Shown here: positions 1 to 64,000 of the stretch, one piece after another | Position numbering within the stretch: the stretch's first letter is position 1 | Layout of the letters: each line of letters starts with the position of its first letter | Notes under the pieces: generated by a model | Seen by the model: the letters and a program-made list of their open reading frames with translations, nothing else | Told to the model about the DNA's origin: nothing | Databases searched by the model: none | Position numbers and translations under genes: made by a program | Source of the DNA: Vogesella oryzae | Lineage (GTDB): Bacteria; Pseudomonadota; Gammaproteobacteria; Burkholderiales; Chromobacteriaceae | Direction of reading: 5' to 3' | Assembly (NCBI RefSeq): GCF_902829295.1 | Contig: NZ_CADEPL010000016.1 | Span: 62,001-126,000, forward strand | Length of the DNA: 64,000 bases

Positions 1-1
1 C

Positions 2-1039
2 CGCGAGCAAGTGCAGCAGGCCCACGGCCACAGCCAGGCCAAGCCGTTGCGCAGCCATGGCCCGTTCAAGCAGCGCAGCCTGGTGGTGATCCATACCGAT
101 CGCGGTGCGCTCGATGAAGCGGCGCGCGAGACCTTGGCCGCAGCCGCCATTCTGGCCGGCGCGGACACCGAAGTGCTGGCGCTGCTGTTCGGCGGCAATG
201 CCGACAGCGTGGTCGCTGCCGGCGAGGCCGGTGCCGACCGCGTGCTGCTGTGCGACGACCCCGGCTTTGCCCCGCAGCGCAAGCTGGCGGTGCTGGCAGA
301 GCTGTGGCAGCGCGAGTCGCCGTCGCGGCTGTGTCTGCCGGATCGCGGCGCCGATGCCGACCTGGGGCGGCGCTTTGCCAGCCGCCAGGGGCTGGCGGTG
401 GCCTGCGACGTGATCGAAGTGGTGCCAGGCCGCGAAGTGCGCAGCCTGGCGCCGGCCGGCCAGTTCGCGGTGCAGCCGCAGCCGCCGGTATTGCTGCTGG
501 CACGCAAGGCAGCGGATGCCCGTCTGCCGTATCGCGGGCAGGGCAACGATGGCGGCGTGCTGGCGTTGCCGAATGTCGCCGAGCGTATCCGTGACCTGGG
601 TACCAGTAGCTGCCCGGCATCGCAGCTGGCACTGGAAGAGGCCGATCTGATCGTGTCCGCCGGCAACGGCGTGCAGGACACCGGCGGCCTGCGCCGTCTG
701 GCCGAGCATATGGGCGCCGCGGTAGGCGCCTCGCGCGTGGCGGTGGACGATGGCCGCTTTGCCCGCGAGCAGCAGGTGGGGGCTACCGGCAAGACGGTGC
801 AAGCCAGTGCCTATCTGGCGTTCGGCATCTCCGGCGCGGTGCAGCACCTGCAGGGCATCAAGGAGTGCCGGCACGTGATTGCCGTCAACCTGGATGCCGC
901 CGCGCCTATCGTCAAACGCGCCGATCTGACGCTGGTGGAAGATTGCCAGGCGCTGATCGCCGCCCTGAACCAGCTGCTGGCCGCCGAGCGGTCGGCAACC
1001 GCGGCTCCTGCGGCCAACCCTGTGCTGGAGACTGCGTGA
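2..1039 (+). CDS. etfA: Electron transfer flavoprotein alpha subunit, 5' end outside window
   Basis: The reading frame is open from the first bases of the window, so the N-terminus is missing; a GTG at position 11 is not convincing as a start. The visible ~345 residues have an N-terminal nucleotide-binding half and a C-terminal FAD-binding half: the GATGKTVQASAYLAFGISG-like stretch followed by IxAVNxDxxAPI is the FAD signature of ETF alpha. It would accept electrons from a flavin dehydrogenase and pass them to ETF-quinone oxidoreductase. The stop overlaps the next gene's ATG (TGATG). Immediately upstream of gbcAB, this is the ETF used for dimethylglycine dehydrogenase in Pseudomonas-type betaine catabolism; that specific role is inferred from context. 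Confidence 0.88.
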   Translation, partial: REQVQQAHGHSQAKPLRSHGPFKQRSLVVIHTDRGALDEAARETLAAAAILAGADTEVLALLFGGNADSVVAAGEAGADRVLLCDDPGFAPQRKLAVLAELWQRESPSRLCLPDRGADADLGRRFASRQGLAVACDVIEVVPGREVRSLAPAGQFAVQPQPPVLLLARKAADARLPYRGQGNDGGVLALPNVAERIRDLGTSSCPASQLALEEADLIVSAGNGVQDTGGLRRLAEHMGAAVGASRVAVDDGRFAREQQVGATGKTVQASAYLAFGISGAVQHLQGIKECRHVIAVNLDAAAPIVKRADLTLVEDCQALIAALNQLLAAERSATAAPAANPVLETA

Positions 1040-1812
1040 TGAGCATACAGAACCTGAAAGTGGCGGTGCTGCTGGCACCGGCTACCCACCCGGTCAGCGG
1101 CCGCCCCTGTGCCGCCGCGGCCGACAGCGCCGCGCTGGCGCTGGCGCTGAAACTGGTACCGTCGCCGCAGCACCTGCTGGTGTTGTATGCCGGCGATGCC
1201 GATGATGCCGCGCTGGGGCCGTATCTGGCGCAGGGCGTCAGCTGTATCAATGTGCTGCCGACGCTGGCCGGCGCCGAAATATCGCGGGTGCTGGCGCGGC
1301 AGCTGCAGGATGTCGACCTGGTGCTGTGCGGCCGCCGCGCCGGCGGCGGGCAGGGTAGCGCCATGCTGCCCTACCTGCTGGCCGAGGAGCTGGAGGCGCC
1401 GCTGCTGCCGGACGCGCTGCAGTTGCAGGTCGGCAATGGACAAGTGGAAGTGGAGCAATACCTGCCCAAAGGCCAGCGCCGGCAGTTGGCCGCAGCGTTG
1501 CCGGCGGTGGTCAGCGTGCACGAGCGCGCCAGCGCGCCGCTGCCGTATGCCCATGCGCGACTGCTGCAGGGGCAGATCCGTCATCTGTCGCCGGTGTCCT
1601 TGCAGCCGGGCGTGGTGCATCTGGAGCCGGCCAGCCGCCGTGCGCGTCCGCTGGTGGCCGCCAGTCGTGCCAGTGGCCACGAGCGCATGCTGGGTGCCAT
1701 TGCCACCGATGGTGCCAAGGCTGGCGGTGTGGTCGTAAAACAGGGCGATCCTGTCGAAAAAGCGCAAGTTCTGCTTACCTACCTGCGCGACCATCATCTC
1801 GTCGATTTCTGA
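1039..1812 (+). CDS. etfB: Electron transfer flavoprotein beta subunit
   Basis: A 257-residue FixA/EtfB-type protein starting MSIQNLKVAVLL. It forms the heterodimer with the preceding alpha subunit and binds AMP. The CGRRAGGGQGS region near residue 95 corresponds to the conserved CG-x-A/R-D/G loop of the family. The ATG at 1039 overlaps the etfA stop by one base, so the two are translationally coupled; an upstream in-frame start at 865 would lie inside etfA and is rejected. The sequence is more divergent than the housekeeping EtfB, as is typical of the betaine-cluster paralogue. One GTTGGCCGCA copy lies in frame at 1485 (Gln-Leu-Ala-Ala). Confidence 0.85.
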   Translation: MSIQNLKVAVLLAPATHPVSGRPCAAAADSAALALALKLVPSPQHLLVLYAGDADDAALGPYLAQGVSCINVLPTLAGAEISRVLARQLQDVDLVLCGRRAGGGQGSAMLPYLLAEELEAPLLPDALQLQVGNGQVEVEQYLPKGQRRQLAAALPAVVSVHERASAPLPYAHARLLQGQIRHLSPVSLQPGVVHLEPASRRARPLVAASRASGHERMLGAIATDGAKAGGVVVKQGDPVEKAQVLLTYLRDHHLVDF

Positions 1813-1887
1813 CAACGACCTGCTGTTTTCCGTCCCACCCGGCAACAGCGCACCCACGAAACCGCGTTGTTTTTGGAGAAGTTCATC

Positions 1888-3147
1888 ATGACTAGCAGCA
1901 CGATCGCGTTTCATCCGGCCGTCAATCTGCGCGAACTGGTGGCCCGCCGTGTGCCGGGCTACAGCCTGGAAGCACCGTTCTATACCTCGCCGGCGGTGTT
2001 CGATGCCGACATGGAGCACATCTTCGGCAAGCACTGGATTTATGTCGGCGTGTCGGTGGATGTGCCGGAAGCCGGCGATTACATGACCGTGCAGCTGGGT
2101 CAGCAGCCCATCCTGATCGTCCGCGACGACGACAACGAAATCCGCGCCTTCCACAACGTCTGCCGCCATCGCGGTTCGCGCTTGTGCGCCGAGGACAAGG
2201 GTACCGTCGGCAATCTGGTGTGCCCGTACCACCAGTGGACCTATGACCTGACCGGCAAGCTGATTTTTGCCGACCACATGCAGGAAGGTTTCGACCTGTC
2301 GCACCACAGCCTCAAGCCGGTTCACCTGCGCAATATGGCCGGGCTGCTGTTCATCTGTCTGGCCGACGAGCCGCCGGCAGATTTCGACGCCATGTCCGAG
2401 GTGATGAGCAAGTACATCGCCCCGCACCAGATCGAGAACACCAAGGTAGCGGTGCAGGTCGACGTCATCGAGCAGGGCAACTGGAAGCTGACGCTGGAAA
2501 ACAACCGCGAGTGCTACCACTGTACCGGCAACCACCCGGAGCTGACGGTATCGCTGTTTGCCTACAGCTACGGCTTCGCGCCGAAGGAAGACACCGCCGA
2601 AGGCATGCGCCAGTACGAGGAAATGGTGGCAGACCGTCACCAGCACTGGGAGTCCTGTGGCCTGCCGTCCACCGAGGTGGAACGTTTGTCCGACGTGACC
2701 GGCTTCCGCACCATGCGCATGCCGCTGGACCGCGCCGGCGAATCGCAGACGCTGGACACCAACGCCGCGTGCAAGAAGCTGCTGGCCGACTTCAAGGATG
2801 CCTCCATCGGCGGCCTGTCGTTCTGGACCCAGCCGAACTCGTGGCATCACTTCATGGCCGACCACATCGTGACCTTCAGCGTGATTCCGCTGACTGCCGA
2901 TACCACGCTGGTGCGCACCAAATGGCTGGTGCACAAGGATGCGGTGGAAGGCGTGGATTACGACGTGAAGAACCTGACCGCGGTGTGGAATGCCACCAAC
3001 GACCAGGACCGCCGCCTGGTGGAAGAATCGCATCAGGGTGCCAAGAGCAAGGCCTATCAGCCCGGCCCGTACTCGCCGTACACCGAGACGCTGGTAGAGA
3101 AGTTTTCCGACTGGTACATCCGTCGCCTCGGCGTCGGCCTGGAGTAA
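1888..3147 (+). CDS. gbcA: Glycine betaine monooxygenase, Rieske oxygenase subunit
   Basis: This 419-residue Rieske non-heme iron oxygenase removes one methyl from glycine betaine as formaldehyde, giving dimethylglycine. The Rieske [2Fe-2S] ligands are C92, H94, C112 and H115 (CRH...CPYH). The mononuclear iron site is the N-N-R-E-C-Y-H-C-x-G-N-H segment about 210 residues in. The start is the ATG at 1888, preceded by GGAGAAG; an in-frame TTG at 1867 has no ribosome site. It lies after etfAB and before its reductase, the usual gbc arrangement. Naming GbcA rather than another ring-hydroxylating family member relies on the full neighbourhood (gbcB, gbdR, betaine ABC transporter). Confidence 0.92.
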   Translation: MTSSTIAFHPAVNLRELVARRVPGYSLEAPFYTSPAVFDADMEHIFGKHWIYVGVSVDVPEAGDYMTVQLGQQPILIVRDDDNEIRAFHNVCRHRGSRLCAEDKGTVGNLVCPYHQWTYDLTGKLIFADHMQEGFDLSHHSLKPVHLRNMAGLLFICLADEPPADFDAMSEVMSKYIAPHQIENTKVAVQVDVIEQGNWKLTLENNRECYHCTGNHPELTVSLFAYSYGFAPKEDTAEGMRQYEEMVADRHQHWESCGLPSTEVERLSDVTGFRTMRMPLDRAGESQTLDTNAACKKLLADFKDASIGGLSFWTQPNSWHHFMADHIVTFSVIPLTADTTLVRTKWLVHKDAVEGVDYDVKNLTAVWNATNDQDRRLVEESHQGAKSKAYQPGPYSPYTETLVEKFSDWYIRRLGVGLE

Positions 3148-3238
3148 TCCGGCCACGTCACCACAAGCCCCGCCGGCCGCTTGCCATCGAGGCAGGCTGC
3201 CTGCCAAGGCGGGCCGTATTCACACACTACCGCGAAGG

Positions 3239-3260
3239 GGTTGGCCGCATGCGGCCAACC
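3239..3260. repeat. Perfect 22-bp palindrome made of two inverted GTTGGCCGCA words
   Basis: Two copies of GTTGGCCGCA face each other with no spacer other than the shared centre, giving a perfect palindrome between gbcA and gbcB. It can form a hairpin but has no T-tract on the plus strand, so strong termination inside this operon is not expected; attenuation between gbcA and gbcB is possible. See the finding on the repeated word. Confidence 0.9.
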
Positions 3261-3290
3261 TTATCGGGCCAGTAATAACAGGGTGCCATC

Positions 3291-4391
3291 ATGACTACTG
3301 CCACTCCCTCCTTCGCCTTTACCGAGCCGGCACCGTACTGGCAAAGCGGTGTCGATGACACCCTGCAGTGCGTGTCGGTGCATGACGAAACGCACGATGT
3401 GCGTACCTTTACCTTCCGTGCCGTGCCTGCACGCCGCTTTGCCTACCTGCCGGGACAGTTTCTGACCCTGGAGCTGGCGATCGGCGGCCAGAGCGTCAAC
3501 CGCTGCTACACGCTGTCTTCGTCGCCGACGCGGCCGGACACCGTCAGCATCACCGTCAAGCGGGTGCCGGGCGGGCAAGTCTCCAACTGGCTGCACGACA
3601 ATCTGCAGCCGGGCATGAACGTCAGCGTGCTGGGGCCATCCGGCGAATTCAGCTTTGCCCACGCCCCGGCAGCAAAATACCTGTTCCTGTCGGCCGGCAG
3701 CGGCATCACGCCGCTGATGTCGATGAGCCGCGCGATGGGCGATCTGGGCGGCAACATAGACGTGGCCTTCGTGCATAGCGCGCGCTCACCGGCGGATCTG
3801 ATCTTCCGTCACGAACTGGTACAGCTGGCGCGGGCGCGCAGCGGCTTCCGCCAGGCGGCCATCGTGCAAAGCCGCCATCCGGAACCGGAATGGAGCGGGC
3901 TGGAAGGGCGGCTGGATATCGCCGCGCTGGAGCGGCTGGTGCCGGACTTCCGCCAGCGCGAGGTGTTCTGTTGCGGCCCGGCGCCTTATATGACCGGCAC
4001 GCGCGAGCTGCTGCAGGCTGCCGGTTTCGACATGCAGCATTACCACGAGGAAAGTTTCAACTTTGCCGAGCTGAATGCCTCGGCAGAAGAGGTGGCCGAT
4101 GCACCAGTCGCCGCGGCAGAAGGCGAGTGCGGTTACGAGGTGCGTTTTGCCAAGCTGGGCGACGTGGTGCAGACCAAGCCCGGGCAGACCATTCTGGCTG
4201 CCGCGCAGCAGCAGGGGCTGCGGGTGCCGTCATCCTGCTCCAAGGGGCTGTGCGGTACCTGCAAAACCAAGCTGCTGGACGGCAAGGTGGACATGAAACA
4301 CGGCGGCGGCATCCGCCAGCGCGAAATCGACCAGGGCTGGATTCTGCCGTGTTGCAGCGTGCCGCTAACCCCGGTGGTACTCGACCGTTGA
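3291..4391 (+). CDS. gbcB: Glycine betaine monooxygenase, ferredoxin reductase subunit
   Basis: A 366-residue flavin/ferredoxin hybrid reductase supplying electrons from NAD(P)H to GbcA. In order: an FAD-binding barrel with RCYTLSSSP near residue 73, an NAD-binding domain with GSGITPLMS near 137 and CCGPAPYM near 226, then a C-terminal plant-type [2Fe-2S] ferredoxin domain with CSKGLCGTC and a distal C near the end (LPCCS). The ATG at 3291 follows a weak ribosome site (AGGGTG). A strong terminator follows the stop, so etfAB-gbcAB ends here as a transcription unit. Confidence 0.92.
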   Translation: MTTATPSFAFTEPAPYWQSGVDDTLQCVSVHDETHDVRTFTFRAVPARRFAYLPGQFLTLELAIGGQSVNRCYTLSSSPTRPDTVSITVKRVPGGQVSNWLHDNLQPGMNVSVLGPSGEFSFAHAPAAKYLFLSAGSGITPLMSMSRAMGDLGGNIDVAFVHSARSPADLIFRHELVQLARARSGFRQAAIVQSRHPEPEWSGLEGRLDIAALERLVPDFRQREVFCCGPAPYMTGTRELLQAAGFDMQHYHEESFNFAELNASAEEVADAPVAAAEGECGYEVRFAKLGDVVQTKPGQTILAAAQQQGLRVPSSCSKGLCGTCKTKLLDGKVDMKHGGGIRQREIDQGWILPCCSVPLTPVVLDR

Positions 4392-4415
4392 GAGCAAGCT
4401 GATCCCTCCCGCTGC

Positions 4416-4450
4416 GGGCCGTCTGTGCAATTGCCGGACGGCCCTTTTTT
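4416..4450 (+). terminator. Rho-independent terminator after gbcB
   Basis: GGGCCGTC at 4416-4423 pairs with GACGGCCC at 4437-4444 and is followed directly by six T residues. Confidence 0.9.
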
Positions 4451-4817
4451 GTCTTTGCGGGTGTGGCCGTAGCCGGCCTGGTGGGGCTGCATATTGTCCG
4501 ACACCTGTCTGCTGGCGACCAATCGCTGTGTTTTTCGCCACTGCAGCATGCACGGAAACAGGGCCTGGAATGCCCGTCTGGCGGGCATTTCCTTGATTTT
4601 TTGCCCTTATATGGTACTGATAGTAGCGATGTCGTTTTCGGGCAGGTTGGTGTCGCTTGATCGTTGCCCCCTCTAGCGTATCGTCCCTATCTTTTTCCTT
4701 GATACACATCAATTACTACAACAGCTTGGGTGTGGTTACGCCGGTTGTTCGCGCGGTGCATGGCAGGCACAGCGCTTGCTGCGGTGCTGCAGCCTCGCCA
4801 GGGCAAAGGAGAAAGCA
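4451..4817. other. Intergenic region between gbcB and the ABC transporter operon
   Basis: About 370 bases, relatively AT-rich after 4600. I see no convincing gene or RNA. It must hold the promoter of the transporter operon; TTGATACA near 4700 is a possible -35-like element, but I cannot assign a promoter or a GbdR site with confidence. A clear ribosome site, AAGGAGAAAG, lies just before the next ATG. Confidence 0.5.
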
Positions 4818-5996
4818 ATGCAGTCAGGCAAGATCGTAGTAGAAAACCTGTACAAGGTTTTCGGAGACAAGCCGCAGGACGCAATGCGTCTGCTCAAGCT
4901 TGGAGAAACCAAGGAAACGGTGTTCCGCAACACCGGGCAAGTGGTTGGCGTGAACAATGTGTCGTTCTCGGTAGACGAGGGCGAGATCTTCGTCCTGATG
5001 GGCCTGTCCGGCTCCGGCAAATCGTCGCTCATCCGCCTGATCAACCGGCTGATGGACCCCACCGACGGCCGCATCCTGCTGGATGGCCAGGACATCACCA
5101 GACTATCCCCCGCAGAGCTGGTGTCGTTGCGCCGTCGTGACATGAGCATGGTGTTCCAGAGCTTTGCGCTGATGCCGCACCGCTCGGTGCTGGATAACGC
5201 CGCCTTCGGTCTGGAAATCGCCGGGGTTGGCCGCAAGGAACGCGAGAAGCGGGCGATGGAAGTGCTGGAACAGGTCGGTCTGGCGACCTTTGCCAAGAAA
5301 ATGCCGCACGAGCTGTCCGGCGGCATGCAGCAGCGGGTCGGCCTGGTGCGCGCGCTGGCCGTCAACCCGTCGCTGATGCTGATGGACGAGGCGTTCTCGG
5401 CGCTGGACCCGCTCAAGCGCAGCGAAATGCAGGACATCCTGCTGCAGCTGCAGCGCGATCACCGCCGTACCATTTTCTTCGTCTCCCACGATCTGGAAGA
5501 AGCACTGCGCATCGGTACCCGCATCGCCATCATGGAGGGTGGTCGCCTGGTGCAGGTGGGCACACCGCAGGAAATCATCGAGAACCCGGCCGAAGACTAC
5601 GTGCGCGAGTTCTTCAAGAGCGTGGATACCTCGCGCTATCTGCTGGCCAAAGACCTGCTTGATCCGCATGGTGTGGGTCTGATGGTGAACGGCAATCTGG
5701 CCGGACAGCACGACCCGCAACATCACTGGGTGGCCTGTGTTTCCGGCGATCACAAGCTGCTGGGGCTGGTGGGGCGCGACACACTGGGTGCGGAAGGCTG
5801 TAACCCGGCCGAGCGCTGTGTGCCGGTGTCGCCGATTACCCCGGCCTCGGCACTGCCGGACGTGCTCAAACGCCTGCAGGGCCAGCGCGAGCCGCTGCCG
5901 GTGATCGACCACGACGGCCGCTACCTGGGGGTGATTACTGCTTCCAGCGTGCTGTCCAAACTGTCCGAACACCGCTTGCAGGCCGCCGCCCACTAG
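4818..5996 (+). CDS. cbcV: Glycine betaine/choline ABC transporter ATPase (ProV family)
   Basis: A 392-residue ATPase of the quaternary-amine uptake family. Walker A is GLSGSGKSS near residue 65, the signature is LSGGMQQR near 170, Walker B is LMLMDEAFSALD near 190, and the H-loop follows in VSHDLEEAL. The C-terminal ~110 residues form the CBS-like region typical of ProV/OpuAA, which senses ionic strength in characterised members. The ATG at 4818 is chosen for its AAGGAGAAAGC ribosome site. It begins the transporter operon, with the permease 64 bases downstream. The choice between proV and cbcV names is contextual: genes for betaine catabolism on both sides favour a catabolic (Cbc) rather than osmoprotective role. 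Confidence 0.9.
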   Translation: MQSGKIVVENLYKVFGDKPQDAMRLLKLGETKETVFRNTGQVVGVNNVSFSVDEGEIFVLMGLSGSGKSSLIRLINRLMDPTDGRILLDGQDITRLSPAELVSLRRRDMSMVFQSFALMPHRSVLDNAAFGLEIAGVGRKEREKRAMEVLEQVGLATFAKKMPHELSGGMQQRVGLVRALAVNPSLMLMDEAFSALDPLKRSEMQDILLQLQRDHRRTIFFVSHDLEEALRIGTRIAIMEGGRLVQVGTPQEIIENPAEDYVREFFKSVDTSRYLLAKDLLDPHGVGLMVNGNLAGQHDPQHHWVACVSGDHKLLGLVGRDTLGAEGCNPAERCVPVSPITPASALPDVLKRLQGQREPLPVIDHDGRYLGVITASSVLSKLSEHRLQAAAH

Positions 5997-6060
5997 CCGC
6001 GAGCCGTTTCCCGATTGACGAGGACGGCGCCGCTGGCCTGTCCGTACAGGAGTACCCGCC

Positions 6061-6942
6061 ATGAACGAACTCTGGCAAAAATTCATCGCCAACCCGCACG
6101 ACTTCCTGCCCATCGGCGAATGGGTCAACAACTTCATCCGCTTCCTGCTGGACAATAATGCCGGCGCTTTTGATGCCATCGGTAAATCGGTGGACCTGCT
6201 GGCCGAAAACGTGGAAGTCGCGCTGCTGTCGCTGCCGGTATGGCTGGTGATCGGCTTCTTCTGCGCGCTGGGCCTGTGGCGGCTGACCTGGCGTTTCTCG
6301 CTGTTCGTGTTGGCCGCATTCCTGCTGATCCTGGGCATCGGCTTCTGGGCGCAGACCATTGCCACGCTGGCGCTGACGCTATCGGCCACCATCATCAGCC
6401 TGCTGCTGGGGGTACCGGTGGGGATCTGGTGTGCGCGCAGCCGCCGCGTCAACACCCTGGTGCGTCCGGTGCTGGATTTCATGCAGACCATGCCGGCCTT
6501 CGTCTACCTGATTCCGGCAGCCATGTTCTTCGGCCTCGGTCGCGTACCCGGCATCCTGGCGACGGTGGTGTTTGCCGTGCCGCCGGCAGTGCGCCTGACC
6601 AGCCTCGGTATCCGCCAGGTGAACAAGGAGCAGGTCGAAGCCGGCCATGCCTTTGGCTGTACCCCTACCCAGCTGCTGTTCAAGGTGCAGCTGCCGATTG
6701 CGCTGCCGGCAATCATGGCCGGGGTGAACCAGACCATCATGATGGCGCTGTCGATGGTGATCATCGCCTCGATGGTGGGGGCGGGCGGCCTGGGTAACGA
6801 CGTGCTGGCCAGTATCCAGCGGCTGGACGTCGGCCTTGGCTTCGAAAGCGGCCTGGCCGTGGTGTTGCTGGCCATCATTCTCGACCGCCTGACCGAAAGC
6901 TTCGGCCGTGGCCCGGTGTCGCAGCCGGGAGGCGGGCACTAG
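6061..6942 (+). CDS. cbcW: Glycine betaine/choline ABC transporter permease (ProW family)
   Basis: A 293-residue inner-membrane permease with about six predicted transmembrane segments between residues 60 and 275. The EAA loop, contacting the ATPase, is visible as EQVEAGHAFGCTPTQLLFKVQLPIA, centred near residue 205. A ribosome site (AGGAGTACC) precedes the ATG. It works with the preceding ATPase; the solute-binding protein is two genes further on, separated by gbdR. One GTTGGCCGCA copy is in frame at 6309 (Val-Leu-Ala-Ala). Confidence 0.9.
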   Translation: MNELWQKFIANPHDFLPIGEWVNNFIRFLLDNNAGAFDAIGKSVDLLAENVEVALLSLPVWLVIGFFCALGLWRLTWRFSLFVLAAFLLILGIGFWAQTIATLALTLSATIISLLLGVPVGIWCARSRRVNTLVRPVLDFMQTMPAFVYLIPAAMFFGLGRVPGILATVVFAVPPAVRLTSLGIRQVNKEQVEAGHAFGCTPTQLLFKVQLPIALPAIMAGVNQTIMMALSMVIIASMVGAGGLGNDVLASIQRLDVGLGFESGLAVVLLAIILDRLTESFGRGPVSQPGGGH

Positions 6943-6957
6943 TTAAATTGAAAATTG

Positions 6958-6988
6958 TACCGGGCCGGCCATCGCTGGCCCGGTATTT
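6958..6988 (+). terminator. Probable terminator after the permease gene
   Basis: TACCGGGCC (6958-6966) pairs with GGCCCGGTA (6977-6985), followed by only three T residues. It may reduce read-through into the regulator gene. Confidence 0.6.
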
Positions 6989-7071
6989 GCGTTGGACATA
7001 CCGGTTTTTGCTGCACATAGCACCCGCTACGAGGTGCAACCCATCCACACACGCCCCTACCGGAGGTCACC

Positions 7072-8055
7072 ATGAGTCCAGAACAGCTTGGTTCACTGGC
7101 TCACATCGGTTTCCTGATGTTGCCCAATTTTTCCATGATCGCCTTTGCCAATGCGGTAGAGCCGCTACGCATGGCCAACCACCTGTCGCGCAAGCGGCTG
7201 TACCGCTGGTCGCTGATTTCCGCCAGCGGCCAACCGGTTGCCGCCAGCAACGGCCTTGAACTGGCGCCGACCTCCGCGCCGGGCGAGCCGGCCGATTACG
7301 ATCTGCTGATCGTCTGTGGCGGCATCCAGGTGCGCGAGGCCACCAGCGATGCCGATCTGGCCATCATCCGCCGCTTTGCCGCCGCCGGCGTACCGCTGGG
7401 CGGGGTCTGTACCGGCCCGTTTGCCCTGGCCAAGGCCGGGGTGATGAACGGCTACCGCAGCAGCATCCACTGGGAGAACCTGTCGGCGATCCGCGAGGAG
7501 TTTCCCAAGACCCAGTTCTCCAGCGAGCTGTTCGTGATCGATCGCGACCGGCTGACCTGTAGTGGCGGCACCGCGCCGCTGGACCTGATGTGCAACCTGA
7601 TCCGCCACAAGGGAGGCAAAGGGTTGGCCGCAGACGTGTCGGCCCAGTTCATTGTCGACCGTATCCGCGACCAGCATGACCACCAGCACATTCCGCTGCT
7701 GTCGCGGGTTGGTACCGGTCACGAATCGCTAATCGACGCGGCATTGGCGATGGAAATGAATATCGAGAACCCGCGTCCGCTGGATGATCTGGCGGCCGAG
7801 TTGGGGGTGTCGTTGCGCCACCTGGAGCGGCTGTTCAAGCGCTATCTGGGCAGCACGCCGGCGCAGTATTACCTGGATCTGCGCTTGCGCCGCGCCCGCG
7901 AATTGCTGCTGCAGACCAATATGAGCGTGATGGAAGTGACTGTTGCGACAGGGTTTTTGTCGTCGTCGCACTTTTCCAAGTCGTACCGCAGCCTGTTTGG
8001 CTACCCGCCAAGCCGCGAGCGTCAGCAACTGGCGCTGGAAGCGGCAATCATGTGA
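7072..8055 (+). CDS. gbdR: GbdR-like AraC-family regulator of betaine catabolism
   Basis: A 327-residue transcription regulator with an N-terminal DJ-1/PfpI (class I amidotransferase-like) domain, including GGVCTGPFALAKAG near residue 105, and a C-terminal AraC double helix-turn-helix with RHLERLFKRYLGSTPAQYY near 245 and ATGFLSSSHFSKSYR near 290. In Pseudomonas, GbdR activates the betaine and dimethylglycine genes in response to those compounds. Its place between transporter permease and binding protein, and next to gbcAB, supports the same role; ligand specificity is inferred. The ATG follows a GGAGGTCACC ribosome site. Confidence 0.88.
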   Translation: MSPEQLGSLAHIGFLMLPNFSMIAFANAVEPLRMANHLSRKRLYRWSLISASGQPVAASNGLELAPTSAPGEPADYDLLIVCGGIQVREATSDADLAIIRRFAAAGVPLGGVCTGPFALAKAGVMNGYRSSIHWENLSAIREEFPKTQFSSELFVIDRDRLTCSGGTAPLDLMCNLIRHKGGKGLAADVSAQFIVDRIRDQHDHQHIPLLSRVGTGHESLIDAALAMEMNIENPRPLDDLAAELGVSLRHLERLFKRYLGSTPAQYYLDLRLRRARELLLQTNMSVMEVTVATGFLSSSHFSKSYRSLFGYPPSRERQQLALEAAIM

Positions 8056-8203
8056 TTCCGATAGGACGGCTGCGGGCAACTGCCTGTCGCGCGCAGGCAA
8101 GTTGGCCGCAGTCAGCATGGCAATCTGGTACTTGCCGCCAGTCCGGCGGTGGTAGCCCGGCGCCATGCGCCATCCAACAAATAGCAGAATCAGGAGCCAT
8201 ACA

Positions 8204-9142
8204 ATGAATGCTTACAAGATTGCGGGGGCGCTGTTAATCGGTGCGGTCAGCAGCATGACACTGGCGGCCGAATCCGCCCAATGCCAGAAAGTGCGCTTTG
8301 CCGATGTCGGCTGGACCGACATCGCTGCCACTACCGGCATGGCCAGCGTGGTACTGGAAGGACTGGGCTACAAACCGGTCACCACCATTGCATCGGTGCC
8401 GATCACTTTCGCCGGCATGAAGAACAAGCAGATCGATGCTTTCCTCGGCTACTGGAACCCCAGCATGACGCCGATGATCGAGCCGTTTGAGAAGGCCGGG
8501 CAGCTCAAGGTGCTGGATCGCCCCAATCTGGTGGGCGCCAAGTACACGCTGGCCGTGCCTGACTACGTGGCGGCTGGCGGCCTGAAAACGTTTGCCGATA
8601 TCGCCAAGTTCAAGGACAAGCTGGATGGCAAGATCATCGGTATCGAGCCGGGCAACGACGGCAACAATCTGATCCAGGACATGATCAAGAAAAACCAGTT
8701 CGGCCTGTCCGGCTTCAAGCTGATCGAGTCCAGCGAAGCCGGCATGCTGTCCGAAGTCGAGCGTGCCATCCGCCAGAAGAAATGGATCGTGTTCCTCGGC
8801 TGGGAACCGCATCCGATGAACGTGAAGTACAAGATGGCCTACTTGTCCGGCGGTGATGACGTGTTCGGCCCGAACTACGGCGAGGCCAAGGTGTTCACCG
8901 CACTGGCAACCGACTACCAGACCCGCTGTCCCAACGTGGCCAAACTGCTGACCAACCTGCAGTTCACCACCGACATCGAGAACCGCGTGATGGGCCCGAT
9001 CATGGACAAGGAAAAGCCGGAAGTGGCGGCCAAAAATTATCTGAAGAAGAACCCGTTCATGCTGAAGAGCTGGCTGGCCGGGGTGACTACTTTTGATGGC
9101 AAGGACGCCATGGCCGCTGTGCAACATCATCTGGCCAACTAG
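8204..9142 (+). CDS. cbcX: Choline/betaine ABC transporter periplasmic binding protein
   Basis: A 312-residue OpuAC/ChoX-type protein. The N-terminus has a cleavable signal peptide ending near LAAES (residue 22). Family features include VRFADVGWTDI near the mature start, IDAFLGYWNPSM near residue 82 and FLGWEPHPMN near 199, which carry aromatic residues able to form a cage around a trimethylammonium group. The start is the ATG at 8204 behind CAGGAGCC; an in-frame ATG at 8165 lacks a ribosome site and would spoil the signal peptide. A strong terminator follows. Choline versus betaine preference cannot be told from sequence. Confidence 0.9.
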   Translation: MNAYKIAGALLIGAVSSMTLAAESAQCQKVRFADVGWTDIAATTGMASVVLEGLGYKPVTTIASVPITFAGMKNKQIDAFLGYWNPSMTPMIEPFEKAGQLKVLDRPNLVGAKYTLAVPDYVAAGGLKTFADIAKFKDKLDGKIIGIEPGNDGNNLIQDMIKKNQFGLSGFKLIESSEAGMLSEVERAIRQKKWIVFLGWEPHPMNVKYKMAYLSGGDDVFGPNYGEAKVFTALATDYQTRCPNVAKLLTNLQFTTDIENRVMGPIMDKEKPEVAAKNYLKKNPFMLKSWLAGVTTFDGKDAMAAVQHHLAN

Positions 9143-9159
9143 GCCTGACGCCTGCTGTT

Positions 9160-9196
9160 AACAAGGCCGCCATCGACGATGGCGGCCTTGTTTTTT
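9160..9196 (+). terminator. Strong terminator after the betaine-binding protein gene
   Basis: ACAAGGCCGCCATCG (9161-9175) pairs with CGATGGCGGCCTTGT (9177-9191) and runs into six to seven T residues. It closes the transporter unit before the convergent kinase gene. Confidence 0.92.
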
Positions 9197-9225
9197 GGCG
9201 CAGCGAAAACGCGGCGGTCTATTGT

Positions 9226-14097
<4,872 letters not shown>

Positions 14098-14116
14098 GCA
14101 TCACTCCTCGTCGGAT

Positions 14117-16591
14117 TCAGCTGTTGGGTACGGAAATACCTTGTTGCAGGAGTTGTTCCAGCTCTGCGGAAGGGACCGGGCGGGAGTACAGGTAGCCCTG
14201 CATGGTCTGGCAACCGGCGGCCAACAGGGCTTGTACCTGCTCGAGCGTCTCCACCCCCTCGGCCACCAGTTTCAGGCCAAGGGAGGAGCCCAGCTTGATG
14301 ATGGCTTCCACGATGGCCGCATCGCTCTTGTCCTGCAGCATGTCATGCACAAAGCTCTGGTCGATCTTCAGCACGTCCAGCGGCAGCCGCTTCAGGTAGG
14401 TCAGGCTGGAGTAGCCGGTGCCGAAGTCATCGATTGAAATCCGGATGCCCAGATCGCGCAGGGCCTGCAGGATTTGCTGTGTATGGTTGATGTCATGCGC
14501 CAGCACGCCTTCGGTGATTTCCAGCTCCAGCAAATCATGACGAATGCCGGTGCTGCTCAAGGTGTTCAGCACCATGGTCAGGAATTGCGGGTCGCGAAAC
14601 TGCACCGCCGAAATATTGACACTGATAATGATGGGGTAGCCCAGCGCATGCCAGCGCATGGCGTCCAGACAGGCCTGCTTCAGCACGAACTTGCCAATCG
14701 GGATGATCAGCCCGGTTTCTTCCGCCAGCGGGATGAACTCAGCCGGGGAGATCATGCCGCCATCTTCCTTGCGTAAACGGATCAGCGCTTCGGCACCGAC
14801 GATGCGTTGCTGGAGGGCATCGACCTTGGCCTGGTAGTGGATCTCGAAGATATGGTTTTCCAGTGCGGCGCGCATGTGCTGTTCCAGCAGGTGGCGGGAA
14901 CGCATGCTGTGCTCGATGTCGGCCGAGAAAAACCGGAACTGGCTGCGTCCGGCCTGCTTGGCCTTGTACATGGCGGAATCCGCATGCCGGTACAGGGTTT
15001 CCGCGTCATCGCTGTCATCCGGAAACAGGCTGACGCCCAGGCAGGCGGTCAGGTCGTAGCGTTCGCTGTCTATGATCACCGGCTCCGCCACCAGCTCCAG
15101 CATGCGAGTCGCGATGTCGCTTACCTGATCCAGCGCGCCGATTTCCGGTAGCAGCAGGATGAATTCATCACCACCCTGACGGCTGATGGTATCCACGGTG
15201 CGACAGGCCGCCTGCAGGCGGTGTGCAATCTGCTGCAGCAAGGTATCGCCGACCGCATGCCCGACGGCATCGTTGATGCTTTTGAAGTTGTCCAGATCGA
15301 GCACGACCATGGCGACCCGGCGCTGGTTGCGCATGGCCTGCTGTATGGCCTGCAGGATGCGGTCCTGCAGCAGCATGCGGTTGGGCAGGTTGGTCAGCGC
15401 ATCGTGGTAAGCCAGATGGGTCATCTTGATGGCCATCGCCCGGGCTTCGGACACGTCGTGGAACACCACAATGGCGCCGGTGATTTGTCCTTCGCGGTTC
15501 CGGATCGGCGATGCCGAGTCCTCGACATCGAACAGATTGCCGTCGCGGCTTTGCAGCTTGCAGTTCAGCGCCATGCCGACGACGCGGTTCTCCTGCAAGG
15601 CCAGGCGGATGGGGTTTTGCAGATCGAAATCATTGCTGCCGTCGCGCAGCGGCATCACCTGTTCGATGGCCTTGCCAATGGCGTGGGAGGCTTGCCAGCC
15701 GGTCAGGCTTTCGGCAATCGGATTCATGTAAACCACCACGCCCTGCCGGTCGGTGGCGATAACCGCGTCACCAATCGAATTGAGCATGACGCGGATGCGC
15801 TCTTTTTCTTCGAACAGCGCGCCTTCGTAGCGTTTGCGCTCGGTGATGTCCACCAGCAGCATCAGGAAGCCGACGCAGGTGTTATCGATGACGCGTGCCA
15901 CCAAGGTGAGCTGGCCATCTCTGGTGGGTAGGTGCTCGCTGGTGAGGACGATGTCCTGGGTGGCATGCTTTCCGGCCAGTACCTGCTCCAGCAGGGGGGC
16001 GATCTGCGGATAAGTGCTGGCACCGAGTACCTCGGGCAGCAGTTTGCCGACCATGTCGGCCGCTTCGATGCCGAACCAGCTTGCCGACTGTTCATTGCTG
16101 AACACGCAGTGCAGATTGGTCTGCCAGTAACCGACAAACGCCGGCAAATGGTGCAGCACATCCTGCAAGTCCCGTTGCACCAGTTCCAGCTTGCGGGTTT
16201 CCATCCGCAGGGCCAGATGGGTGCGGATGCGGGCGCGTGCCACCGGCACATTAAGCGGCTTGGGCAGAAAATCCACGCCGCCATAGTCGAGGGCGCGCAG
16301 TTCGTCCTGCGCGCTGCTGTGGGCGGTGACAAAAATGACGGCGGCCTGGGCCAGCTGCGGGTCGGACTTCAGTGCCTGGCAAACGGCGTAGCCGTCCATG
16401 CCGGGCATTTCGATGTCCAGCAGCACCACATCGGGCTGGCAGTTATGGGCCAGGCGGATGGCAGATTCGCCATCAATGGCAAAGAACACATCCCCAAGGC
16501 CCTGAATGGCCTCCCGCAGGATGCGGATATTGCTGGCCTGATCATCCACGATCAGGATGACAGGGCGGCCAATCAGGGAGTCATCGAGCAT
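14117..16591 (-). CDS. Response regulator with PAS, GGDEF and EAL domains
   Basis: An 824-residue c-di-GMP enzyme. An N-terminal receiver carries D59 (LLDIEMPGMDG) with K near 111 (PKPLN). Two PAS-like regions follow (about 145-255 and 265-390), then GGDEF near residue 472 and EAL near 598. The GGDEF motif is intact, with an RTVD inhibitory site exactly five residues ahead. The EAL domain keeps EAL, the NIS loop, the LELEITE glutamate, IDDFGTGYSSL, LKIDQSF and EGVET, so both synthesis and breakdown look possible. It is first in an operon with the hybrid kinase, which probably phosphorylates its receiver; this pairing is inferred from adjacency. Confidence 0.92.
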   Translation of the reverse strand: MLDDSLIGRPVILIVDDQASNIRILREAIQGLGDVFFAIDGESAIRLAHNCQPDVVLLDIEMPGMDGYAVCQALKSDPQLAQAAVIFVTAHSSAQDELRALDYGGVDFLPKPLNVPVARARIRTHLALRMETRKLELVQRDLQDVLHHLPAFVGYWQTNLHCVFSNEQSASWFGIEAADMVGKLLPEVLGASTYPQIAPLLEQVLAGKHATQDIVLTSEHLPTRDGQLTLVARVIDNTCVGFLMLLVDITERKRYEGALFEEKERIRVMLNSIGDAVIATDRQGVVVYMNPIAESLTGWQASHAIGKAIEQVMPLRDGSNDFDLQNPIRLALQENRVVGMALNCKLQSRDGNLFDVEDSASPIRNREGQITGAIVVFHDVSEARAMAIKMTHLAYHDALTNLPNRMLLQDRILQAIQQAMRNQRRVAMVVLDLDNFKSINDAVGHAVGDTLLQQIAHRLQAACRTVDTISRQGGDEFILLLPEIGALDQVSDIATRMLELVAEPVIIDSERYDLTACLGVSLFPDDSDDAETLYRHADSAMYKAKQAGRSQFRFFSADIEHSMRSRHLLEQHMRAALENHIFEIHYQAKVDALQQRIVGAEALIRLRKEDGGMISPAEFIPLAEETGLIIPIGKFVLKQACLDAMRWHALGYPIIISVNISAVQFRDPQFLTMVLNTLSSTGIRHDLLELEITEGVLAHDINHTQQILQALRDLGIRISIDDFGTGYSSLTYLKRLPLDVLKIDQSFVHDMLQDKSDAAIVEAIIKLGSSLGLKLVAEGVETLEQVQALLAAGCQTMQGYLYSRPVPSAELEQLLQQGISVPNS

Positions 16592-16758
16592 CGCTTCATT
16601 CCTACTGCATGTTTAATGCATTCTAGATGATGCCCTGGCGAATCAATCCCTTATTTGTGATTGGCTGGCCGAATGTACACCTGACGGAGCACCGTGGCGG
16701 GGGCTGCTGCCGTCGCAAGCGGCCGTTACCGCCGTGCCGTGCCCGGTGGGAGCGCATG

Positions 16759-16783
16759 AAAAAACGCTCGCGATGCGGGCGTT
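16759..16783 (-). terminator. Terminator after sdaA
   Basis: Read on the minus strand, AACGCCCGC (16783-16775) pairs with GCGAGCGTT (16771-16763), one wobble pair, followed by a run of T residues (A at 16759-16764 on the plus strand). Confidence 0.85.
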
Positions 16784-16796
16784 GTGTCTAAGGGCA

Positions 16797-16816
16797 TGCG
16801 GCCAACGTTGGCCGCA
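16797..16816. repeat. Perfect 20-bp palindrome of inverted GTTGGCCGCA words
   Basis: Two facing copies of the word, joined at AACGTT, directly after the sdaA stop and before its T-tract terminator. On transcription it gives a second hairpin at the end of the sdaA message. Confidence 0.9.
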
Positions 16817-16825
16817 CCGCAAACA

Positions 16826-18226
16826 TCAGCATTCCACGATATTGACCGGCACTTCGACGATAGTGACGGCCAGGCCGCCGCGTGCGGTTTCCTTGTACTT
16901 GCTGCTCATGTCGCGGCCGGTGTCGCGCATGGTCTTGATCACGCGGTCCAGCGAGATGAAATGCTGGCCGTCGCCACGCAACGCCATGCGTACCGCGTTG
17001 ATGGCCTTGACTGCCGCCATCGCGTTGCGTTCGATGCACGGCACCTGCACCAGTCCGCCGACTGGGTCGCAGGTCAGCCCCAGGTTATGCTCCATGCCGA
17101 TCTCGGCGGCATTTTCCACCTGCTCCGGTGTGGCGCCCATCACCTCGGCCAGGCCGCCGGCCGCCATCGAACAGGCCGCGCCGACTTCGCCCTGGCAGCC
17201 GACCTCGGCGCCGGAAATCGACGCGTTGAGCTTGAACAGGATGCCGATGGCGCCGGCGGTGAGCAGGAAGCGCACCACGCCATCCTCGTTGGCACCCGGC
17301 ACAAAACGCGCGTAGTAGTGCAGCACCGCCGGAATGATGCCGGCTGCCCCGTTGGTCGGCGCGGTGACCACGCGGCCGCCGCCGGCGTTTTCCTCGTTGA
17401 CCGCCAGTGCATACAGGTTGACCCAGTCCATCACCGTCAGCGGGTCGCGCAGGCTGGCTTCCGGCGCCGCCAGCAGTTTGCGGTACAGGTTGGCCGCGCG
17501 ACGGCGTACCTGCATGCCGCCGGGCAATATGCCTTCGTGACTGCAGCCGCGTTGCACGCAGCGCTGCATCACTTGCCAGATGGCCAGCAGGCCGGCGCGT
17601 ACTTCCTCCTCGCTGCGCCAGGCCAGTTCGTTCTCCAGCATGATCTGGCTGATGCTCTTGTTTTCTCTTTGACACAAGGCGAGTAGCTCGGCACCGGAGG
17701 TAAACGGATGGCGCAGCTCGGTGGCGCCCGGTGGCGCGAAGCCGGCATCCACCGCCGCCTCGTCCACCACGAAGCCGCCGCCCACCGAGTAGTACGCCCG
17801 CTTGACGATGACGTCGCCGCGATCGTCGCGGGCTTCGAAGGTCATGCCGTTAGGGTGGTAGGGCAGCGATTTGCGCTTGTGCAGCACCAGATGCTCGCCT
17901 TCAGCAAACGCCACCTCGTGGCTGCCCAGCAAACGCAGGCGCTTGCTGCTGCGGATGGCGGCCACCATCACCGGCACCGCGTCGGTGTCCACCTCGTCCG
18001 GCAACTCGCCCTGCAGGCCCAGCAGTACGGCGATATCGGAGCCATGGCCCTTGCCGGTGGCGCCCAGCGAGCCGAATAGCTCGCAGCGCACACTGGCGAC
18101 CGCCGGCAACTGGCCGTCCTTTTCCAGGCGGGCGACAAACTGGCGTGCGGCGCGCATCGGGCCGACGGTATGGGAGCTGGACGGGCCGATGCCGATCTTG
18201 AACAGGTCAAAAACGCTGATAGCCAT
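16826..18226 (-). CDS. sdaA: L-serine dehydratase, single-chain iron-sulfur type
   Basis: A 466-residue L-serine ammonia-lyase converting serine to pyruvate and ammonia, with an oxygen-labile [4Fe-4S] cluster instead of PLP. Family hallmarks are [14 protein letters not shown] at the N-terminus (residues 14-27), a cluster-binding cysteine region [15 protein letters not shown] (near 345) and [21 protein letters not shown] near 390. Length is normal for the fused alpha-beta type. It follows glyA on the same strand, 117 bases downstream, so glycine converted to serine by GlyA is drained to pyruvate. The intervening hairpins may separate their expression. Confidence 0.95.
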
Positions 18227-18249
18227 GATGCTTCTCTTGTCAGGTTGGC

Positions 18250-18295
18250 ATGCCGCTGTCGATCAGCGGCATGTAACGGCGGGGCAAGCCCCGCC
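18250..18295. repeat. Two hairpins between glyA and sdaA
   Basis: ATGCCGCTG/CAGCGGCAT (18250-18272) and GGCGGGGC/GCCCCGCC (18278-18295) are tandem inverted repeats in the glyA-sdaA spacer. Neither is followed by a clear T-tract on the minus strand; they may stabilise or attenuate the message. Confidence 0.6.
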
Positions 18296-18307
18296 CGGAT
18301 GACGGTA

Positions 18308-18335
18308 GCGTTGCGGCCAACGTTGGCCGCAACGC
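18308..18335. repeat. Perfect 28-bp palindrome containing inverted GTTGGCCGCA words
   Basis: The longest perfect palindrome of the series: GCGTTGCGGCCAAC followed at once by its exact reverse complement. It lies 8 bases after the glyA stop and is well placed as a message-end structure. Confidence 0.92.
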
Positions 18336-18343
18336 AAGCAGGG

Positions 18344-19597
18344 TTAACGGTATACCGGGAAGGCGGCGCACAGCTCTGCCACCTGGCGTTTTACCCGTGC
18401 GCTGACTTCCGCATTCTCGATGTCGTCGAGGATGTCGCACACCCAGTGCGCTACCTGGCGGGCTTCGGTTTCCTTGAAGCCGCGGCTGGTGATCGCCGGG
18501 GTGCCGATGCGGATGCCGCTGGTCACGAACGGGCTTTGCGGATCGTTCGGCACCGCGTTCTTGTTGACGGTGATGTGGGCGGCGCCCAGCGCGGCATCGG
18601 CCGCCTTGCCGGTGAGGCCTTTGTCGATCAGGCTCAGCAGGAACAGATGGTCGTCGGTCTTGCCGGACACGATGCTGTAACCGCGGCTCTGGAACACATG
18701 CACCATGGCGCGGGCGTTGGCCAACACCTGTTTCTGGTAGTCGACGAACTCCGGCTGCAGCGCCTCCTGGAATGCCACCGCCTTGGCGGCGATCACGTGC
18801 ATCAGCGGGCCGCCCTGAATGCCGGGGAACACCACCGAATTCAGCTTCTTCTCCAGCTCCGGGTTGGCCGCCGCCAGAATCAGGCCGCCACGCGGGCCGC
18901 GCAGGGTCTTGTGGGTGGTGGTGGTCACCACATGCGCGTGCGGAATCGGGTTCGGGTACAGCCCGGCGGCCACCAGGCCGGCCACGTGGGCCATGTCCAC
19001 GAACAGGTAGGCGCCGATGCTGTCGGCGATCTCGCGCATGCGCTTCCAGTCCACCACCAGCGAGTAGGCGGAGAAACCGGCCACGATCATCTTCGGCTGG
19101 TACTCATTGGCCATGCGCTGCACTTCGTCGTAGTCGATCTCGCCGGTTTCCGGATTCAGACCGTACTGCACCGCGTGGTAGATCTTGCCGGAGAAGTTGA
19201 CCTTGGCGCCGTGGGTGAGGTGGCCGCCGTGGGCCAGGCTCATGCCCAGCACGGTGTCGTGCGGCTCTAGCAGCGCCATGTACACCGCGGCGTTGGCCTG
19301 GCTGCCGGAGTGCGGCTGCACGTTGGCGTAGTCGGCGCCGAACAGCTGCTTGGCGCGGTCGATGGCCAGTTGCTCCACCACGTCCACATGCTCGCAGCCG
19401 CCGTAGTAGCGCTTGCCTGGGTAGCCCTCGGCGTACTTGTTGGTCAGCTGGCTGCCCTGTGCCTGCATCACGCGCGGGCTGGTGTAGTTCTCGGAGGCAA
19501 TCAGCTCGATGTGGTCCTGCTGGCGCTGGTCTTCGGCCTGCATGGCGGCCCACAGGGCGTCGTCGAAACCGGCAATCTGCATATCTCGGGTAAACAT
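18344..19597 (-). CDS. glyA: Serine hydroxymethyltransferase
   Basis: A 417-residue PLP enzyme interconverting glycine + 5,10-methylene-tetrahydrofolate and serine. Conserved segments are [15 protein letters not shown] near residue 32, the PLP-lysine motif [16 protein letters not shown] near 228 (lysine of TTHK) and the usual C-terminus. The start at 19597 (MFTRDMQ) sits behind TTTGGAGAG; upstream in-frame codons run through the riboswitch leader and are rejected. With a tandem glycine riboswitch in its leader, it should rise when glycine accumulates, consistent with betaine being demethylated to glycine. It forms a module with sdaA downstream. Confidence 0.96.
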
Positions 19598-19619
19598 GGC
19601 GCTCTCCAAACGGGTGGGC

Positions 19620-19639
19620 GGCGGCCAACGTTGGCCGCC
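19620..19639. repeat. Perfect 20-bp palindrome in the glyA leader
   Basis: GGCGGCCAAC joined to its reverse complement, 23 bases upstream of the glyA start and 44 bases downstream of the riboswitch. It carries the TTGGCCGC core in both directions. Its position makes it part of the riboswitch expression platform or a neighbour of it. Confidence 0.88.
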
Positions 19640-19682
19640 AGCCCGATACACGGGGTGGGTGGTCGCTGGCGACCGTGCGTGC

Positions 19683-19880
19683 CCCCTCTGTCCGTTTGCC
19701 TGAGAGATTGGGCGCACCGTGTTGCCGGTACGCCGTGCTGCCTTCGGCGAGATGCGCGGGCGCGCACCTGCTCTCCAGAGAGCCTGGGCAGGACAGTTCT
19801 TTTGCCTGAGAGTTTTCGGGGCGATTCCCCTTCGGCGCCGCCGCTGGGTGGTTACCCGGGCGATCTCTCCTGTCTGCCTG
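19683..19880 (-). promoter_or_regulatory. Tandem glycine riboswitch controlling glyA
   Basis: On the minus strand two aptamers follow each other: the first (about 19876-19790) has GGAGAG, GCCGAAGGGG and ACTCTCAGGCAAAAG; the second (about 19780-19683) has TGGAGAG, GCCGAAGG and ATCTCTCAGGCAAACGGAC. These are the conserved blocks of glycine aptamers. The tandem arrangement is usual for catabolic glycine switches that turn expression on. No T-tract terminator is obvious between the second aptamer and glyA, so the switch may act at translation, or via the hairpins GGTCGC/GCGACC (about 19662-19675) and the palindrome downstream. Confidence 0.96.
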
Positions 19881-20243
19881 ACATGGCTGTCAGTCAATCT
19901 AGAGAGCGCCTCGCGGAGCGTCAATGCATGTTGCCGGCGGATTTTTGGCGTCTGGCGGACGCTGGCTGCACGCCCATTGCCGTAGCGGCAAAAAGGGCTG
20001 CAATTGCGTCGGTCATGGCATGAAAGCGGTCGGCTATGGCAATGCCACGGGTGCGGCTGGCGGCATGGGCGAGCTATTTCTAATGTGCTGATTTTTATGA
20101 GTAATGCGGCTTTTTTGCGACAGTAAGGTAGTGCGGTTGCCGGCAGCTGTGCCTGGCAGCTGATTTTTCGTTATCGACTGTAATCAGTTCGTAAAAATAC
20201 ATTTATATGATCAGTATCGAACATTGATGTCGCAATCTTGATG
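19881..20243. other. AT-richer intergenic region between glyA leader and small ORF
   Basis: About 360 bases holding the glyA promoter on the minus strand and upstream sequence of the small plus-strand gene. From about 20070 it becomes clearly AT-richer than its surroundings. No coding potential recognised. Confidence 0.5.
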
Positions 20244-20270
20244 TTGCAACGCACAAGACGGCGCTACAAT
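20244..20270 (+). promoter_or_regulatory. Candidate sigma-70 promoter for the small gene at 20312
   Basis: TTGCAA (20244-20249) and TACAAT (20265-20270) with a 15-base spacer, about 40 bases upstream of the ATG in an AT-rich stretch. Spacing is a little short. Confidence 0.5.
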
Positions 20271-20311
20271 TCCGGCGTAGTTTGATCACTGAAAACATAT
20301 TGGACATTGAA

Positions 20312-20524
20312 ATGAAATACATTATCTCTAGCCTGCTGGCACTGCTGCGTGACAAGAACATTCAACTGGAACCGGGCCTGCGCGTGAATTACGCCCCGCA
20401 TGGCTATGCAAAGAAATTCGATGGCACCGTGGTTGCCTTTGACAATGCACGCGGCGTGCTGGTGGACTGGCCGCGTGGCGGCAGCGACTGGCTGTCGAAG
20501 AAAGATCTGGCTGTAATCAGCTGA
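20312..20524 (+). CDS. Small conserved-looking protein of unknown function
   Basis: A 70-residue protein, MKYIISSLLALLRDKN..., with a short hydrophobic N-terminus then a basic, glycine/tryptophan-containing body (VDWPRGGSDWLSKKDLAVIS). It resembles a small beta-barrel (SH3/KOW-like) fold in pattern: G-x-V-V-A-F-D repeats followed by G-V-L-V-D-W. Function unknown. The ATG at 20312 has no strong ribosome site; an in-frame TTG at 20282 is less likely. It has a candidate promoter upstream and a strong terminator downstream, so it is probably a genuine monocistronic gene. Confidence 0.7.
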   Translation: MKYIISSLLALLRDKNIQLEPGLRVNYAPHGYAKKFDGTVVAFDNARGVLVDWPRGGSDWLSKKDLAVIS

Positions 20525-20540
20525 AATATTCGGATATGAA

Positions 20541-20568
20541 AAAATGGCTCGCCTTGGCGAGCCATTTT
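20541..20568. terminator. Bidirectional terminator
   Basis: AAAATGGCTCGCC pairs perfectly with GGCGAGCCATTTT across a TT loop; A- and T-tracts flank both sides, serving the small gene (+) and possibly betA (-). Confidence 0.92.
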
Positions 20569-20595
20569 TGTTTCTGCAGCGGCGCTGGCGGCAAT

Positions 20596-20620
20596 AAAAA
20601 ACGCGCACCGCGGTGCGCGT
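20596..20620 (-). terminator. Terminator after betA
   Basis: A perfect 20-base palindrome, ACGCGCACCG and its reverse complement (20601-20620), followed on the minus strand by six T residues. Confidence 0.88.
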
Positions 20621-20638
20621 GACAAGTGCAGAGCAGGA

Positions 20639-22378
20639 TCAACGAACGGTTTCGGCCTTGGGCGGGTACCACAGCAGCGCAGCCTGCGGATCATGCGCGG
20701 CGGCCTCGGCCAATTTCACCGGCTGGCGGCCGGCGACAAAGTAGGGTGCCTGCGAGCGCGGCAGCGGCGTGCGGCCACGGATTCGGTCGGCGATCTTCTC
20801 CGCCATCATGATGGTGGGGGCGTTGAGGTTGCCGGTGGTGACCTGCGGCATGATAGAGGCATCCACCACCCGTAGCCCGCTCAGGCCGTGTACGCGGCCT
20901 TCGTTGTCTACCACCGCCATCGGGTCGCTGGCGTCGCCCATCTTGCAGGTGCAGGACGGGTGCAGTGCGGTTTCGGCGTGTTCGCGCACGAAGGCGTCGA
21001 TCTCGGCATCGCTCTGGATCATCATGCCCGGCTTGATCTCCTTGCCGCGGAACTGGTCCATTGCCTGCTGCGCGATGATCTCACGGGTGATGCGCACCCC
21101 GGCACGGAACTCGCGCCAGTCGGTGTCGTGCGCCATGTAGTTGAAGCGCAGGATCGGATGGTCGCGCGGGTCGCAGCTTTTCAGCTTGACGCTGCCGGTG
21201 CTGGGCGAGCGCATCGAGCCGACATGGCACTGGAAACCGTGTGCTTTTACCGGGTTGCTGCCGTCGTAGTTCATCGCCAGCGGAATGAAGTGGTACTGCA
21301 GGTTGGGCCAGGCGAAGCTCTCGTCGCTGCGGATGAAGCCGCCAGCCTCGAAATGGTTGCTGGCGCCGATGCCGGTGCCGCGCAGATACCACTCGATGCC
21401 GATTGGCGGCTTGTTCCACCACTGCAGCGCCGGGTAGAGCGATACCGGCTTGGTGCATTCGTATTGCAGGTACATCTCCAGATGGTCCTGCAGGTTTTCG
21501 CCCACGCCCGGCAGGTGTGTCACGCTGGCGATGCCCATCGCGCGCAGTTCGTCGGCGTTGCCGACGCCGGAGCGCTGCAGCAACTGCGGCGAGGCGATGG
21601 CGCCGTTGCTGACGATCACTTCGCGGCTGGCAAAGGCTTCGTGCCAGCGCCCGCCCTGCAGATAGCTGACGCCGATGGCGCGCTTGCCGTCGAACAGGAT
21701 GCGGTCTGCCAGCGCGCGGGTCTTCACCTGCAGGGTTGGCCGCTTGCGGGCGGTGTCCAGATAGGCCAGCGAGGTGCTGCAGCGGCGGCCGTCGGCGGTG
21801 GTGGTGCGATCCATCGGGCCGAAGCCTTCCTGGCGATAACCGTTCAGGTCGTCGGTGCGCGGGTGGCCGGCCTGCTCGCCGGCGGCGACGAAGGCGGCAA
21901 ACAGCGGCGAGATATTGGCTTTCGGGGTAGTAACGTGCAGCGGACCGTCACCGCCGTGGTAGTCATTGCCCCCCTTGTCGTAGGTTTCGGCCTTGCGGAA
22001 ATACGGCAGACAGTCGCGGTAGCTCCAGTTTTCCAAGCCTTTCATGCTGGCCCAGTTGTCGTAATCCATGGCATTGCCACGGATGTAGACCATGCCGTTG
22101 ATCAGTGAGGAGCCGCCGAGGCCCTTGCCGCGGCCCTGGGTCATGACGCGGTTGCCCATGTGCGGCTCGGGCTGGGTGGTGTAGGCCCAGTTGTAGGTGG
22201 TGCCCTGTAGCGGGTAGGCCAGTGCCGACGGCATTTGCGTGCGCCAGTCCAGCCGCCAGTCCGGGCCGCCGGCTTCCAGCAGCAGCACGCTCACGCCCGG
22301 GTCTTCGGTCAGTCGCGCCGCCAGTACGCAACCGGCGGAGCCGGCGCCAACGATGATGTAATTGAATTCCTGTTTCAT
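20639..22378 (-). CDS. betA: Choline dehydrogenase (GMC oxidoreductase)
   Basis: A 579-residue FAD enzyme oxidising choline to betaine aldehyde at the inner membrane. The FAD-binding beta-alpha-beta motif is [13 protein letters not shown] at residues 12-24; GMC signature 1 ([15 protein letters not shown]...) is near 82-97 and signature 2 ([15 protein letters not shown]) near 258. The active-site histidine region is HPSCTCKMG near 470 and [16 protein letters not shown] near 515. Length is slightly above the usual 556-562 owing to a C-terminal tail ([20 protein letters not shown]...). It lies after betB, separated by a Correia-like element. Confidence 0.94.
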
Positions 22379-22422
22379 GACCGTTCTCTTGCGGCAGGGC
22401 CGCGTTCAGGGTGGGCATAAGG

Positions 22423-22534
22423 ACGTGGCCGACAAAACCGCGCAGCGTACCTGAGCCAAGGCGCGCCGACGCAGACAGTACAAATCGTACGGCAAGGCGG
22501 CGCAACGCAGGATCAGGGGTTTTGTCTGCTACGT
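22423..22534. mobile_element. Correia-like miniature inverted-repeat element between betB and betA
   Basis: A 112-bp element with 17-bp imperfect terminal inverted repeats (ACGTGGCCGACAAAACC at the left; the right end reads ACGTAGCAGACAAAACC in reverse complement, 15 of 17 identical). The interior includes CGCAGACAGTACAAAT then CGTACGGCAAGGCG, which from memory closely matches the core of Neisseria Correia repeat elements; the termini differ from the Neisseria ones. It begins two bases from the betB stop and reaches to within 44 bases of the betA start, so it is co-transcribed in a betB-betA message and would form a long hairpin. Confidence 0.72.
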
Positions 22535-22535
22535 G

Positions 22536-23999
22536 TTACTCGTACGGGCAGGCGACGCCGCTCAGCTCCACATACACGCTCTTGAGCTGGGTGTAGTAGT
22601 CCAGCGTCGCCAGGCTGTTCTCGTGGCCGATGCCGGATTCCTTCAGCCCGCCAAACGGCATTTCGATCGGCGTGATGTTGTAGTTGTTGATCCAGCACAC
22701 GCCGGCCTGCAGCTTGTCCACCATGCGGTGGCCGCGGGCCAGGTCGCGGGTGAACACCCCGGCGGCGAGGCCCAGACGAGTGTTGTTGGCGCGGGCCAGC
22801 ACTTCGGCCTCGTCCTTGAATTTCAGTACCGACATCACCGGGCCAAAGATTTCCTCGCGCACGATGGTCATGTCGTCGTGGCAGCCGGCAAAGATGGTGG
22901 GGGCGATGAAGTGGCCACCCTCGCAGCCTGGTACTTCCACCCGCTGGCCGCCGGCCAGCAGGCTGGCGCCTTCGGCGACGCCCAGCTCGATGTAACGCAG
23001 TACGTTGGCCGCGTGGTCGCCGGAAATCTGTGCGCCCACCTGGGTGTCCGGCAGCATCGGGTCGCCAATCTTCAGCTTGCGGGTGCGGCTGACCAGTTTT
23101 TCCAGGAAGGCATCATGGATCGACTCGTGTACAAACACGCGGGTGCCGTTGGTGCAGATTTCGCCCTGGGTGTAGAAGTTGGCCAGCATGGCGGCAGAAA
23201 CCGCCTGGTCCAGGTCGGCGTCGTCGAAAATGATCAGCGGCGACTTGCCGCCCAGTTCCATGGTGACGCGTTTCAGCGTCTTGGCGGCATCGGCCATGAT
23301 GGCCTTGCCGGTTTCCACCGAGCCGGTCACCGATACCTTGGCCACGCCCGGGTGGGCGATCAGCTGTCGAGCCGGCGCGGAGCTGCCGAGGATGACGTTG
23401 AATACGCCGTCCGGCACGCCGGCCTCGGTGTAGATCTTGGCCAGCTCGATGGCGCTCATCGGGGTGAGCGAAGCCGGTTTGTAGATCATGGCATTGCCGC
23501 AGGCCAGTGCCGGGGCGGACTTCCAGCAGGCGATCTGGATCGGGTAGTTCCAGGCGCCGATGCCCAGGCACACGCCCAGCGGCTCGCGGCGGGTGTAGGC
23601 GAAGGCACCCTTGAGGGCGAATTGCTGGCCGTGGATGCTGGCGGCCAGACCGCCGAAGTATTCCACACAGTCGGCGCCGGACAGCACGTCAACTACTTCG
23701 GCTTCCTGGATCGGCTTGCCGTTGTCGCGCACTTCCAGCTCCGCCAGCTGGCGGTTGCGTTCGCGCAGCAGCTGGGCGGCGCGATGGAGGATGCGGCCGC
23801 GCTCGGCGCCGCTCATTGCCGACCAGATGGCAAAGCCTTGCTGGGCGGTTTCCACCGCCAGTGCCACTTCGGCATCGCCGGCCTGCTGTACGCGGCACAG
23901 CACCTTGCCGGTGGCCGGCTCCAGATTGTCTACCAGCGGCAGCGCCGGATTGTCGATGCTGCGGCCGCCGATATAACTGCACAGAATGGGGGTGTTCAC
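22536..23999 (-). CDS. betB: Betaine aldehyde dehydrogenase
   Basis: A 487-residue NAD(P)-dependent aldehyde dehydrogenase oxidising betaine aldehyde to glycine betaine. Visible are GAWNYPIQIACWKSAPALACGN (cofactor region near 150-172), KPAS near 178, the glutamate of ELGGKSPL near 250 and the catalytic cysteine of GEICTNGTR near 285. I choose the GTG at 23999 because GGAGACGAC precedes it and the length matches BetB (about 490); upstream in-frame codons give an unrelated extension. It is first in the betB-betA unit, divergent from purU. No betI repressor is present, so control may come from GbdR or elsewhere. Confidence 0.93.
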   Translation of the reverse strand: MNTPILCSYIGGRSIDNPALPLVDNLEPATGKVLCRVQQAGDAEVALAVETAQQGFAIWSAMSGAERGRILHRAAQLLRERNRQLAELEVRDNGKPIQEAEVVDVLSGADCVEYFGGLAASIHGQQFALKGAFAYTRREPLGVCLGIGAWNYPIQIACWKSAPALACGNAMIYKPASLTPMSAIELAKIYTEAGVPDGVFNVILGSSAPARQLIAHPGVAKVSVTGSVETGKAIMADAAKTLKRVTMELGGKSPLIIFDDADLDQAVSAAMLANFYTQGEICTNGTRVFVHESIHDAFLEKLVSRTRKLKIGDPMLPDTQVGAQISGDHAANVLRYIELGVAEGASLLAGGQRVEVPGCEGGHFIAPTIFAGCHDDMTIVREEIFGPVMSVLKFKDEAEVLARANNTRLGLAAGVFTRDLARGHRMVDKLQAGVCWINNYNITPIEMPFGGLKESGIGHENSLATLDYYTQLKSVYVELSGVACPYE

Positions 24000-24025
24000 G
24001 TCGTCTCCTAGCGGGTCGCCTGATG

Positions 24026-24112
24026 ATATGTCGGCATTGGGCCACGTCTGTGGCGGCGATTCCTGTCTGTTTCCGACATCAACCCATGTCGGCCCGACCA
24101 TGGCCGATGTCC
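24026..24112. promoter_or_regulatory. Candidate operator region between betB and purU with repeated ATGTCGG
   Basis: ATGTCGG at 24028-24034, an inverted pair CCGACAT (24073-24079) and ATGTCGG (24086-24092) separated by six bases, and a related CCGATGTCC near 24104. Such spaced inverted repeats in a divergent promoter suggest a regulator site; which protein binds (GbdR-type or BetI-type) cannot be told. Confidence 0.45.
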
Positions 24113-24229
24113 AGAAAAGGCCAGCCGGTGACGGCTGGCGACCAGTGTGCAACGTAGCAGCAGGCTAAGGTTGGCCGCAATGCCCCCAGCGGGCTGGTAA
24201 TTGAACGGCATGCACAAGGAGACAACACC

Positions 24230-25090
24230 ATGACCGCATCCCACCGTTACACCCTGGCCTGTACCTGCCATAGCGGCCCTGGCCAGGTCGCCCGCATTTC
24301 GCAGCTGCTGGACGTGCAGCACTGCTATATCGATGAGCTGGCGGTATTTGACGATCCGGATACCGAGCGCTTTTTCGTGCGCTGTACTTTCCATGCGCTG
24401 GATAACACCTTTACCGAAGCCGGCTTGCGCACGGCACTGGCTGGCCTGACTGAACAGGGCGTGCTGGAATGGACGCTGCACGATAGCCACGTGCGCCCGC
24501 GGGTGCTGATCATGGTGTCCAAGCTGGATCATTGCCTGAATGACCTGCTGTATCGCCGCAAGATGGGTGATCTGGACATGGACGTGGTGGCAGTGGTGTC
24601 CAACCACCCGGATCTGGCGCCCATCGCGCAGGCTTACGACATTCCTTACCACCACCTGCCGTTGACGGCGGACACCAAGCCGCAGCAAGAAGCGGCGTTG
24701 CTGGCGCTGATCGAGGAGACCGGCGCCGAACTGGTGGTGCTGGCGCGCTATATGCAGGTGCTGTCGCAGGAGACTTCGCGGCTGCTATCCGGCAAGGCGA
24801 TCAATATCCACCATTCCTTCCTGCCGGGTTTCAAGGGTGCCAAGCCGTATCACCAGGCGCATGCCCGCGGCGTGAAGCTGATTGGCGCCACCGCGCACTA
24901 TGTCACGGACGATCTGGACGAGGGCCCGATCATCGAGCAGGTGGTGGAGCGGGTGGATCACGCGCACAGCGCCGAGCAGCTGCTGACCGTTGGCCGCGAC
25001 ATGGAATGCCTGGCGCTGGCGCGTGCGGTGCGCTTCCATCTGGAGCGGCGCGTGTTCATGAATGGCAACCGTACCGTGGTACTGCGCTGA
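24230..25090 (+). CDS. purU: Formyltetrahydrofolate deformylase
   Basis: A 286-residue hydrolase releasing formate from 10-formyl-tetrahydrofolate. The N-terminal ~85 residues form an ACT domain (YTLACTCHSGPGQVARIS), followed by a formyl-transferase-like catalytic domain with NIHHSFLPGFKGAKPY near 185-200 and an aspartate near 230 (HYVTDDLDEGPII). The ATG follows CAAGGAGACAAC. Placed opposite betBA, it is likely needed to recycle folate one-carbon units made when betaine-derived dimethylglycine and sarcosine are demethylated; purU in sarcosine-oxidase clusters has that role in other bacteria. Confidence 0.94.
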   Translation: MTASHRYTLACTCHSGPGQVARISQLLDVQHCYIDELAVFDDPDTERFFVRCTFHALDNTFTEAGLRTALAGLTEQGVLEWTLHDSHVRPRVLIMVSKLDHCLNDLLYRRKMGDLDMDVVAVVSNHPDLAPIAQAYDIPYHHLPLTADTKPQQEAALLALIEETGAELVVLARYMQVLSQETSRLLSGKAINIHHSFLPGFKGAKPYHQAHARGVKLIGATAHYVTDDLDEGPIIEQVVERVDHAHSAEQLLTVGRDMECLALARAVRFHLERRVFMNGNRTVVLR

Positions 25091-25110
25091 GTAGTCTGGC
25101 TGCGGTAGTG

Positions 25111-25143
25111 ACAAGGTTGGCCGCACGCTGCGGCCAACCTTGT
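25111..25143. terminator. Bidirectional terminator built from inverted GTTGGCCGCA words
   Basis: ACAAGGTTGGCCGCA (25111-25125) and its exact reverse complement (25129-25143) flank a three-base loop, between the convergent purU and carbonic anhydrase stops. Both arms contain the full 10-mer word. Confidence 0.9.
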
Positions 25144-25144
25144 T

Positions 25145-25804
25145 TCAGGCGCCGGCCTGTTGCCGCGGCTGCAGCGGGCACACCAGCGGGATAAAGGCCT
25201 TGCCGGCGGCGTCGTAACCCCACAAGGCGCCATCGTTGAGGTCGAAATACCAGCCGTCCAGCACCAGTTCGCCGGCTTGTACCTTGGCGGCCAGCCACGG
25301 GTAGGACAGCAGGTTGTCCAGCGACACCATGATGGCGGCCTGTTCGCAGCGGCGCAGGCGTTGCGCTTCGTCCTCGTGGCCGTAGCTGCGGTAGACAAAG
25401 TCGCGCGCCGGCGCGGCGATGTCCAGCCAGCGCGTCAGCGCACTGTCCTGCGGGGTGGAGCGCTGCATCAGCGCGCGGATGCCGCCGCAACCGGCGTGCC
25501 CCATCACGATGATGCGTTCCACCTGCAGGCTCAGTACCGCGAATTCCAGCGCCGCCGCCACGCTGGCGTGCTGGTTGCCGGCATCGTACGGCGGCACCAG
25601 GTTGGCCACATTGCGCACCACGAACATTTCGCCAGGCTGGCTGCTCATCAGCGCCGGCGGGTGCACGCGCGAATCGCAGCAGCCGATCACCAGCGTGGCC
25701 GGCCGCTGGCCGTGGCGCAGCGCTTCGTACAGGTTCTGTTCCGGGGAAAAGTAGTCTTGCTGGAAGCGGCGAAAGCCCTCCAGCAGCGGTTCGACCGAGT
25801 TCAT
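25145..25804 (-). CDS. can: Beta-class carbonic anhydrase
   Basis: A 219-residue zinc enzyme interconverting CO2 and bicarbonate. The zinc site is CCDSR near residue 43 (first Cys with the Asp-Arg dyad), then H and C of MGHAGCGGI near 102-105. Length matches E. coli Can (220). The start MNSVEPLLEGFRRFQ at 25804 is chosen by family alignment from memory; the 16-residue upstream extension lacks similarity. It lies between purU and moaA with no obvious functional link. Confidence 0.93.
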   Translation of the reverse strand: MNSVEPLLEGFRRFQQDYFSPEQNLYEALRHGQRPATLVIGCCDSRVHPPALMSSQPGEMFVVRNVANLVPPYDAGNQHASVAAALEFAVLSLQVERIIVMGHAGCGGIRALMQRSTPQDSALTRWLDIAAPARDFVYRSYGHEDEAQRLRRCEQAAIMVSLDNLLSYPWLAAKVQAGELVLDGWYFDLNDGALWGYDAAGKAFIPLVCPLQPRQQAGA

Positions 25805-25885
25805 GATGCGGCTCGCTTGGTAGGTTCTGGTGCGGCCGGTCTCGCGGGGCAAAACCGGCTGCAGCAGAGCCCGCTGCCGGCCGGG

Positions 25886-25917
25886 GTTGGCCGCAGGCTT
25901 GCGGCCAACGTTGGCGC
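25886..25917. repeat. Inverted GTTGGCCGCA pair between moaA and can
   Basis: GTTGGCCGCA (25886-25895), a four-base loop, then TGCGGCCAAC (25900-25909), immediately followed by a partial third arm GTTGGC. It directly abuts the moaA stop at 25919 and can form either of two overlapping hairpins, acting as the moaA message end. Confidence 0.85.
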
Positions 25918-25918
25918 T

Positions 25919-26893
25919 TCAGCCGCCGGTCATCGACATGAAGCGCACTACCTGGTTGGGGCGCTCGATGAATTCGTGTTTTTCCGGTTTCAGCTCGATG
26001 GCGTGGCGGATGGCAGCCTCCAGCTCGGCATCGCTGCAGCCGGCGCGCAGCAGCGGGCGCAGCTCGAAGCGTTCTTCCTGCCCCAGGCACATATACATGG
26101 TGCCATCCACCGACAGCCGTACGCGGTTGCAGGTGGCGCAGAAGTGCTGCGACATCGGGGTGATCAGCCCGAGAGTGAAGCGGCCATCGCGGCTTTCCCA
26201 GTAGCGAGCCGGGCCGCCACCCAGCGTCTTGCAGCTTTCCTGCAGTTCGAAGCGCTGGCTGAGGTCGGCCAGCAGGCGGCTCAGGTTCAGGCCCTGGGTG
26301 TGCTGGCCGGTGCTGCCCATCGGCATGGCTTCGATCAGGCGCAGGATAAAGCCGTGCTCGATACAGAAGGCAATCATCGCCTCGATGTCGCCGTCGTTGA
26401 CGCCGACCATCGGCACCATATTGATCTTGATGGTCTTGAAGCCGGCATCACGTGCCGCCGACAGACCGTGCAGCACTTTTTCCAGGCTGTCGCTGCCGCT
26501 GATTTCCTGCACGCAGTCGCGGCGCAGTGAGTCCAGGCTGACGTTGAGGCGATTGAGCCCGGCATCGAACAGTGCCTTGGCATGCTTGTCCAGCTGGGTG
26601 CCGTTGGTGGTCAACGACAGGTCTTCCACGCCGGGCAGGGCGGACAAGCGTGCGGCCAACGCCGGCAGATTGCGGCGCAACAGCGGCTCGCCGCCGGTAA
26701 GGCGGAAGCGGCGGGTGCCCAGGCGGGCGAAAGCGGCGATCACGCGCTCCATTTCGTCGAAGGTCAGCCAGTTTTCCGGCTCTTCGAAGCCCTTGAAGCC
26801 TTTCGGGATGCAGTAGCTACAACGCAGATCGCAGCGGTCGGTCACCGAGACGCGCAAGTAATCGATGGTTCTGCCAAAACGGTCGGACAACAT
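25919..26893 (-). CDS. moaA: GTP 3',8-cyclase (molybdenum cofactor biosynthesis)
   Basis: A 324-residue radical-SAM enzyme carrying out the first step of molybdopterin synthesis. The N-terminal [4Fe-4S] cluster motif is CDLRCSYC near residues 21-28; the C-terminal cluster cysteines appear in HFCATCNRVRLSVDG (near 250) and MYMCLG. The protein ends in the family's Gly-Gly dipeptide (SMTGG). The start MLSDRFGR is chosen because it gives the usual length and N-terminus; a longer in-frame ATG at 26923 is less likely. Monocistronic. Confidence 0.95.
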   Translation of the reverse strand: MLSDRFGRTIDYLRVSVTDRCDLRCSYCIPKGFKGFEEPENWLTFDEMERVIAAFARLGTRRFRLTGGEPLLRRNLPALAARLSALPGVEDLSLTTNGTQLDKHAKALFDAGLNRLNVSLDSLRRDCVQEISGSDSLEKVLHGLSAARDAGFKTIKINMVPMVGVNDGDIEAMIAFCIEHGFILRLIEAMPMGSTGQHTQGLNLSRLLADLSQRFELQESCKTLGGGPARYWESRDGRFTLGLITPMSQHFCATCNRVRLSVDGTMYMCLGQEERFELRPLLRAGCSDAELEAAIRHAIELKPEKHEFIERPNQVVRFMSMTGG

Positions 26894-27111
26894 ACGACAC
26901 TTTCCGATACGGGTGAATTGCACACAGTGTAGGTCAAAGCAAGCGCCTTGCCAGTTGGCCGGTGGTAGGCCGCCGGCTAGCTATTTTGGTGTAGGGCACT
27001 GGCCCTGCTGCTTAGTCGGCGCAACGGCGGCTGGCTGACAGTATGCGATGATTTTTCTGCCGCATGCTTTGCTTATTGCGACATGTATCCGGCGTGCTTG
27101 TTCATGGCGGA

Positions 27112-27140
27112 CAAAAAGAAAACGGGCCCGCAGGCCCGTT
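27112..27140 (-). terminator. Terminator after puuC
   Basis: Read on the minus strand, AACGGGCC and GGCCCGTT pair around a four-base loop, followed by TTCTTTTT. Confidence 0.88.
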
Positions 27141-27160
27141 GTGTCAAGGATTAAGCTGGA

Positions 27161-28648
27161 TCACAGCTTGATCAGGGTCGACTTCAGTTCGGTGTATTTC
27201 TCCAGCGCATGCAGCGATTTGTCGCGGCCGTTGCCCGATTGCTTGAAGCCGCCGAACGGGAAGTTCATGTCGCCGCCTTCGTCGTAGCAGTTCACCCACA
27301 CCGTGCCGGCGCGCAGGCGGCGTGCCACTTTGTGTGCGGTGGTGACGTTGCTGGTCCACACCGCGGCGGCGAGGCCGTATTCGGTATCGTTGGCGATGCG
27401 AATGGCTTCTTCCACGTCCTTGAAGGTGATGATGGACAGCACCGGCCCGAAGATCTCCTCGCGGCAGATGGTCATGTCCGGACGCTGGCACACGAAGGCG
27501 GTCGGCTCGATGAACAGGCCGGTGTCTTCATGGGCGGCCTTGCCGCCGCAAACCAGCTCGGCGCCTTCGGACTTGGCCTTGTCGATGTAGGACAGCACCT
27601 TGTCGTACTGGATGCGGTCAACAATGGCACCCATGCCGGTGGCCGGATCCAGCGGGTCGGCCGGGGTGTAGCCGGCGGCGGCTTTCTTGAACTCGGCGAC
27701 GAATGCATCCTTGATGTCTTCATGCACCAGCAGGCGCGAGCCGGCGGTACACATTTCACCCATGTTGTAGAAGATGGCGCCGGCAGCGGTGCGGGCGGCA
27801 CGGGCAAGGTCCGGGCAGTCCGGCAGTACGATGTTCGGTGACTTGCCGCCCAGCTCCAGCCATACGCGCTTGAGGTTGGACTGCGCGGCATCGGCAGCAA
27901 TCAGCTTGCCCACGCCGGTGGAGCCGGTAAAAGCGATGCAGTCGATGTCCATGTGCATGGCCAGGCGCTTACCCACGTCGCCGGCACCCGGCAGAACCTG
28001 GAAAATGCCGTCCGGCATACCGGCTTCCTTGGCCAGCGCGGCGAGGCGGATGGCGGTCAGCGGCGACTTTTCCGACGGTTTCAGGATCAGCGCGTTACCG
28101 GCTGCCAGCGCCGGGCCGAACTTCCAGCTGGCCATCAGGATCGGGAAGTTCCACGGCACCACGGCGGCAACCACGCCGATGGCTTCGCGGGTTACCAGAC
28201 CCACCAGTTTGGGGTCTACCGGTGCCACTTCGCCGCCGATCTTGTCGATGGCTTCGGCAAACCACTCCACACAATAGGCTGCCCCCGGTACGTCCACGGT
28301 GGTGGTGTCGCCGATGGGTTTGCCGGCATCCAGGGTTTCCAGCAGTGCCAGCTCGTCGCCATGCTGGCGGATCAGGGCGGCAAAGCGCTTGAGGATGCGG
28401 CCACGGGCCAGCGGGGCCAGATCGGCCCAGCCGCCGTTGTCGAAGGCGCGGCGGGCGGCTTTGACAGCCAGTTCCACCTCGTGCTCGCCTGCCCAGGCAA
28501 TGCTGGCGAGCTTGGCGCCAGTTGCCGGGTTGATGCAGTCGAAGGTGCGGCCATCGGCCGCGTCGACGTAATGCCCGTCGATAAAGGCGCGGCCTTCGAT
28601 CTTGATGTCGCTGGAAAGGGCTTTCCACTCAGCGTGGGTGCGAGCCAT
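27161..28648 (-). CDS. puuC: Gamma-glutamyl-gamma-aminobutyraldehyde dehydrogenase
   Basis: A 495-residue aldehyde dehydrogenase of the PuuC/KauB type. The catalytic cysteine is in GEMCTAGSR near residue 300 and the glutamate in ELGGKSPN near 267; PWNFPILMASWKFGPALAAGN marks the cofactor-binding region. The length and the tail (HALEKYTELKSTLIKL) fit the polyamine-pathway group, which oxidises gamma-glutamyl- or guanidino-aminobutyraldehyde with NAD(P). It lies 45 bases downstream of puuR on the same strand, divergent from ald-puuD-puuA-spuC. Substrate preference among omega-amino aldehydes is inferred from context. Confidence 0.88.
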   Translation of the reverse strand: MARTHAEWKALSSDIKIEGRAFIDGHYVDAADGRTFDCINPATGAKLASIAWAGEHEVELAVKAARRAFDNGGWADLAPLARGRILKRFAALIRQHGDELALLETLDAGKPIGDTTTVDVPGAAYCVEWFAEAIDKIGGEVAPVDPKLVGLVTREAIGVVAAVVPWNFPILMASWKFGPALAAGNALILKPSEKSPLTAIRLAALAKEAGMPDGIFQVLPGAGDVGKRLAMHMDIDCIAFTGSTGVGKLIAADAAQSNLKRVWLELGGKSPNIVLPDCPDLARAARTAAGAIFYNMGEMCTAGSRLLVHEDIKDAFVAEFKKAAAGYTPADPLDPATGMGAIVDRIQYDKVLSYIDKAKSEGAELVCGGKAAHEDTGLFIEPTAFVCQRPDMTICREEIFGPVLSIITFKDVEEAIRIANDTEYGLAAAVWTSNVTTAHKVARRLRAGTVWVNCYDEGGDMNFPFGGFKQSGNGRDKSLHALEKYTELKSTLIKL

Positions 28649-28693
28649 TGTGTTTCTCCTTTGTTGTGTCTACCCGCCCGGTGTCAGAGGCGG

Positions 28694-29239
28694 TCAGAAC
28701 GTGGGAGGCGAACTTGCGCTGACAATCTCGCAGGTGTCGCCGCCAACGTTGCGAAAACGGTGCGGTAACTTGCTATCAAAGTAATAAGAGTCGCCTGGCC
28801 CCAGAACGCGCACATCATTACCGACGGTAATCTCGATGCTGCCTTTCAGGACCACGCCGCCTTCCTGTCCTTCGTGCATCAGCATTTCCGGGCCGGTGTC
28901 GGCCTCGGGCTGATACACCTCGCGCAGGATGGCGATGTCGCGACGCTCGTGGGACGTCCCGACCAGCAGTAGCTGGATCTGGTCGTTGCCCAGGTTGGGG
29001 AGCTCGTCGTGGGTGTAGAACACGCGCGGCTGTTGCGGGTCTGCGTCAAAGGTGAAGAAGTCCGACAGGGTCATCGGCATGCCTTCCAGTACTTTGCGCA
29101 GCGAACTGATCGATGGGCTGACGCGATTCTGCTCGATCAGCGAGATCGTGCCGTTGGTAACGCCAGCTCTTTTAGCCAGTTCGCGCTGGGAAAGTCCCAT
29201 GCGTTCGCGAACCATCCGTAGTCGTGCTCCGACATCCAT
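28694..29239 (-). CDS. puuR: PuuR-like repressor with XRE HTH and cupin domains
   Basis: A 181-residue regulator: an N-terminal helix-turn-helix at about residues 8-60 (GLSQRELAKRAGVTNGTISLIEQ) and a C-terminal cupin (EGGVVLKGSIEITVGND, PGDSYYFDSKLPHRFRN). In E. coli PuuR represses the putrescine-utilisation genes and putrescine relieves it. It stands between puuC and the divergent ald operon, the right position to control both. The cupin ligand is inferred to be a polyamine. Confidence 0.9.
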   Translation of the reverse strand: MDVGARLRMVRERMGLSQRELAKRAGVTNGTISLIEQNRVSPSISSLRKVLEGMPMTLSDFFTFDADPQQPRVFYTHDELPNLGNDQIQLLLVGTSHERRDIAILREVYQPEADTGPEMLMHEGQEGGVVLKGSIEITVGNDVRVLGPGDSYYFDSKLPHRFRNVGGDTCEIVSASSPPTF

Positions 29240-29449
29240 GCTTTCTGTCCAATCCGTATGTTAATAATTTTAGACGTTCAATGATAAGGATTTTGACCGG
29301 TTTTGGCTGCTTTGTTGCGTTGCAATAACGAAAAATCTTTGCAACATGTGCAATTTATAGTCAAAATCAGTGTGTGGTTGCAAGCTTGTTGTAGATTTTT
29401 TTAAACAACACCTGTACAACAGATCACGACACAACCAAAGGAGACAGCT
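29240..29449. promoter_or_regulatory. Divergent puuR/ald promoter region with repeated TTGCAA
   Basis: An AT-rich 210-base spacer containing TTGCAA three times (near 29318, 29339 and 29377), the second as the inverted repeat TTGCA-N5-TGCAA (29339-29353), and TTGTTG/CAACA arms near 29387 and 29406. The first two repeats and the AT-richness make it the obvious place for PuuR operators; the exact site is not assignable by eye. The ald ATG follows AAAGGAGACAGCT. Confidence 0.45.
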
Positions 29450-30574
29450 ATGTTAATAGGCGTTCCGAAGGAGATCAAAAATCACGAGTATCGCGTCGGC
29501 CTTACGCCGTCCGGTGTGCGTGAAATTGTGACAGCCGGTCACAAGGTGGTGGTGCAGACCCAGGCCGGTCTGGCGATCGGTTTTACCGATGAACACTACC
29601 TGCAGGCCGGTGCGTCGATCGCGGCGTCGGCCGAAGCGGTGTTTGCTGCTGCCGACATGATCATCAAGGTCAAGGAGCCGCAGCCGGTTGAGTGTCGCAT
29701 GCTGCGTCCGGGGCAGGTGTTGTTTACCTATCTGCATCTGGCGCCTGATCCGGAGCAGACCCGTCTGCTGGTGGAGTCCCAGGCAATTGCCATTGCCTAT
29801 GAAACGGTAACTGACGAGCGTGGCGGCCTGCCTTTGCTGGCGCCGATGTCCGAAGTGGCCGGCCGCATGGCGGTGCAGGCGGGTGCCCATGCGCTGGAGA
29901 AGGCGCAGGGTGGTCGTGGCGTACTGCTGGGCGGTGTGCCGGGCGTAGCACCGGCCAAGGTGGTGGTAATCGGTGGTGGTGTGGTTGGCCTCAATGCCGC
30001 GCGCATGGCGCAAGGGTTGGGGGCTGACGTTACCCTGCTGGACAAGTCGCTGGGGCGGCTGAAAGAGATCGACAGCATCTATCAGGGGCGCATCAAGACG
30101 CTGATGTCCAATGCGGCCAACATCGAGGAGTCGATCCGCGATGCCGACATGGTAGTCGGCGCGGTGCTGATTCCGGGCGCGGCTGCGCCGAAGCTGGTAA
30201 GCCGGCCGATGTTGAAGAATATGAAGACCGGTGCGGTGCTGGTGGATGTCGCCATCGACCAGGGGGGCTGTTTCGAAACCAGCCGCGCCACCACGCATCA
30301 GGAACCGACCTATATCGTGGATGGCATCGTGCATTACTGCGTCGCCAATATGCCGGGCGGTGTGGCGCGCACCTCCACCATGGCGTTGACCAATGCCACG
30401 CTGCCGTATGCTCTGGAGCTGGCAAACAAGGGCTGGTCCGAGGCGCTGACTGCCAATCCGCACCTGCGCAACGGCCTGAACATCTGCCGCGGGCAGGTGA
30501 CCTACGCCGCGGTGGCGCAGGACCTGGGTTATGACTATGTAGAACCGTTGGCCGCCATCAAGGCCGCCAGTTGA
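29450..30574 (+). CDS. ald: Alanine dehydrogenase
   Basis: A 374-residue NAD-dependent enzyme interconverting alanine and pyruvate + ammonia. The N-terminus [20 protein letters not shown] is diagnostic; the NAD-binding glycine motif [21 protein letters not shown] is near residues 172-192. K74 (IIKVKEPQ region) and H96 (YLHLAPD) correspond to the substrate residues. It heads the operon ald-puuD-puuA-spuC with 15 bases to puuD. Because SpuC-type aminotransferases make alanine from pyruvate, Ald here would recycle it; this link is inference. Two word copies lie inside, one near the end as Leu-Ala-Ala. Confidence 0.95.
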
Positions 30575-30589
30575 GCAACTGAGGAAATC

Positions 30590-31345
30590 ATGCAGCAACC
30601 GATCATCGGTATTCCCTGTGATGTAAAGCAGATCGGTCTGTTTCCGTTCCACGCGGTAGGTGAGAAGTACATCACCGCCGCGGTGGGCGGGGCGGGCGGA
30701 GTCGCGATCCTGATCCCCTCGCTGGGCGATCCGGCGCAGTTGCGCGCCATTGTCGAGCTGGTCGATGGCGTGCTGTTGCCGGGCTCGCCTTCCAATGTCG
30801 AACCGCATCATTACCAGGGCGAACCCAGCCGCGAGGGCACGCTGCACGATGTGGCCCGCGATGCGACCACGCTGCCGCTGATCGACGCGCTGATCAAGGA
30901 AGGTGTGCCGCTACTGGGCATCTGCCGCGGCTTCCAGGAAATCAACGTGGTGCTGGGTGGCGAGCTGCACCAGCATGTGCAGGAGCAGCCGGGTCTTAAT
31001 GACCATCGCGAGCCCGACACCACGGATGTGGAAGAAATGTACGGCCCCGCCCACGCGGTGAAGTTGGCCGCAGGCGGGCTGCTGCAAGGCTGGCTGGGCT
31101 GCGATAGCGTGCTGGTGAATTCCATCCACCAGCAGGGCATCAAGCGCCTGGCTCCTGGTCTGGCTGTGGAGGCAGTCGCCGAGGATGGGCTGGTAGAGGC
31201 CTACCGCGTGGCGAATGCCAGAAATTTTGCCTTTGCAGTACAGTGGCATCCAGAATGGAAATACTGGGACAACAAAGTATCCCAGGCGATTTTGAAGGCT
31301 TTCGGCGATGCCTGCCGAGAGCGCCGTATGCGCCGGAACCAATAG
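30590..31345 (+). CDS. puuD: Gamma-glutamyl-GABA hydrolase
   Basis: A 251-residue class I glutamine-amidotransferase-like hydrolase that splits gamma-glutamyl-GABA into glutamate and GABA. The nucleophile is the cysteine of LLGICRGFQEINVVLGG near residue 109; the histidine and glutamate of the triad are in QWHPEW near 221. The start ATG follows GAGGAAATC, 15 bases after ald. It is the last enzyme of the glutamylated putrescine route. Confidence 0.93.
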   Translation: MQQPIIGIPCDVKQIGLFPFHAVGEKYITAAVGGAGGVAILIPSLGDPAQLRAIVELVDGVLLPGSPSNVEPHHYQGEPSREGTLHDVARDATTLPLIDALIKEGVPLLGICRGFQEINVVLGGELHQHVQEQPGLNDHREPDTTDVEEMYGPAHAVKLAAGGLLQGWLGCDSVLVNSIHQQGIKRLAPGLAVEAVAEDGLVEAYRVANARNFAFAVQWHPEWKYWDNKVSQAILKAFGDACRERRMRRNQ

Positions 31346-31417
31346 CCGGCGCGTACTCGGCAAACCATCCGCCCCGGGTCTGACCGCCTGCGAGGCCGGA
31401 GAAAAGAGGAAAGCATC

Positions 31418-32752
31418 ATGAGTCACCAAATGTTCGAATGGTTGCGAGAGCACAGAATCACTGAAGTGGAGTGCATTGTTCCGGATATGACCGGCGTTGC
31501 ACGCGGCAAGATTGTGCCGAAGGACAAGTTTGTGTCCGAGGCCGAAATGCGCCTGCCGGAGGCAGTGCTGATCCAGACGGTTACCGGGGATTACCCGGAT
31601 GACAGCATGCTGGATCTGACTGATCCGGATATGGTGCTGAAGCCCGATCCGGAAAGCCTGCGCTTCGTGCCGTGGGCCACCGATCCGACCGCTCAGCTGA
31701 TTTTCGACGCCTTCCGTGCCGACGGCACACCAGTGGAAGTGGCCCCGCGTAGCGTGCTGCGTCGCGTGCTGCAGCTGTACACCGACAATGGCTGGGCTCC
31801 GGTAGTGGCACCGGAGATGGAGTTCTACCTGCTTTCCCCGAATCCGGATCCGGATATCCCGCTGGCCCCGCCGATCGGTCGTACCGGTCGTGCCGAATTC
31901 GGCCGCCGCTCCTACGCCATCGATGCGGTGAACGAGTTCGACCCGCTGTTCGAAGACATTTACGACTACTGCCATGCGCAGAATCTGGAAGTAGATACGC
32001 TGATTCACGAGATCGGCACCGCGCAGATGGAGATCAACTTCCTGCACGGCAATGCGCTGGATCTGTGTGACCAGGTGTTCCTGTTCAAGCGCACCGTGCG
32101 CGAGGCAGCGTTCCGCCACAATATGTACGCCACCTTCATGGCCAAGCCGATGGAAGGCGAGCCGGGTAGCGCGATGCACATTCACCAGAGTGTGACCGAC
32201 ATCAACACCGGCAAGAACCTGTTCAGCAATCCGGACGGCACCCCGTCCGAGATGTTCCTGCACTTCATCGGCGGTCTGCAGCATTACTTGCCGGAGTGCA
32301 TGCCGTTCTTCGCGCCGTATGTGAACTCCTATCGTCGCTTGTCGCGCTACACCGCGGCACCGACCAACGTGGAGTGGGGTTACGACAACCGTACCGTTGG
32401 CCTGCGTGTGCCGCATTCCTCGCCGGCCGCGCGCCGCGTGGAAAACCGCGTGCCGGGCGTGGACGTGAACCCGTACATCGCCATGGCCGCGACGCTGGCC
32501 TGCGGTTACCTGGGTATCGTCAACAAGATCAAGCCGCGCGATCCGCTGGCCAGCGATGCCTACGAGTTGCCGTTCCAGTTCCCGCGCGGTACCGAGGAAG
32601 CACTGGAGCGCCTGTCGCGCTGTCACGACCTGGCCGAGGTAATGGGTCCGCGTTTCGTGAAAATGTTCATCGGCATGAAAGAGAAAGAGTTTGCCGAGTA
32701 CTTCCGCGTGATCAGCCCGTGGGAACGCCGTTTCCTGCTGCTGCACGTGTAA
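31418..32752 (+). CDS. puuA: Glutamate-putrescine ligase (glutamine synthetase family)
   Basis: A 444-residue glutamine-synthetase-like ligase that attaches glutamate to putrescine with ATP. The GS core is visible: the N-terminal beta-grasp with VECIVPDMTGVARGK, then the catalytic MEFYL glutamates near residue 137, HEIGTAQMEINF near 196, GSAMHIHQS near 249 and NVEWGYDNRTVGLRVP near 320. It lacks the adenylylation tyrosine loop typical of GlnA. Ribosome site GAGGAAAGC. Position between puuD and spuC fits the glutamylation pathway. Confidence 0.92.
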   Translation: MSHQMFEWLREHRITEVECIVPDMTGVARGKIVPKDKFVSEAEMRLPEAVLIQTVTGDYPDDSMLDLTDPDMVLKPDPESLRFVPWATDPTAQLIFDAFRADGTPVEVAPRSVLRRVLQLYTDNGWAPVVAPEMEFYLLSPNPDPDIPLAPPIGRTGRAEFGRRSYAIDAVNEFDPLFEDIYDYCHAQNLEVDTLIHEIGTAQMEINFLHGNALDLCDQVFLFKRTVREAAFRHNMYATFMAKPMEGEPGSAMHIHQSVTDINTGKNLFSNPDGTPSEMFLHFIGGLQHYLPECMPFFAPYVNSYRRLSRYTAAPTNVEWGYDNRTVGLRVPHSSPAARRVENRVPGVDVNPYIAMAATLACGYLGIVNKIKPRDPLASDAYELPFQFPRGTEEALERLSRCHDLAEVMGPRFVKMFIGMKEKEFAEYFRVISPWERRFLLLHV

Positions 32753-32857
32753 GCGCTGACGCGAGATAACAAGCACCGCAGCCCGACGGGCTGACTAATC
32801 CGGTGCGCGAGCCTGCGGCCAACCTGGTCGCAGGCGGTCTTACCCTGGAGAGTAGAA

Positions 32858-34240
32858 ATGACGCAGCAACAACGCAGCACCGCTCAGTGGCGCGAATTGG
32901 ACGCCGCCCATCACCTGCACCCGTTTACCGACACCGCCTCGCTGAATGAGCAGGGCGTACGCATGATTACCCACGCCGACGGCATCTATCTGTGGGATAG
33001 CGAAGGCAACAAGATCACCGACGGCATGGCAGGCCTGTGGTGCGTGAACATCGGCTATGGCCGCAAGGATCTGTCCGAGGTGGCCAAGCGCCAGATGGAT
33101 GAACTGGCCTACTACAACACCTTCTTCAAGACCTCGCATCCGGCAGTGGTGGAACTGTCGCACCTGCTGGCCGAGGTGGCTCCAGCCGGTTTCGATCACG
33201 TGTTCTATACCAACTCCGGTTCCGAGTCGGTAGACACCATGATTCGCATGGTGCGCCGCTACTGGGACGTGAAGGGCAAACCGCAGAAGAAAACGCTGAT
33301 CGGCCGCTGGAATGGCTATCACGGCTCCACCATCGGCGGCGCCTCGCTGGGCGGCATGAGCTATATGCACGAGCAGGGTGACCTGCCGATTCCGGGTATC
33401 GCCCACATCGAACAGCCGTGGTACTACAAACACGGCAAGGACATGACGCCGGAAGAGTTCGGCATTGCCGCCGCGCACTGGCTGGAAGAGAAAATCCTCG
33501 AAATCGGTGCCGACAAGGTGGCTGCTTTCGTTGGCGAGCCGATTCAGGGTGCTGGTGGCGTGATCATTCCGCCGTCCAGCTACTGGCCGGAAGTTGAACG
33601 CATCTGCCGCAAGTACGACATCCTGCTGGTGGCGGATGAGGTGATCTGTGGCTTTGGCCGTACCGGCGAGTGGTTCGGTCACCAGCACTTCGGCTTCAAG
33701 CCGGATATCTTCACTACCGCCAAGGGCCTGTCTTCCGGTTATCTGCCGATCGGTGCGGTGTTCGTCGGTAACGATGTGGCCGCAACGTTGGCCGCCGGTG
33801 GCGATTTCAACCACGGCTTTACCTATTCCGGTCATCCGGTGGCCGCTGCGGTGGCGCACGCCAACGTCAAGGCGCTGCGTGATGAAGGTATCGTGCAACG
33901 CGTGAAGGAAGAAACCGGCCCGTACATGCAGCAGCGCTGGCGCGAGACTTTCGGCCAGTTCGAGCATGTCGACGATGTGCGTGGCGTGGGGTTGATCCAG
34001 GCATTCACGCTGGTGAAGAACAAGGCGACCCGCGAGCTGTTCGATAACTGGGGCGAGATGGGCACCATGTGCCGCGATATCTTCTTCGGCAACAACCTGA
34101 TCATGCGTGCCTGTGGCGACCACATTGTGTCTGCGCCGCCGCTGGTAATTACCAAGGCCGAGATCGATGCCACGCTGGCAACGGCGGCGCGTTGCATCGA
34201 AACATTCGAGAAGAAACTGCGGGAGCGCGGTCTGGCCTGA
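32858..34240 (+). CDS. spuC: Putrescine/polyamine-pyruvate aminotransferase
   Basis: A 460-residue class III PLP aminotransferase. The N-terminus WRELDAAHHLHPFTDTASLNEQG is typical of the SpuC group. PLP residues: YTNSGSESVDTMIRM near 116, the aspartate of LLVADEVICGFGRTG near 257, and the Schiff-base lysine of FTTAKGLSSGYLP near 289. It transfers the amino group of putrescine, probably to pyruvate, giving 4-aminobutyraldehyde and alanine. With PuuA present, two parallel putrescine routes are possible. A terminator follows. One TTGGCCGC copy is in frame (33788). Confidence 0.9.
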   Translation: MTQQQRSTAQWRELDAAHHLHPFTDTASLNEQGVRMITHADGIYLWDSEGNKITDGMAGLWCVNIGYGRKDLSEVAKRQMDELAYYNTFFKTSHPAVVELSHLLAEVAPAGFDHVFYTNSGSESVDTMIRMVRRYWDVKGKPQKKTLIGRWNGYHGSTIGGASLGGMSYMHEQGDLPIPGIAHIEQPWYYKHGKDMTPEEFGIAAAHWLEEKILEIGADKVAAFVGEPIQGAGGVIIPPSSYWPEVERICRKYDILLVADEVICGFGRTGEWFGHQHFGFKPDIFTTAKGLSSGYLPIGAVFVGNDVAATLAAGGDFNHGFTYSGHPVAAAVAHANVKALRDEGIVQRVKEETGPYMQQRWRETFGQFEHVDDVRGVGLIQAFTLVKNKATRELFDNWGEMGTMCRDIFFGNNLIMRACGDHIVSAPPLVITKAEIDATLATAARCIETFEKKLRERGLA

Positions 34241-34266
34241 TCCGGCGGTCAAGCTTGAAGCAGTTG

Positions 34267-34302
34267 AAAGCGGGTTTTGATACAATCAAGCCCGCTTTTT
34301 CT
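34267..34302 (+). terminator. Terminator after spuC
   Basis: AAAGCGGG (34267-34274) pairs with CCCGCTTT (34291-34298), with an inner TTTGAT/ATCAAG pairing, followed by T residues. Confidence 0.85.
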
Positions 34303-34433
34303 ATTCTGGAATAACCGCAGGTGGTGGCGCAGCGCGCTGTTGGCCGCTACGTTGCTACACTTCCTGGCCGCCCGTACCAGCTGCCACCACCAAATTACGT
34401 TGTGGTAGTTGCAAATGAACAAAGGTAGACAGC

Positions 34434-35342
34434 ATGGCTGACGAATCGCAGCGCCCCATTGTCGTCAAGAAAATCAAGAAGGGTGGTCACGGCCATCATG
34501 GCGGGGCATGGAAGATCGCCTACGCCGACTTTGTGACCGCGATGATGGCGTTCTTCCTGCTGATGTGGCTGCTGGGCTCGACTTCTTCCGGCATTCTGGC
34601 CGGCATTTCCGATTACTTCCGTACTCCGCTGAAGACGGCGTTGCAGGGGGGCGAGGGCACCGGTGCCTCGACTTCCGTGATCAAGGGTGGTGGCACCGAT
34701 CTGACCAAGTCGACCGGGGTGGTGGCAAAAGGCAGCCCGCGCGAGCAGACGGAGAAGGTGAGAAGCCGTGGCGAGCAGGAAAAGAAAATGCGTCAGCTGG
34801 AGCAGCGCATCAAACAGCAGCTGGATATGACGCTTAGCAAAAACGAGGCATTAAAGGCGCTGGAAAACCAGATCCGCATGGAAATGACGCCGGATGGCCT
34901 GCGCATCATGATCATCGACGAACAGAATCGCCCGATGTTCCAGTCGGGTGGCTTTGTGCCGCTGGATCATACCCGCCTGATCCTGCAGCAGATCGGCCGC
35001 GAGCTGAATGGTATTGATAACCACATCAGTATTTCTGGCCATACCGACGCCAATCGTTTTTCCGGCGGGGGCGCCGGTTATACCAACTGGGAGCTGTCCG
35101 CTGACCGTGCCAATGCTGCTCGGCGCGAGATGGTTGCCGGCGGGATGGCAGACGAGAAAGTGCTGCGCGTGGTGGGGCTGGGCGCTGCGGACCCGATCAA
35201 TAAGCAGAATGTATTCAGCTCGGAAAACCGCCGTATCGCCATTGTGATCCTTACCAAAGAGGCCGAAGAGCGTATCCGCACCGACGGCGTTTCTGACCAG
35301 ACGGAACAGGTGCCGGCGGCCCCTGTCAAGGAAGGGCAGTAA
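34434..35342 (+). CDS. motB: Flagellar stator protein MotB
   Basis: A 302-residue stator subunit. A basic cytoplasmic N-terminus (VVKKIKKGGHGHHGG) is followed by one transmembrane helix at about 27-50, which holds the proton-carrying aspartate of WKIAYADFVTAMMAFFLLMWL, then a plug/linker and a C-terminal OmpA-like peptidoglycan-binding domain (ISGHTDANRF near 203; NWELSADRANAARREM near 219). No motA lies next to it: the upstream gene is spuC. A 9-bp inverted repeat GGTGGTGGC/GCCACCACC (34320-34328 and 34383-34391) lies in its leader. Confidence 0.94.
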   Translation: MADESQRPIVVKKIKKGGHGHHGGAWKIAYADFVTAMMAFFLLMWLLGSTSSGILAGISDYFRTPLKTALQGGEGTGASTSVIKGGGTDLTKSTGVVAKGSPREQTEKVRSRGEQEKKMRQLEQRIKQQLDMTLSKNEALKALENQIRMEMTPDGLRIMIIDEQNRPMFQSGGFVPLDHTRLILQQIGRELNGIDNHISISGHTDANRFSGGGAGYTNWELSADRANAARREMVAGGMADEKVLRVVGLGAADPINKQNVFSSENRRIAIVILTKEAEERIRTDGVSDQTEQVPAAPVKEGQ

Positions 35343-36092
35343 GTGCGCTGGCGCGCCATTGCGCGATCGTTACTGATACAGCTGCTGGCTAGCGTACTGG
35401 CATGGACGTTGGCCGCACCGCTTGCTATGCCATGGCGCTGGGCATTGCTGCAGGCACTGATGGCGGGGCTGCTGGCTCGTATTGCCGGAGTACGTGGCTA
35501 TGTGCTCGGGCTGCATGTGCTGTTCATGCCGCTGGTGCTGCTGGCCTTGCAGTTGCAGTTGCCGGGCTGGGTTTATCTGCTGGCACTGCTGCTGACGTTC
35601 GCATTGTCACGCAACGCACTCACCGAACAGGTGCCGCTGTATTTGTCTTCGCAGGAGAGTATCGCCGCGCTGGCAGGGTTCCTGTCACCGGGGGCGCGTG
35701 TACTGGATCTGGGAAGCGGCGACGGCCGCGTGGTATTGCAGTTGGCCGCATTGCGGCCTGATGTATCGGTTTGCGGCATTGAAAACGCGCTGCTGCCGTG
35801 GTTGTGGAGCCGCTGGCGTTACTGGCGGGCTGGGTGCCCTGTTAATGCGCGTCTGCAGTTTGGCAGTTTCTGGCAGCTGGACTGGCAGCGGTTTGATGTC
35901 GTGCATGCTTTTTTGTCGCCAGTGCCGATGTCACGGGTGTGGCAGCGCTTCCGGCAGGATTGCCATCCAGAAGCCATACTGATTAGTAACACTTTTATGA
36001 TACAAGGGATGGTGCCGCAGCAGCGCTTACCCCTCTCAGGCCCACTGCAAACCGAACTATTGATCTGGCGTCATCCGCATGGAACTTGCTAA
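35343..36092 (+). CDS. Membrane-anchored SAM-dependent methyltransferase
   Basis: A 249-residue protein beginning with GTG immediately after the motB stop. Residues 1-100 are strongly hydrophobic with three or four predicted membrane helices. A class I methyltransferase domain follows, with the SAM-binding motif VLDLGSGDGRVVLQLA near 120-135 and an acidic GIENALL for ribose binding. The substrate is unknown; the family includes poorly studied membrane methyltransferases. It overlaps the next gene by 14 bases. Two word copies are in frame as Leu-Ala-Ala, one in each domain. Confidence 0.8.
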   Translation: MRWRAIARSLLIQLLASVLAWTLAAPLAMPWRWALLQALMAGLLARIAGVRGYVLGLHVLFMPLVLLALQLQLPGWVYLLALLLTFALSRNALTEQVPLYLSSQESIAALAGFLSPGARVLDLGSGDGRVVLQLAALRPDVSVCGIENALLPWLWSRWRYWRAGCPVNARLQFGSFWQLDWQRFDVVHAFLSPVPMSRVWQRFRQDCHPEAILISNTFMIQGMVPQQRLPLSGPLQTELLIWRHPHGTC

Positions 36093-37407
36093 CTGGCTGT
36101 CCTCGCTGTCCGAAAATCGTTGGCCGGTATTGTCCGATACCGCTACCGAGGTGCGGCGCATGATGCTGCGCAACGCTGACGATATCGTCTTTTCCGAGCT
36201 GGCCAACCTTACGTTGTCCGATCCGTTCTTGCTGCTTGACCTGTTGCGACTGGTTGGTGCTTCCAGTGCGGTACAACGTAGCGAGTCCAATCCGACCGTC
36301 GAGCAGATGCTGATGATGCTGGGGCTGGAAGCGGTGAAAAGACGCTATGCCAATGTGCAGGCATTCACCGTCAGCCGCGGCAAGCTGGACCCGGAGGTGC
36401 TGGATGCACTCGGTGGCTGGTTGGGCAAGAGCAGGGTTGCAGCTTTCCTGATCAAGGACTGGCTGGCCATGATTGGCGAAACGCGAGTCGAGGATTGCTT
36501 CCTTGCCGCACTGGTTTATAACCTGCCGGCTTGCCTCTACCTGATTTATCGTAATCGGGTGCCACACGGGCCGCTGCTGCAGGAAGTGTCCGATGTCTTC
36601 GGGCTGGATTATCCCAAGCTGCTGGAGCAATTTATCCAGCGCATGCCGTTGCCAAGTGGTTTGCTGGCGACATTGGGCTCCGGGCCGGTAAGCCGGCGCC
36701 GGCAGTTGCTGAAGCTGGCTATTGCCACTGCCAACGGTATCGATCAGGGGTGCTGGCGGTCGCAATGGAGTATCGGTGTGGAGGCGGCGGCACGGCTGAT
36801 TGGCTGTTCGGTGGAGGTCGCGCTGAAATCAGTGCAGGATGCGGTGCTGCACGTTGCTCGTCATCCCCGCGCTCCCGGCTATACCTATCCGGCTCGAGCC
36901 TATATCTGGCGCGAGGGGCCGTTTCCGCAGGTGGCTGTGCAGCATCCTGTCGCCACGCTCAGTGGTGAAGAGCAACTTGAGCTGGCATTGCGGGAGTCCA
37001 TCCGGCACTTTGCCAATGACCTCAAGCTGGAGCGTATTTTCTTTATGCGCTACGAACAGGCAAGTCACACGCTGAGGCTTCGCTACCAGATTGGCCTGGA
37101 TGACGGCGACCCGATTCGAAAGCTGGCCGTGACGCTGGAGCCTGGCAGCTTCTTCAATCTGCTGGCCAGCAAGGCGCAGAGTTTTCATGCACCGGCAGGT
37201 GCCCGTCCGCAGCTGGCGCACCGTTATGGCGATGAATTTCTGTCATTGCTGGGCAACGGAGCCTTCGCGGCCATGTCCGTTTTTACCGGTCATAAACTGG
37301 CTGGTGTCTTTGTGGTAGACAACTACCGCAGCAACAAACCGATTGATGACGATACCTACCAGCGTTTCAAGGAAACTGTGGCGCGGGTATCGCAGATTGC
37401 GCTGTAA
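36079..37407 (+). CDS. HDOD-domain signalling protein with C-terminal GAF-like domain
   Basis: A 442-residue protein. Residues ~1-225 match the HDOD pattern (helical, HD-superfamily fold without the metal-binding His-Asp: SDPFLLLDLLRLVG, TVEQMLMMLGLEAVKRR). Residues ~300-440 look like a GAF domain. HDOD proteins act in chemotaxis, motility or c-di-GMP networks; here it is translationally coupled to the methyltransferase and lies in an operon starting at motB, which agrees, but the function is unknown. Confidence 0.75.
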   Translation: MELANWLSSLSENRWPVLSDTATEVRRMMLRNADDIVFSELANLTLSDPFLLLDLLRLVGASSAVQRSESNPTVEQMLMMLGLEAVKRRYANVQAFTVSRGKLDPEVLDALGGWLGKSRVAAFLIKDWLAMIGETRVEDCFLAALVYNLPACLYLIYRNRVPHGPLLQEVSDVFGLDYPKLLEQFIQRMPLPSGLLATLGSGPVSRRRQLLKLAIATANGIDQGCWRSQWSIGVEAAARLIGCSVEVALKSVQDAVLHVARHPRAPGYTYPARAYIWREGPFPQVAVQHPVATLSGEEQLELALRESIRHFANDLKLERIFFMRYEQASHTLRLRYQIGLDDGDPIRKLAVTLEPGSFFNLLASKAQSFHAPAGARPQLAHRYGDEFLSLLGNGAFAAMSVFTGHKLAGVFVVDNYRSNKPIDDDTYQRFKETVARVSQIAL

Positions 37408-38193
37408 ATGACATTTAAAAAACATATTTCTTCTGCGGCCAACGATGAGATGAAGACGTTGGCCCGCCTGCTCGACACCGCGCGGGAACGTCGCAAGCAC
37501 GGAGTAGTCGTGCTTGAGGGGATTCATCTATTGCAGTCTGCATTGGCGGCAGGTTGGCAGCCGAAGGCGGTATACGTGAATGAAGGCGCTGCCGGCAACG
37601 GCGAGTTGCTGTCATTGCTGGCGCGAATCGATCCGCATGTCTGTCATCTGGTGGCAACAGCGGTACTGACCAAGGTGACAGCGCTTGCCACACCGGCGGA
37701 GGTGCTGGCCATTTGCGAGCGCCCCACCTCCCACATTGAGGAGGTGGCTGGTACCTGCATCATGCTGGATGACATTCAGGACCCGGGTAACCTTGGCACG
37801 ATTTTGCGCTGTGCCGCTGCAGCCAACGTGCGTGAGGTTTTTCTCTCCAAAGGCTGTGTCGACGTGTATTCGCCCAAGGTGATGCGGGCGGGGATGGGGG
37901 CGCATTTTTTCCTGAATATCCACGAAGCCCAGGATCTGCCGGCAAGGTTGGCCGCACGTGATGGTCTTAAGCTGGTCACGCACCTGGAAGGCAGTGTCTC
38001 GCTATACAGTCAAAACTTGTCCGGGCCGGTGGCTTTTGTGTTTGGCAATGAGGGCAATGGTGTGAGCACTGCCGTGCTGGAACAGGCGGATGTGCGGGTG
38101 CGCATCCCCATGCCAGGGCATGCCGAGTCGCTCAATGTGGCGATGGCGGCCACGGTTTGTCTGTTCGAGCGGGTGCGTCAATTAGAGGGCTGA
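37408..38193 (+). CDS. SpoU/TrmH-family RNA 2'-O-methyltransferase
   Basis: A 261-residue RNA ribose methyltransferase. An N-terminal substrate-binding domain (VLEGIHLLQSALAAG near 35) precedes the knotted SPOUT domain with motif 1 DIQDPGNLGTILRCAAA (near 118), motif 2 VFGNEGNGVS (near 212) and motif 3 IPMPGHAESLNVAMAATVCLFE (near 234). It most resembles the RlmB/TsnR-like group, but the target nucleotide cannot be read from sequence. The ATG directly follows the stop of the HDOD gene. Two word copies occur within it. Confidence 0.88.
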   Translation: MTFKKHISSAANDEMKTLARLLDTARERRKHGVVVLEGIHLLQSALAAGWQPKAVYVNEGAAGNGELLSLLARIDPHVCHLVATAVLTKVTALATPAEVLAICERPTSHIEEVAGTCIMLDDIQDPGNLGTILRCAAAANVREVFLSKGCVDVYSPKVMRAGMGAHFFLNIHEAQDLPARLAARDGLKLVTHLEGSVSLYSQNLSGPVAFVFGNEGNGVSTAVLEQADVRVRIPMPGHAESLNVAMAATVCLFERVRQLEG

Positions 38194-38267
38194 TTGCGCG
38201 GCCGTCCAGTGGCACGTATCACGTTGCTACGATGGCTGGCTGAAATTTTCTTGTATTGGGGTGTGGT

Positions 38268-38699
38268 GTGTTCAGTTGGCAACCGATTGATGCTGCCGAG
38301 TTTGAAGCGTTGCACCAGTTGCGTCTGGCAGCCATGCGGGACAGCCTGCTGACTGTCGGGCGTTACGACCCAATCCGCTCTCGGGAGCGTTTTGCCCGCC
38401 GTTTTTTTGTCGATTCCACACGCTGGATCTTGTGGCAGGGGCGGGCTGTCGGCTTTGCGGCAATGCAGCATCAGGATGATTGCTGCCATCTCGATCACTT
38501 GTACGTTGTGCCAGAAATGCAAGGGCAGGGAGTGGGAAGTCATGCCATGCTGCTCCTGCAGCAGGAAGCCGCCATGCACTCGAAAGCCATTGTTCTGTGC
38601 GCTTTACGCGATAGTCCATCAAACCGCTTTTACCAGAAGCATGGGTTTGTTAAAACGCACGAAGAAGAGTGGGACATCTGGTATCGCTGGAAAAGCTGA
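38268..38699 (+). CDS. GNAT-family N-acetyltransferase
   Basis: A ~143-residue acetyltransferase. The acetyl-CoA site is visible as HLDHLYVVPEMQGQGVGSHAMLLL near residue 80-100 (the Q-x-x-G-x-G/A loop) and the C-terminal SNRFYQKHGFVKTHEEE. The GTG at 38268 is preferred because of the GGGG just upstream; a TTG at 38256 is the alternative. Substrate unknown. It is downstream of the rRNA methyltransferase gene by 74 bases. Confidence 0.82.
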   Translation: MFSWQPIDAAEFEALHQLRLAAMRDSLLTVGRYDPIRSRERFARRFFVDSTRWILWQGRAVGFAAMQHQDDCCHLDHLYVVPEMQGQGVGSHAMLLLQQEAAMHSKAIVLCALRDSPSNRFYQKHGFVKTHEEEWDIWYRWKS

Positions 38700-38907
38700 G
38701 TCGGAATTGTGGAAAAACGATGCTCTATCTGGAGCATGTGAATATTGGCGGATTCCAGACGGTAAATAGTGCCAGCTTTTTGTAAGCTGCTTTCCTGTGT
38801 GCAGGTGTACAAAAATGTGCCGTCGATAGGGTAATCTGCCGCCATGACTGCAAGAGGTATTAACCCTCTGTGCTTTACTGTTGCCACAGCGCTGTGGCGC
38901 TAGAGTG

Positions 38908-39075
38908 TTATTCCTTGGACTCGCGCTCTATCCGGCGTCGTTCGATTTCTCTGCGGGCATTGGCATTGCGAATATCTTCAGGACGACTGCGAGGCATCGG
39001 TTTGCCAGCCAGAATATTGCTGCGTACTTCGGCGCGAATCTCAAAGTAGGCTGTTTTGGAGTGGTAGTGCGACAT
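38908..39075 (-). CDS. Small basic/charged protein, function unknown
   Basis: A 55-residue protein starting MSHYHSKTAYFEIRAEVRS and ending in a charged helix (NARREIERRRIERESKE). The ATG at 39075 has a clear ribosome site (AAGGAG, nine bases upstream), which supports a real gene; longer in-frame starts do not. No recognised domain. It is a single gene on the minus strand, in a sparse region. Confidence 0.6.
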   Translation of the reverse strand: MSHYHSKTAYFEIRAEVRSNILAGKPMPRSRPEDIRNANARREIERRRIERESKE

Positions 39076-39337
39076 GGCGGCTGCTCCTTGATGAGGAAAC
39101 GGCGACAAGCACTGCGAGTCTAGCGCGAGGTGTAACGCACTACATCGCAGACTTACCAATAATCCTGTATTACGCCGCTACTCGGAGGAATGCAATACAA
39201 AATGGTGTCGGTTGTCCTTGAGCGGCCACCAGATGTCGTACAGTGTGGTAATGCAGCAAACCCTATGTGAGAAAAAGTAGTTCGACCCGTAACATGGCGT
39301 AGTGGTTATTGCCCTCGAATACAGACGCAAAGTAAAC
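39076..39337. other. Sparse intergenic region
   Basis: About 260 bases between the small minus-strand gene and the terminator of the ppiC operon. It must contain the promoter of the small gene; no other gene, tRNA or repeat was recognised. There is no copy of the GTTGGCCGCA word here. Confidence 0.5.
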
Positions 39338-39365
39338 AAAAAGCCCTCCGAGTGGAGGGCTTTTT
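39338..39365. terminator. Strong terminator after the ppiC operon
   Basis: AAAAAGCCCTCC and GGAGGGCTTTTT pair perfectly around GAGT; usable on both strands, and it ends the yciB-yciI-bolA-ppiC-ppiC unit. Confidence 0.92.
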
Positions 39366-39380
39366 GTTCATGCTGACAGC

Positions 39381-40160
39381 TTACTGGATCTTGGCCTTGG
39401 CTTTCAGGTCTTTGATCAGAGCTTCGATTCGTTGCGACTGGATGCGTTGTTCCAATTGCGGGCGCAGCTGGTCGACAGACGGTGCTGCTTCGGTTTTTAC
39501 ATCATCCAGCTTGATGATGTGGTAGCCGAACTGGGTCTTTACCGGCGTAGCGGTGACTTGTCCTTTGGCCAGCTTGACCATGGCTTCGGAGAACGGTGCT
39601 ACGAAAGTAGCTGGTTCGTTCCAGCCTAGATCGCCACCATTACCCTTGCTGCCCGGATCGATGGATTTTTCCTTCGCCAGGGCGTCAAACGGTTTGCCCT
39701 TCTTGAGGGCGTCCAGCAGTGCCTTGGCTTCGGCTTCGGTTTTTACCAGGATGTGACGGGCGTGGTAACTCTTCTTCTCCGGGAACTCGGCTTTTACCTT
39801 GTCGTACTCGGCGTTCAGCTGGGTGTCGGTAACCGGGTTGGTGCGGATGAATTCCTTGATATAGCGGTTGGCCAGCGACATGGCTTGGGCGTTTTCCATC
39901 TCGGCCAGGAAGTCGACCGATTTATCCATGCCCTTTTTTACCGCTTCCTGACGCAGTACTTCAGCAGTAACCAGCTGGTCTGCCACCATGTCCGCCATCT
40001 GCGGATTGGCTTGCTGACCCTGAGCTTCCATCATTTTAACAACTGCATCGATACGCTGCTGGCTGATGGCAACGCCATTAACGGTCGGCGTGGCCAGAGC
40101 GGCGGTGGCGACGGTAGCCAGTGCGGCGGCAATCAGGGTCTGCTTGAAAAATTTGCTCAT
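39381..40160 (-). CDS. Periplasmic parvulin-type peptidyl-prolyl isomerase
   Basis: A 259-residue PpiC-type foldase. A signal peptide (MSKFFKQTLIAAALATVATAALA) is followed by a helical SurA-like N-domain and a parvulin domain from about residue 130 (YHARHILVKTEAEAKALLDAL, GGDLGWNEPATFVAPFSEAM, TQFGYHIIKLDD). Role: folding of exported proteins. It is the last gene of the operon and a clear paralogue of the gene 17 bases upstream. Confidence 0.9.
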   Translation of the reverse strand: MSKFFKQTLIAAALATVATAALATPTVNGVAISQQRIDAVVKMMEAQGQQANPQMADMVADQLVTAEVLRQEAVKKGMDKSVDFLAEMENAQAMSLANRYIKEFIRTNPVTDTQLNAEYDKVKAEFPEKKSYHARHILVKTEAEAKALLDALKKGKPFDALAKEKSIDPGSKGNGGDLGWNEPATFVAPFSEAMVKLAKGQVTATPVKTQFGYHIIKLDDVKTEAAPSVDQLRPQLEQRIQSQRIEALIKDLKAKAKIQ

Positions 40161-40177
40161 TGCTGACTTTCTTTTGG

Positions 40178-40966
40178 TTACTGGATGTTGGCCTTTTGGC
40201 GAAGTTCGCCGACGGCTTGCTGGATTACCTTGTTCTGCAGGTCGTGTGCAATGCGTTGTTTGATCGCGTCCAGCGGGGCAGGTTTGGCATCGCGAATGTC
40301 ATCGATACGGAAAACATGCCAACCCATGGAGGACTTCAACGGTTTGGTGCTGATCTGGCCCTTGGGAATGGCTTGCAATGCTGCCGCCAGTGGCGGTTCC
40401 ATCGTGGCCAGATTGCCCCAGCCCATGTCGCCGCCGCGGTTACGGCTGTTGGGATCGATGGATTGCTTGACCAGTACATCGAATTTGCCGCCTTTTTTCA
40501 GTTCGGCAATGACCTTGTTGGCCGCTGCTTCATCGGCCAGAACGATCTGGTGTACTTGAACTTCCTTGGTGCCGCTGAACTGGCTGGCGTAACGGTCGTA
40601 CTCTGCTTTGATCTGTGTGTCGGTAACCGGGTGATTTTTTACCGCGGTGGCAAAAAATGCCTGCTGCAGTAGGTCCTTGCGTGACTCTTCCATTGCGCGG
40701 ATGAATTCCGGGCTCTTGTCCAGCCCGCCTTTGGTGGCAGCCTGTTGCACCAGTTCACGGGTAATCAGCGTCTGGCGCAGCTCTTCGCGCAGGGCGGGGG
40801 TGTCTTGCAGGCGGCCATTGTTTTCGCGCAGTACCTGAGCAACGACTTTATCCAGGGTGTCCTTGTCAATGACAACGCCGTTGACGGTGGCAACCGGTAC
40901 GGCTGCAGCCAAGTTGGCCGCGGCTACCAAGGCGGCAGCGGCAATGAATTTGCTAGTCAGTTTCAT
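40178..40966 (-). CDS. Periplasmic parvulin-type peptidyl-prolyl isomerase, second copy
   Basis: A 262-residue paralogue of the following gene, with signal peptide MKLTSKFIAAAALVAAANLAAA and a parvulin domain (VQVHQIVLADEAAANKVIAEL, GGDMGWGNLATMEPPLAAAL, SSMGWHVFRIDD). The start at 40966 is set by the signal peptide; an 18-residue upstream extension is rejected. Expected to act in the periplasm like its neighbour; tandem duplication is apparent. Two copies of the TTGGCCGC core lie inside. Confidence 0.9.
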   Translation of the reverse strand: MKLTSKFIAAAALVAAANLAAAVPVATVNGVVIDKDTLDKVVAQVLRENNGRLQDTPALREELRQTLITRELVQQAATKGGLDKSPEFIRAMEESRKDLLQQAFFATAVKNHPVTDTQIKAEYDRYASQFSGTKEVQVHQIVLADEAAANKVIAELKKGGKFDVLVKQSIDPNSRNRGGDMGWGNLATMEPPLAAALQAIPKGQISTKPLKSSMGWHVFRIDDIRDAKPAPLDAIKQRIAHDLQNKVIQQAVGELRQKANIQ

Positions 40967-40970
40967 CGGG

Positions 40971-41234
40971 TCAGATTTCTTCTGGTGTAAGGGTGCGCAT
41001 GGATAACGCATGAATGCCATGATGCATCAAATCGCCAACCGCATCGTAAACCATGCGCTGGCGCTGCAGCCGGTTTTTGCCGTTGAACGCAGCAGTGACA
41101 ATAACCACATCAAAGTGGCCGCCTGATTTGGCGCCGGCATGACCTGCATGTGCGGCACTGTCATCCGTTACTTGCAGGTGTTCCGGTTCCAGGCTTTGCA
41201 GGCGCTGCAGCAGCAGGGCGGCAATATCGCTCAT
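40971..41234 (-). CDS. BolA-family protein
   Basis: An 87-residue BolA-like protein with the KH-like fold core ([30 protein letters not shown]) and the invariant histidine in [12 protein letters not shown]. BolA proteins partner monothiol glutaredoxins in iron-sulfur or redox functions. It overlaps the upstream yciI by four bases (ATGA). Confidence 0.9.
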
Positions 41235-41533
41235 GCCGGAAATACCTGTTTGAACGGTTTGACCGTTACTTGCGAATATACCCCGGCGGCAACGTAGGGG
41301 TCAGCATCGGCCCAGGCTTGCGCAGTTTGCAAGCTGTCGAATTCTGCCACGATCAGGCTGCCGCTGAAGCCGGCTGGGCCAGGATCGTTGCTGTCGATCG
41401 CAGGGAATGGTCCGGCAAGCACTAGCCTGCCTGCAGCTTGCAGCGCCTGCAGGCGCTCGAGATGGGCAGGACGAGCCGCCAAGCGCTGAGCGAGGGAGTC
41501 TGCGACATCTTGGCCGGTAATGGCATACAGCAT
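41231..41533 (-). CDS. yciI: YciI-like protein
   Basis: A 100-residue YCII-domain protein with a ferredoxin-like fold; conserved elements are R-P-A-H near residue 21, LVLAGPF near 39 and the D-P-Y segment near 79 ([11 protein letters not shown]). Biochemical role not established. The start MLYAITGQD overlaps the yciB stop by one base, replacing a longer in-frame start. Confidence 0.88.
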
Positions 41534-42066
41534 CAGGAGGTTTCCTCGATATATTTGGACAGGTACAGGCTTTGGGCGATTACGAAAACTATCATCAGGC
41601 CAAACCCGCCAAACAGCTTGAAATTTACCCAAACTTCTTCGCTGAAGTTGTAGGCGACAACAAGGTTGACCGCACCTAGCAGCAAGAAAAATACGCTCCA
41701 GGCAATGTTGAGTTTTTTCCAGGTGGAATCCGGCAGCGTCATCTGGCTACCCATCAGCGACCGCATTCCGATGCGGCCAGTCAGTTGCCCGACCAGCAGG
41801 CCGCCGCCCATCAACCAGTACAGTACGGTGGGCTTCCACATGATGAAATGCTTGTCGTGTAGCAGGAGAGTGGCGCCGCCCATTACAACGATCAATGCCA
41901 GACTGACCCACTGCATGGTGTCCACTTTGCGGAATCTGAGCCAGGTCAGCGCGACAATAACTACTGTGGCGCCAATAGCAATTGCGGTGGCAAGAAACAT
42001 GTCCCTGGTCAGCCAGTAGGCTGCAAAGAACAGGATGACGGGAAACAGGTCGGTAAGAAATTTCAT
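41533..42066 (-). CDS. yciB: Inner-membrane septation/spanning protein YciB
   Basis: A 177-residue integral membrane protein with five predicted helices. The N-terminus [20 protein letters not shown] and the internal GLMGGGL/NLAWSVFF-like segments ([24 protein letters not shown]) are characteristic of YciB/IspZ. It is linked to cell-envelope integrity and septation. First gene of the yciB-yciI-bolA-ppiC-ppiC unit. Confidence 0.93.
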
Positions 42067-42237
42067 GAAACAGATTATGAGGTCAGGTCATGGGTAGCAC
42101 AAGTGTGACAGGGCGGGGCCGTGTTTGTTCACTGGGGGTGGTTTGTGGCCGGTATTAACCTTCTTTTGCGGTTCGATAAAAGTAGTCGCACTGACTATGA
42201 TGAATGCACCCAATGACGACAATAAGTGGAGAAAAGC

Positions 42238-43170
42238 ATGTCCAGCGAGAAATACCGCTTGGTAACCCGTAGTGATTTTGATGGTTTGGTTTGCGCGGTG
42301 CTGCTAAACGAATTGGATTTGATCGATGAAATCAAATTCGTGCATCCCAAGGACATGCAAGACGGCAAGATCGATATCGGTCCGCGCGACATCACCACCA
42401 ACCTGCCTTATGTGCCTGCCGCCCATCTGGTTTTCGATCACCACTTTTCAGAAACGCTGCGTAACGAAGGTGAGCTTCGTAACCATGTGATTGATCCCGC
42501 ATCCCCTTCTGCTGCACGGGTAGTGTTTAACTATTATGGCGGCAAGGAGCGCTTTCCGAATGTTGCGGTCGATATGATGACCGCCGTGGACAAGGCCGAC
42601 TCCGCCCAGTTCAGTATTGAGGATATTCTTAACCCCAAGGACTGGGTGCTGCTCAACTACTTGATGGATGCCCGTACCGGGCTGGGCAGGTTCAAGGATT
42701 TCCGCATTAGCAATTACGCGCTGATGATGGATTTGATCCAGTACTGTCGCAATCACACGATCCAAGAAATTCTGGCACTTCCCGACGTGCGGGAGCGGGT
42801 TGATCTTTACTTCGAGCATGAAATCCAGGCCAAGGAGCAGCTGCGCCGGTGTGCCAGTATGCATGGCCATGTGGTGGTGCTGGACTTGCGCGATGAGGCG
42901 CAGATCCATCCAATCAATCGCTTTGCCATTTATGCCATGTATCCGCAGGCCAAAGTCTCGATTCATGTGATGTGGGGGCTGAACCAGCAAAATACTGTTC
43001 TTGCCACCGGCAAGTCGATTATTGATCGTAGCAGTCGCAGCAATATCGGCGCCCTTATGTTGGAGTATGGCGGCGGTGGTCATGAGGCCGCGGGTACTTG
43101 CCAGGTATCCAATGATGCCGCTGCTGAAGTGCTGCAGAAACTGGTGGCGCGTATCAACGCGGAAGGTTGA
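42238..43170 (+). CDS. DHH-family phosphoesterase
   Basis: A 310-residue DHH/DHHA1 protein. The first metal site is SDFDGLVCAVLL near residues 12-23, the DHH motif is VFDHHF near 69, and the C-terminal GGGGHEAAGTCQV near 285 is the DHHA1 signature. Family members include exopolyphosphatases and nano-RNases; I do not claim a substrate. ATG chosen for GGAGAAAAGC upstream; a GTG at 42226 is less likely. The 3' end overlaps the convergent HAD gene by 17 bases. Confidence 0.85.
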   Translation: MSSEKYRLVTRSDFDGLVCAVLLNELDLIDEIKFVHPKDMQDGKIDIGPRDITTNLPYVPAAHLVFDHHFSETLRNEGELRNHVIDPASPSAARVVFNYYGGKERFPNVAVDMMTAVDKADSAQFSIEDILNPKDWVLLNYLMDARTGLGRFKDFRISNYALMMDLIQYCRNHTIQEILALPDVRERVDLYFEHEIQAKEQLRRCASMHGHVVVLDLRDEAQIHPINRFAIYAMYPQAKVSIHVMWGLNQQNTVLATGKSIIDRSSRSNIGALMLEYGGGGHEAAGTCQVSNDAAAEVLQKLVARINAEG

Positions 43171-43840
43171 GAAGCTGTTGCAGTAGCGTCGTGGCAGCAA
43201 ACAGGTCCTGGCATACCGCCAGCGCCTGTTTTGCTATTTCGGCAGAAGGCTGCTGCAAGTCCGGTACCACAACCACGCGCATGTTGGCCGCAAGCGCGGC
43301 CTGCGCGCCGTAGCAGGAGTCTTCCAGTACGATGCAATTCTCTGGTGCGACCTGCAGTCGCGCGGCGGCTTGCAGATAGACGTCTGGTGCCGGCTTGGTG
43401 CGTGCGACTTCGTCGCCGGCTATCGAATGTTCAAAATAGCGGGCAAGTCCGGTGCGCCCGAGCTTGATATCTGCCAGTTGTCGCTGGGTGGCCGTTCCTA
43501 CTGCGCGAGGTATCTGCTGCTGTACGCACCAGTTCAATAGTTGGGTGATGCCAGGTTTGAGTGGAATGTCCTGCTGATGCAGTGCATGGTGATAGCGTTG
43601 CCGGCTGAGGTTTTCCAGCTCGCGTGCCTGTGCTTCGTCGCCCAGCGCGGTAATCAGATAGTTCAGGCACAAGGGCATGGCGAGGCCGACCATGGCGTCG
43701 ATATGTATTTGCGGTAATGGCACGCCCAAGATACTGGCGGCGTCGCGCCAGGCGTTGGCTGACAGACTTTCCGTGTCGATCATCAGACCGTCCATATCGA
43801 AAAGCAGGGCGGCAAAAGAAGTGGGCGTGTTACATTGCAT
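43154..43840 (-). CDS. HAD-superfamily sugar-phosphatase-like hydrolase
   Basis: A 228-residue HAD hydrolase, beta-phosphoglucomutase/YniC-like. Motif I is LLFDMDGLMIDTE at about residues 10-22, motif II is a threonine/alanine (GTATQRQ near 110) and motif III/IV is KPAPDVYLQAAARL...VLEDSCYGAQAA near 150-180. Phosphatase on small sugar phosphates is likely, exact substrate unknown. The ATG at 43840 is followed by MQCNTPTSF; further upstream starts overlap the leader of parA. Divergent from parA with about 40 bases between starts. Confidence 0.85.
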   Translation of the reverse strand: MQCNTPTSFAALLFDMDGLMIDTESLSANAWRDAASILGVPLPQIHIDAMVGLAMPLCLNYLITALGDEAQARELENLSRQRYHHALHQQDIPLKPGITQLLNWCVQQQIPRAVGTATQRQLADIKLGRTGLARYFEHSIAGDEVARTKPAPDVYLQAAARLQVAPENCIVLEDSCYGAQAALAANMRVVVVPDLQQPSAEIAKQALAVCQDLFAATTLLQQLLNLPR

Positions 43841-43880
43841 GTGATGTGGAATGCAGGACATTGAGATAAAAAAGGGCAGT

Positions 43881-44507
43881 ATGGCGTATTCAATCCTGAT
43901 TGCGAATCCCAAAGGGGGGAGTGGCAAATCGACGCTGGCAACCAATCTGGCCGGTTTTTATGCGGCGCAAGGGTCGCGGGTCATGCTGGGCGACGTCGAC
44001 AAGCAGCAGTCAGCCCTGTCTTGGCTTGCGTGCCGACCGACACCGCTGCCATATATCGATGGCTGGCAAGTGTCACCAGGCGAGCCGGCCAAACCGCCCA
44101 AAGGCACCCAGGTGGTGGTGCTGGATAGTCCTGCAGGCTTGCAAGGCAAAAAGTTGGCCGCATTGCTGGCGCGGGTGGATCGGGTGATCGTACCGATTCA
44201 ACCTTCTCCGTTCGACATGTGGGCAAGTCGCGAGTTTCTTGCGCAGCTGTTGCAGGAAAAGGCGATCCGCAAGCAGCGGGCCTTTGTTGGCGTAGTAGGT
44301 ATGCGGCTCGATCCGCGTACGCGGTCTGCCCGCGACCTGCAGCAGTTTCTGGCGGAGCTGAATGTGCCGGTGCTTGGTTGGCTGCGGGATACGCAGCTTT
44401 ATGTGCAGGCGGCTGCTAACGGGATGACCTTGTTCGATCTGCCGGCGTCACGTGCCGCCCGCGATCTGGAGGCGTGGCGTGGCATTCTGCAGTGGCTGGA
44501 TAACTGA
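43881..44507 (+). CDS. ParA-family ATPase, orphan
   Basis: A 208-residue P-loop ATPase with the deviant Walker A KGGSGKST at residues 11-18, DVDKQQSALSW near 42 (motif A') and VVVLDSPAG near 77 (Walker B). No parB or parS is near, and the lack of a helix-turn-helix N-domain fits small orphan ParA proteins involved in positioning. Ribosome site AAAAAAGGGCAGT. One word copy is in frame (Lys-Leu-Ala-Ala, 44153). Confidence 0.85.
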   Translation: MAYSILIANPKGGSGKSTLATNLAGFYAAQGSRVMLGDVDKQQSALSWLACRPTPLPYIDGWQVSPGEPAKPPKGTQVVVLDSPAGLQGKKLAALLARVDRVIVPIQPSPFDMWASREFLAQLLQEKAIRKQRAFVGVVGMRLDPRTRSARDLQQFLAELNVPVLGWLRDTQLYVQAAANGMTLFDLPASRAARDLEAWRGILQWLDN

Positions 44508-44598
44508 CTATTTGCTGCTTGACTGCCAGCTTTTGCTTGGATAGATTGGTCAGGTTTGTGTGCGAAGCTCGGTTGAGCGGGGCGCAGGAGAGATTGCA

Positions 44599-44628
44599 AG
44601 CGGGAGCCTGGTGGCTTCCGCTTTTTAT
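44599..44628 (+). terminator. Terminator after parA
   Basis: AGCGGGAGCC (44599-44608) pairs with GGCTTCCGCT (44613-44622), one wobble, followed by a T-rich tract. Confidence 0.82.
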
Positions 44629-44700
44629 TTGGGGCCCCCAGTTTTATGTCGCTATTCCGGAACGGCGGCTTACCACACTGAATACACATGGAGCACACAA

Positions 44701-45651
44701 ATGTTCAAGACAGAACTCAACTACGGCGATGTTTATCTGGTTCCCAAGAAAACCGTCGTTGACAGTCGCAAGGAATGCGATACCTCGGTCCAGTTTGGTC
44801 CGCGCCGCTTCGATATGCCGCTGTACGCCTCCAATATGAAAAGCGTGGTGGATGCCGAAACCTGCGAATACTTTGCGCGTCATGGCTGGTTCTACACCAT
44901 GCACCGCTTCAATATGGACACCGTGGGTTTTGTGCGCGACATGCAGGCGAAAGGCTTGTTTGCCTCGATCAGTATCGGTGTCAATGACGATACGCTGGAG
45001 CAGTTGGCCGCATTGCAGGTGGCTGGCTTGGTGCCGGAGTACATTACGCTGGATGTGGCCAATGCCTGGTGTGTAAAGGCTGAGCGCATGATTCGCCATG
45101 TCAAGCAACACTTCCCTGGGAGTTTCCTCATCGGCGGCAATATCGCCACGGCTGATGCCGCGCGCGATCTTGAAGCCTGGGGCTGCGATGCGATCAAGGC
45201 AGGGATTGCCGGTGGTCGCGTCTGTATCACCAAGAACAAAACCGGTTTTCATCGGCCAATGATTTCCACTGTGCGTGATTGTGCTGCCGCTGTGAAAGTG
45301 CCGGTGATTGCCGATGGCGGCATTGTCGAGCATGGTGATGTGGCCAAGGCGCTGGCGTGTGGTGCCTGCATGGTGATGGCGGGCTCGCTGTTTGCCGGTT
45401 ATGACGAATCGGCTGGCGAGATCGTGGAAATCAACGGCAAGCATTACAAGGAATATTTCGGAAGCGCGTCGCAGTTCAATAAGGGCGAATACAAGAACGT
45501 CGAGGGCAAGAAAATCCTGGTCGAATACAAGGGCACCATGGCGCGTTTGCTGGTTGAGTTGAAGGAAGATTTGCAGTCTTCGATCAGCTATGCTGGCGGT
45601 ACGGATTTGGCAGCATTGCGCAGCGTCGAAATGATCGTGGTCGCCCGCTAA
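44701..45651 (+). CDS. guaC: GMP reductase
   Basis: A 316-residue IMP dehydrogenase/GMP reductase family enzyme converting GMP to IMP with NADPH. The start MFKTELNYGDVYLVPKK and the catalytic cysteine loop GIAGGRVCITKNKTGF near 176-191 fit the bacterial short GuaC type. VPVIADGGI near 200-209 and MVMAGSLFAG near 230 bind phosphate; FGSASQFNKGEYKNVEGK near 258 is the reductase-specific flap. The bases downstream of the catalytic loop (HRPMISTV) differ from the usual GTGGWQLAAL. A hairpin terminator follows. Confidence 0.9.
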   Translation: MFKTELNYGDVYLVPKKTVVDSRKECDTSVQFGPRRFDMPLYASNMKSVVDAETCEYFARHGWFYTMHRFNMDTVGFVRDMQAKGLFASISIGVNDDTLEQLAALQVAGLVPEYITLDVANAWCVKAERMIRHVKQHFPGSFLIGGNIATADAARDLEAWGCDAIKAGIAGGRVCITKNKTGFHRPMISTVRDCAAAVKVPVIADGGIVEHGDVAKALACGACMVMAGSLFAGYDESAGEIVEINGKHYKEYFGSASQFNKGEYKNVEGKKILVEYKGTMARLLVELKEDLQSSISYAGGTDLAALRSVEMIVVAR

Positions 45652-45652
45652 G

Positions 45653-45684
45653 AAAAGGTTGGGCGCATGCGGCCAACCTTTTTT
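45653..45684 (+). terminator. Terminator of guaC using one word copy and one near-copy
   Basis: AAAAGGTTGGGCGCA (45653-45667) faces TGCGGCCAACCTTTT (45668-45682), one mismatch, then further T residues. The right arm holds the exact 10-mer; the left arm has a single substitution. Confidence 0.88.
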
Positions 45685-45892
45685 GTTGCTGGTCATGTGT
45701 TGCCGTGTCGGGTACTGCTGGTGAGTCGGTTGCTTGCAGCCAAGGTGCATTATGCGGGGTCGGTATGGCGGTTATCTTGTATTGCGGGTCGTAATCAGAC
45801 TTGCTTTGAATGTTCCGGTATTTAACAGTGGGCTTGATTAGCGTTGTTTGATAATCTTGCCGCCAGCACGCACACATCATTAAGTAAAAGTT

Positions 45893-47506
45893 ATGAAAAT
45901 AAATATGCCGGTGACAGCTAACGAGCTGTTTCTTGATCCTGCCCGCCCGATTGTTACCAAGACCGACCTGAAGGGCGCCATTACTTACGCCAACCGCGCC
46001 TTTATTGATATCAGCGGTTATACGGAAGATGAGTTGCTTGGCCGCAACCACAATATCGTGCGCCATCCCGATATGCCGCCTGAAGCATTTGCCGACTTAT
46101 GGGACACCATCAAGGTTGGCAAACCATGGCGCGGCCTCGTCAAGAACCGTGCAAAAAATGGTGATTTCTACTGGGTGGAAGCCTATGTCACCCCGTTGAC
46201 CGAGCACGGCAAAATTGTCGGTTACATCTCGGTGCGCAGTACACCCAAGCGTGATGAAGTTGCTGCGGCAGAAACGTTTTACCAGCAGATGCGTAACAAG
46301 CAGGTGGCGATGCCGTCAACGCTGAAAGCACTGCAAAAGCGGCCGGATTCCGGTCGGGCCGGTTTTGTACTAACCGGGGTCTTCAGCGCCGGCATGTTGT
46401 ATGCTGCCGTGTGGCCGGGGCTGGAAGATCTGGTGCGTCAGGTAGTCGGTGCGGTTAGTTTTGTCGGGTTGGGCGCGGCTTCCTACTGGTGGCGTCGTCG
46501 CGAAGGTGTTGTGATGCAGCGTATCCACAACGGCTTCCTGACATTGTCGGAAGGGCGGCTTGATCACCCGTTGCATACCCATCTTGGGGGGCAGCTGGGG
46601 GCGATGATGGATAGTCTGGAAGCGCTGCGGCTGCATCTGCGGGCACTGGTGGCTGATAGTCTGTCTGCCGGTGGTCTGACCTACCAGCAGGCGCGTACGC
46701 TGAGTGGCGAAGTGGAAGGGCTGGTGGCACGGGCTCGAGAACAAGGCGCCGGTCTGCATCACATTAGTACCAGTATGGAAGAGATCAGCGGCAGTGTGAC
46801 CCAGGTTGCCAGTATGGCCGAGCAAAGCGAGCAGGGTGCCGATGCCACGCGCGAAGCGGCAACGACTGGCCAAGCGGTAATGCAGCTGGCAGCTTCGGCG
46901 GCACTACAGGCCGTCGATTCGGTGCATCGCTCCAAGTCCGACCTGCAGCAACTGGAGCAGGCGATGGGCAAGATCAGCAGCATGACCGAGCTTATCCACG
47001 ACATCGCCGAACAGACCAATTTGCTGGCATTGAATGCCGCCATTGAAGCTGCGCGTGCCGGCGAGATGGGGCGTGGTTTTGCCGTGGTGGCGGATGAGGT
47101 GCGCAAGCTGGCCGAGCGTACCGCGCAGGCGACCGATGGTATTACCGAAACCGTGAAGGAGATTGTTGCCATCACCGACAGCGTCAGCGGCAACATGGAT
47201 CAGTCGGTTACCGAAGTGGGGCATGTCAGCGAAGAGATTCGCCAGTCCGGCGAGCATTTGCAGAACCTGCTGGTCATTGCCGATCAGGCGCGTAGTTTTG
47301 CCCATACGCTGGTCGAGCAGATGGCACAGCAATCATCTTCGGTGCATCAGGTGGCGGCATCGGTAGAACAGCTGGCCATGCTGGGTGAGCAGAATATTGC
47401 TACCGCTGATGCGGTGCTGGGTAGTTCACAGCACCTGGAGTTGGCCGCATCGGATCTGGACAAGCTGACCCGCGATTATCGCAAGTGGAGTGGCAACGGC
47501 GGTTAA
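45893..47506 (+). CDS. Aer-type PAS methyl-accepting chemotaxis protein
   Basis: A 537-residue receptor. Its N-terminal PAS domain (residues ~15-120: [33 protein letters not shown]) has the FAD-binding arrangement of the energy-taxis receptor Aer. A membrane segment at about 160-200 precedes a HAMP-like region and the cytoplasmic signalling hairpin, with [38 protein letters not shown] near 375. Redox/energy taxis is the likely role. No CheR/CheB pentapeptide at the C-terminus. Two word copies occur within the gene. Confidence 0.88.
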
Positions 47507-47528
47507 GCCGGATCTTGCCTGTCGGCAA

Positions 47529-47978
47529 TCAGGGGTGGCGCAAGGCCACCCAGATTGCCGATTCCAGTGACATCACTTCTTCTTGGTGCTGGTTGCGTGT
47601 CACCCAACGCAATTTCACAACGCCATACTCGGGCCGAGTGCTGGAGCGCTTGCCTGATAGCACCTCCACGCACGCTTGTAGTGTGTCTCCCGCCCGGGTC
47701 GGTCGCGGCCAGCGCATCTTGTCTACGCCCATGCCGATCAAGCCATTGGCTACACTGCGGCCGAACTCACTTTCCACCACCAGTTTCATGGTGACACTGC
47801 TGGTTTGCCAGCCGCTGGCCGCCAGGCCGGCAAACACGCTTTGCTCGGCGCGAACATTATCGATGTGGAAGTACTGCGGGTCGTATTGCTTGGCGAAAGC
47901 GTGAATATCCTGCTCGCTCAGCGTGATGCTGGCAGTGGCAAAGCTCAAGCCAGGGGTAAGGTCTTCAAAGTAGAGCAT
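47529..47978 (-). CDS. MaoC-like (hotdog) dehydratase
   Basis: A 149-residue single-hotdog protein with MLYFEDLTPG at the start and the hydratase motif ITLSEQDIHAFAKQYDPQYFHID (Asp and His near 33 and 38) followed by FAGLAASGWQTSS. It could hydrate enoyl-CoA substrates; exact substrate unknown. It sits seven bases downstream of the glnD stop on the same strand. Confidence 0.88.
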   Translation of the reverse strand: MLYFEDLTPGLSFATASITLSEQDIHAFAKQYDPQYFHIDNVRAEQSVFAGLAASGWQTSSVTMKLVVESEFGRSVANGLIGMGVDKMRWPRPTRAGDTLQACVEVLSGKRSSTRPEYGVVKLRWVTRNQHQEEVMSLESAIWVALRHP

Positions 47979-47985
47979 GGTGAAT

Positions 47986-50562
47986 CTAGATGCGTAGGCT
48001 GTTGATCAGGTCGTTTTCCAGTGCCAGCAGAGTCTTGTCTTCACCCAGGCAGGCGGACGAGAGCAGGAACGAGTCCTCCACCCGTCCGCCAAGGGTCATG
48101 ATCTTGGCCGAGTCGACACTGACCCGATAGTCCGACAGTACCTTGGCAATGCGGGCAAGCAGACCGGGAGAGTCGGCGGCAGTAATCGACAGTACATAAT
48201 GGCGGCCTTTGTCGTCCGGACGGATAAGCACTTGCGGGCGAATCGGAAAGTGTTTCTGGTGGCGGTTGAGACGCCCTTTGGGGGGTAACTGGATCGGGTC
48301 CTGGCGCTGCAAGGTGGCAGCCAGTTCAAACTCGATGAAGTTGATCAGGTCGCGGTAGTTGCTGTCGTGGAATTCCGGCAGGAAGACGTGGAAAGTGTCC
48401 AGCGCATAGTTGTGGCGCGTGGTGTAAATCTTGGCATCGGCAATGCTGTAGTTGTGGCGGCCAAGAAAGGCGCAGATGCGGGCGAACAGCTCCGGCTGGT
48501 CCGGGGTGTAGACCAGTAGTTGCAGGCCATCCTTGTTGTCGTCAAGCAGGCGGGCGCGCACCACCGGCTCTGTGGTATGCAGGCAGCGGTTAAGCAGCCG
48601 GGTGTGCCAGGCGATCTCGCGTGGCTCGTGGCGCAGGAAGTAAACCATGTCCAGCTGGGCCCAGAATGCCTGTTCGGCAGCTTCCGGTACGGTATTCAGG
48701 CGCAACAGCTTGCGAGCCGCCGCCTTGCGTTCTTCCAGCTCGGAGTCGGCATCGATCTGGCCGCCACGGGTCAGGGTGCGTAGCGTGGCGTGGTACAGGT
48801 CTTCCAGTAGCTTGGCTTTCCAGGCATTCCACACCTTGGGGCTGGTGCCGCGAATATCGGCAACAGTCAGGATATAGAGTGCGGCCAACCAGCGCGGTTT
48901 GCGTGCCAGATCGGCAAATTGCTGGATGGTGGCAGGGTCATAAATATCCTGCTTTTGTGCAATGCTGGACATGGTGAGATGGTGTTGTACCAGCCATATC
49001 ACCAGCTCGCGATCCTCGCCGGTAATGCCGTGGGTGTCACAAAACTGCCCGGCATCGCTCATGCCCAGTTGTGAGTGGTCGCCGCCGCGGCCCTTGGCAA
49101 TGTCGTGAAGCATGCCGGCGATATACAACAGCTCCGGTTTGTCAAAATCGTTGAGCAGTCGCGACAGGAGCGGGTACTCGTGATTGAATTCCGGAACGGC
49201 AAAGCGCCGCAGGTTGCGCACCACCATCAGGATGTGCTCGTCCACGGTGTAGACATGGAACAAGTCGTGCTGCATCTGACCGATGATGCGGCCGAAGGCA
49301 GGCCAGTATTTGCCCAATACGCCATACAGGTTCATACGACGCAGGGTGCGTGTCAGGCCGCGTCCTTCGCGGAACAATTGCATGAACAGCTGCAGGTTTT
49401 GCGGGTCGTGGCGGAAGCGCTCGTTGATCTGGCGGCGGGCGTGCCACAGGGCGCGCAGCGTGCGCGGCGCCATGCCGTTGAGGTCATGGCGCTGCATGTG
49501 CAGGAAGGCAAGCAGGATGGTAGACGGCTCGCGATCGAACACATCGTTGTCGAAAATGCCCAGCATGTTGTTGACGCTATAGAAGTGCTCGTCAAGCTGC
49601 TGGGTGATGCGTGGTACGTCGCACAGCAGGCGTGCCCGCAGATTGGGTAGCAGGATGCCGTTCAACTGGCTGACGTTCTTGGCTGATTTGTAATACAGCT
49701 GCATCAGCTGCTCGCTGGCGCGTTTGGCCTTGTTGTCCTGCAGGCCGTTCATACTAGCAACCTGCTGCTGCAGGTCGAAAATGAGCCGGTCTTCACGGCG
49801 GCGGGCGGCCAGGTGCAAGTCGATGCGGATCTGCTCCAGCTGGCGCTCGCTATAGCGGATCAGGCGTGCTTCCGAAGTAGTCAGGATTTCATTGCGGGTC
49901 AGTGATTCCCAGTTCTGCCCCACGCCAATGGCCTTGCTGATCCACAGAATGGTGTGCAGGTCGCGTAGTCCGCCCGGGCTTTCCTTGACGTTGGGCTCTA
50001 GGTTGCTGGTGACGCCGAAGTGCTTGGTGTGCCGCTGCTGCTGTTCCAGCAGCTTGCCCTCCAGAAACGCCAATGGGTCGCGGTGCTTTTCTACGGCGGC
50101 ATTCAGCTGCTGGTACAGCGCTGGATTGCCAGCCAGCAGGCGGTTCTCCAGTAGCGTGGTTTCAACCGTGATGTCTTGTGCCGCCTCGCTAAGGCATTGC
50201 GGCACGGTGCGTACACTGTGGCCAACCTCGAGGCCGATATCCCACATTGCCCCGATAAAGTCTTCGACAAAACCGTTCAGGCTCTGCGAAGTGGTTTCCG
50301 GCAAAAGCAGAAGCAGGTCGATGTCGGAATAGGGGAATAGTTGGCCGCGGCCATAGCCCCCGACCGCCAGCAACGCCGCACGCTGCCCCATGCCCAGCAC
50401 CTCCCACGCGGAGCGGATGATGCCGTCCACCAGCTGGCCATGCCGTAGCAGGTAATCGCGGGCATTGCGGTTGCTGCGGTAGTCATCAGCCAGTGTCTCG
50501 CGGCCCTGTTGCAGGGACTGACGCCAGCGCTTGCAATGGGTGGTGCGGCTGTCCGGGTTCAT
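47986..50562 (-). CDS. glnD: Bifunctional uridylyltransferase/uridylyl-removing enzyme of PII
   Basis: An 858-residue nitrogen sensor. The nucleotidyltransferase domain has GGYGRGQLFPYSDIDLLLLLPE near residue 66-87; the HD domain has HDIAKGRGGDHSQLG near 485-500; two C-terminal ACT domains (VYTPDQPELFARICAFLG near 700 and SITAADSPGLLARIAKVLSDY near 790) sense glutamine. Length matches GlnD of proteobacteria (~860-890). It overlaps lptG by four bases, which is unusual coupling of nitrogen control with envelope export. Confidence 0.95.
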   Translation of the reverse strand: MNPDSRTTHCKRWRQSLQQGRETLADDYRSNRNARDYLLRHGQLVDGIIRSAWEVLGMGQRAALLAVGGYGRGQLFPYSDIDLLLLLPETTSQSLNGFVEDFIGAMWDIGLEVGHSVRTVPQCLSEAAQDITVETTLLENRLLAGNPALYQQLNAAVEKHRDPLAFLEGKLLEQQQRHTKHFGVTSNLEPNVKESPGGLRDLHTILWISKAIGVGQNWESLTRNEILTTSEARLIRYSERQLEQIRIDLHLAARRREDRLIFDLQQQVASMNGLQDNKAKRASEQLMQLYYKSAKNVSQLNGILLPNLRARLLCDVPRITQQLDEHFYSVNNMLGIFDNDVFDREPSTILLAFLHMQRHDLNGMAPRTLRALWHARRQINERFRHDPQNLQLFMQLFREGRGLTRTLRRMNLYGVLGKYWPAFGRIIGQMQHDLFHVYTVDEHILMVVRNLRRFAVPEFNHEYPLLSRLLNDFDKPELLYIAGMLHDIAKGRGGDHSQLGMSDAGQFCDTHGITGEDRELVIWLVQHHLTMSSIAQKQDIYDPATIQQFADLARKPRWLAALYILTVADIRGTSPKVWNAWKAKLLEDLYHATLRTLTRGGQIDADSELEERKAAARKLLRLNTVPEAAEQAFWAQLDMVYFLRHEPREIAWHTRLLNRCLHTTEPVVRARLLDDNKDGLQLLVYTPDQPELFARICAFLGRHNYSIADAKIYTTRHNYALDTFHVFLPEFHDSNYRDLINFIEFELAATLQRQDPIQLPPKGRLNRHQKHFPIRPQVLIRPDDKGRHYVLSITAADSPGLLARIAKVLSDYRVSVDSAKIMTLGGRVEDSFLLSSACLGEDKTLLALENDLINSLRI

Positions 50563-51635
50563 CTTCGTTCCTGTCGCGAGATGGCAACCACCCCTGCGGC
50601 AAGAAAGAGCAGAGTGGGCAGTGTGGCCGAAATAATCGGGTTCCAGTTGTAAAGCAATCCCATATGCCCAAACAGCCGGTTGCTGAAGTGGAAGGCAATG
50701 CCAATACAGATGCCGGCAAACAGCTTGATGCCCAGGTCGTTATGGCGCCCATTCAGCGGCGTAAACGCCAAGGCCACCATCGCCATGGAAATGCAGGCCA
50801 AGGGGTAGAAAAGCTTGCTCCATAGTGCAATCTCGTAGCGCTGGGTTTTCTGGTTGTTATTGCGCAGGTGCTCGATGTAGGTCATCAGGTTCAATGCTGA
50901 CATCTGTTCCGGCACCACCAGCAACACCGACAGCAGGTCTGGCTGCAGGATGGAGTGCCAGTTCATTTCGGCAATGCGGCCAATCTTGACGCTGTCGGTG
51001 CCGATGTCCGACTGACGGACGTTCTGCAGGCGCCATTCCTTGCTGGCCGGCAGGTATTGGGCGCGCTCGGCGTAGCGCACCCGGGTCAGGCGATAGTCCT
51101 GATCATAAGTCTGGATGCGAATGCCGAGCAGGGTGTTGTCCGGCAACATTTCACCGATATTGATGATGTTGTTGTCGTCCTTCACCCACAGGCCGGAGCG
51201 AAACTCCTGTGCTACCAGCGAGTGGGTGGCACGCAGTTTGATGCGCTCGGCCTGCTGTTCCGCATATGGCGCACCGAATTCGCCGAGCAGCAAGGCGATG
51301 ATGGCAATGGCGCAGCCGAATAGCAGTTTGGTGCTGGCGATGTTGCGCAGCGAGACACCGCTGGTACGGATGGCGGTGTACTCCGAGCTGCCTGCCAGTT
51401 GCGACATGGCGACCATGGCACCGATCAGAACCGCCAGCGGCATCAGTTCGTACGCGTGGCCGGGGGTCTGCAGCAAAATGTAGGTCAGCAAGGTGCCGGC
51501 ATGGAAATTGCCTTTGCCTAGGCTTGGGAGTTGCTGGATGGCATCAAAAAAGCCGTACAGCCCCAGCAGGCTGGCCAGTACGAAGACGGTGGCAAAAGTG
51601 AAGCGGCGCAGGAGATAGTTGCGGATCAGTTTCAT
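50559..51635 (-). CDS. lptG: Lipopolysaccharide export permease LptG
   Basis: A 358-residue LPS-transporter permease with three N-terminal helices (NYLLRRFTFATVFVLASLLGLYGFFD), a periplasmic beta-jellyroll, and three C-terminal helices (FYPLACISMAMVALAFTPL). With LptF and the LptB ATPase it extracts LPS from the inner membrane. The ATG at 51635 overlaps the lptF stop (ATGA); a longer in-frame start is rejected. Confidence 0.95.
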   Translation of the reverse strand: MKLIRNYLLRRFTFATVFVLASLLGLYGFFDAIQQLPSLGKGNFHAGTLLTYILLQTPGHAYELMPLAVLIGAMVAMSQLAGSSEYTAIRTSGVSLRNIASTKLLFGCAIAIIALLLGEFGAPYAEQQAERIKLRATHSLVAQEFRSGLWVKDDNNIINIGEMLPDNTLLGIRIQTYDQDYRLTRVRYAERAQYLPASKEWRLQNVRQSDIGTDSVKIGRIAEMNWHSILQPDLLSVLLVVPEQMSALNLMTYIEHLRNNNQKTQRYEIALWSKLFYPLACISMAMVALAFTPLNGRHNDLGIKLFAGICIGIAFHFSNRLFGHMGLLYNWNPIISATLPTLLFLAAGVVAISRQERR

Positions 51636-52741
51636 GTGGACTGTCTCCGCAGCAGAATTTTCAGGCGTTGCAGCATTGGTCGGGCGGGTCGGTTGTGATA
51701 GTGCAGCAATAGCAAGGCCAGTGCCAGCATGAGCACATGGGCGGGCAGAATGCCGAGTGCCGTCGGAATCTTGCCGCTGGAAATGCCGTCGCGCAGCAGC
51801 CACAGCAAGTTCTGATAGAGCAGGTAAGTGCCCAAGGCAAAAATCAGGTTGTATGCGTGGCCGGAGCGCGGGTTGTAGTGACTTAGCGGAATGGCCAGTA
51901 GCGCCAGAATCAGGCCGCACAGTGGTAGCGACAGTCGCCAGGCCAGCTCAGCCTTGTCGGCGGGGTCCTCACTGCCGAACAATTCCAGCGTTGGGCGACT
52001 TTCGCTGTTGATGGTTGGCCGCACCAGTTGGCTGGCTTCGGTAATTTTGACCGAGTAACGCTTGAATTCCATGACTTCGAAATTGCCGCTGCCGGGTTCT
52101 CCGGTGTAGCGGCGACCTTCCTGCAGCACCAGGGTGCGGTTGCCCTCCTCATCGGTGCTGACCAGCCCTTCTTTGGCGAAGATCGATGACACTTCGCCAT
52201 TGCGTGTGGTTTGCACGAATACGTTGCGCGTGGCGCCGGAAAGCACGGAGTAGCTTTCGATGAAGTACACGCGATCGCCGCTTTGTGATTCTTTGAATAC
52301 GCCGGGAGACAGTGCGGTCATGTCTTCGCGCTGCTTCATGGTCTCGGCATATTCCTTGCTGCGCTGGGTGGCCCACGGTTCGACAATTGTGGTGCCGGCG
52401 GCAATCAGCAGGCATAGCGGCAGGGCAAAGCGCAGCACTGGCGAGACCCAGGAAGTCAGCGACTTGCCACTGGCCATCCAGACCGCCATTTCCTGTTCGC
52501 GGGACATGCGAGTCAACACCACAATGACACTGACAAAGATTGTCAGAATCATCAGTACCGGGAAAAAACCGATAGACCAAAAGCCGATCATGGCAAAAAT
52601 TGTATTGCTGGCAATCAGTCCCTGGGCTGCTCGCCCCAGCATATTAATGGTCTGGGTCGAGAGCAAAATCGCAAATAAAACGGAAAAAACACCGATACTG
52701 GTATAAGTCAGCTCGCGGCTGAGGCTTTTTTGAAAAAGCAT
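51632..52741 (-). CDS. lptF: Lipopolysaccharide export permease LptF
   Basis: A 369-residue partner of LptG. N-terminus MLFQKSLSRELTYTSIGVFSVLFAILLSTQ, the SLTSWVSPVLRF and FVSVIVVLTRMSREQEMAVWMASG segments and a C-terminal three-helix block are diagnostic of YjgP/YjgQ proteins. Divergent from pepA, with about 165 bases between starts. Start set at 52741 from the N-terminal family sequence. Confidence 0.94.
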   Translation of the reverse strand: MLFQKSLSRELTYTSIGVFSVLFAILLSTQTINMLGRAAQGLIASNTIFAMIGFWSIGFFPVLMILTIFVSVIVVLTRMSREQEMAVWMASGKSLTSWVSPVLRFALPLCLLIAAGTTIVEPWATQRSKEYAETMKQREDMTALSPGVFKESQSGDRVYFIESYSVLSGATRNVFVQTTRNGEVSSIFAKEGLVSTDEEGNRTLVLQEGRRYTGEPGSGNFEVMEFKRYSVKITEASQLVRPTINSESRPTLELFGSEDPADKAELAWRLSLPLCGLILALLAIPLSHYNPRSGHAYNLIFALGTYLLYQNLLWLLRDGISSGKIPTALGILPAHVLMLALALLLLHYHNRPARPMLQRLKILLRRQST

Positions 52742-52905
52742 AAAACGGGCCTGTTTTGACAATCCGTCGGTAGGGTAGTGATAATTGGAAAGGTTTCAAT
52801 CGATTGATTGCCGGCCAGGAATCTTGGCATGGCGGCCGGTTCCGAGTGGGCCACAAGCCTGCAGGAATGCGCCTTGAAGAACCCAACACACACGGTGGAG
52901 CATCT

Positions 52906-54468
52906 ATGGAGTTTAACATCAAAAGCGGGAGCCCGGAGAAGCAGCGCGTAGCATGCGTTGTGGTCGGCGTTTATGAAACCCGCAAACTGTCTTTTGCTGC
53001 CGATCTGCTCGATCGCATCTCCAATGGCTTCATCGCTGACGTCCTCAAACGCGGTGATATGGATGGCAAACTGGGCACTTCCCTGATCCTGCATTCTGTG
53101 CCGCACACGTTGTGTGATCGGGTCATGCTGGTTGGTCTGGGCAAGGAGCGCGACTTCCGTGCCAAGGAGTATCGCGAAGCGATCCGTGCCTCGGTAAAAG
53201 CCCTGGGCAATACCCAGGCCAACGAGGTTGTGAGCTACCTCACCGAACTGCACGTGAAAAAGCACGACGTCGAGTGGATGATTGAGCAGGCGACTGTCGT
53301 TACGCAGGACGCGCTGTACCGCTTTGATCGTTTCAAGTCCCGTCAGGAAGAAACCAAGGAACCGCGTAAGTTTACCCTGGCGGTGCCGCGGCGTAGCGAT
53401 CTGACCGATGGCGAGCGTGGTCTCGCTCGTGGCCTTGCCATTGCTGCCGGCATGAAGCTGGCCAAGGATCTGGCCAATATGCCCGGCAATATCTGCACTC
53501 CGAGCCACCTTGCCGAAACTGCCCGCGATATGGCGGTGTCTTTCGGTGCCGAGGCCGAGGTGATGGGGCCGGCCGAAATTGCCGAACTCAAGATGAATTC
53601 CTTCCTGTCGGTGGCCAAGGGCAGTGAAGAAGAACCCCGCTTTGTGGTGCTCAAGCACTTCGGTGCCAAGGATAAGGGCGATCGCCCCCTGGTGCTAGTG
53701 GGCAAGGGCCTGACTTTCGACTCGGGCGGCATTTCGCTGAAACCGGGTGAAGGCATGGATGAAATGAAGTACGACATGGGTGGTGCCGCCGCCGTGATCG
53801 GCGCCTTCCGTGCCGCGGTAGAAATGAAGCTGCCGCTGAACCTGATTTGCGTTGTGGCTACCTGCGAGAATATGCCGTCCGGCCGCGCGTTGAAACCGGG
53901 TGACATTGTGACCACCATGTCCGGTCAGACTGTCGAAGTACTGAACACCGATGCCGAGGGTCGCCTGGTGCTGTGTGATGCGCTGACCTATGTCGAGCGC
54001 TTCAATCCGGCCACCGTGGTGGATGTGGCTACCTTGACCGGTGCCTGCGTAATTGCGCTGGGCAACGTGGCTACCGGCTTGTACAGCAATCAGGACGGTC
54101 TGGCCAAAGAGTTGTGGCAGGCTGGCGAGGAAGTCGGCGATCGTGCATGGCATATGCCGTTGTGGGGTGAGTATCAGGAACTGCTGAAGAGTCCGTTTGC
54201 CGATATGGCGAATATTGGCGGCCGCCCGGGCGGCAGTATCAGTGCCGCCTGCTTCCTGTCGCGTTATGCCAAGGCATACGATTGGGCACATCTGGACATT
54301 GCCGGCACCGCCTGGCGCAGTGGCAAGGAAAAGGGTGCCACGGGCCGTCCGGTACCAATGTTGGTGCAGTTCCTGCAGGATCGTGCCGACATCGCACTGG
54401 GTAATGTCGTACGCCGTGGTCGTCCTCGCCGTGAAGTAGTTGAAGCGGCCGAAGATGACGCGGATTGA
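52906..54468 (+). CDS. pepA: Leucyl aminopeptidase
   Basis: A 520-residue dimetal aminopeptidase, slightly longer than E. coli PepA (503) at the C-terminus. Metal and catalytic motifs: VGKGLTFDSGGISLKP near 265-280 (K and D ligands), KYDMGGAAAVIGAF near 287, NTDAEGRLVLCDAL near 347 (signature) and VATLTGAC near 370. The ATG has GGTGGAG 6-9 bases upstream. Also functions in Xer recombination in E. coli. It is followed by holC with overlap. Confidence 0.95.
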   Translation: MEFNIKSGSPEKQRVACVVVGVYETRKLSFAADLLDRISNGFIADVLKRGDMDGKLGTSLILHSVPHTLCDRVMLVGLGKERDFRAKEYREAIRASVKALGNTQANEVVSYLTELHVKKHDVEWMIEQATVVTQDALYRFDRFKSRQEETKEPRKFTLAVPRRSDLTDGERGLARGLAIAAGMKLAKDLANMPGNICTPSHLAETARDMAVSFGAEAEVMGPAEIAELKMNSFLSVAKGSEEEPRFVVLKHFGAKDKGDRPLVLVGKGLTFDSGGISLKPGEGMDEMKYDMGGAAAVIGAFRAAVEMKLPLNLICVVATCENMPSGRALKPGDIVTTMSGQTVEVLNTDAEGRLVLCDALTYVERFNPATVVDVATLTGACVIALGNVATGLYSNQDGLAKELWQAGEEVGDRAWHMPLWGEYQELLKSPFADMANIGGRPGGSISAACFLSRYAKAYDWAHLDIAGTAWRSGKEKGATGRPVPMLVQFLQDRADIALGNVVRRGRPRREVVEAAEDDAD

Positions 54469-54883
54469 TTTCTACACCCATGTGGCGCAGCCCCGGCATT
54501 TTGCTTGCCGGGCGGCGCAGACGGTGTACCGCAAGGGTGAACAACTGCTGATTGTGTTGCCGGATGACGCGTCCTTGCAGGCATTTAGCCTGGCATTGTG
54601 GTCGTTCGGGGACATTTCCTTTATCCCGCACTGCCAGTGGCAGCAGCCGGAAGCCGACATGACGCCGATCTGGTTGGCAGCAGGCTGCTTTCCCGAGGTC
54701 GCGGCGGGGCGAGTGATGTTGAACCTGTCGCCGGACATGCCTGCCGATCCGGCAGATTTTTCCCGTATTCTGGAAGTGGTGGGCCTGGACGAGGCATCCA
54801 CGGCGGTGGCGCGTAATCGCTATCGCCGCTACCTCGACTTAGGCTTTGACATTCACCATCACAATATGAGTGATGCGGCATGA
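54455..54883 (+). CDS. holC: DNA polymerase III chi subunit
   Basis: A 142-residue chi subunit (TRIDFYTHVAQPRHFACRAAQTVYRKG...). The conserved LWSFGDISFIPHC and LNLSPDMPADPADFSRILEVV regions match HolC, which binds single-stranded-DNA-binding protein through a C-terminal pocket. Starts inside the pepA 3' end, and its stop overlaps the next ATG (ATGA). In related bacteria valS follows holC; it does not here. Confidence 0.93.
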   Translation: MTRIDFYTHVAQPRHFACRAAQTVYRKGEQLLIVLPDDASLQAFSLALWSFGDISFIPHCQWQQPEADMTPIWLAAGCFPEVAAGRVMLNLSPDMPADPADFSRILEVVGLDEASTAVARNRYRRYLDLGFDIHHHNMSDAA

Positions 54884-55683
54884 CTGATCCCAAACAAAGT
54901 GCAAGCGACTGGAATCTGCAGGATCTGCCGGTACTGACCGAGGTTGTCGACGGCGAAAACGCCGATACCCTGGATGTGCCGGCATTTGACTTCAGCGCAG
55001 AACTGGATGAGCTGGCCCGTAGCCTGCCGGCCGAAGAAACCCCTGTCCTGGAACTGCCGCCAGAGTTGTCGCTTGACGACGTACTGGGGGTGGAAGGTGT
55101 CGGTAGTGGCGACGCTGTGCCGGCACTGGACGCCAGCAGGCTGATCGAGAGTTTGCCATCGCTGGATCTGGACGTGGACATGCCGGATGATCTGGCGCTG
55201 GATGAGGTTCTGCCGGGCATCGCACCGGCAATGATTGACGAAGAGGTCTCGTCTGAAGAAACCGATTTTCCGTTCCAGTTGACTCCCGAGGGGGAGCCTG
55301 CGCCAATCGGGCCAGCCGAGGCTGGTCTGGATGCCTTGTTTGCATTGGCAAGGTTCGAGCCGGTACTTCCGGAGGTTGCTTCCTCGGCAATTATCGATTC
55401 CCCGATTGCTGGCGACGATGAGGCGGCCGTTGCCGCGCTGGCCGCACAGCTTGATCAGTATGCCGCACCGGCTGAACTGCCGGATCTGCCTGCGGATGCT
55501 TTTCTGGCCACGGAGCAGGCAGATGGGCTGCCGACCGCCGGCGAGCTGATACCGCTATGCCCAGTTGCTGGGTCGCGTGCAGCATTGGCGCCGGATCCGG
55601 TTTGGCGACGCCGACGGTGTCGCCGCTCACCACCACCGCCGGCTTGCTGGCAAACGGCAGCGCCGGTACCAGGCGGTCGGTAA
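54880..55683 (+). CDS. Acidic low-complexity protein with anomalous 3' end
   Basis: An open frame of 267 residues. Residues 1 to about 223 are very acidic and repetitive (LPVLTEVVDGENADTLDVPAFDF, EETPVLELPPELSLDDVL), with no recognised domain, and look like a genuine protein overlapping holC by four bases. From about 55550 the frame is the antisense of the gph gene and turns into an Arg/Pro-rich nonsense tail (PVWRRRRCRRSPPPP), so the true C-terminus is missing. The 5' part is real; the last ~44 residues are not native. See the junction finding. Confidence 0.55.
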   Translation: MTDPKQSASDWNLQDLPVLTEVVDGENADTLDVPAFDFSAELDELARSLPAEETPVLELPPELSLDDVLGVEGVGSGDAVPALDASRLIESLPSLDLDVDMPDDLALDEVLPGIAPAMIDEEVSSEETDFPFQLTPEGEPAPIGPAEAGLDALFALARFEPVLPEVASSAIIDSPIAGDDEAAVAALAAQLDQYAAPAELPDLPADAFLATEQADGLPTAGELIPLCPVAGSRAALAPDPVWRRRRCRRSPPPPACWQTAAPVPGGR

Positions 55684-56026
55684 AGCGCATCGGTTTGTTG
55701 GTGATGATGCCCCACTGCAGGTTGCGCGCCTGCAGCGCGTCGATCAGCGGGTTGATGTCGTCGAACAGCACGGTCTTGTCGGCGAAGCTGTGCTCGTAAT
55801 GATCGAGGAAGCGCAGCCGGTATTCTTCAAAACGCGGGTGATTCTTGTCGATGCCGAAGCCCAGGCTTACCAGGCCGCGGGCGCCGTGGCTGGCAATCGG
55901 GCGTACCGCTTCGTACGGCTGCGGCGGCAGTCCTTCTTCGGCCAGCAGGCGGTTGAGGGCGGCGCCCAGGTCGCGGGCGGTATCGGCCAGGGTGCCGTCA
56001 AGGTCAAACAGTACGGCCTTGATCAT
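55391..56026 (-). pseudogene. gph: Phosphoglycolate phosphatase-like gene lacking its C-terminal part
   Basis: Starts MIKAVLFDLDGTLADTARDLGAALNRLL, with HAD motif I (DLDGTLADT, residues 8-16), motif II TNKPM near 112 and KPDPAPMLHA near 146 (motif III lysine). After LGIA (about residue 158) the expected motif IV (VGDAERD-like) and the last ~55 residues are absent: the frame instead continues into antisense of the acidic gene as VSARRRSAAHLP. Without motif IV it cannot bind Mg2+ properly, so it is inactive as drawn, unless this is an assembly misjoin. Confidence 0.82.
55545..55562. other. Breakpoint joining two truncated convergent genes
   Basis: Between the last plausible native codon of the acidic gene (…GELIPL) and the last plausible codon of gph (…GIA, read on the other strand). 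Both genes lose their C-termini at the same point, with at most a few bases of overlap. No insertion sequence, target duplication or word copy is present. Confidence 0.75.
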
Positions 56027-56061
56027 GTTGCGCGTTTCTCCGGAGGGTAGCGACAAAATAA

Positions 56062-56092
56062 ATGCGGCCAACCTTTGTACGGTTGGCCGCAT
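56062..56092 (-). terminator. Terminator after ilvA made of two inverted GTTGGCCGCA words
   Basis: ATGCGGCCAACC (56062-56073) and GGTTGGCCGCAT (56081-56092) flank a seven-base loop; on the minus strand the hairpin is followed by TTTATTTTG. It separates ilvA from the gph-like gene. Confidence 0.88.
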
Positions 56093-56107
56093 GATTTTAC
56101 GTCACGC

Positions 56108-57637
56108 TCAGCGTAGTGTCTTGCCGAGGAATAGCTTGTAGGCGGGATTGTCGGTCTCTTCCGCCCACGGGTAGCCCAGATTGTCGAGGAAGGCGGTGAA
56201 GGCGGCGTTGTCTTCCGCCGGCACCTGGATGCCGATCAGCACGCGGCCATAGTCGGCACCGTGGTTGCGGTAGTGGAACAGGCTGATGTTCCAGTCGGTG
56301 TGCATCGCTTCCAGGAAGCGCATCAGCGCGCCCGGGCGTTCCGGAAATTCGAAGCGCAGCACGCGTTCGTCTTTCAGCTGTGGCGCATGGCCGCCGACCA
56401 GGTGGCGGATATGCAGCTTGGCCAGCTCGTTGTCGGTCAGGTCGAGGCCATCCAGCTCGTTGGCTTTCAGGTCCTCGACGATGCGGCCAACCTCGTCCTT
56501 GCCGCTGATCTGCACGCCGACAAACACATGCGCGATGCTGGGGTCGGCAAAGCGGTAGTTGAACTCGGTGATGTTGCGGTTGCCGATCACGCTGCAGAAT
56601 TTCTTGAAGCTGCCCGGCTTCTCCGGAATGGTCACCGCGATGATGGCTTCGCGGCGCTCGCCCAGTTCGGAGCGTTCCGACACGTGACGCAGGCGGTCGA
56701 AGTTCATGTTGGCGCCGCAGTTGATCGCCACCAGCGTCTTGCCGCTGCAGCCTTCACGTTCCACATAGGCTTTGGCGGCGGCCACCGCCAGCGCGCCGGC
56801 CGGCTCGGTAATGGAGCGGGTATCCTCGAAAATGTCCTTGATGGCGGCGCAGATGGCGTCGGTGTCCACCAGCATGATCTCGTCCAGCAGCTCGCGGCAG
56901 ATGCGGAAGGTTTCCTCGCCCACCAGCTTTACTGCCACGCCATCGGCGAACAGGCCTACGTCTTTCAGCTCCACGCGGTGGCCGGCTTCGATCGATTGCT
57001 TCATGGCGTCGGAATCTACTGGCTGCACGCCGATGATTCTGGTCTCCGGGCGCAGGCGCTTGATGTAGCTGGCCACACCGGCGGCCAGGCCACCGCCGCC
57101 GATGGCAACGAATACCGCATCGATGGGGCCGGGGTGCTGGCGCAGGATCTCCATGCCGATGGTGCCCTGGCCGGCGATCACGTCCGGATCGTCAAACGGC
57201 GGGATGTAGGTTTTGCCGGTTTCGGCTACCAGCGTCATCGCGTGCTGGTAGGCATCACTGAACGATTCGCCGGACAGCACCACCTTGCCGCCGCGACGGG
57301 TAACGCCGTCGATCTTCACCTGCGGGGTGGTCACCGGCATCACGATGATGGCTTCGCAGCCAAGACGCTGCGCCGACAGTGCCACGCCCTGGGCATGGTT
57401 GCCGGCGCTGGCGGTAATCACGCCTTTTTCGCGCTGCTCGGCGGTAAGCTTGGACATTTTGTTGTAGGCGCCGCGCAGCTTGAACGAGAACACCGGCTGC
57501 AAGTCTTCGCGCTTGAGCAAAATGGTGTTGCCGGTGCGGCGGCTGAGGTTGGCCGCAAGGTCCAGCGGACTTTCGATGGCCACGTCGTAGACGTTGGCGG
57601 TCAGGATGCGTTCAAGATAATCCTTGGGGTGCGACAT
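56108..57637 (-). CDS. ilvA: Threonine dehydratase, biosynthetic
   Basis: A 509-residue PLP enzyme making 2-oxobutyrate from threonine for isoleucine synthesis. The PLP lysine is in SFKLRGAYNKM near residue 53-58; the glycine loop SAGNHAQGVA is near 80-90. Two C-terminal ACT-like regulatory domains (AIIAVTIPEKPGSFKKFCSVIG and RVLRFEFPERPGALMRFLEAM) show the biosynthetic, isoleucine-inhibited type. Starts at 57637 with a downstream terminator formed from word copies. Two copies of the word lie inside the coding region. Confidence 0.95.
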   Translation of the reverse strand: MSHPKDYLERILTANVYDVAIESPLDLAANLSRRTGNTILLKREDLQPVFSFKLRGAYNKMSKLTAEQREKGVITASAGNHAQGVALSAQRLGCEAIIVMPVTTPQVKIDGVTRRGGKVVLSGESFSDAYQHAMTLVAETGKTYIPPFDDPDVIAGQGTIGMEILRQHPGPIDAVFVAIGGGGLAAGVASYIKRLRPETRIIGVQPVDSDAMKQSIEAGHRVELKDVGLFADGVAVKLVGEETFRICRELLDEIMLVDTDAICAAIKDIFEDTRSITEPAGALAVAAAKAYVEREGCSGKTLVAINCGANMNFDRLRHVSERSELGERREAIIAVTIPEKPGSFKKFCSVIGNRNITEFNYRFADPSIAHVFVGVQISGKDEVGRIVEDLKANELDGLDLTDNELAKLHIRHLVGGHAPQLKDERVLRFEFPERPGALMRFLEAMHTDWNISLFHYRNHGADYGRVLIGIQVPAEDNAAFTAFLDNLGYPWAEETDNPAYKLFLGKTLR

Positions 57638-57743
57638 AGCTGGTGATTCCGTATTTTTTGTCCCTGAAGGGGCAGAGTAGCAGGAAGCACCGGCACGGGG
57701 AATGCCTGATCGGGACGGATTATTGCAGTGCAGCGTCAGTGCT

Positions 57744-57771
57744 GCCTGCCCCGGCAGTGGCCAGGGCAGGC
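57744..57771. repeat. Inverted repeat downstream of dctP
   Basis: GCCTGCCC (57744-57751) and GGGCAGGC (57764-57771), a stable hairpin without a T-tract 11 bases after the dctP stop; possible message-end structure for the TRAP operon. Confidence 0.5.
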
Positions 57772-57781
57772 AGGCCCGGTG

Positions 57782-58795
57782 TTACTGTCCGCTCTTGCTC
57801 AGTGCGGACTGCAAATCGGCGAGTACGGTAGCACCACCGGCGGCGGCAAATTTGTCGAACGCCGGCTTGGCCTTGTCGCGCATGCGCTTGAGTTCGGCGT
57901 CGCTGACGTAGTTGATCTGCATGCCTTGCTGGGCCAGGAATTTCACGCTGCGCATCGCTTCGGCACGGGAGTCCTTGCGCTCGAACGCACGTGAAGAGTT
58001 GGCCGCATCCTGCAGTACTTTCTGTTCGTCACGGGACAGGCCATCCCACCACTTCTTGCTGACGGTAACGACCCACGGACTGTAGACGTGCTTGGTTACC
58101 GACAGGTATTTCTGCACCTCGTAGAACTTGCTGGACTGGATGGTGTTGACCGGGTTTTCCTGGCCGTCTACGGTCTTGGTTTCCAGCGCGGTAAACAGCT
58201 CGGAGAAGGCCATCGGCACCGCGTTGGCGCCAAAACTGTTGAACATGTCGATGTACACCGGGTTCTGCATCACCCGCAGTTTGATGCCCTGGAAGTCTTC
58301 GAAGCGGTTGATCGGATGCTTGGTGTTGGTCACATTGCGGAAACCGTTTTCCCAGTAGGTGAGGCCAACCAGTCCCTTGGCCGGCAGGCGACCGAGCAAC
58401 TTGCTACCGAAGGTGCCATCCAGCACGGTATCGGCTTCGCGCTCGTTGCTGAACAGGAACGGCAGGTCATAGACACCGAAGTCCTTGTCGACACCCACCA
58501 GGGTGGCGGTGGAGCCAACCATCATCTCCTGCGCGCCGCCGATCAGGGCATTCTGCATCTGGATGTCGTTGCCCAGACTGGCGGAGCCGAAACCTTTGAC
58601 CTTGAGCTTGCCGCCGGACAGCTTGGCAACTTCCTGGGCGAACATTTTCACGGCGCGGCCCTGGTTGCTGTCTTCGGCCAGACCGTAACCGAAGCGGATG
58701 ATGCGCGGCTTGATGTCGGCGGCGCCCGCCAGCGGCGACAGCAGTACGCCGGCGGCAATCAGGCTGAACAGCACGGGTTTGATGGTTGTTTTCAT
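57782..58795 (-). CDS. dctP: TRAP transporter substrate-binding protein
   Basis: A 337-residue periplasmic DctP-family protein with signal peptide MKTTIKPVLFSLIAAGVLLSPLAGAA. Family features: RFGYGLAEDSNQGRAVKMFAQEV at the mature start, the substrate-contacting arginine of GIKLRVMQNPVYIDMF near 178, and TVDGQENPVNTIQ near 217. It delivers substrate to DctQM. With gluconokinase in the same operon, a sugar acid such as gluconate is the likely ligand (inference). Confidence 0.92.
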   Translation of the reverse strand: MKTTIKPVLFSLIAAGVLLSPLAGAADIKPRIIRFGYGLAEDSNQGRAVKMFAQEVAKLSGGKLKVKGFGSASLGNDIQMQNALIGGAQEMMVGSTATLVGVDKDFGVYDLPFLFSNEREADTVLDGTFGSKLLGRLPAKGLVGLTYWENGFRNVTNTKHPINRFEDFQGIKLRVMQNPVYIDMFNSFGANAVPMAFSELFTALETKTVDGQENPVNTIQSSKFYEVQKYLSVTKHVYSPWVVTVSKKWWDGLSRDEQKVLQDAANSSRAFERKDSRAEAMRSVKFLAQQGMQINYVSDAELKRMRDKAKPAFDKFAAAGGATVLADLQSALSKSGQ

Positions 58796-58844
58796 GTCTC
58801 TCTCCTTGCTTGTGTGGGTTGCGGCTAAAACGTGTGGTGCGGGG

Positions 58845-60122
58845 TTAGCGGAAAAGATGTGCCGGCAGGGTAACGATTTCCGGCACTGCCACCAGCAGGC
58901 CCAGCAGGCCGACATAGGTGAGCAGGAACGGCCATACCCCGCGGGAGGCACTTTCCAGTGAAATACGGGCAACGCCGCTGACGACATTGAGTACGGTGCA
59001 GACGGGCGGCAGGATCAGGCCGATCGAGCCGACCAGGATGAACATCACGCCGAAATAGGTGGTGTCGATGCCGGCTTGTTGTGCCAGCGGCATCAGTACC
59101 GGCCCCAGTACCAGGATGGTGGGCGTCAGATCCATCACCGTGCCGATGACCAGCAGCAACAGCATCACCGCCGCCATCAGCAGGCGTGGCGACTGCATCA
59201 GCGGGCCAAGCAGCTCTGCTACCTGAGCGGGCAGGTCGGCAAGGGTAACCATGTAGGACGACACCATTGCCGCGGCGCACAGAAACATGACGGTGGCAGT
59301 AGTGCGGGCAGCATGGGCGAACACCGGGTGCAGGGCCGACAGCTTCAGCTCGCGATAAACGAACAGGCTGATCACCAGCGAATACATGGCGGCCACCACG
59401 GCGGCCTCGGTCGGCGTGAACAGGCCGCCGCGCAGGCCACCGATGATGATGACCGGCAGCAGCAGTGCCCAGACGCCATCCAGCAGGGCGTGGCGACGTT
59501 GTGCCCAGCTTTGTTTCGGCTGCGGTACTACCTGCATGCCACGCGACACCAGCAGCCAGGTGATGACCAGCCCGATGCCCATCATCAGTCCCGGTACGAT
59601 GCCGGCCAGGAACAGGGCGGTAATCGAGGTGTTGGTGGTGACCCCGAAAATGATGAACGGCATGCTGGGAGGGATGATGGGGGCGATGATGCCGCCGGCC
59701 GCAATCAGGCCGGAGGCGCGGCCAACCGGATAGCCGTTATTGCGCATCATCGGGATCAGCAGTGTCGCCAGTGCGGCGGTGTCGGCAATGGCCGAGCCGG
59801 ATAGACTGGCCAGCAGTACGGAAGCCGCGATGGCGACAAAACCCAGGCCGCCGGGAATGTGGCCGACAAAGGCCACTGCCAGGTTGATGATGCGGCGGGA
59901 CAGGCCGCCGGCATTCATCAGTTCGCCAGCCAGGATGAAGAATGGCACCGCCATTAGTGGAAAGTTGTCGGCGCCGGCCAACAGGTTTTGCGCCACCAGC
60001 TGGGCATCGAAGAAATCCAGGTGGAACATCAGGGCAATGCCGGTCAGCATCAGGGCGAAGGCCACAGGCATGCCAAGCGCCATGCAGGCAAACAGGACGG
60101 CCAGAAAAATCGCGATGGTCAT
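58845..60122 (-). CDS. dctM: TRAP transporter large permease
   Basis: A 425-residue membrane protein with about 12 predicted helices (PVAFALMLTGIALMF..., SLSGSAIADTAALATLLIPMM), the hallmark of DctM proteins and the transport core of TRAP systems. Separated from dctQ by nine bases and from dctP by about 50. Confidence 0.93.
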   Translation of the reverse strand: MTIAIFLAVLFACMALGMPVAFALMLTGIALMFHLDFFDAQLVAQNLLAGADNFPLMAVPFFILAGELMNAGGLSRRIINLAVAFVGHIPGGLGFVAIAASVLLASLSGSAIADTAALATLLIPMMRNNGYPVGRASGLIAAGGIIAPIIPPSMPFIIFGVTTNTSITALFLAGIVPGLMMGIGLVITWLLVSRGMQVVPQPKQSWAQRRHALLDGVWALLLPVIIIGGLRGGLFTPTEAAVVAAMYSLVISLFVYRELKLSALHPVFAHAARTTATVMFLCAAAMVSSYMVTLADLPAQVAELLGPLMQSPRLLMAAVMLLLLVIGTVMDLTPTILVLGPVLMPLAQQAGIDTTYFGVMFILVGSIGLILPPVCTVLNVVSGVARISLESASRGVWPFLLTYVGLLGLLVAVPEIVTLPAHLFR

Positions 60123-60131
60123 GTTGTCTCC

Positions 60132-60647
60132 TTAGAGGTCCTGGCCGCAGTGTTCGCCCGGGGTGCCCGGGATGTGGGCATCGGCCGGGCGCAGCATCAG
60201 GCGGAACAGGTTGCCGGCCACCAGCCCCAGCATGGCGGTGGCTGACAGCAGTCCGGCGGCCGAGAACAGCGCCATCGGAAAGCCGAGTACGGTAGAGAAG
60301 GTGTGCAGGCCGATCTGGGTCTGGTTCCAGCTGCCCTGCAGGAAGAGCCATAGCGCGTACAGCATCAGCAGGTGGCTGACGATGGCGCAGAGACGGCGCA
60401 GCGGCGCCGGCAGGCGCGCCTGCAGCATGTCTACCCCCAGGTGGGTCTGCTGTCGCAGTGCGAGTACAGCGCCGAGAAATACCAGCCAGACAAACATCAG
60501 CCGCGAGACTTCCTCGGCGGCGGCAAAGCCGGTGTTGAAGGCGTAGCGCAGTACCACATTGCCGAACACCAGCGTCACCATGGTGGCGAGGGCGAGCGTC
60601 ATCAGCCATTCCAGCAGCCGCTCCAGCCGGTTGAGTGCTTTAGTCAT
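60132..60647 (-). CDS. dctQ: TRAP transporter small permease
   Basis: A 171-residue DctQ protein with four predicted helices (LMTLALATMVTLVFGNVVLRY, RLMFVWLVFLGAVLALRQQTHL). The start overlaps the stop of gntK by eight bases, implying coupled expression. Confidence 0.9.
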   Translation of the reverse strand: MTKALNRLERLLEWLMTLALATMVTLVFGNVVLRYAFNTGFAAAEEVSRLMFVWLVFLGAVLALRQQTHLGVDMLQARLPAPLRRLCAIVSHLLMLYALWLFLQGSWNQTQIGLHTFSTVLGFPMALFSAAGLLSATAMLGLVAGNLFRLMLRPADAHIPGTPGEHCGQDL

Positions 60648-61164
60648 GGCAACTCCTTGTCTGGGCGAGTTGTTGCAGCAGGGACTGCAGCAACTGCTCC
60701 ACGGGTTGGTCGATGTCTATCGTTATTGCCGGCTCGTCAGCGGCAGGCGGCTCCAGGTCGGCCAGCTGGCTGTCCAGCAGGGTGGTTGGCATGAAGTGAT
60801 CGGCGCGTGCCTGCATGCGGGTTTCTATCAGTTCACGCTTGCCATGCAAGTGGATGAACAGCAGCGTCGGGTCGCCGCTCTGCAGCAGCTGGCGGTACTT
60901 GCGTTTCAGTGCCGAGCAGGACAGCACCATGGGCTGCTGTTGCTCGCGTGCCCGTGCTATCTGGTCGCGCAGCGTTTCCAGCCATTGCTTGCGATCTTGG
61001 TCGGTAAGCGGGGTGCCGGCTTCCATGCGCTGGATGTTGGCCGCAGGATGGAAGTTGTCGCCTTCGACAAAGCTAAACCCGAGCATCTGGGCCAGCTTTT
61101 CGCCGATGACGCTTTTGCCGCTGCCGCAGACACCCATTAGCACGATTGTCGTGATTTTGTTCAT
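60640..61164 (-). CDS. gntK: Gluconokinase
   Basis: A 174-residue kinase phosphorylating gluconate to 6-phosphogluconate. The P-loop is GVCGSGKSVIGEKLA near residues 12-26; EGDNFHP near 35 and the HLHGKRELIETRMQAR segment near 111 belong to the GntK family. It is the first gene of the gntK-dctQ-dctM-dctP unit, and its start codon lies within a GntR-type operator (61163-61178). Confidence 0.94.
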   Translation of the reverse strand: MNKITTIVLMGVCGSGKSVIGEKLAQMLGFSFVEGDNFHPAANIQRMEAGTPLTDQDRKQWLETLRDQIARAREQQQPMVLSCSALKRKYRQLLQSGDPTLLFIHLHGKRELIETRMQARADHFMPTTLLDSQLADLEPPAADEPAITIDIDQPVEQLLQSLLQQLAQTRSCHD

Positions 61165-61178
61165 GTTAGCGTTAACAT
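61163..61178. promoter_or_regulatory. GntR-type operator over the gntK start
   Basis: ATGTTAGCGTTAACAT, a 16-base near-palindrome; its first three bases are the minus-strand gntK ATG's complement. From memory it resembles the LacI-family gluconate repressor box ATGTTA-N4-TAACAT. Confidence 0.8.
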
Positions 61179-61253
61179 CGGTTGTTTTAAAAAAACCGCT
61201 GATCGGCGGTGGTTGCCATCTGCGGGGCAGATGAGTGCTTGGTTGAAATTCAG

Positions 61254-61265
61254 GTTAGCGCTAAC
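61254..61265. promoter_or_regulatory. Second GntR-type operator, perfect palindrome
   Basis: GTTAGCGCTAAC, a perfect 12-base palindrome about 90 bases from the first operator and 73 bases upstream of gntR. Two sites in the divergent region suggest looping and auto-repression. Confidence 0.82.
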
Positions 61266-61337
61266 ATTGGGTGCCGTAAAGAACATTACATCGTGCAATG
61301 CAGCATGGTGTGACGTTATCACCACCTCCCAGCTAGA

Positions 61338-62366
61338 ATGCCAGTCATGACTGCACGCAAACCCCGAATCGGCCAGAGCCGTGCCACATTGAGCGACGTT
61401 GCCGCCCATGTTGGCGTCAGTGCCATTACCATTTCCCGCGCGCTGAACAAGCCTGATCTGGTGAGTGAAGCCTTGCGGCAGCGTATCGATGAGGCAGTGC
61501 GCTTGTTGGGGTATGTGCCGAACCGTGCAGCGAGGGCGTTGGCTTCCACCAAGTCCAACAGCATCGTGGTGCTGGTGCCGTCGCTGTCCAACGCGGTGTT
61601 TGTCGATACTCTTGCTGCGGTTCATGACAAGTTGTATCCGGCGGGCTACCAGATGCTGATCGGTGATACGCGCTATTCGCCCGAACAGGAAGAAAAGTTG
61701 CTGCGCACCTATCTGGAGTACAACCCGGATGGCATTTTACTGACCGGCTTCGACCAGACGCCGGCTGCGCAACAGCTGTTGGCCGCAAGCAATATCCCCA
61801 CCGTGCACATGATGGAACTGGATGAGGGGGGGCGTCCTTGCGTCGGCTTTTCCCAGTTTGATAGCGGCTATGCGTTGACATCGCTGTTGCTTGCCAAGGG
61901 GTATCGTCGTATCGCGTTCCTGGCAGCGCAGCTGGATCCACGCACACTGAGGCGTGGTGACGGTTATCGGGCTGCGCTGCAGCAGGCCGGGCTGTATGAC
62001 GCCAGTCGGGAGTTGACCGAGCCGAATCCGTCGTCGGTGGGAATGGGGGGCGGCTTGCTGGCACGTTTGCTGGCGCAGGCGCCGGATTGTGATGCCGTAT
62101 TCTGCAATAACGACGACCTGGCCGTCGGTGTGCTGTTCGAGGCCCAGCGGCGTGGTATTCGTGTGCCGCAGGATTTGGCCATTGCCGGCTTCAATAATCT
62201 GGACATGTCGGCGTGGAGCAATCCGGCCATTACTACCGTGGCAACCCCCCGTTATGCGACCGGATCAGAGGCCGCCGATATGCTGCTGGCGCTGATGGCA
62301 GGGCGGCAACCGGCGTCGCTAAAGGTAGACCTTGGCTTCGAGTTGCTGGCGCGTGACAGCACCTGA
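61338..62366 (+). CDS. gntR: LacI-family gluconate repressor
   Basis: A ~342-residue repressor. The N-terminal LacI helix-turn-helix is TLSDVAAHVGVSAITISRALNKPDLVS near residues 17-43 with the hinge helix near 55-65 (YVPNRAARALAS). A periplasmic-binding-fold sensor domain follows. It is divergent from gntK and has two operators between. Start uncertain: ATG at 61338 or 61347, both with weak ribosome sites. Gluconate or 6-phosphogluconate as inducer is inferred. Confidence 0.9.
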   Translation: MPVMTARKPRIGQSRATLSDVAAHVGVSAITISRALNKPDLVSEALRQRIDEAVRLLGYVPNRAARALASTKSNSIVVLVPSLSNAVFVDTLAAVHDKLYPAGYQMLIGDTRYSPEQEEKLLRTYLEYNPDGILLTGFDQTPAAQQLLAASNIPTVHMMELDEGGRPCVGFSQFDSGYALTSLLLAKGYRRIAFLAAQLDPRTLRRGDGYRAALQQAGLYDASRELTEPNPSSVGMGGGLLARLLAQAPDCDAVFCNNDDLAVGVLFEAQRRGIRVPQDLAIAGFNNLDMSAWSNPAITTVATPRYATGSEAADMLLALMAGRQPASLKVDLGFELLARDST

Positions 62367-62527
62367 TTGCGACCTGGTGAAACTTGCCGGCGGCAAGGCG
62401 GTCTAGCCAGTCGCCGGCGCGTGCTGTGCGTGTCGAATTTTGTTTCCTTCCGTCCCGAGTATCCGCTGTCGATGTGTATAATGGCGGGCTGCTTTTGTGG
62501 CATTTCACCACCCGACCCGATGTACCA

Positions 62528-63670
62528 ATGAAAAAAACGACTTCTCTGCTAATGGCTGCGACACTGTCGCTGGCCTCTCTGGCGCATGCCGCTACCGCTT
62601 TCGTTCCGCCGGTCCCAGAAATTGCCGGTAAGGCTTACTTCCTGACTGATTTCCAGAGTGGAACCACGGTTGCCTCGCTGGATGCGGACTCCCGCATCGA
62701 GCCGGCCTCTCTGACCAAGCTGATGACGGCCTACCTGACGTTCAAGGCGATCAAGGAAAAACGCCTGACGCTGGATCAGACGCTGACCGTGTCGCACAGC
62801 GGCTGGCAGGAAGAAGGCTCCCGCATGTTCCTGGATCCGAAGCATCCAGCCAAGGTGGATGACCTGATCAAGGGCATGATCGTGCAATCCGGTAACGATG
62901 CCTGCATCACGCTTGCCGAAGCCATCGCCGGCAGCGAACAGGTATTTGCCCAGCTGATGACGGCAGAAGCCAAGCGTCTGGGTATGGTGAATACCCAGTT
63001 CCGCAATGCCACCGGCCTGCCGGATCCGGAGCACTACACCACGGTGCATGATCTGGGCATTCTTGCTGCGGCCATCATTCGCGATTTCCCCGAGTTCTAT
63101 CCGATTTACTCGATGAAGTCGTTCACTTACAACAACATTACGCAGCCTAACCGTAACCTGCTGCTGTTCCGCGATCCGAACGTGGATGGCATGAAGACCG
63201 GGCATACCGCCAGTGCAGGTTTCAACCTGATCGCGTCTAGCCATCGAGATGGGCGCCGCGTGATTTCGGTTGTGGTCGGTACGGCAAGTGAAGAAGCGCG
63301 CGCGGTAGAGAGCTCCAAGCTGCTCAATTACGCGCTGCAGTTCTTCGAGACGCCCAAGCTGTATGCAGCCGGCAAGGCGGTGAAAGAAATTGCGGTGTAC
63401 AAAGGTGCCAGCAAGCAATTGCCGGTCGGCTTTGCCAGCGATGTTTACGCGACTGTGCCGCGTGGCCAGTCCGGGCAGCTGAAGGCGGAGCTGAGCACCG
63501 TACAGCCGCTGATCGCGCCTATCAAGCAGGGGCAGCAAGTCGGCAAGCTGACCATCTCGCTGGATGGCAAGGTGCTGTCGGAAAAACCGGTGGTGGCGTT
63601 GCAGGGCGTGGAAGAAGGCGGCTTCTTTAGCCGCCTGTGGGACAGCATCAAGCTCTGGCTGGGCTGGTAA
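62528..63670 (+). CDS. dacC: D-alanyl-D-alanine carboxypeptidase (PBP5/6 type)
   Basis: A 380-residue periplasmic carboxypeptidase trimming peptidoglycan stem peptides. Signal peptide MKKTTSLLMAATLSLASLAHAA; active-site motifs SLTK (S61-K64), SGN (121-123) and KTG (223-225). The C-terminal region ends in an amphipathic membrane anchor (GFFSRLWDSIKLWLGW). The ATG at 62528 is chosen for the signal peptide; a 48-residue upstream frame is rejected. dacA and dacC cannot be distinguished by sequence alone here. Confidence 0.94.
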   Translation: MKKTTSLLMAATLSLASLAHAATAFVPPVPEIAGKAYFLTDFQSGTTVASLDADSRIEPASLTKLMTAYLTFKAIKEKRLTLDQTLTVSHSGWQEEGSRMFLDPKHPAKVDDLIKGMIVQSGNDACITLAEAIAGSEQVFAQLMTAEAKRLGMVNTQFRNATGLPDPEHYTTVHDLGILAAAIIRDFPEFYPIYSMKSFTYNNITQPNRNLLLFRDPNVDGMKTGHTASAGFNLIASSHRDGRRVISVVVGTASEEARAVESSKLLNYALQFFETPKLYAAGKAVKEIAVYKGASKQLPVGFASDVYATVPRGQSGQLKAELSTVQPLIAPIKQGQQVGKLTISLDGKVLSEKPVVALQGVEEGGFFSRLWDSIKLWLGW

Positions 63671-63675
63671 TTCCC

Positions 63676-63722
63676 GTGTTGGGCCGCATATAGGGCAGAT
63701 AGCTGCCCAGTGCGGCCAACAT
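63676..63722 (+). terminator. Hairpin after dacC using a word copy
   Basis: GGGCAG/CTGCCC (63693-63708) nested in GTTGGGCCGCA (near-copy with one inserted base, 63678-63688) and TGCGGCCAAC (63711-63720). A weak T-rich tail follows (ATTTGC). Confidence 0.72.
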
Positions 63723-63741
63723 TTGCAGTAATGGATGTGAT

Positions 63742-64000
63742 ATGAGCAAGCAAGTAACCGATATTAACGACGTGCTGGAGTTTCCGTGCCGCTTTCCCAT
63801 CAAGGTGATGGGCGAGAGCCATCCGGATTTCCAGCTGATCATGTTTGAAGTGGTGCGTGTGCATGCGCCCGATCTGGAACATGCGCACATCAGCGCGCGT
63901 GACAGCTCCAGCGGAAAGTATGTGTCCCTGACCATTACCGTAACCGCCACCTCGCGTGAGCACCTGGACAACATCTACCGCTCGCTGACCGGCCATGCGC
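63742..64000 (+). CDS. ybeD: YbeD-like (DUF493) protein, 3' end outside window
   Basis: The first ~86 residues, MSKQVTDINDVLEFPCRFPIKVMGESHPDFQLIMFEVV..., match the YbeD/DUF493 family, a small ferredoxin-like fold protein. In many proteobacteria it lies between dacA and lipB, which agrees with the preceding PBP gene. The frame is open at the window end. Function unproven. Confidence 0.88.
   Translation, partial: MSKQVTDINDVLEFPCRFPIKVMGESHPDFQLIMFEVVRVHAPDLEHAHISARDSSSGKYVSLTITVTATSREHLDNIYRSLTGHA

Follow-up and report, generated by a model that had tools for sequence, protein, structure and literature searches.

We find that a 112-bp element between the betB and betA genes of Vogesella oryzae, in a stretch of 64,000 nucleotides (the window), is very probably an old non-autonomous MITE, in which a core homologous to that of the Neisseria Correia elements sits between the ends of an IS5-family insertion sequence (IS), and which would have been moved in trans into a TNA triplet. 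The element is not a Correia element in the strict sense, having no TATAGYGG ends and a TNA rather than a TA target; it and the Correia elements are members of one wider family.

According to the available text of a review, Correia elements were the earliest MITEs to be reported from prokaryotes (PMC10969869). A 2009 study, in the part available, presents the Correia repeat as confined to Neisseria and its mobilising mechanism as undetermined (PMC2649163). Passages of the same two papers report that RNase III acts on Correia RNA and that some copies serve as promoters (PMC10969869, PMC2649163). Among the best matches in the open-access literature, each available in part, we found neither Correia elements outside Neisseria nor the partner proposed here mentioned.

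Results

The element in the betB-betA gap

The element occupies 22423..22534 (plus strand), with its core oriented as the GCAGACAGTAC..GTACGGCAAGG of Neisseria. The earlier note, made from the letters of the window, had delimited 112 bp with 17-bp inverted ends identical at 15 positions. Recomputing the ends in the window returned the same figures, with ACGTGGCCGACAAAACC on the left (22423..22439, plus) and ACGTAGCAGACAAAACC, read as the reverse complement, on the right (22518..22534, minus). Such ends at a 112-bp span were unique among the 63840 start positions tested in the window, and comparison with the ends in relatives identifies the same 112 bp as the family unit. The outer 9 bp of both arms have diverged from the family consensus, GAGCCGCTAACAAAACC; inside them lie the conserved ACAAAACC on the left and GGTTTTGT on the right. 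The TAA near the left end (22417..22419, plus) differs from the TTA on the right, so that the target duplication is eroded. We take the window copy to be an old one.

Both neighboring genes run on the minus strand. Upstream of the element lies betB, for betaine-aldehyde dehydrogenase (22536..24152, the ORF as listed, whose true start may be internal; NF009725 above cut-off, TIGR01804 slightly under), and downstream, in the same direction, betA, for choline dehydrogenase (20639..22378; TIGR01810 above cut-off). The element had been thought to fill almost the entire gap between them, which overstates its share: it takes up 112 of 157 bp (22379-22535), 1 bp from the betB TAA and 44 bp from the betA ATG. 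The betB stop codon TAA (22536..22538, minus) adjoins the right end and is a probable remnant of the TNA target.

We looked for conservation at the same site, which the earlier note had named as an outcome that would speak against a mobile element. The sole congener with a close betB (92%), genome G001, has no element in its betB-betA gap, and about 80 bp of unrelated sequence stand in its place. On contig 1 of that genome (1771098-1771196), another copy lies beside a betB-like gene (72% over part).

In 22300-22700, a scan confined to the window copy predicted 0 sigma-70-like promoter sites, and no terminator-like site was found. The RNA of the plus strand is predicted to fold at -48.6 kcal/mol (z -3.27, equaled by 0 of 200 shuffles); that of the minus strand, which is the bet sense, folds at -45 kcal/mol with a modest margin (z -1.76, 8 of 200 shuffles equal).

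The window also holds a short repeat. GCGGCCAAC occurs 60 times on both strands of the window (1.9 expected), 41 of these as TGCGGCCAAC, sometimes palindromic (e.g. 16798, 18313, 19621, 56064). It resembles a DNA-uptake-type repeat of Vogesella; in its main text, the DUS dialect paper (PMC3630211) has neither these letters nor Vogesella.

The core is that of Correia elements and is conserved as a folded structure

The interior had been likened to the core of Correia repeats, and the element described as Correia-like outside Neisseria. Alignment bears this out. By blastn against two gonococcal chromosomes (records filed as plasmids in PLSDB), the window copy matched at 81.4% identity over element positions 35-103 (E 8e-8), with at least 40 match places on one chromosome and 38 on the other. 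The conserved core (22457..22508, plus) is common to Neisseria Correia elements and to copies in other Beta- and Gammaproteobacteria. It carries the apical hairpin GTAC-AAATC-GTAC (22478..22490, plus), flanked by two opposite purines, A22475 and G22492, which swap between A.G and G.A across copies. The window copy has the layout that we propose for a core superfamily: a variable but paired inner helix, conserved loops and the GTAC hairpin.

Scanning one genome per species with a 26-bp core pattern gave at least 112 stretches, 80 of them listed, which is no census. Among the matches listed were Neisseria, Vogesella, Chromobacterium, Aquitalea, Crenobacter, Andreprevotia and Chitiniphilus, as well as Comamonas, Acidovorax, Delftia, Cupriavidus, Undibacterium, Methylophilus and Thiobacillus. 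Beyond the Betaproteobacteria, the matches listed included Avibacterium, Candidatus Regiella, a Cardiobacteriaceae MAG, a gammaproteobacterial MAG and two Firmicutes MAGs; the last two may be contamination. In members of the Thiobacillaceae and another betaproteobacterium (L303, L339, L340), core copies lie no more than about 50 bases from the small SRP RNA gene.

Full flanks were available for 86 of 88 matches, in which the columns fixed by the pattern are uninformative on conservation. Beyond these columns, the C before GCAG was invariant, and (A)AGGC and AACG flanked the core. The arms were of 49 types less than 70% alike, and their columns mostly held below 0.4 bits (up to 0.55). Left arms were on average 61% paired with their own right arms, compared with 23% for shuffled arms; 4 of the 49 types were without such pairing. 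In the 7-bp inner helix, 71 distinct copies gave 69.6% standard pairs, against 46.1% when the right halves were shuffled (maximum 51.3% in 1000) and 26-35% when they were slid. The opposite purines by the GTAC hairpin were A.G in 61 of the 86 copies, G.A in 12, A.A in 10 and G.G in 3. In a set of 118 elements, of which 97 could be scored and 21 were unmatched, the counts were A.G 65, G.A 21, G.G 9, A.A 1 and T.A 1; both tests of this swap ignore relatedness. Within the A1 group (30 copies), two-sided changes affected 10 of 31 predicted pairs, and the covariation term of the group's fold was small (-0.28 of -31.93 kcal/mol). As far as the sequences go, this pattern speaks for selection acting on a single strand in its folded form, shared descent being a caveat.

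We therefore weighed a reading in which the core is a structured RNA used by the host, as a small RNA or an mRNA stability element, and mobility is secondary. The two conserved internal loops, the helices between them that vary yet stay paired, and the purine swap from A.G to G.A in several lineages would fit such a role, as would the many copies at the 3′ ends of genes, where transcription would include them. On the other side, no Rfam family fell on the core: a search of window positions 22000-23000 gave 0 matches at E values up to 1, and none of 5 matches at 8 other loci touched it. Moreover, genomes of a single genus hold anywhere from 0 to 20 matches, so no single locus is needed. This reading is possible, although we lean against it as the primary account, and it is compatible with the MITE reading.

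The family duplicates TNA and favors stop codons

From 118 non-redundant elements, we scored 99 that matched the profile near both ends. The earlier note had proposed to check for a TA target duplication; what is duplicated instead is a TNA triplet, with identical flanking triplets in 61 of the 99 copies (TTA 35, TAA 23, TCA 3) and unequal ones in 38. Shuffling the flank triplets gave a mean of 27.3 and a maximum of 42 in 10000 rounds, and six shifted registers gave 0-2 equal triplets each.

Unoccupied sites were sought by joining the two flanks of a copy and searching 13 genomes with 12 such pairs. By coordinates, ten had an end-to-end unoccupied counterpart, two of them with gaps of 11-15 bases; an eleventh was partly aligned across the junction and one had no alignment. 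Fourteen loci for seven sites were then read base by base. Five sites, the counterparts of L042, L164, L170, L094 and L172, were clean, with a single TTA or TAA, and junction bases were altered at the other two (L165, L171). Empty sites, which had been proposed as a check, thus exist for the family; for betB-betA itself, the genomes of the genus offered no clean one.

The family also favors stop codons. In 35 of 95 copies (sites read as unoccupied), the left triplet served as stop codon for an ORF of 100 codons or more, and 71 of the 95 were no more than 60 nt from the stop codon of an ORF of 150 codons or longer; some of these sites are common to related genomes, and the counts are hence not independent. 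Three of the 35 stop codons were TAG or its complement, which is not TNA. TAA or TTA targets coincided with a stop codon in 26 of 63 cases; for such triplets elsewhere in these flanks, taken as controls, the figure was 76 of 862 (p 5e-12). Of the 35 stop-codon cases, 25 have the gene adjoining the element's right end, which is also the arrangement of betB. TAA and TGA both fit TNA, so that the duplication restores the stop; since the protein then stays intact, many copies can lie exactly in stop codons. The enrichment may reflect selection against coding insertions besides target choice.

Dispersed copies, TNA duplications and empty sites speak against the idea of a non-mobile element that serves the bet operon as a fixed regulatory or terminator structure. 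A strong hairpin at an operon boundary would suit it; the region from 22300 to 22700, though, is without a terminator-like site, and the gap of G001 is without the element. We consider this idea very improbable, and refuted as an origin. Later domestication of the copy in bet is possible.

The family is repetitive and has its own termini

The repeat number had been left to be checked, and the suggestion had been made of a divergent family with its own termini. Both the check and the suggestion came out in favor of a repetitive family, with inverted repeats in relatives of the form GAGCCGCTAACAAAACC...GGTTTTGTTAGCGGCTC. It is present in 51 of 101 genomes (own included) and, across the order, in 70 of 399 genomes, from 36 of 158 genera, with two candidates scored per genome. 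Eleven of 13 Vogesella genomes, the window's own included, had matches at E 1e-8. The own genome had 2 and the others 8, 0, 9, 20, 12, 12, 1, 0, 2, 3, 14 and 1; these are matches with fragments included, and one deleted copy may yield two. Phage records had no match to the element.

The own genome carries one full copy, that of the window, and one internally deleted copy. The latter (L191, about 1001-1078, contig 8 of G000) is without the GTAC hairpin, and a few bases past its end comes an ATG with an AAGGA-like site. Other variants were seen elsewhere. Copies L200 (at 757), L205 (966) and L206 (849) have a long core with about 21 extra bases (AAAACGAAGTTTCTGCGAAGC-like) inside it, comparable in kind to the long Neisseria Correia form. 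At L058 (G044, 1470-1851), three copies stand in tandem, in one orientation and almost touching.

Set against the Correia elements (CREE, nemis), the window family shares the core CAAGGCG..GCAGACAGTAC..GTACGGCAAGG..GCAACGC and the ACAAAA/TTTTGT of the arms. It also shares the 100-110 bp size class, the long hairpin, the existence of shorter forms and mobility. The outer ends differ, TATAGYGG with TA for Correia and GAGCC with TNA for the window family, and the IS5-type partner and the many copies in stop codons are features of the latter. For Correia, the available text of the 2009 study gives a 26-bp repeat of the pattern TATAG[CT]GGATTAACAAAAATCAGGAC, with variants ACCGGTAC and AAATTTAAA (PMC2649163), and TA target duplication is reported in passages of two papers (PMC2649163, PMC3898611). 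Neither ACGTGGCCGACAAAACC of the window nor the family's GAGCCGCTAACAAAACC fits this repeat, and ACAAAA is chiefly what they have in common with it. The proposal that the ends differ from those of Neisseria needs to be divided accordingly: the outer 9-12 bp do differ, but ACAAAACC is no replacement. Aligned with copies L119 and L315, it corresponds to the internal ACAAAA of the 26-bp repeat. By strict Correia measures, then, the window copy has the core and 0 predicted outward promoters, and its family has TNA instead of TA; it is 112 bp long, beside Correia lengths of 104-108 and 153-157 bp, and deleted and long-core forms exist. In the part available of a search in N. meningitidis, just a 46-bp NEMIS core was recovered (PMC2267715).

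The 81% core identity with gonococcal copies could suggest a true Correia element that recently left Neisseria by horizontal transfer. Copies in other Chromobacteriaceae genomes are much closer, up to 94-96% over 94-98 bp matched; copies are spread across the order; and GAGCC ends with TNA differ from Correia. Such a transfer is very unlikely.

An IS5-family element carries the same ends

The reading as a MITE calls for a source of transposase. PF13340 transposases from 61 genomes of the family Chromobacteriaceae gave 30 loci, seven of which carry the element's ends on a complete IS of 845-864 bp, plus one that is degenerate. At L241, both ends are identical over 17 bp to GAGCCGCTAACAAAACC; L245 and L264 have one such end each, identical to the family consensus, and the remaining IS ends differ from it at 1-3 of 17 bp. 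Order-wide, the same IS group appeared at 4 of 29 loci (L383, L384, L389, L402), which belong to other families. The transposase has the domains DUF4096 (PF13340) and DDE_Tnp_1 (PF01609) in two overlapping frames, and on the IS5 model NF033580 the second frame scores above and the first below the whole-protein cut-off. The target is alike as well. Among the seven intact ISs of the family, TTA is duplicated in L237, L264 and L245 and TTAA in L248, and three have unequal flanks of TTA and TAA; three of the four order-wide ISs have equal TNA triplets. IS5 subgroups with TNA duplications and GAG ends are known.

The likely source of transposase, judged from sequence, is accordingly an IS5-family IS of about 863 bp from the same bacterial family, with ends GAGCCGCTAACAAAACC. 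It is like the element in its terminal 17 bp (0-3 differing) and in TNA-type duplication, and unlike it in having a transposase (in two frames) and no core; the end sequences compared showed no likeness beyond the ends. The window's own genome has no PF13340 transposase, and the two PF13340 loci of the genus (L247, L255) are without the element's ends; it is from other genera, therefore, that we infer the partner. The window copy has no detected IS partner in its own genome, and the copies there look orphaned. In one complete genome, no long end pairs lacking the core were found among the matches listed.

A REPIN-type repeat, with a RAYT tyrosine transposase as its mover, is very unlikely, despite a superficial likeness in the paired palindromic halves around a central GTAC hairpin: the target duplication and the IS5-type ends are what a DDE transposase would give.

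IS630 was also considered as the partner in Chromobacteriaceae and set aside: PF13358 occurs in 8 of 61 genomes, and 13 of 30 loci were without the element's inverted ends.

A second IS5-type set of ends, AGAACCTGTTCACGATCT-like, was met in Chromobacterium-type genomes and shares stretches with Correia-type copies (L040, L043, L205, L206, L223, L225); at L251 (918-1767), an IS with AGAACCTGTTCACGATCT-like ends has a TAA duplication.

In Neisseriaceae, IS5 ORFB was found in 1 of 80 genomes (L265, with GAG-type ends TTAAGAGTCGCTAACAAAA), and the genus holding Correia copy L119 had none. Comparing the arms of other lineages with the IS5 ends of the 29 order-wide loci gave no match within 2 of 15 bases, the GAGNNGCTAACAAAA group excepted, so that end-swapping among IS5 groups is without support here.

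IS630-type ends in Neisseria and other hosts

TATAGT or TATAGC is the start of most copies in Neisseria and of those in Regiella and Avibacterium. In a Neisseria-genus genome, an IS630-family element beside another IS (L405, 385-1268) has the ends TATAGTCAATCC. Among 951 plasmid records, 4 of which were examined, its relatives likewise have TATAGT ends, TATAGTCAAA (Acinetobacter), TATAGTTAAA (Moraxella) and TATAGTAAAA (Serratia symbiotica), and a Fukatsuia relative yielded no inverted ends. An IS ending exactly in the classical TATAGTGGATTAA was not found; ends of the L405 type match it in part. One core thus seems to be carried by IS5-type ends in one group and by IS630-type ends in another, the IS630 half being the weaker.

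Discussion

The proposed course of events is as follows. In Chromobacteriaceae, the arms would be the terminal inverted repeats of an IS5-family IS (GAGCCGCTAACAAAACC), whose transposase would act in trans to insert the element at TNA triplets and duplicate them. Insertion into a stop codon would rebuild the stop and keep the protein intact. The window copy would have landed in or beside the TAA of betB, between betB and betA, and the IS would later have been lost from this lineage.

The likeliest role of the window copy is that of an RNA hairpin lying between betB and betA, subject to RNase III processing or protection, if the analogy with Correia holds. The betBA transcript would then form a long hairpin directly after the betB stop, which RNase III would cut or hold, as has been published for Correia/nemis. 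The effect would be to give the betB and betA messages different fates, not to start transcription.

Known systems offer partial parallels. In the available part of one survey, similarity between the ends of MITEs and ISs is described as not looked for or not found, RUP of Streptococcus pneumoniae excepted (PMC2229807). RUP is likewise a MITE, proposed there to be moved in trans by IS630-Spn1 with matching ends; that pair is of the IS630/TA kind and ours of the IS5/TNA kind, and we liken the two by description alone. For Correia in Neisseria, IS1106 of the IS5 family has been suggested on other grounds, according to the text available (PMC3898611). BRE, as described in the available text of Hot et al. 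2011 (PMC3110155), is a repeat of about 90 bp from Bordetella and Comamonadaceae suspected of mobility; nemis is named there just as one more repeat. BRE resembles the present family in being repetitive, in its size, in its genera (Acidovorax and Delftia also have the core here) and in being described in tandem, like the three copies at L058. It differs in that section 14 of that text names no transposase, target site or Correia homology (PMC3110155). Compared by description alone, BRE is probably an earlier sighting of the core superfamily.

A wider reading extends this to all hosts, and we hold it to be slightly more likely than not. The Correia core would be an old folded nucleic-acid module that sits on ends belonging to two or more unrelated families of transposases, the ends changing while the loops stay constant, with a benefit of the core common to all hosts. 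One group would be IS5-type (GAG, TNA), in Chromobacteriaceae and other Burkholderiales, and the other IS630-type (TATAGT, TA), in Neisseria, Regiella and Avibacterium. As the ends change and the loops do not, the conserved part would not be what the transposase binds. If this is true, the benefit of the core would lie with the host, for example as an RNA signal for protection or processing.

With one core present in many genera, and an autonomous IS of matching ends in one branch, the question of what moves these elements becomes testable, and with it a second one, why the ends change and the core does not. The family follows a neat target rule, in which a 3-bp duplication restores the stop codon, and it opens transposition and the effects of RNase III to study in harmless bacteria.
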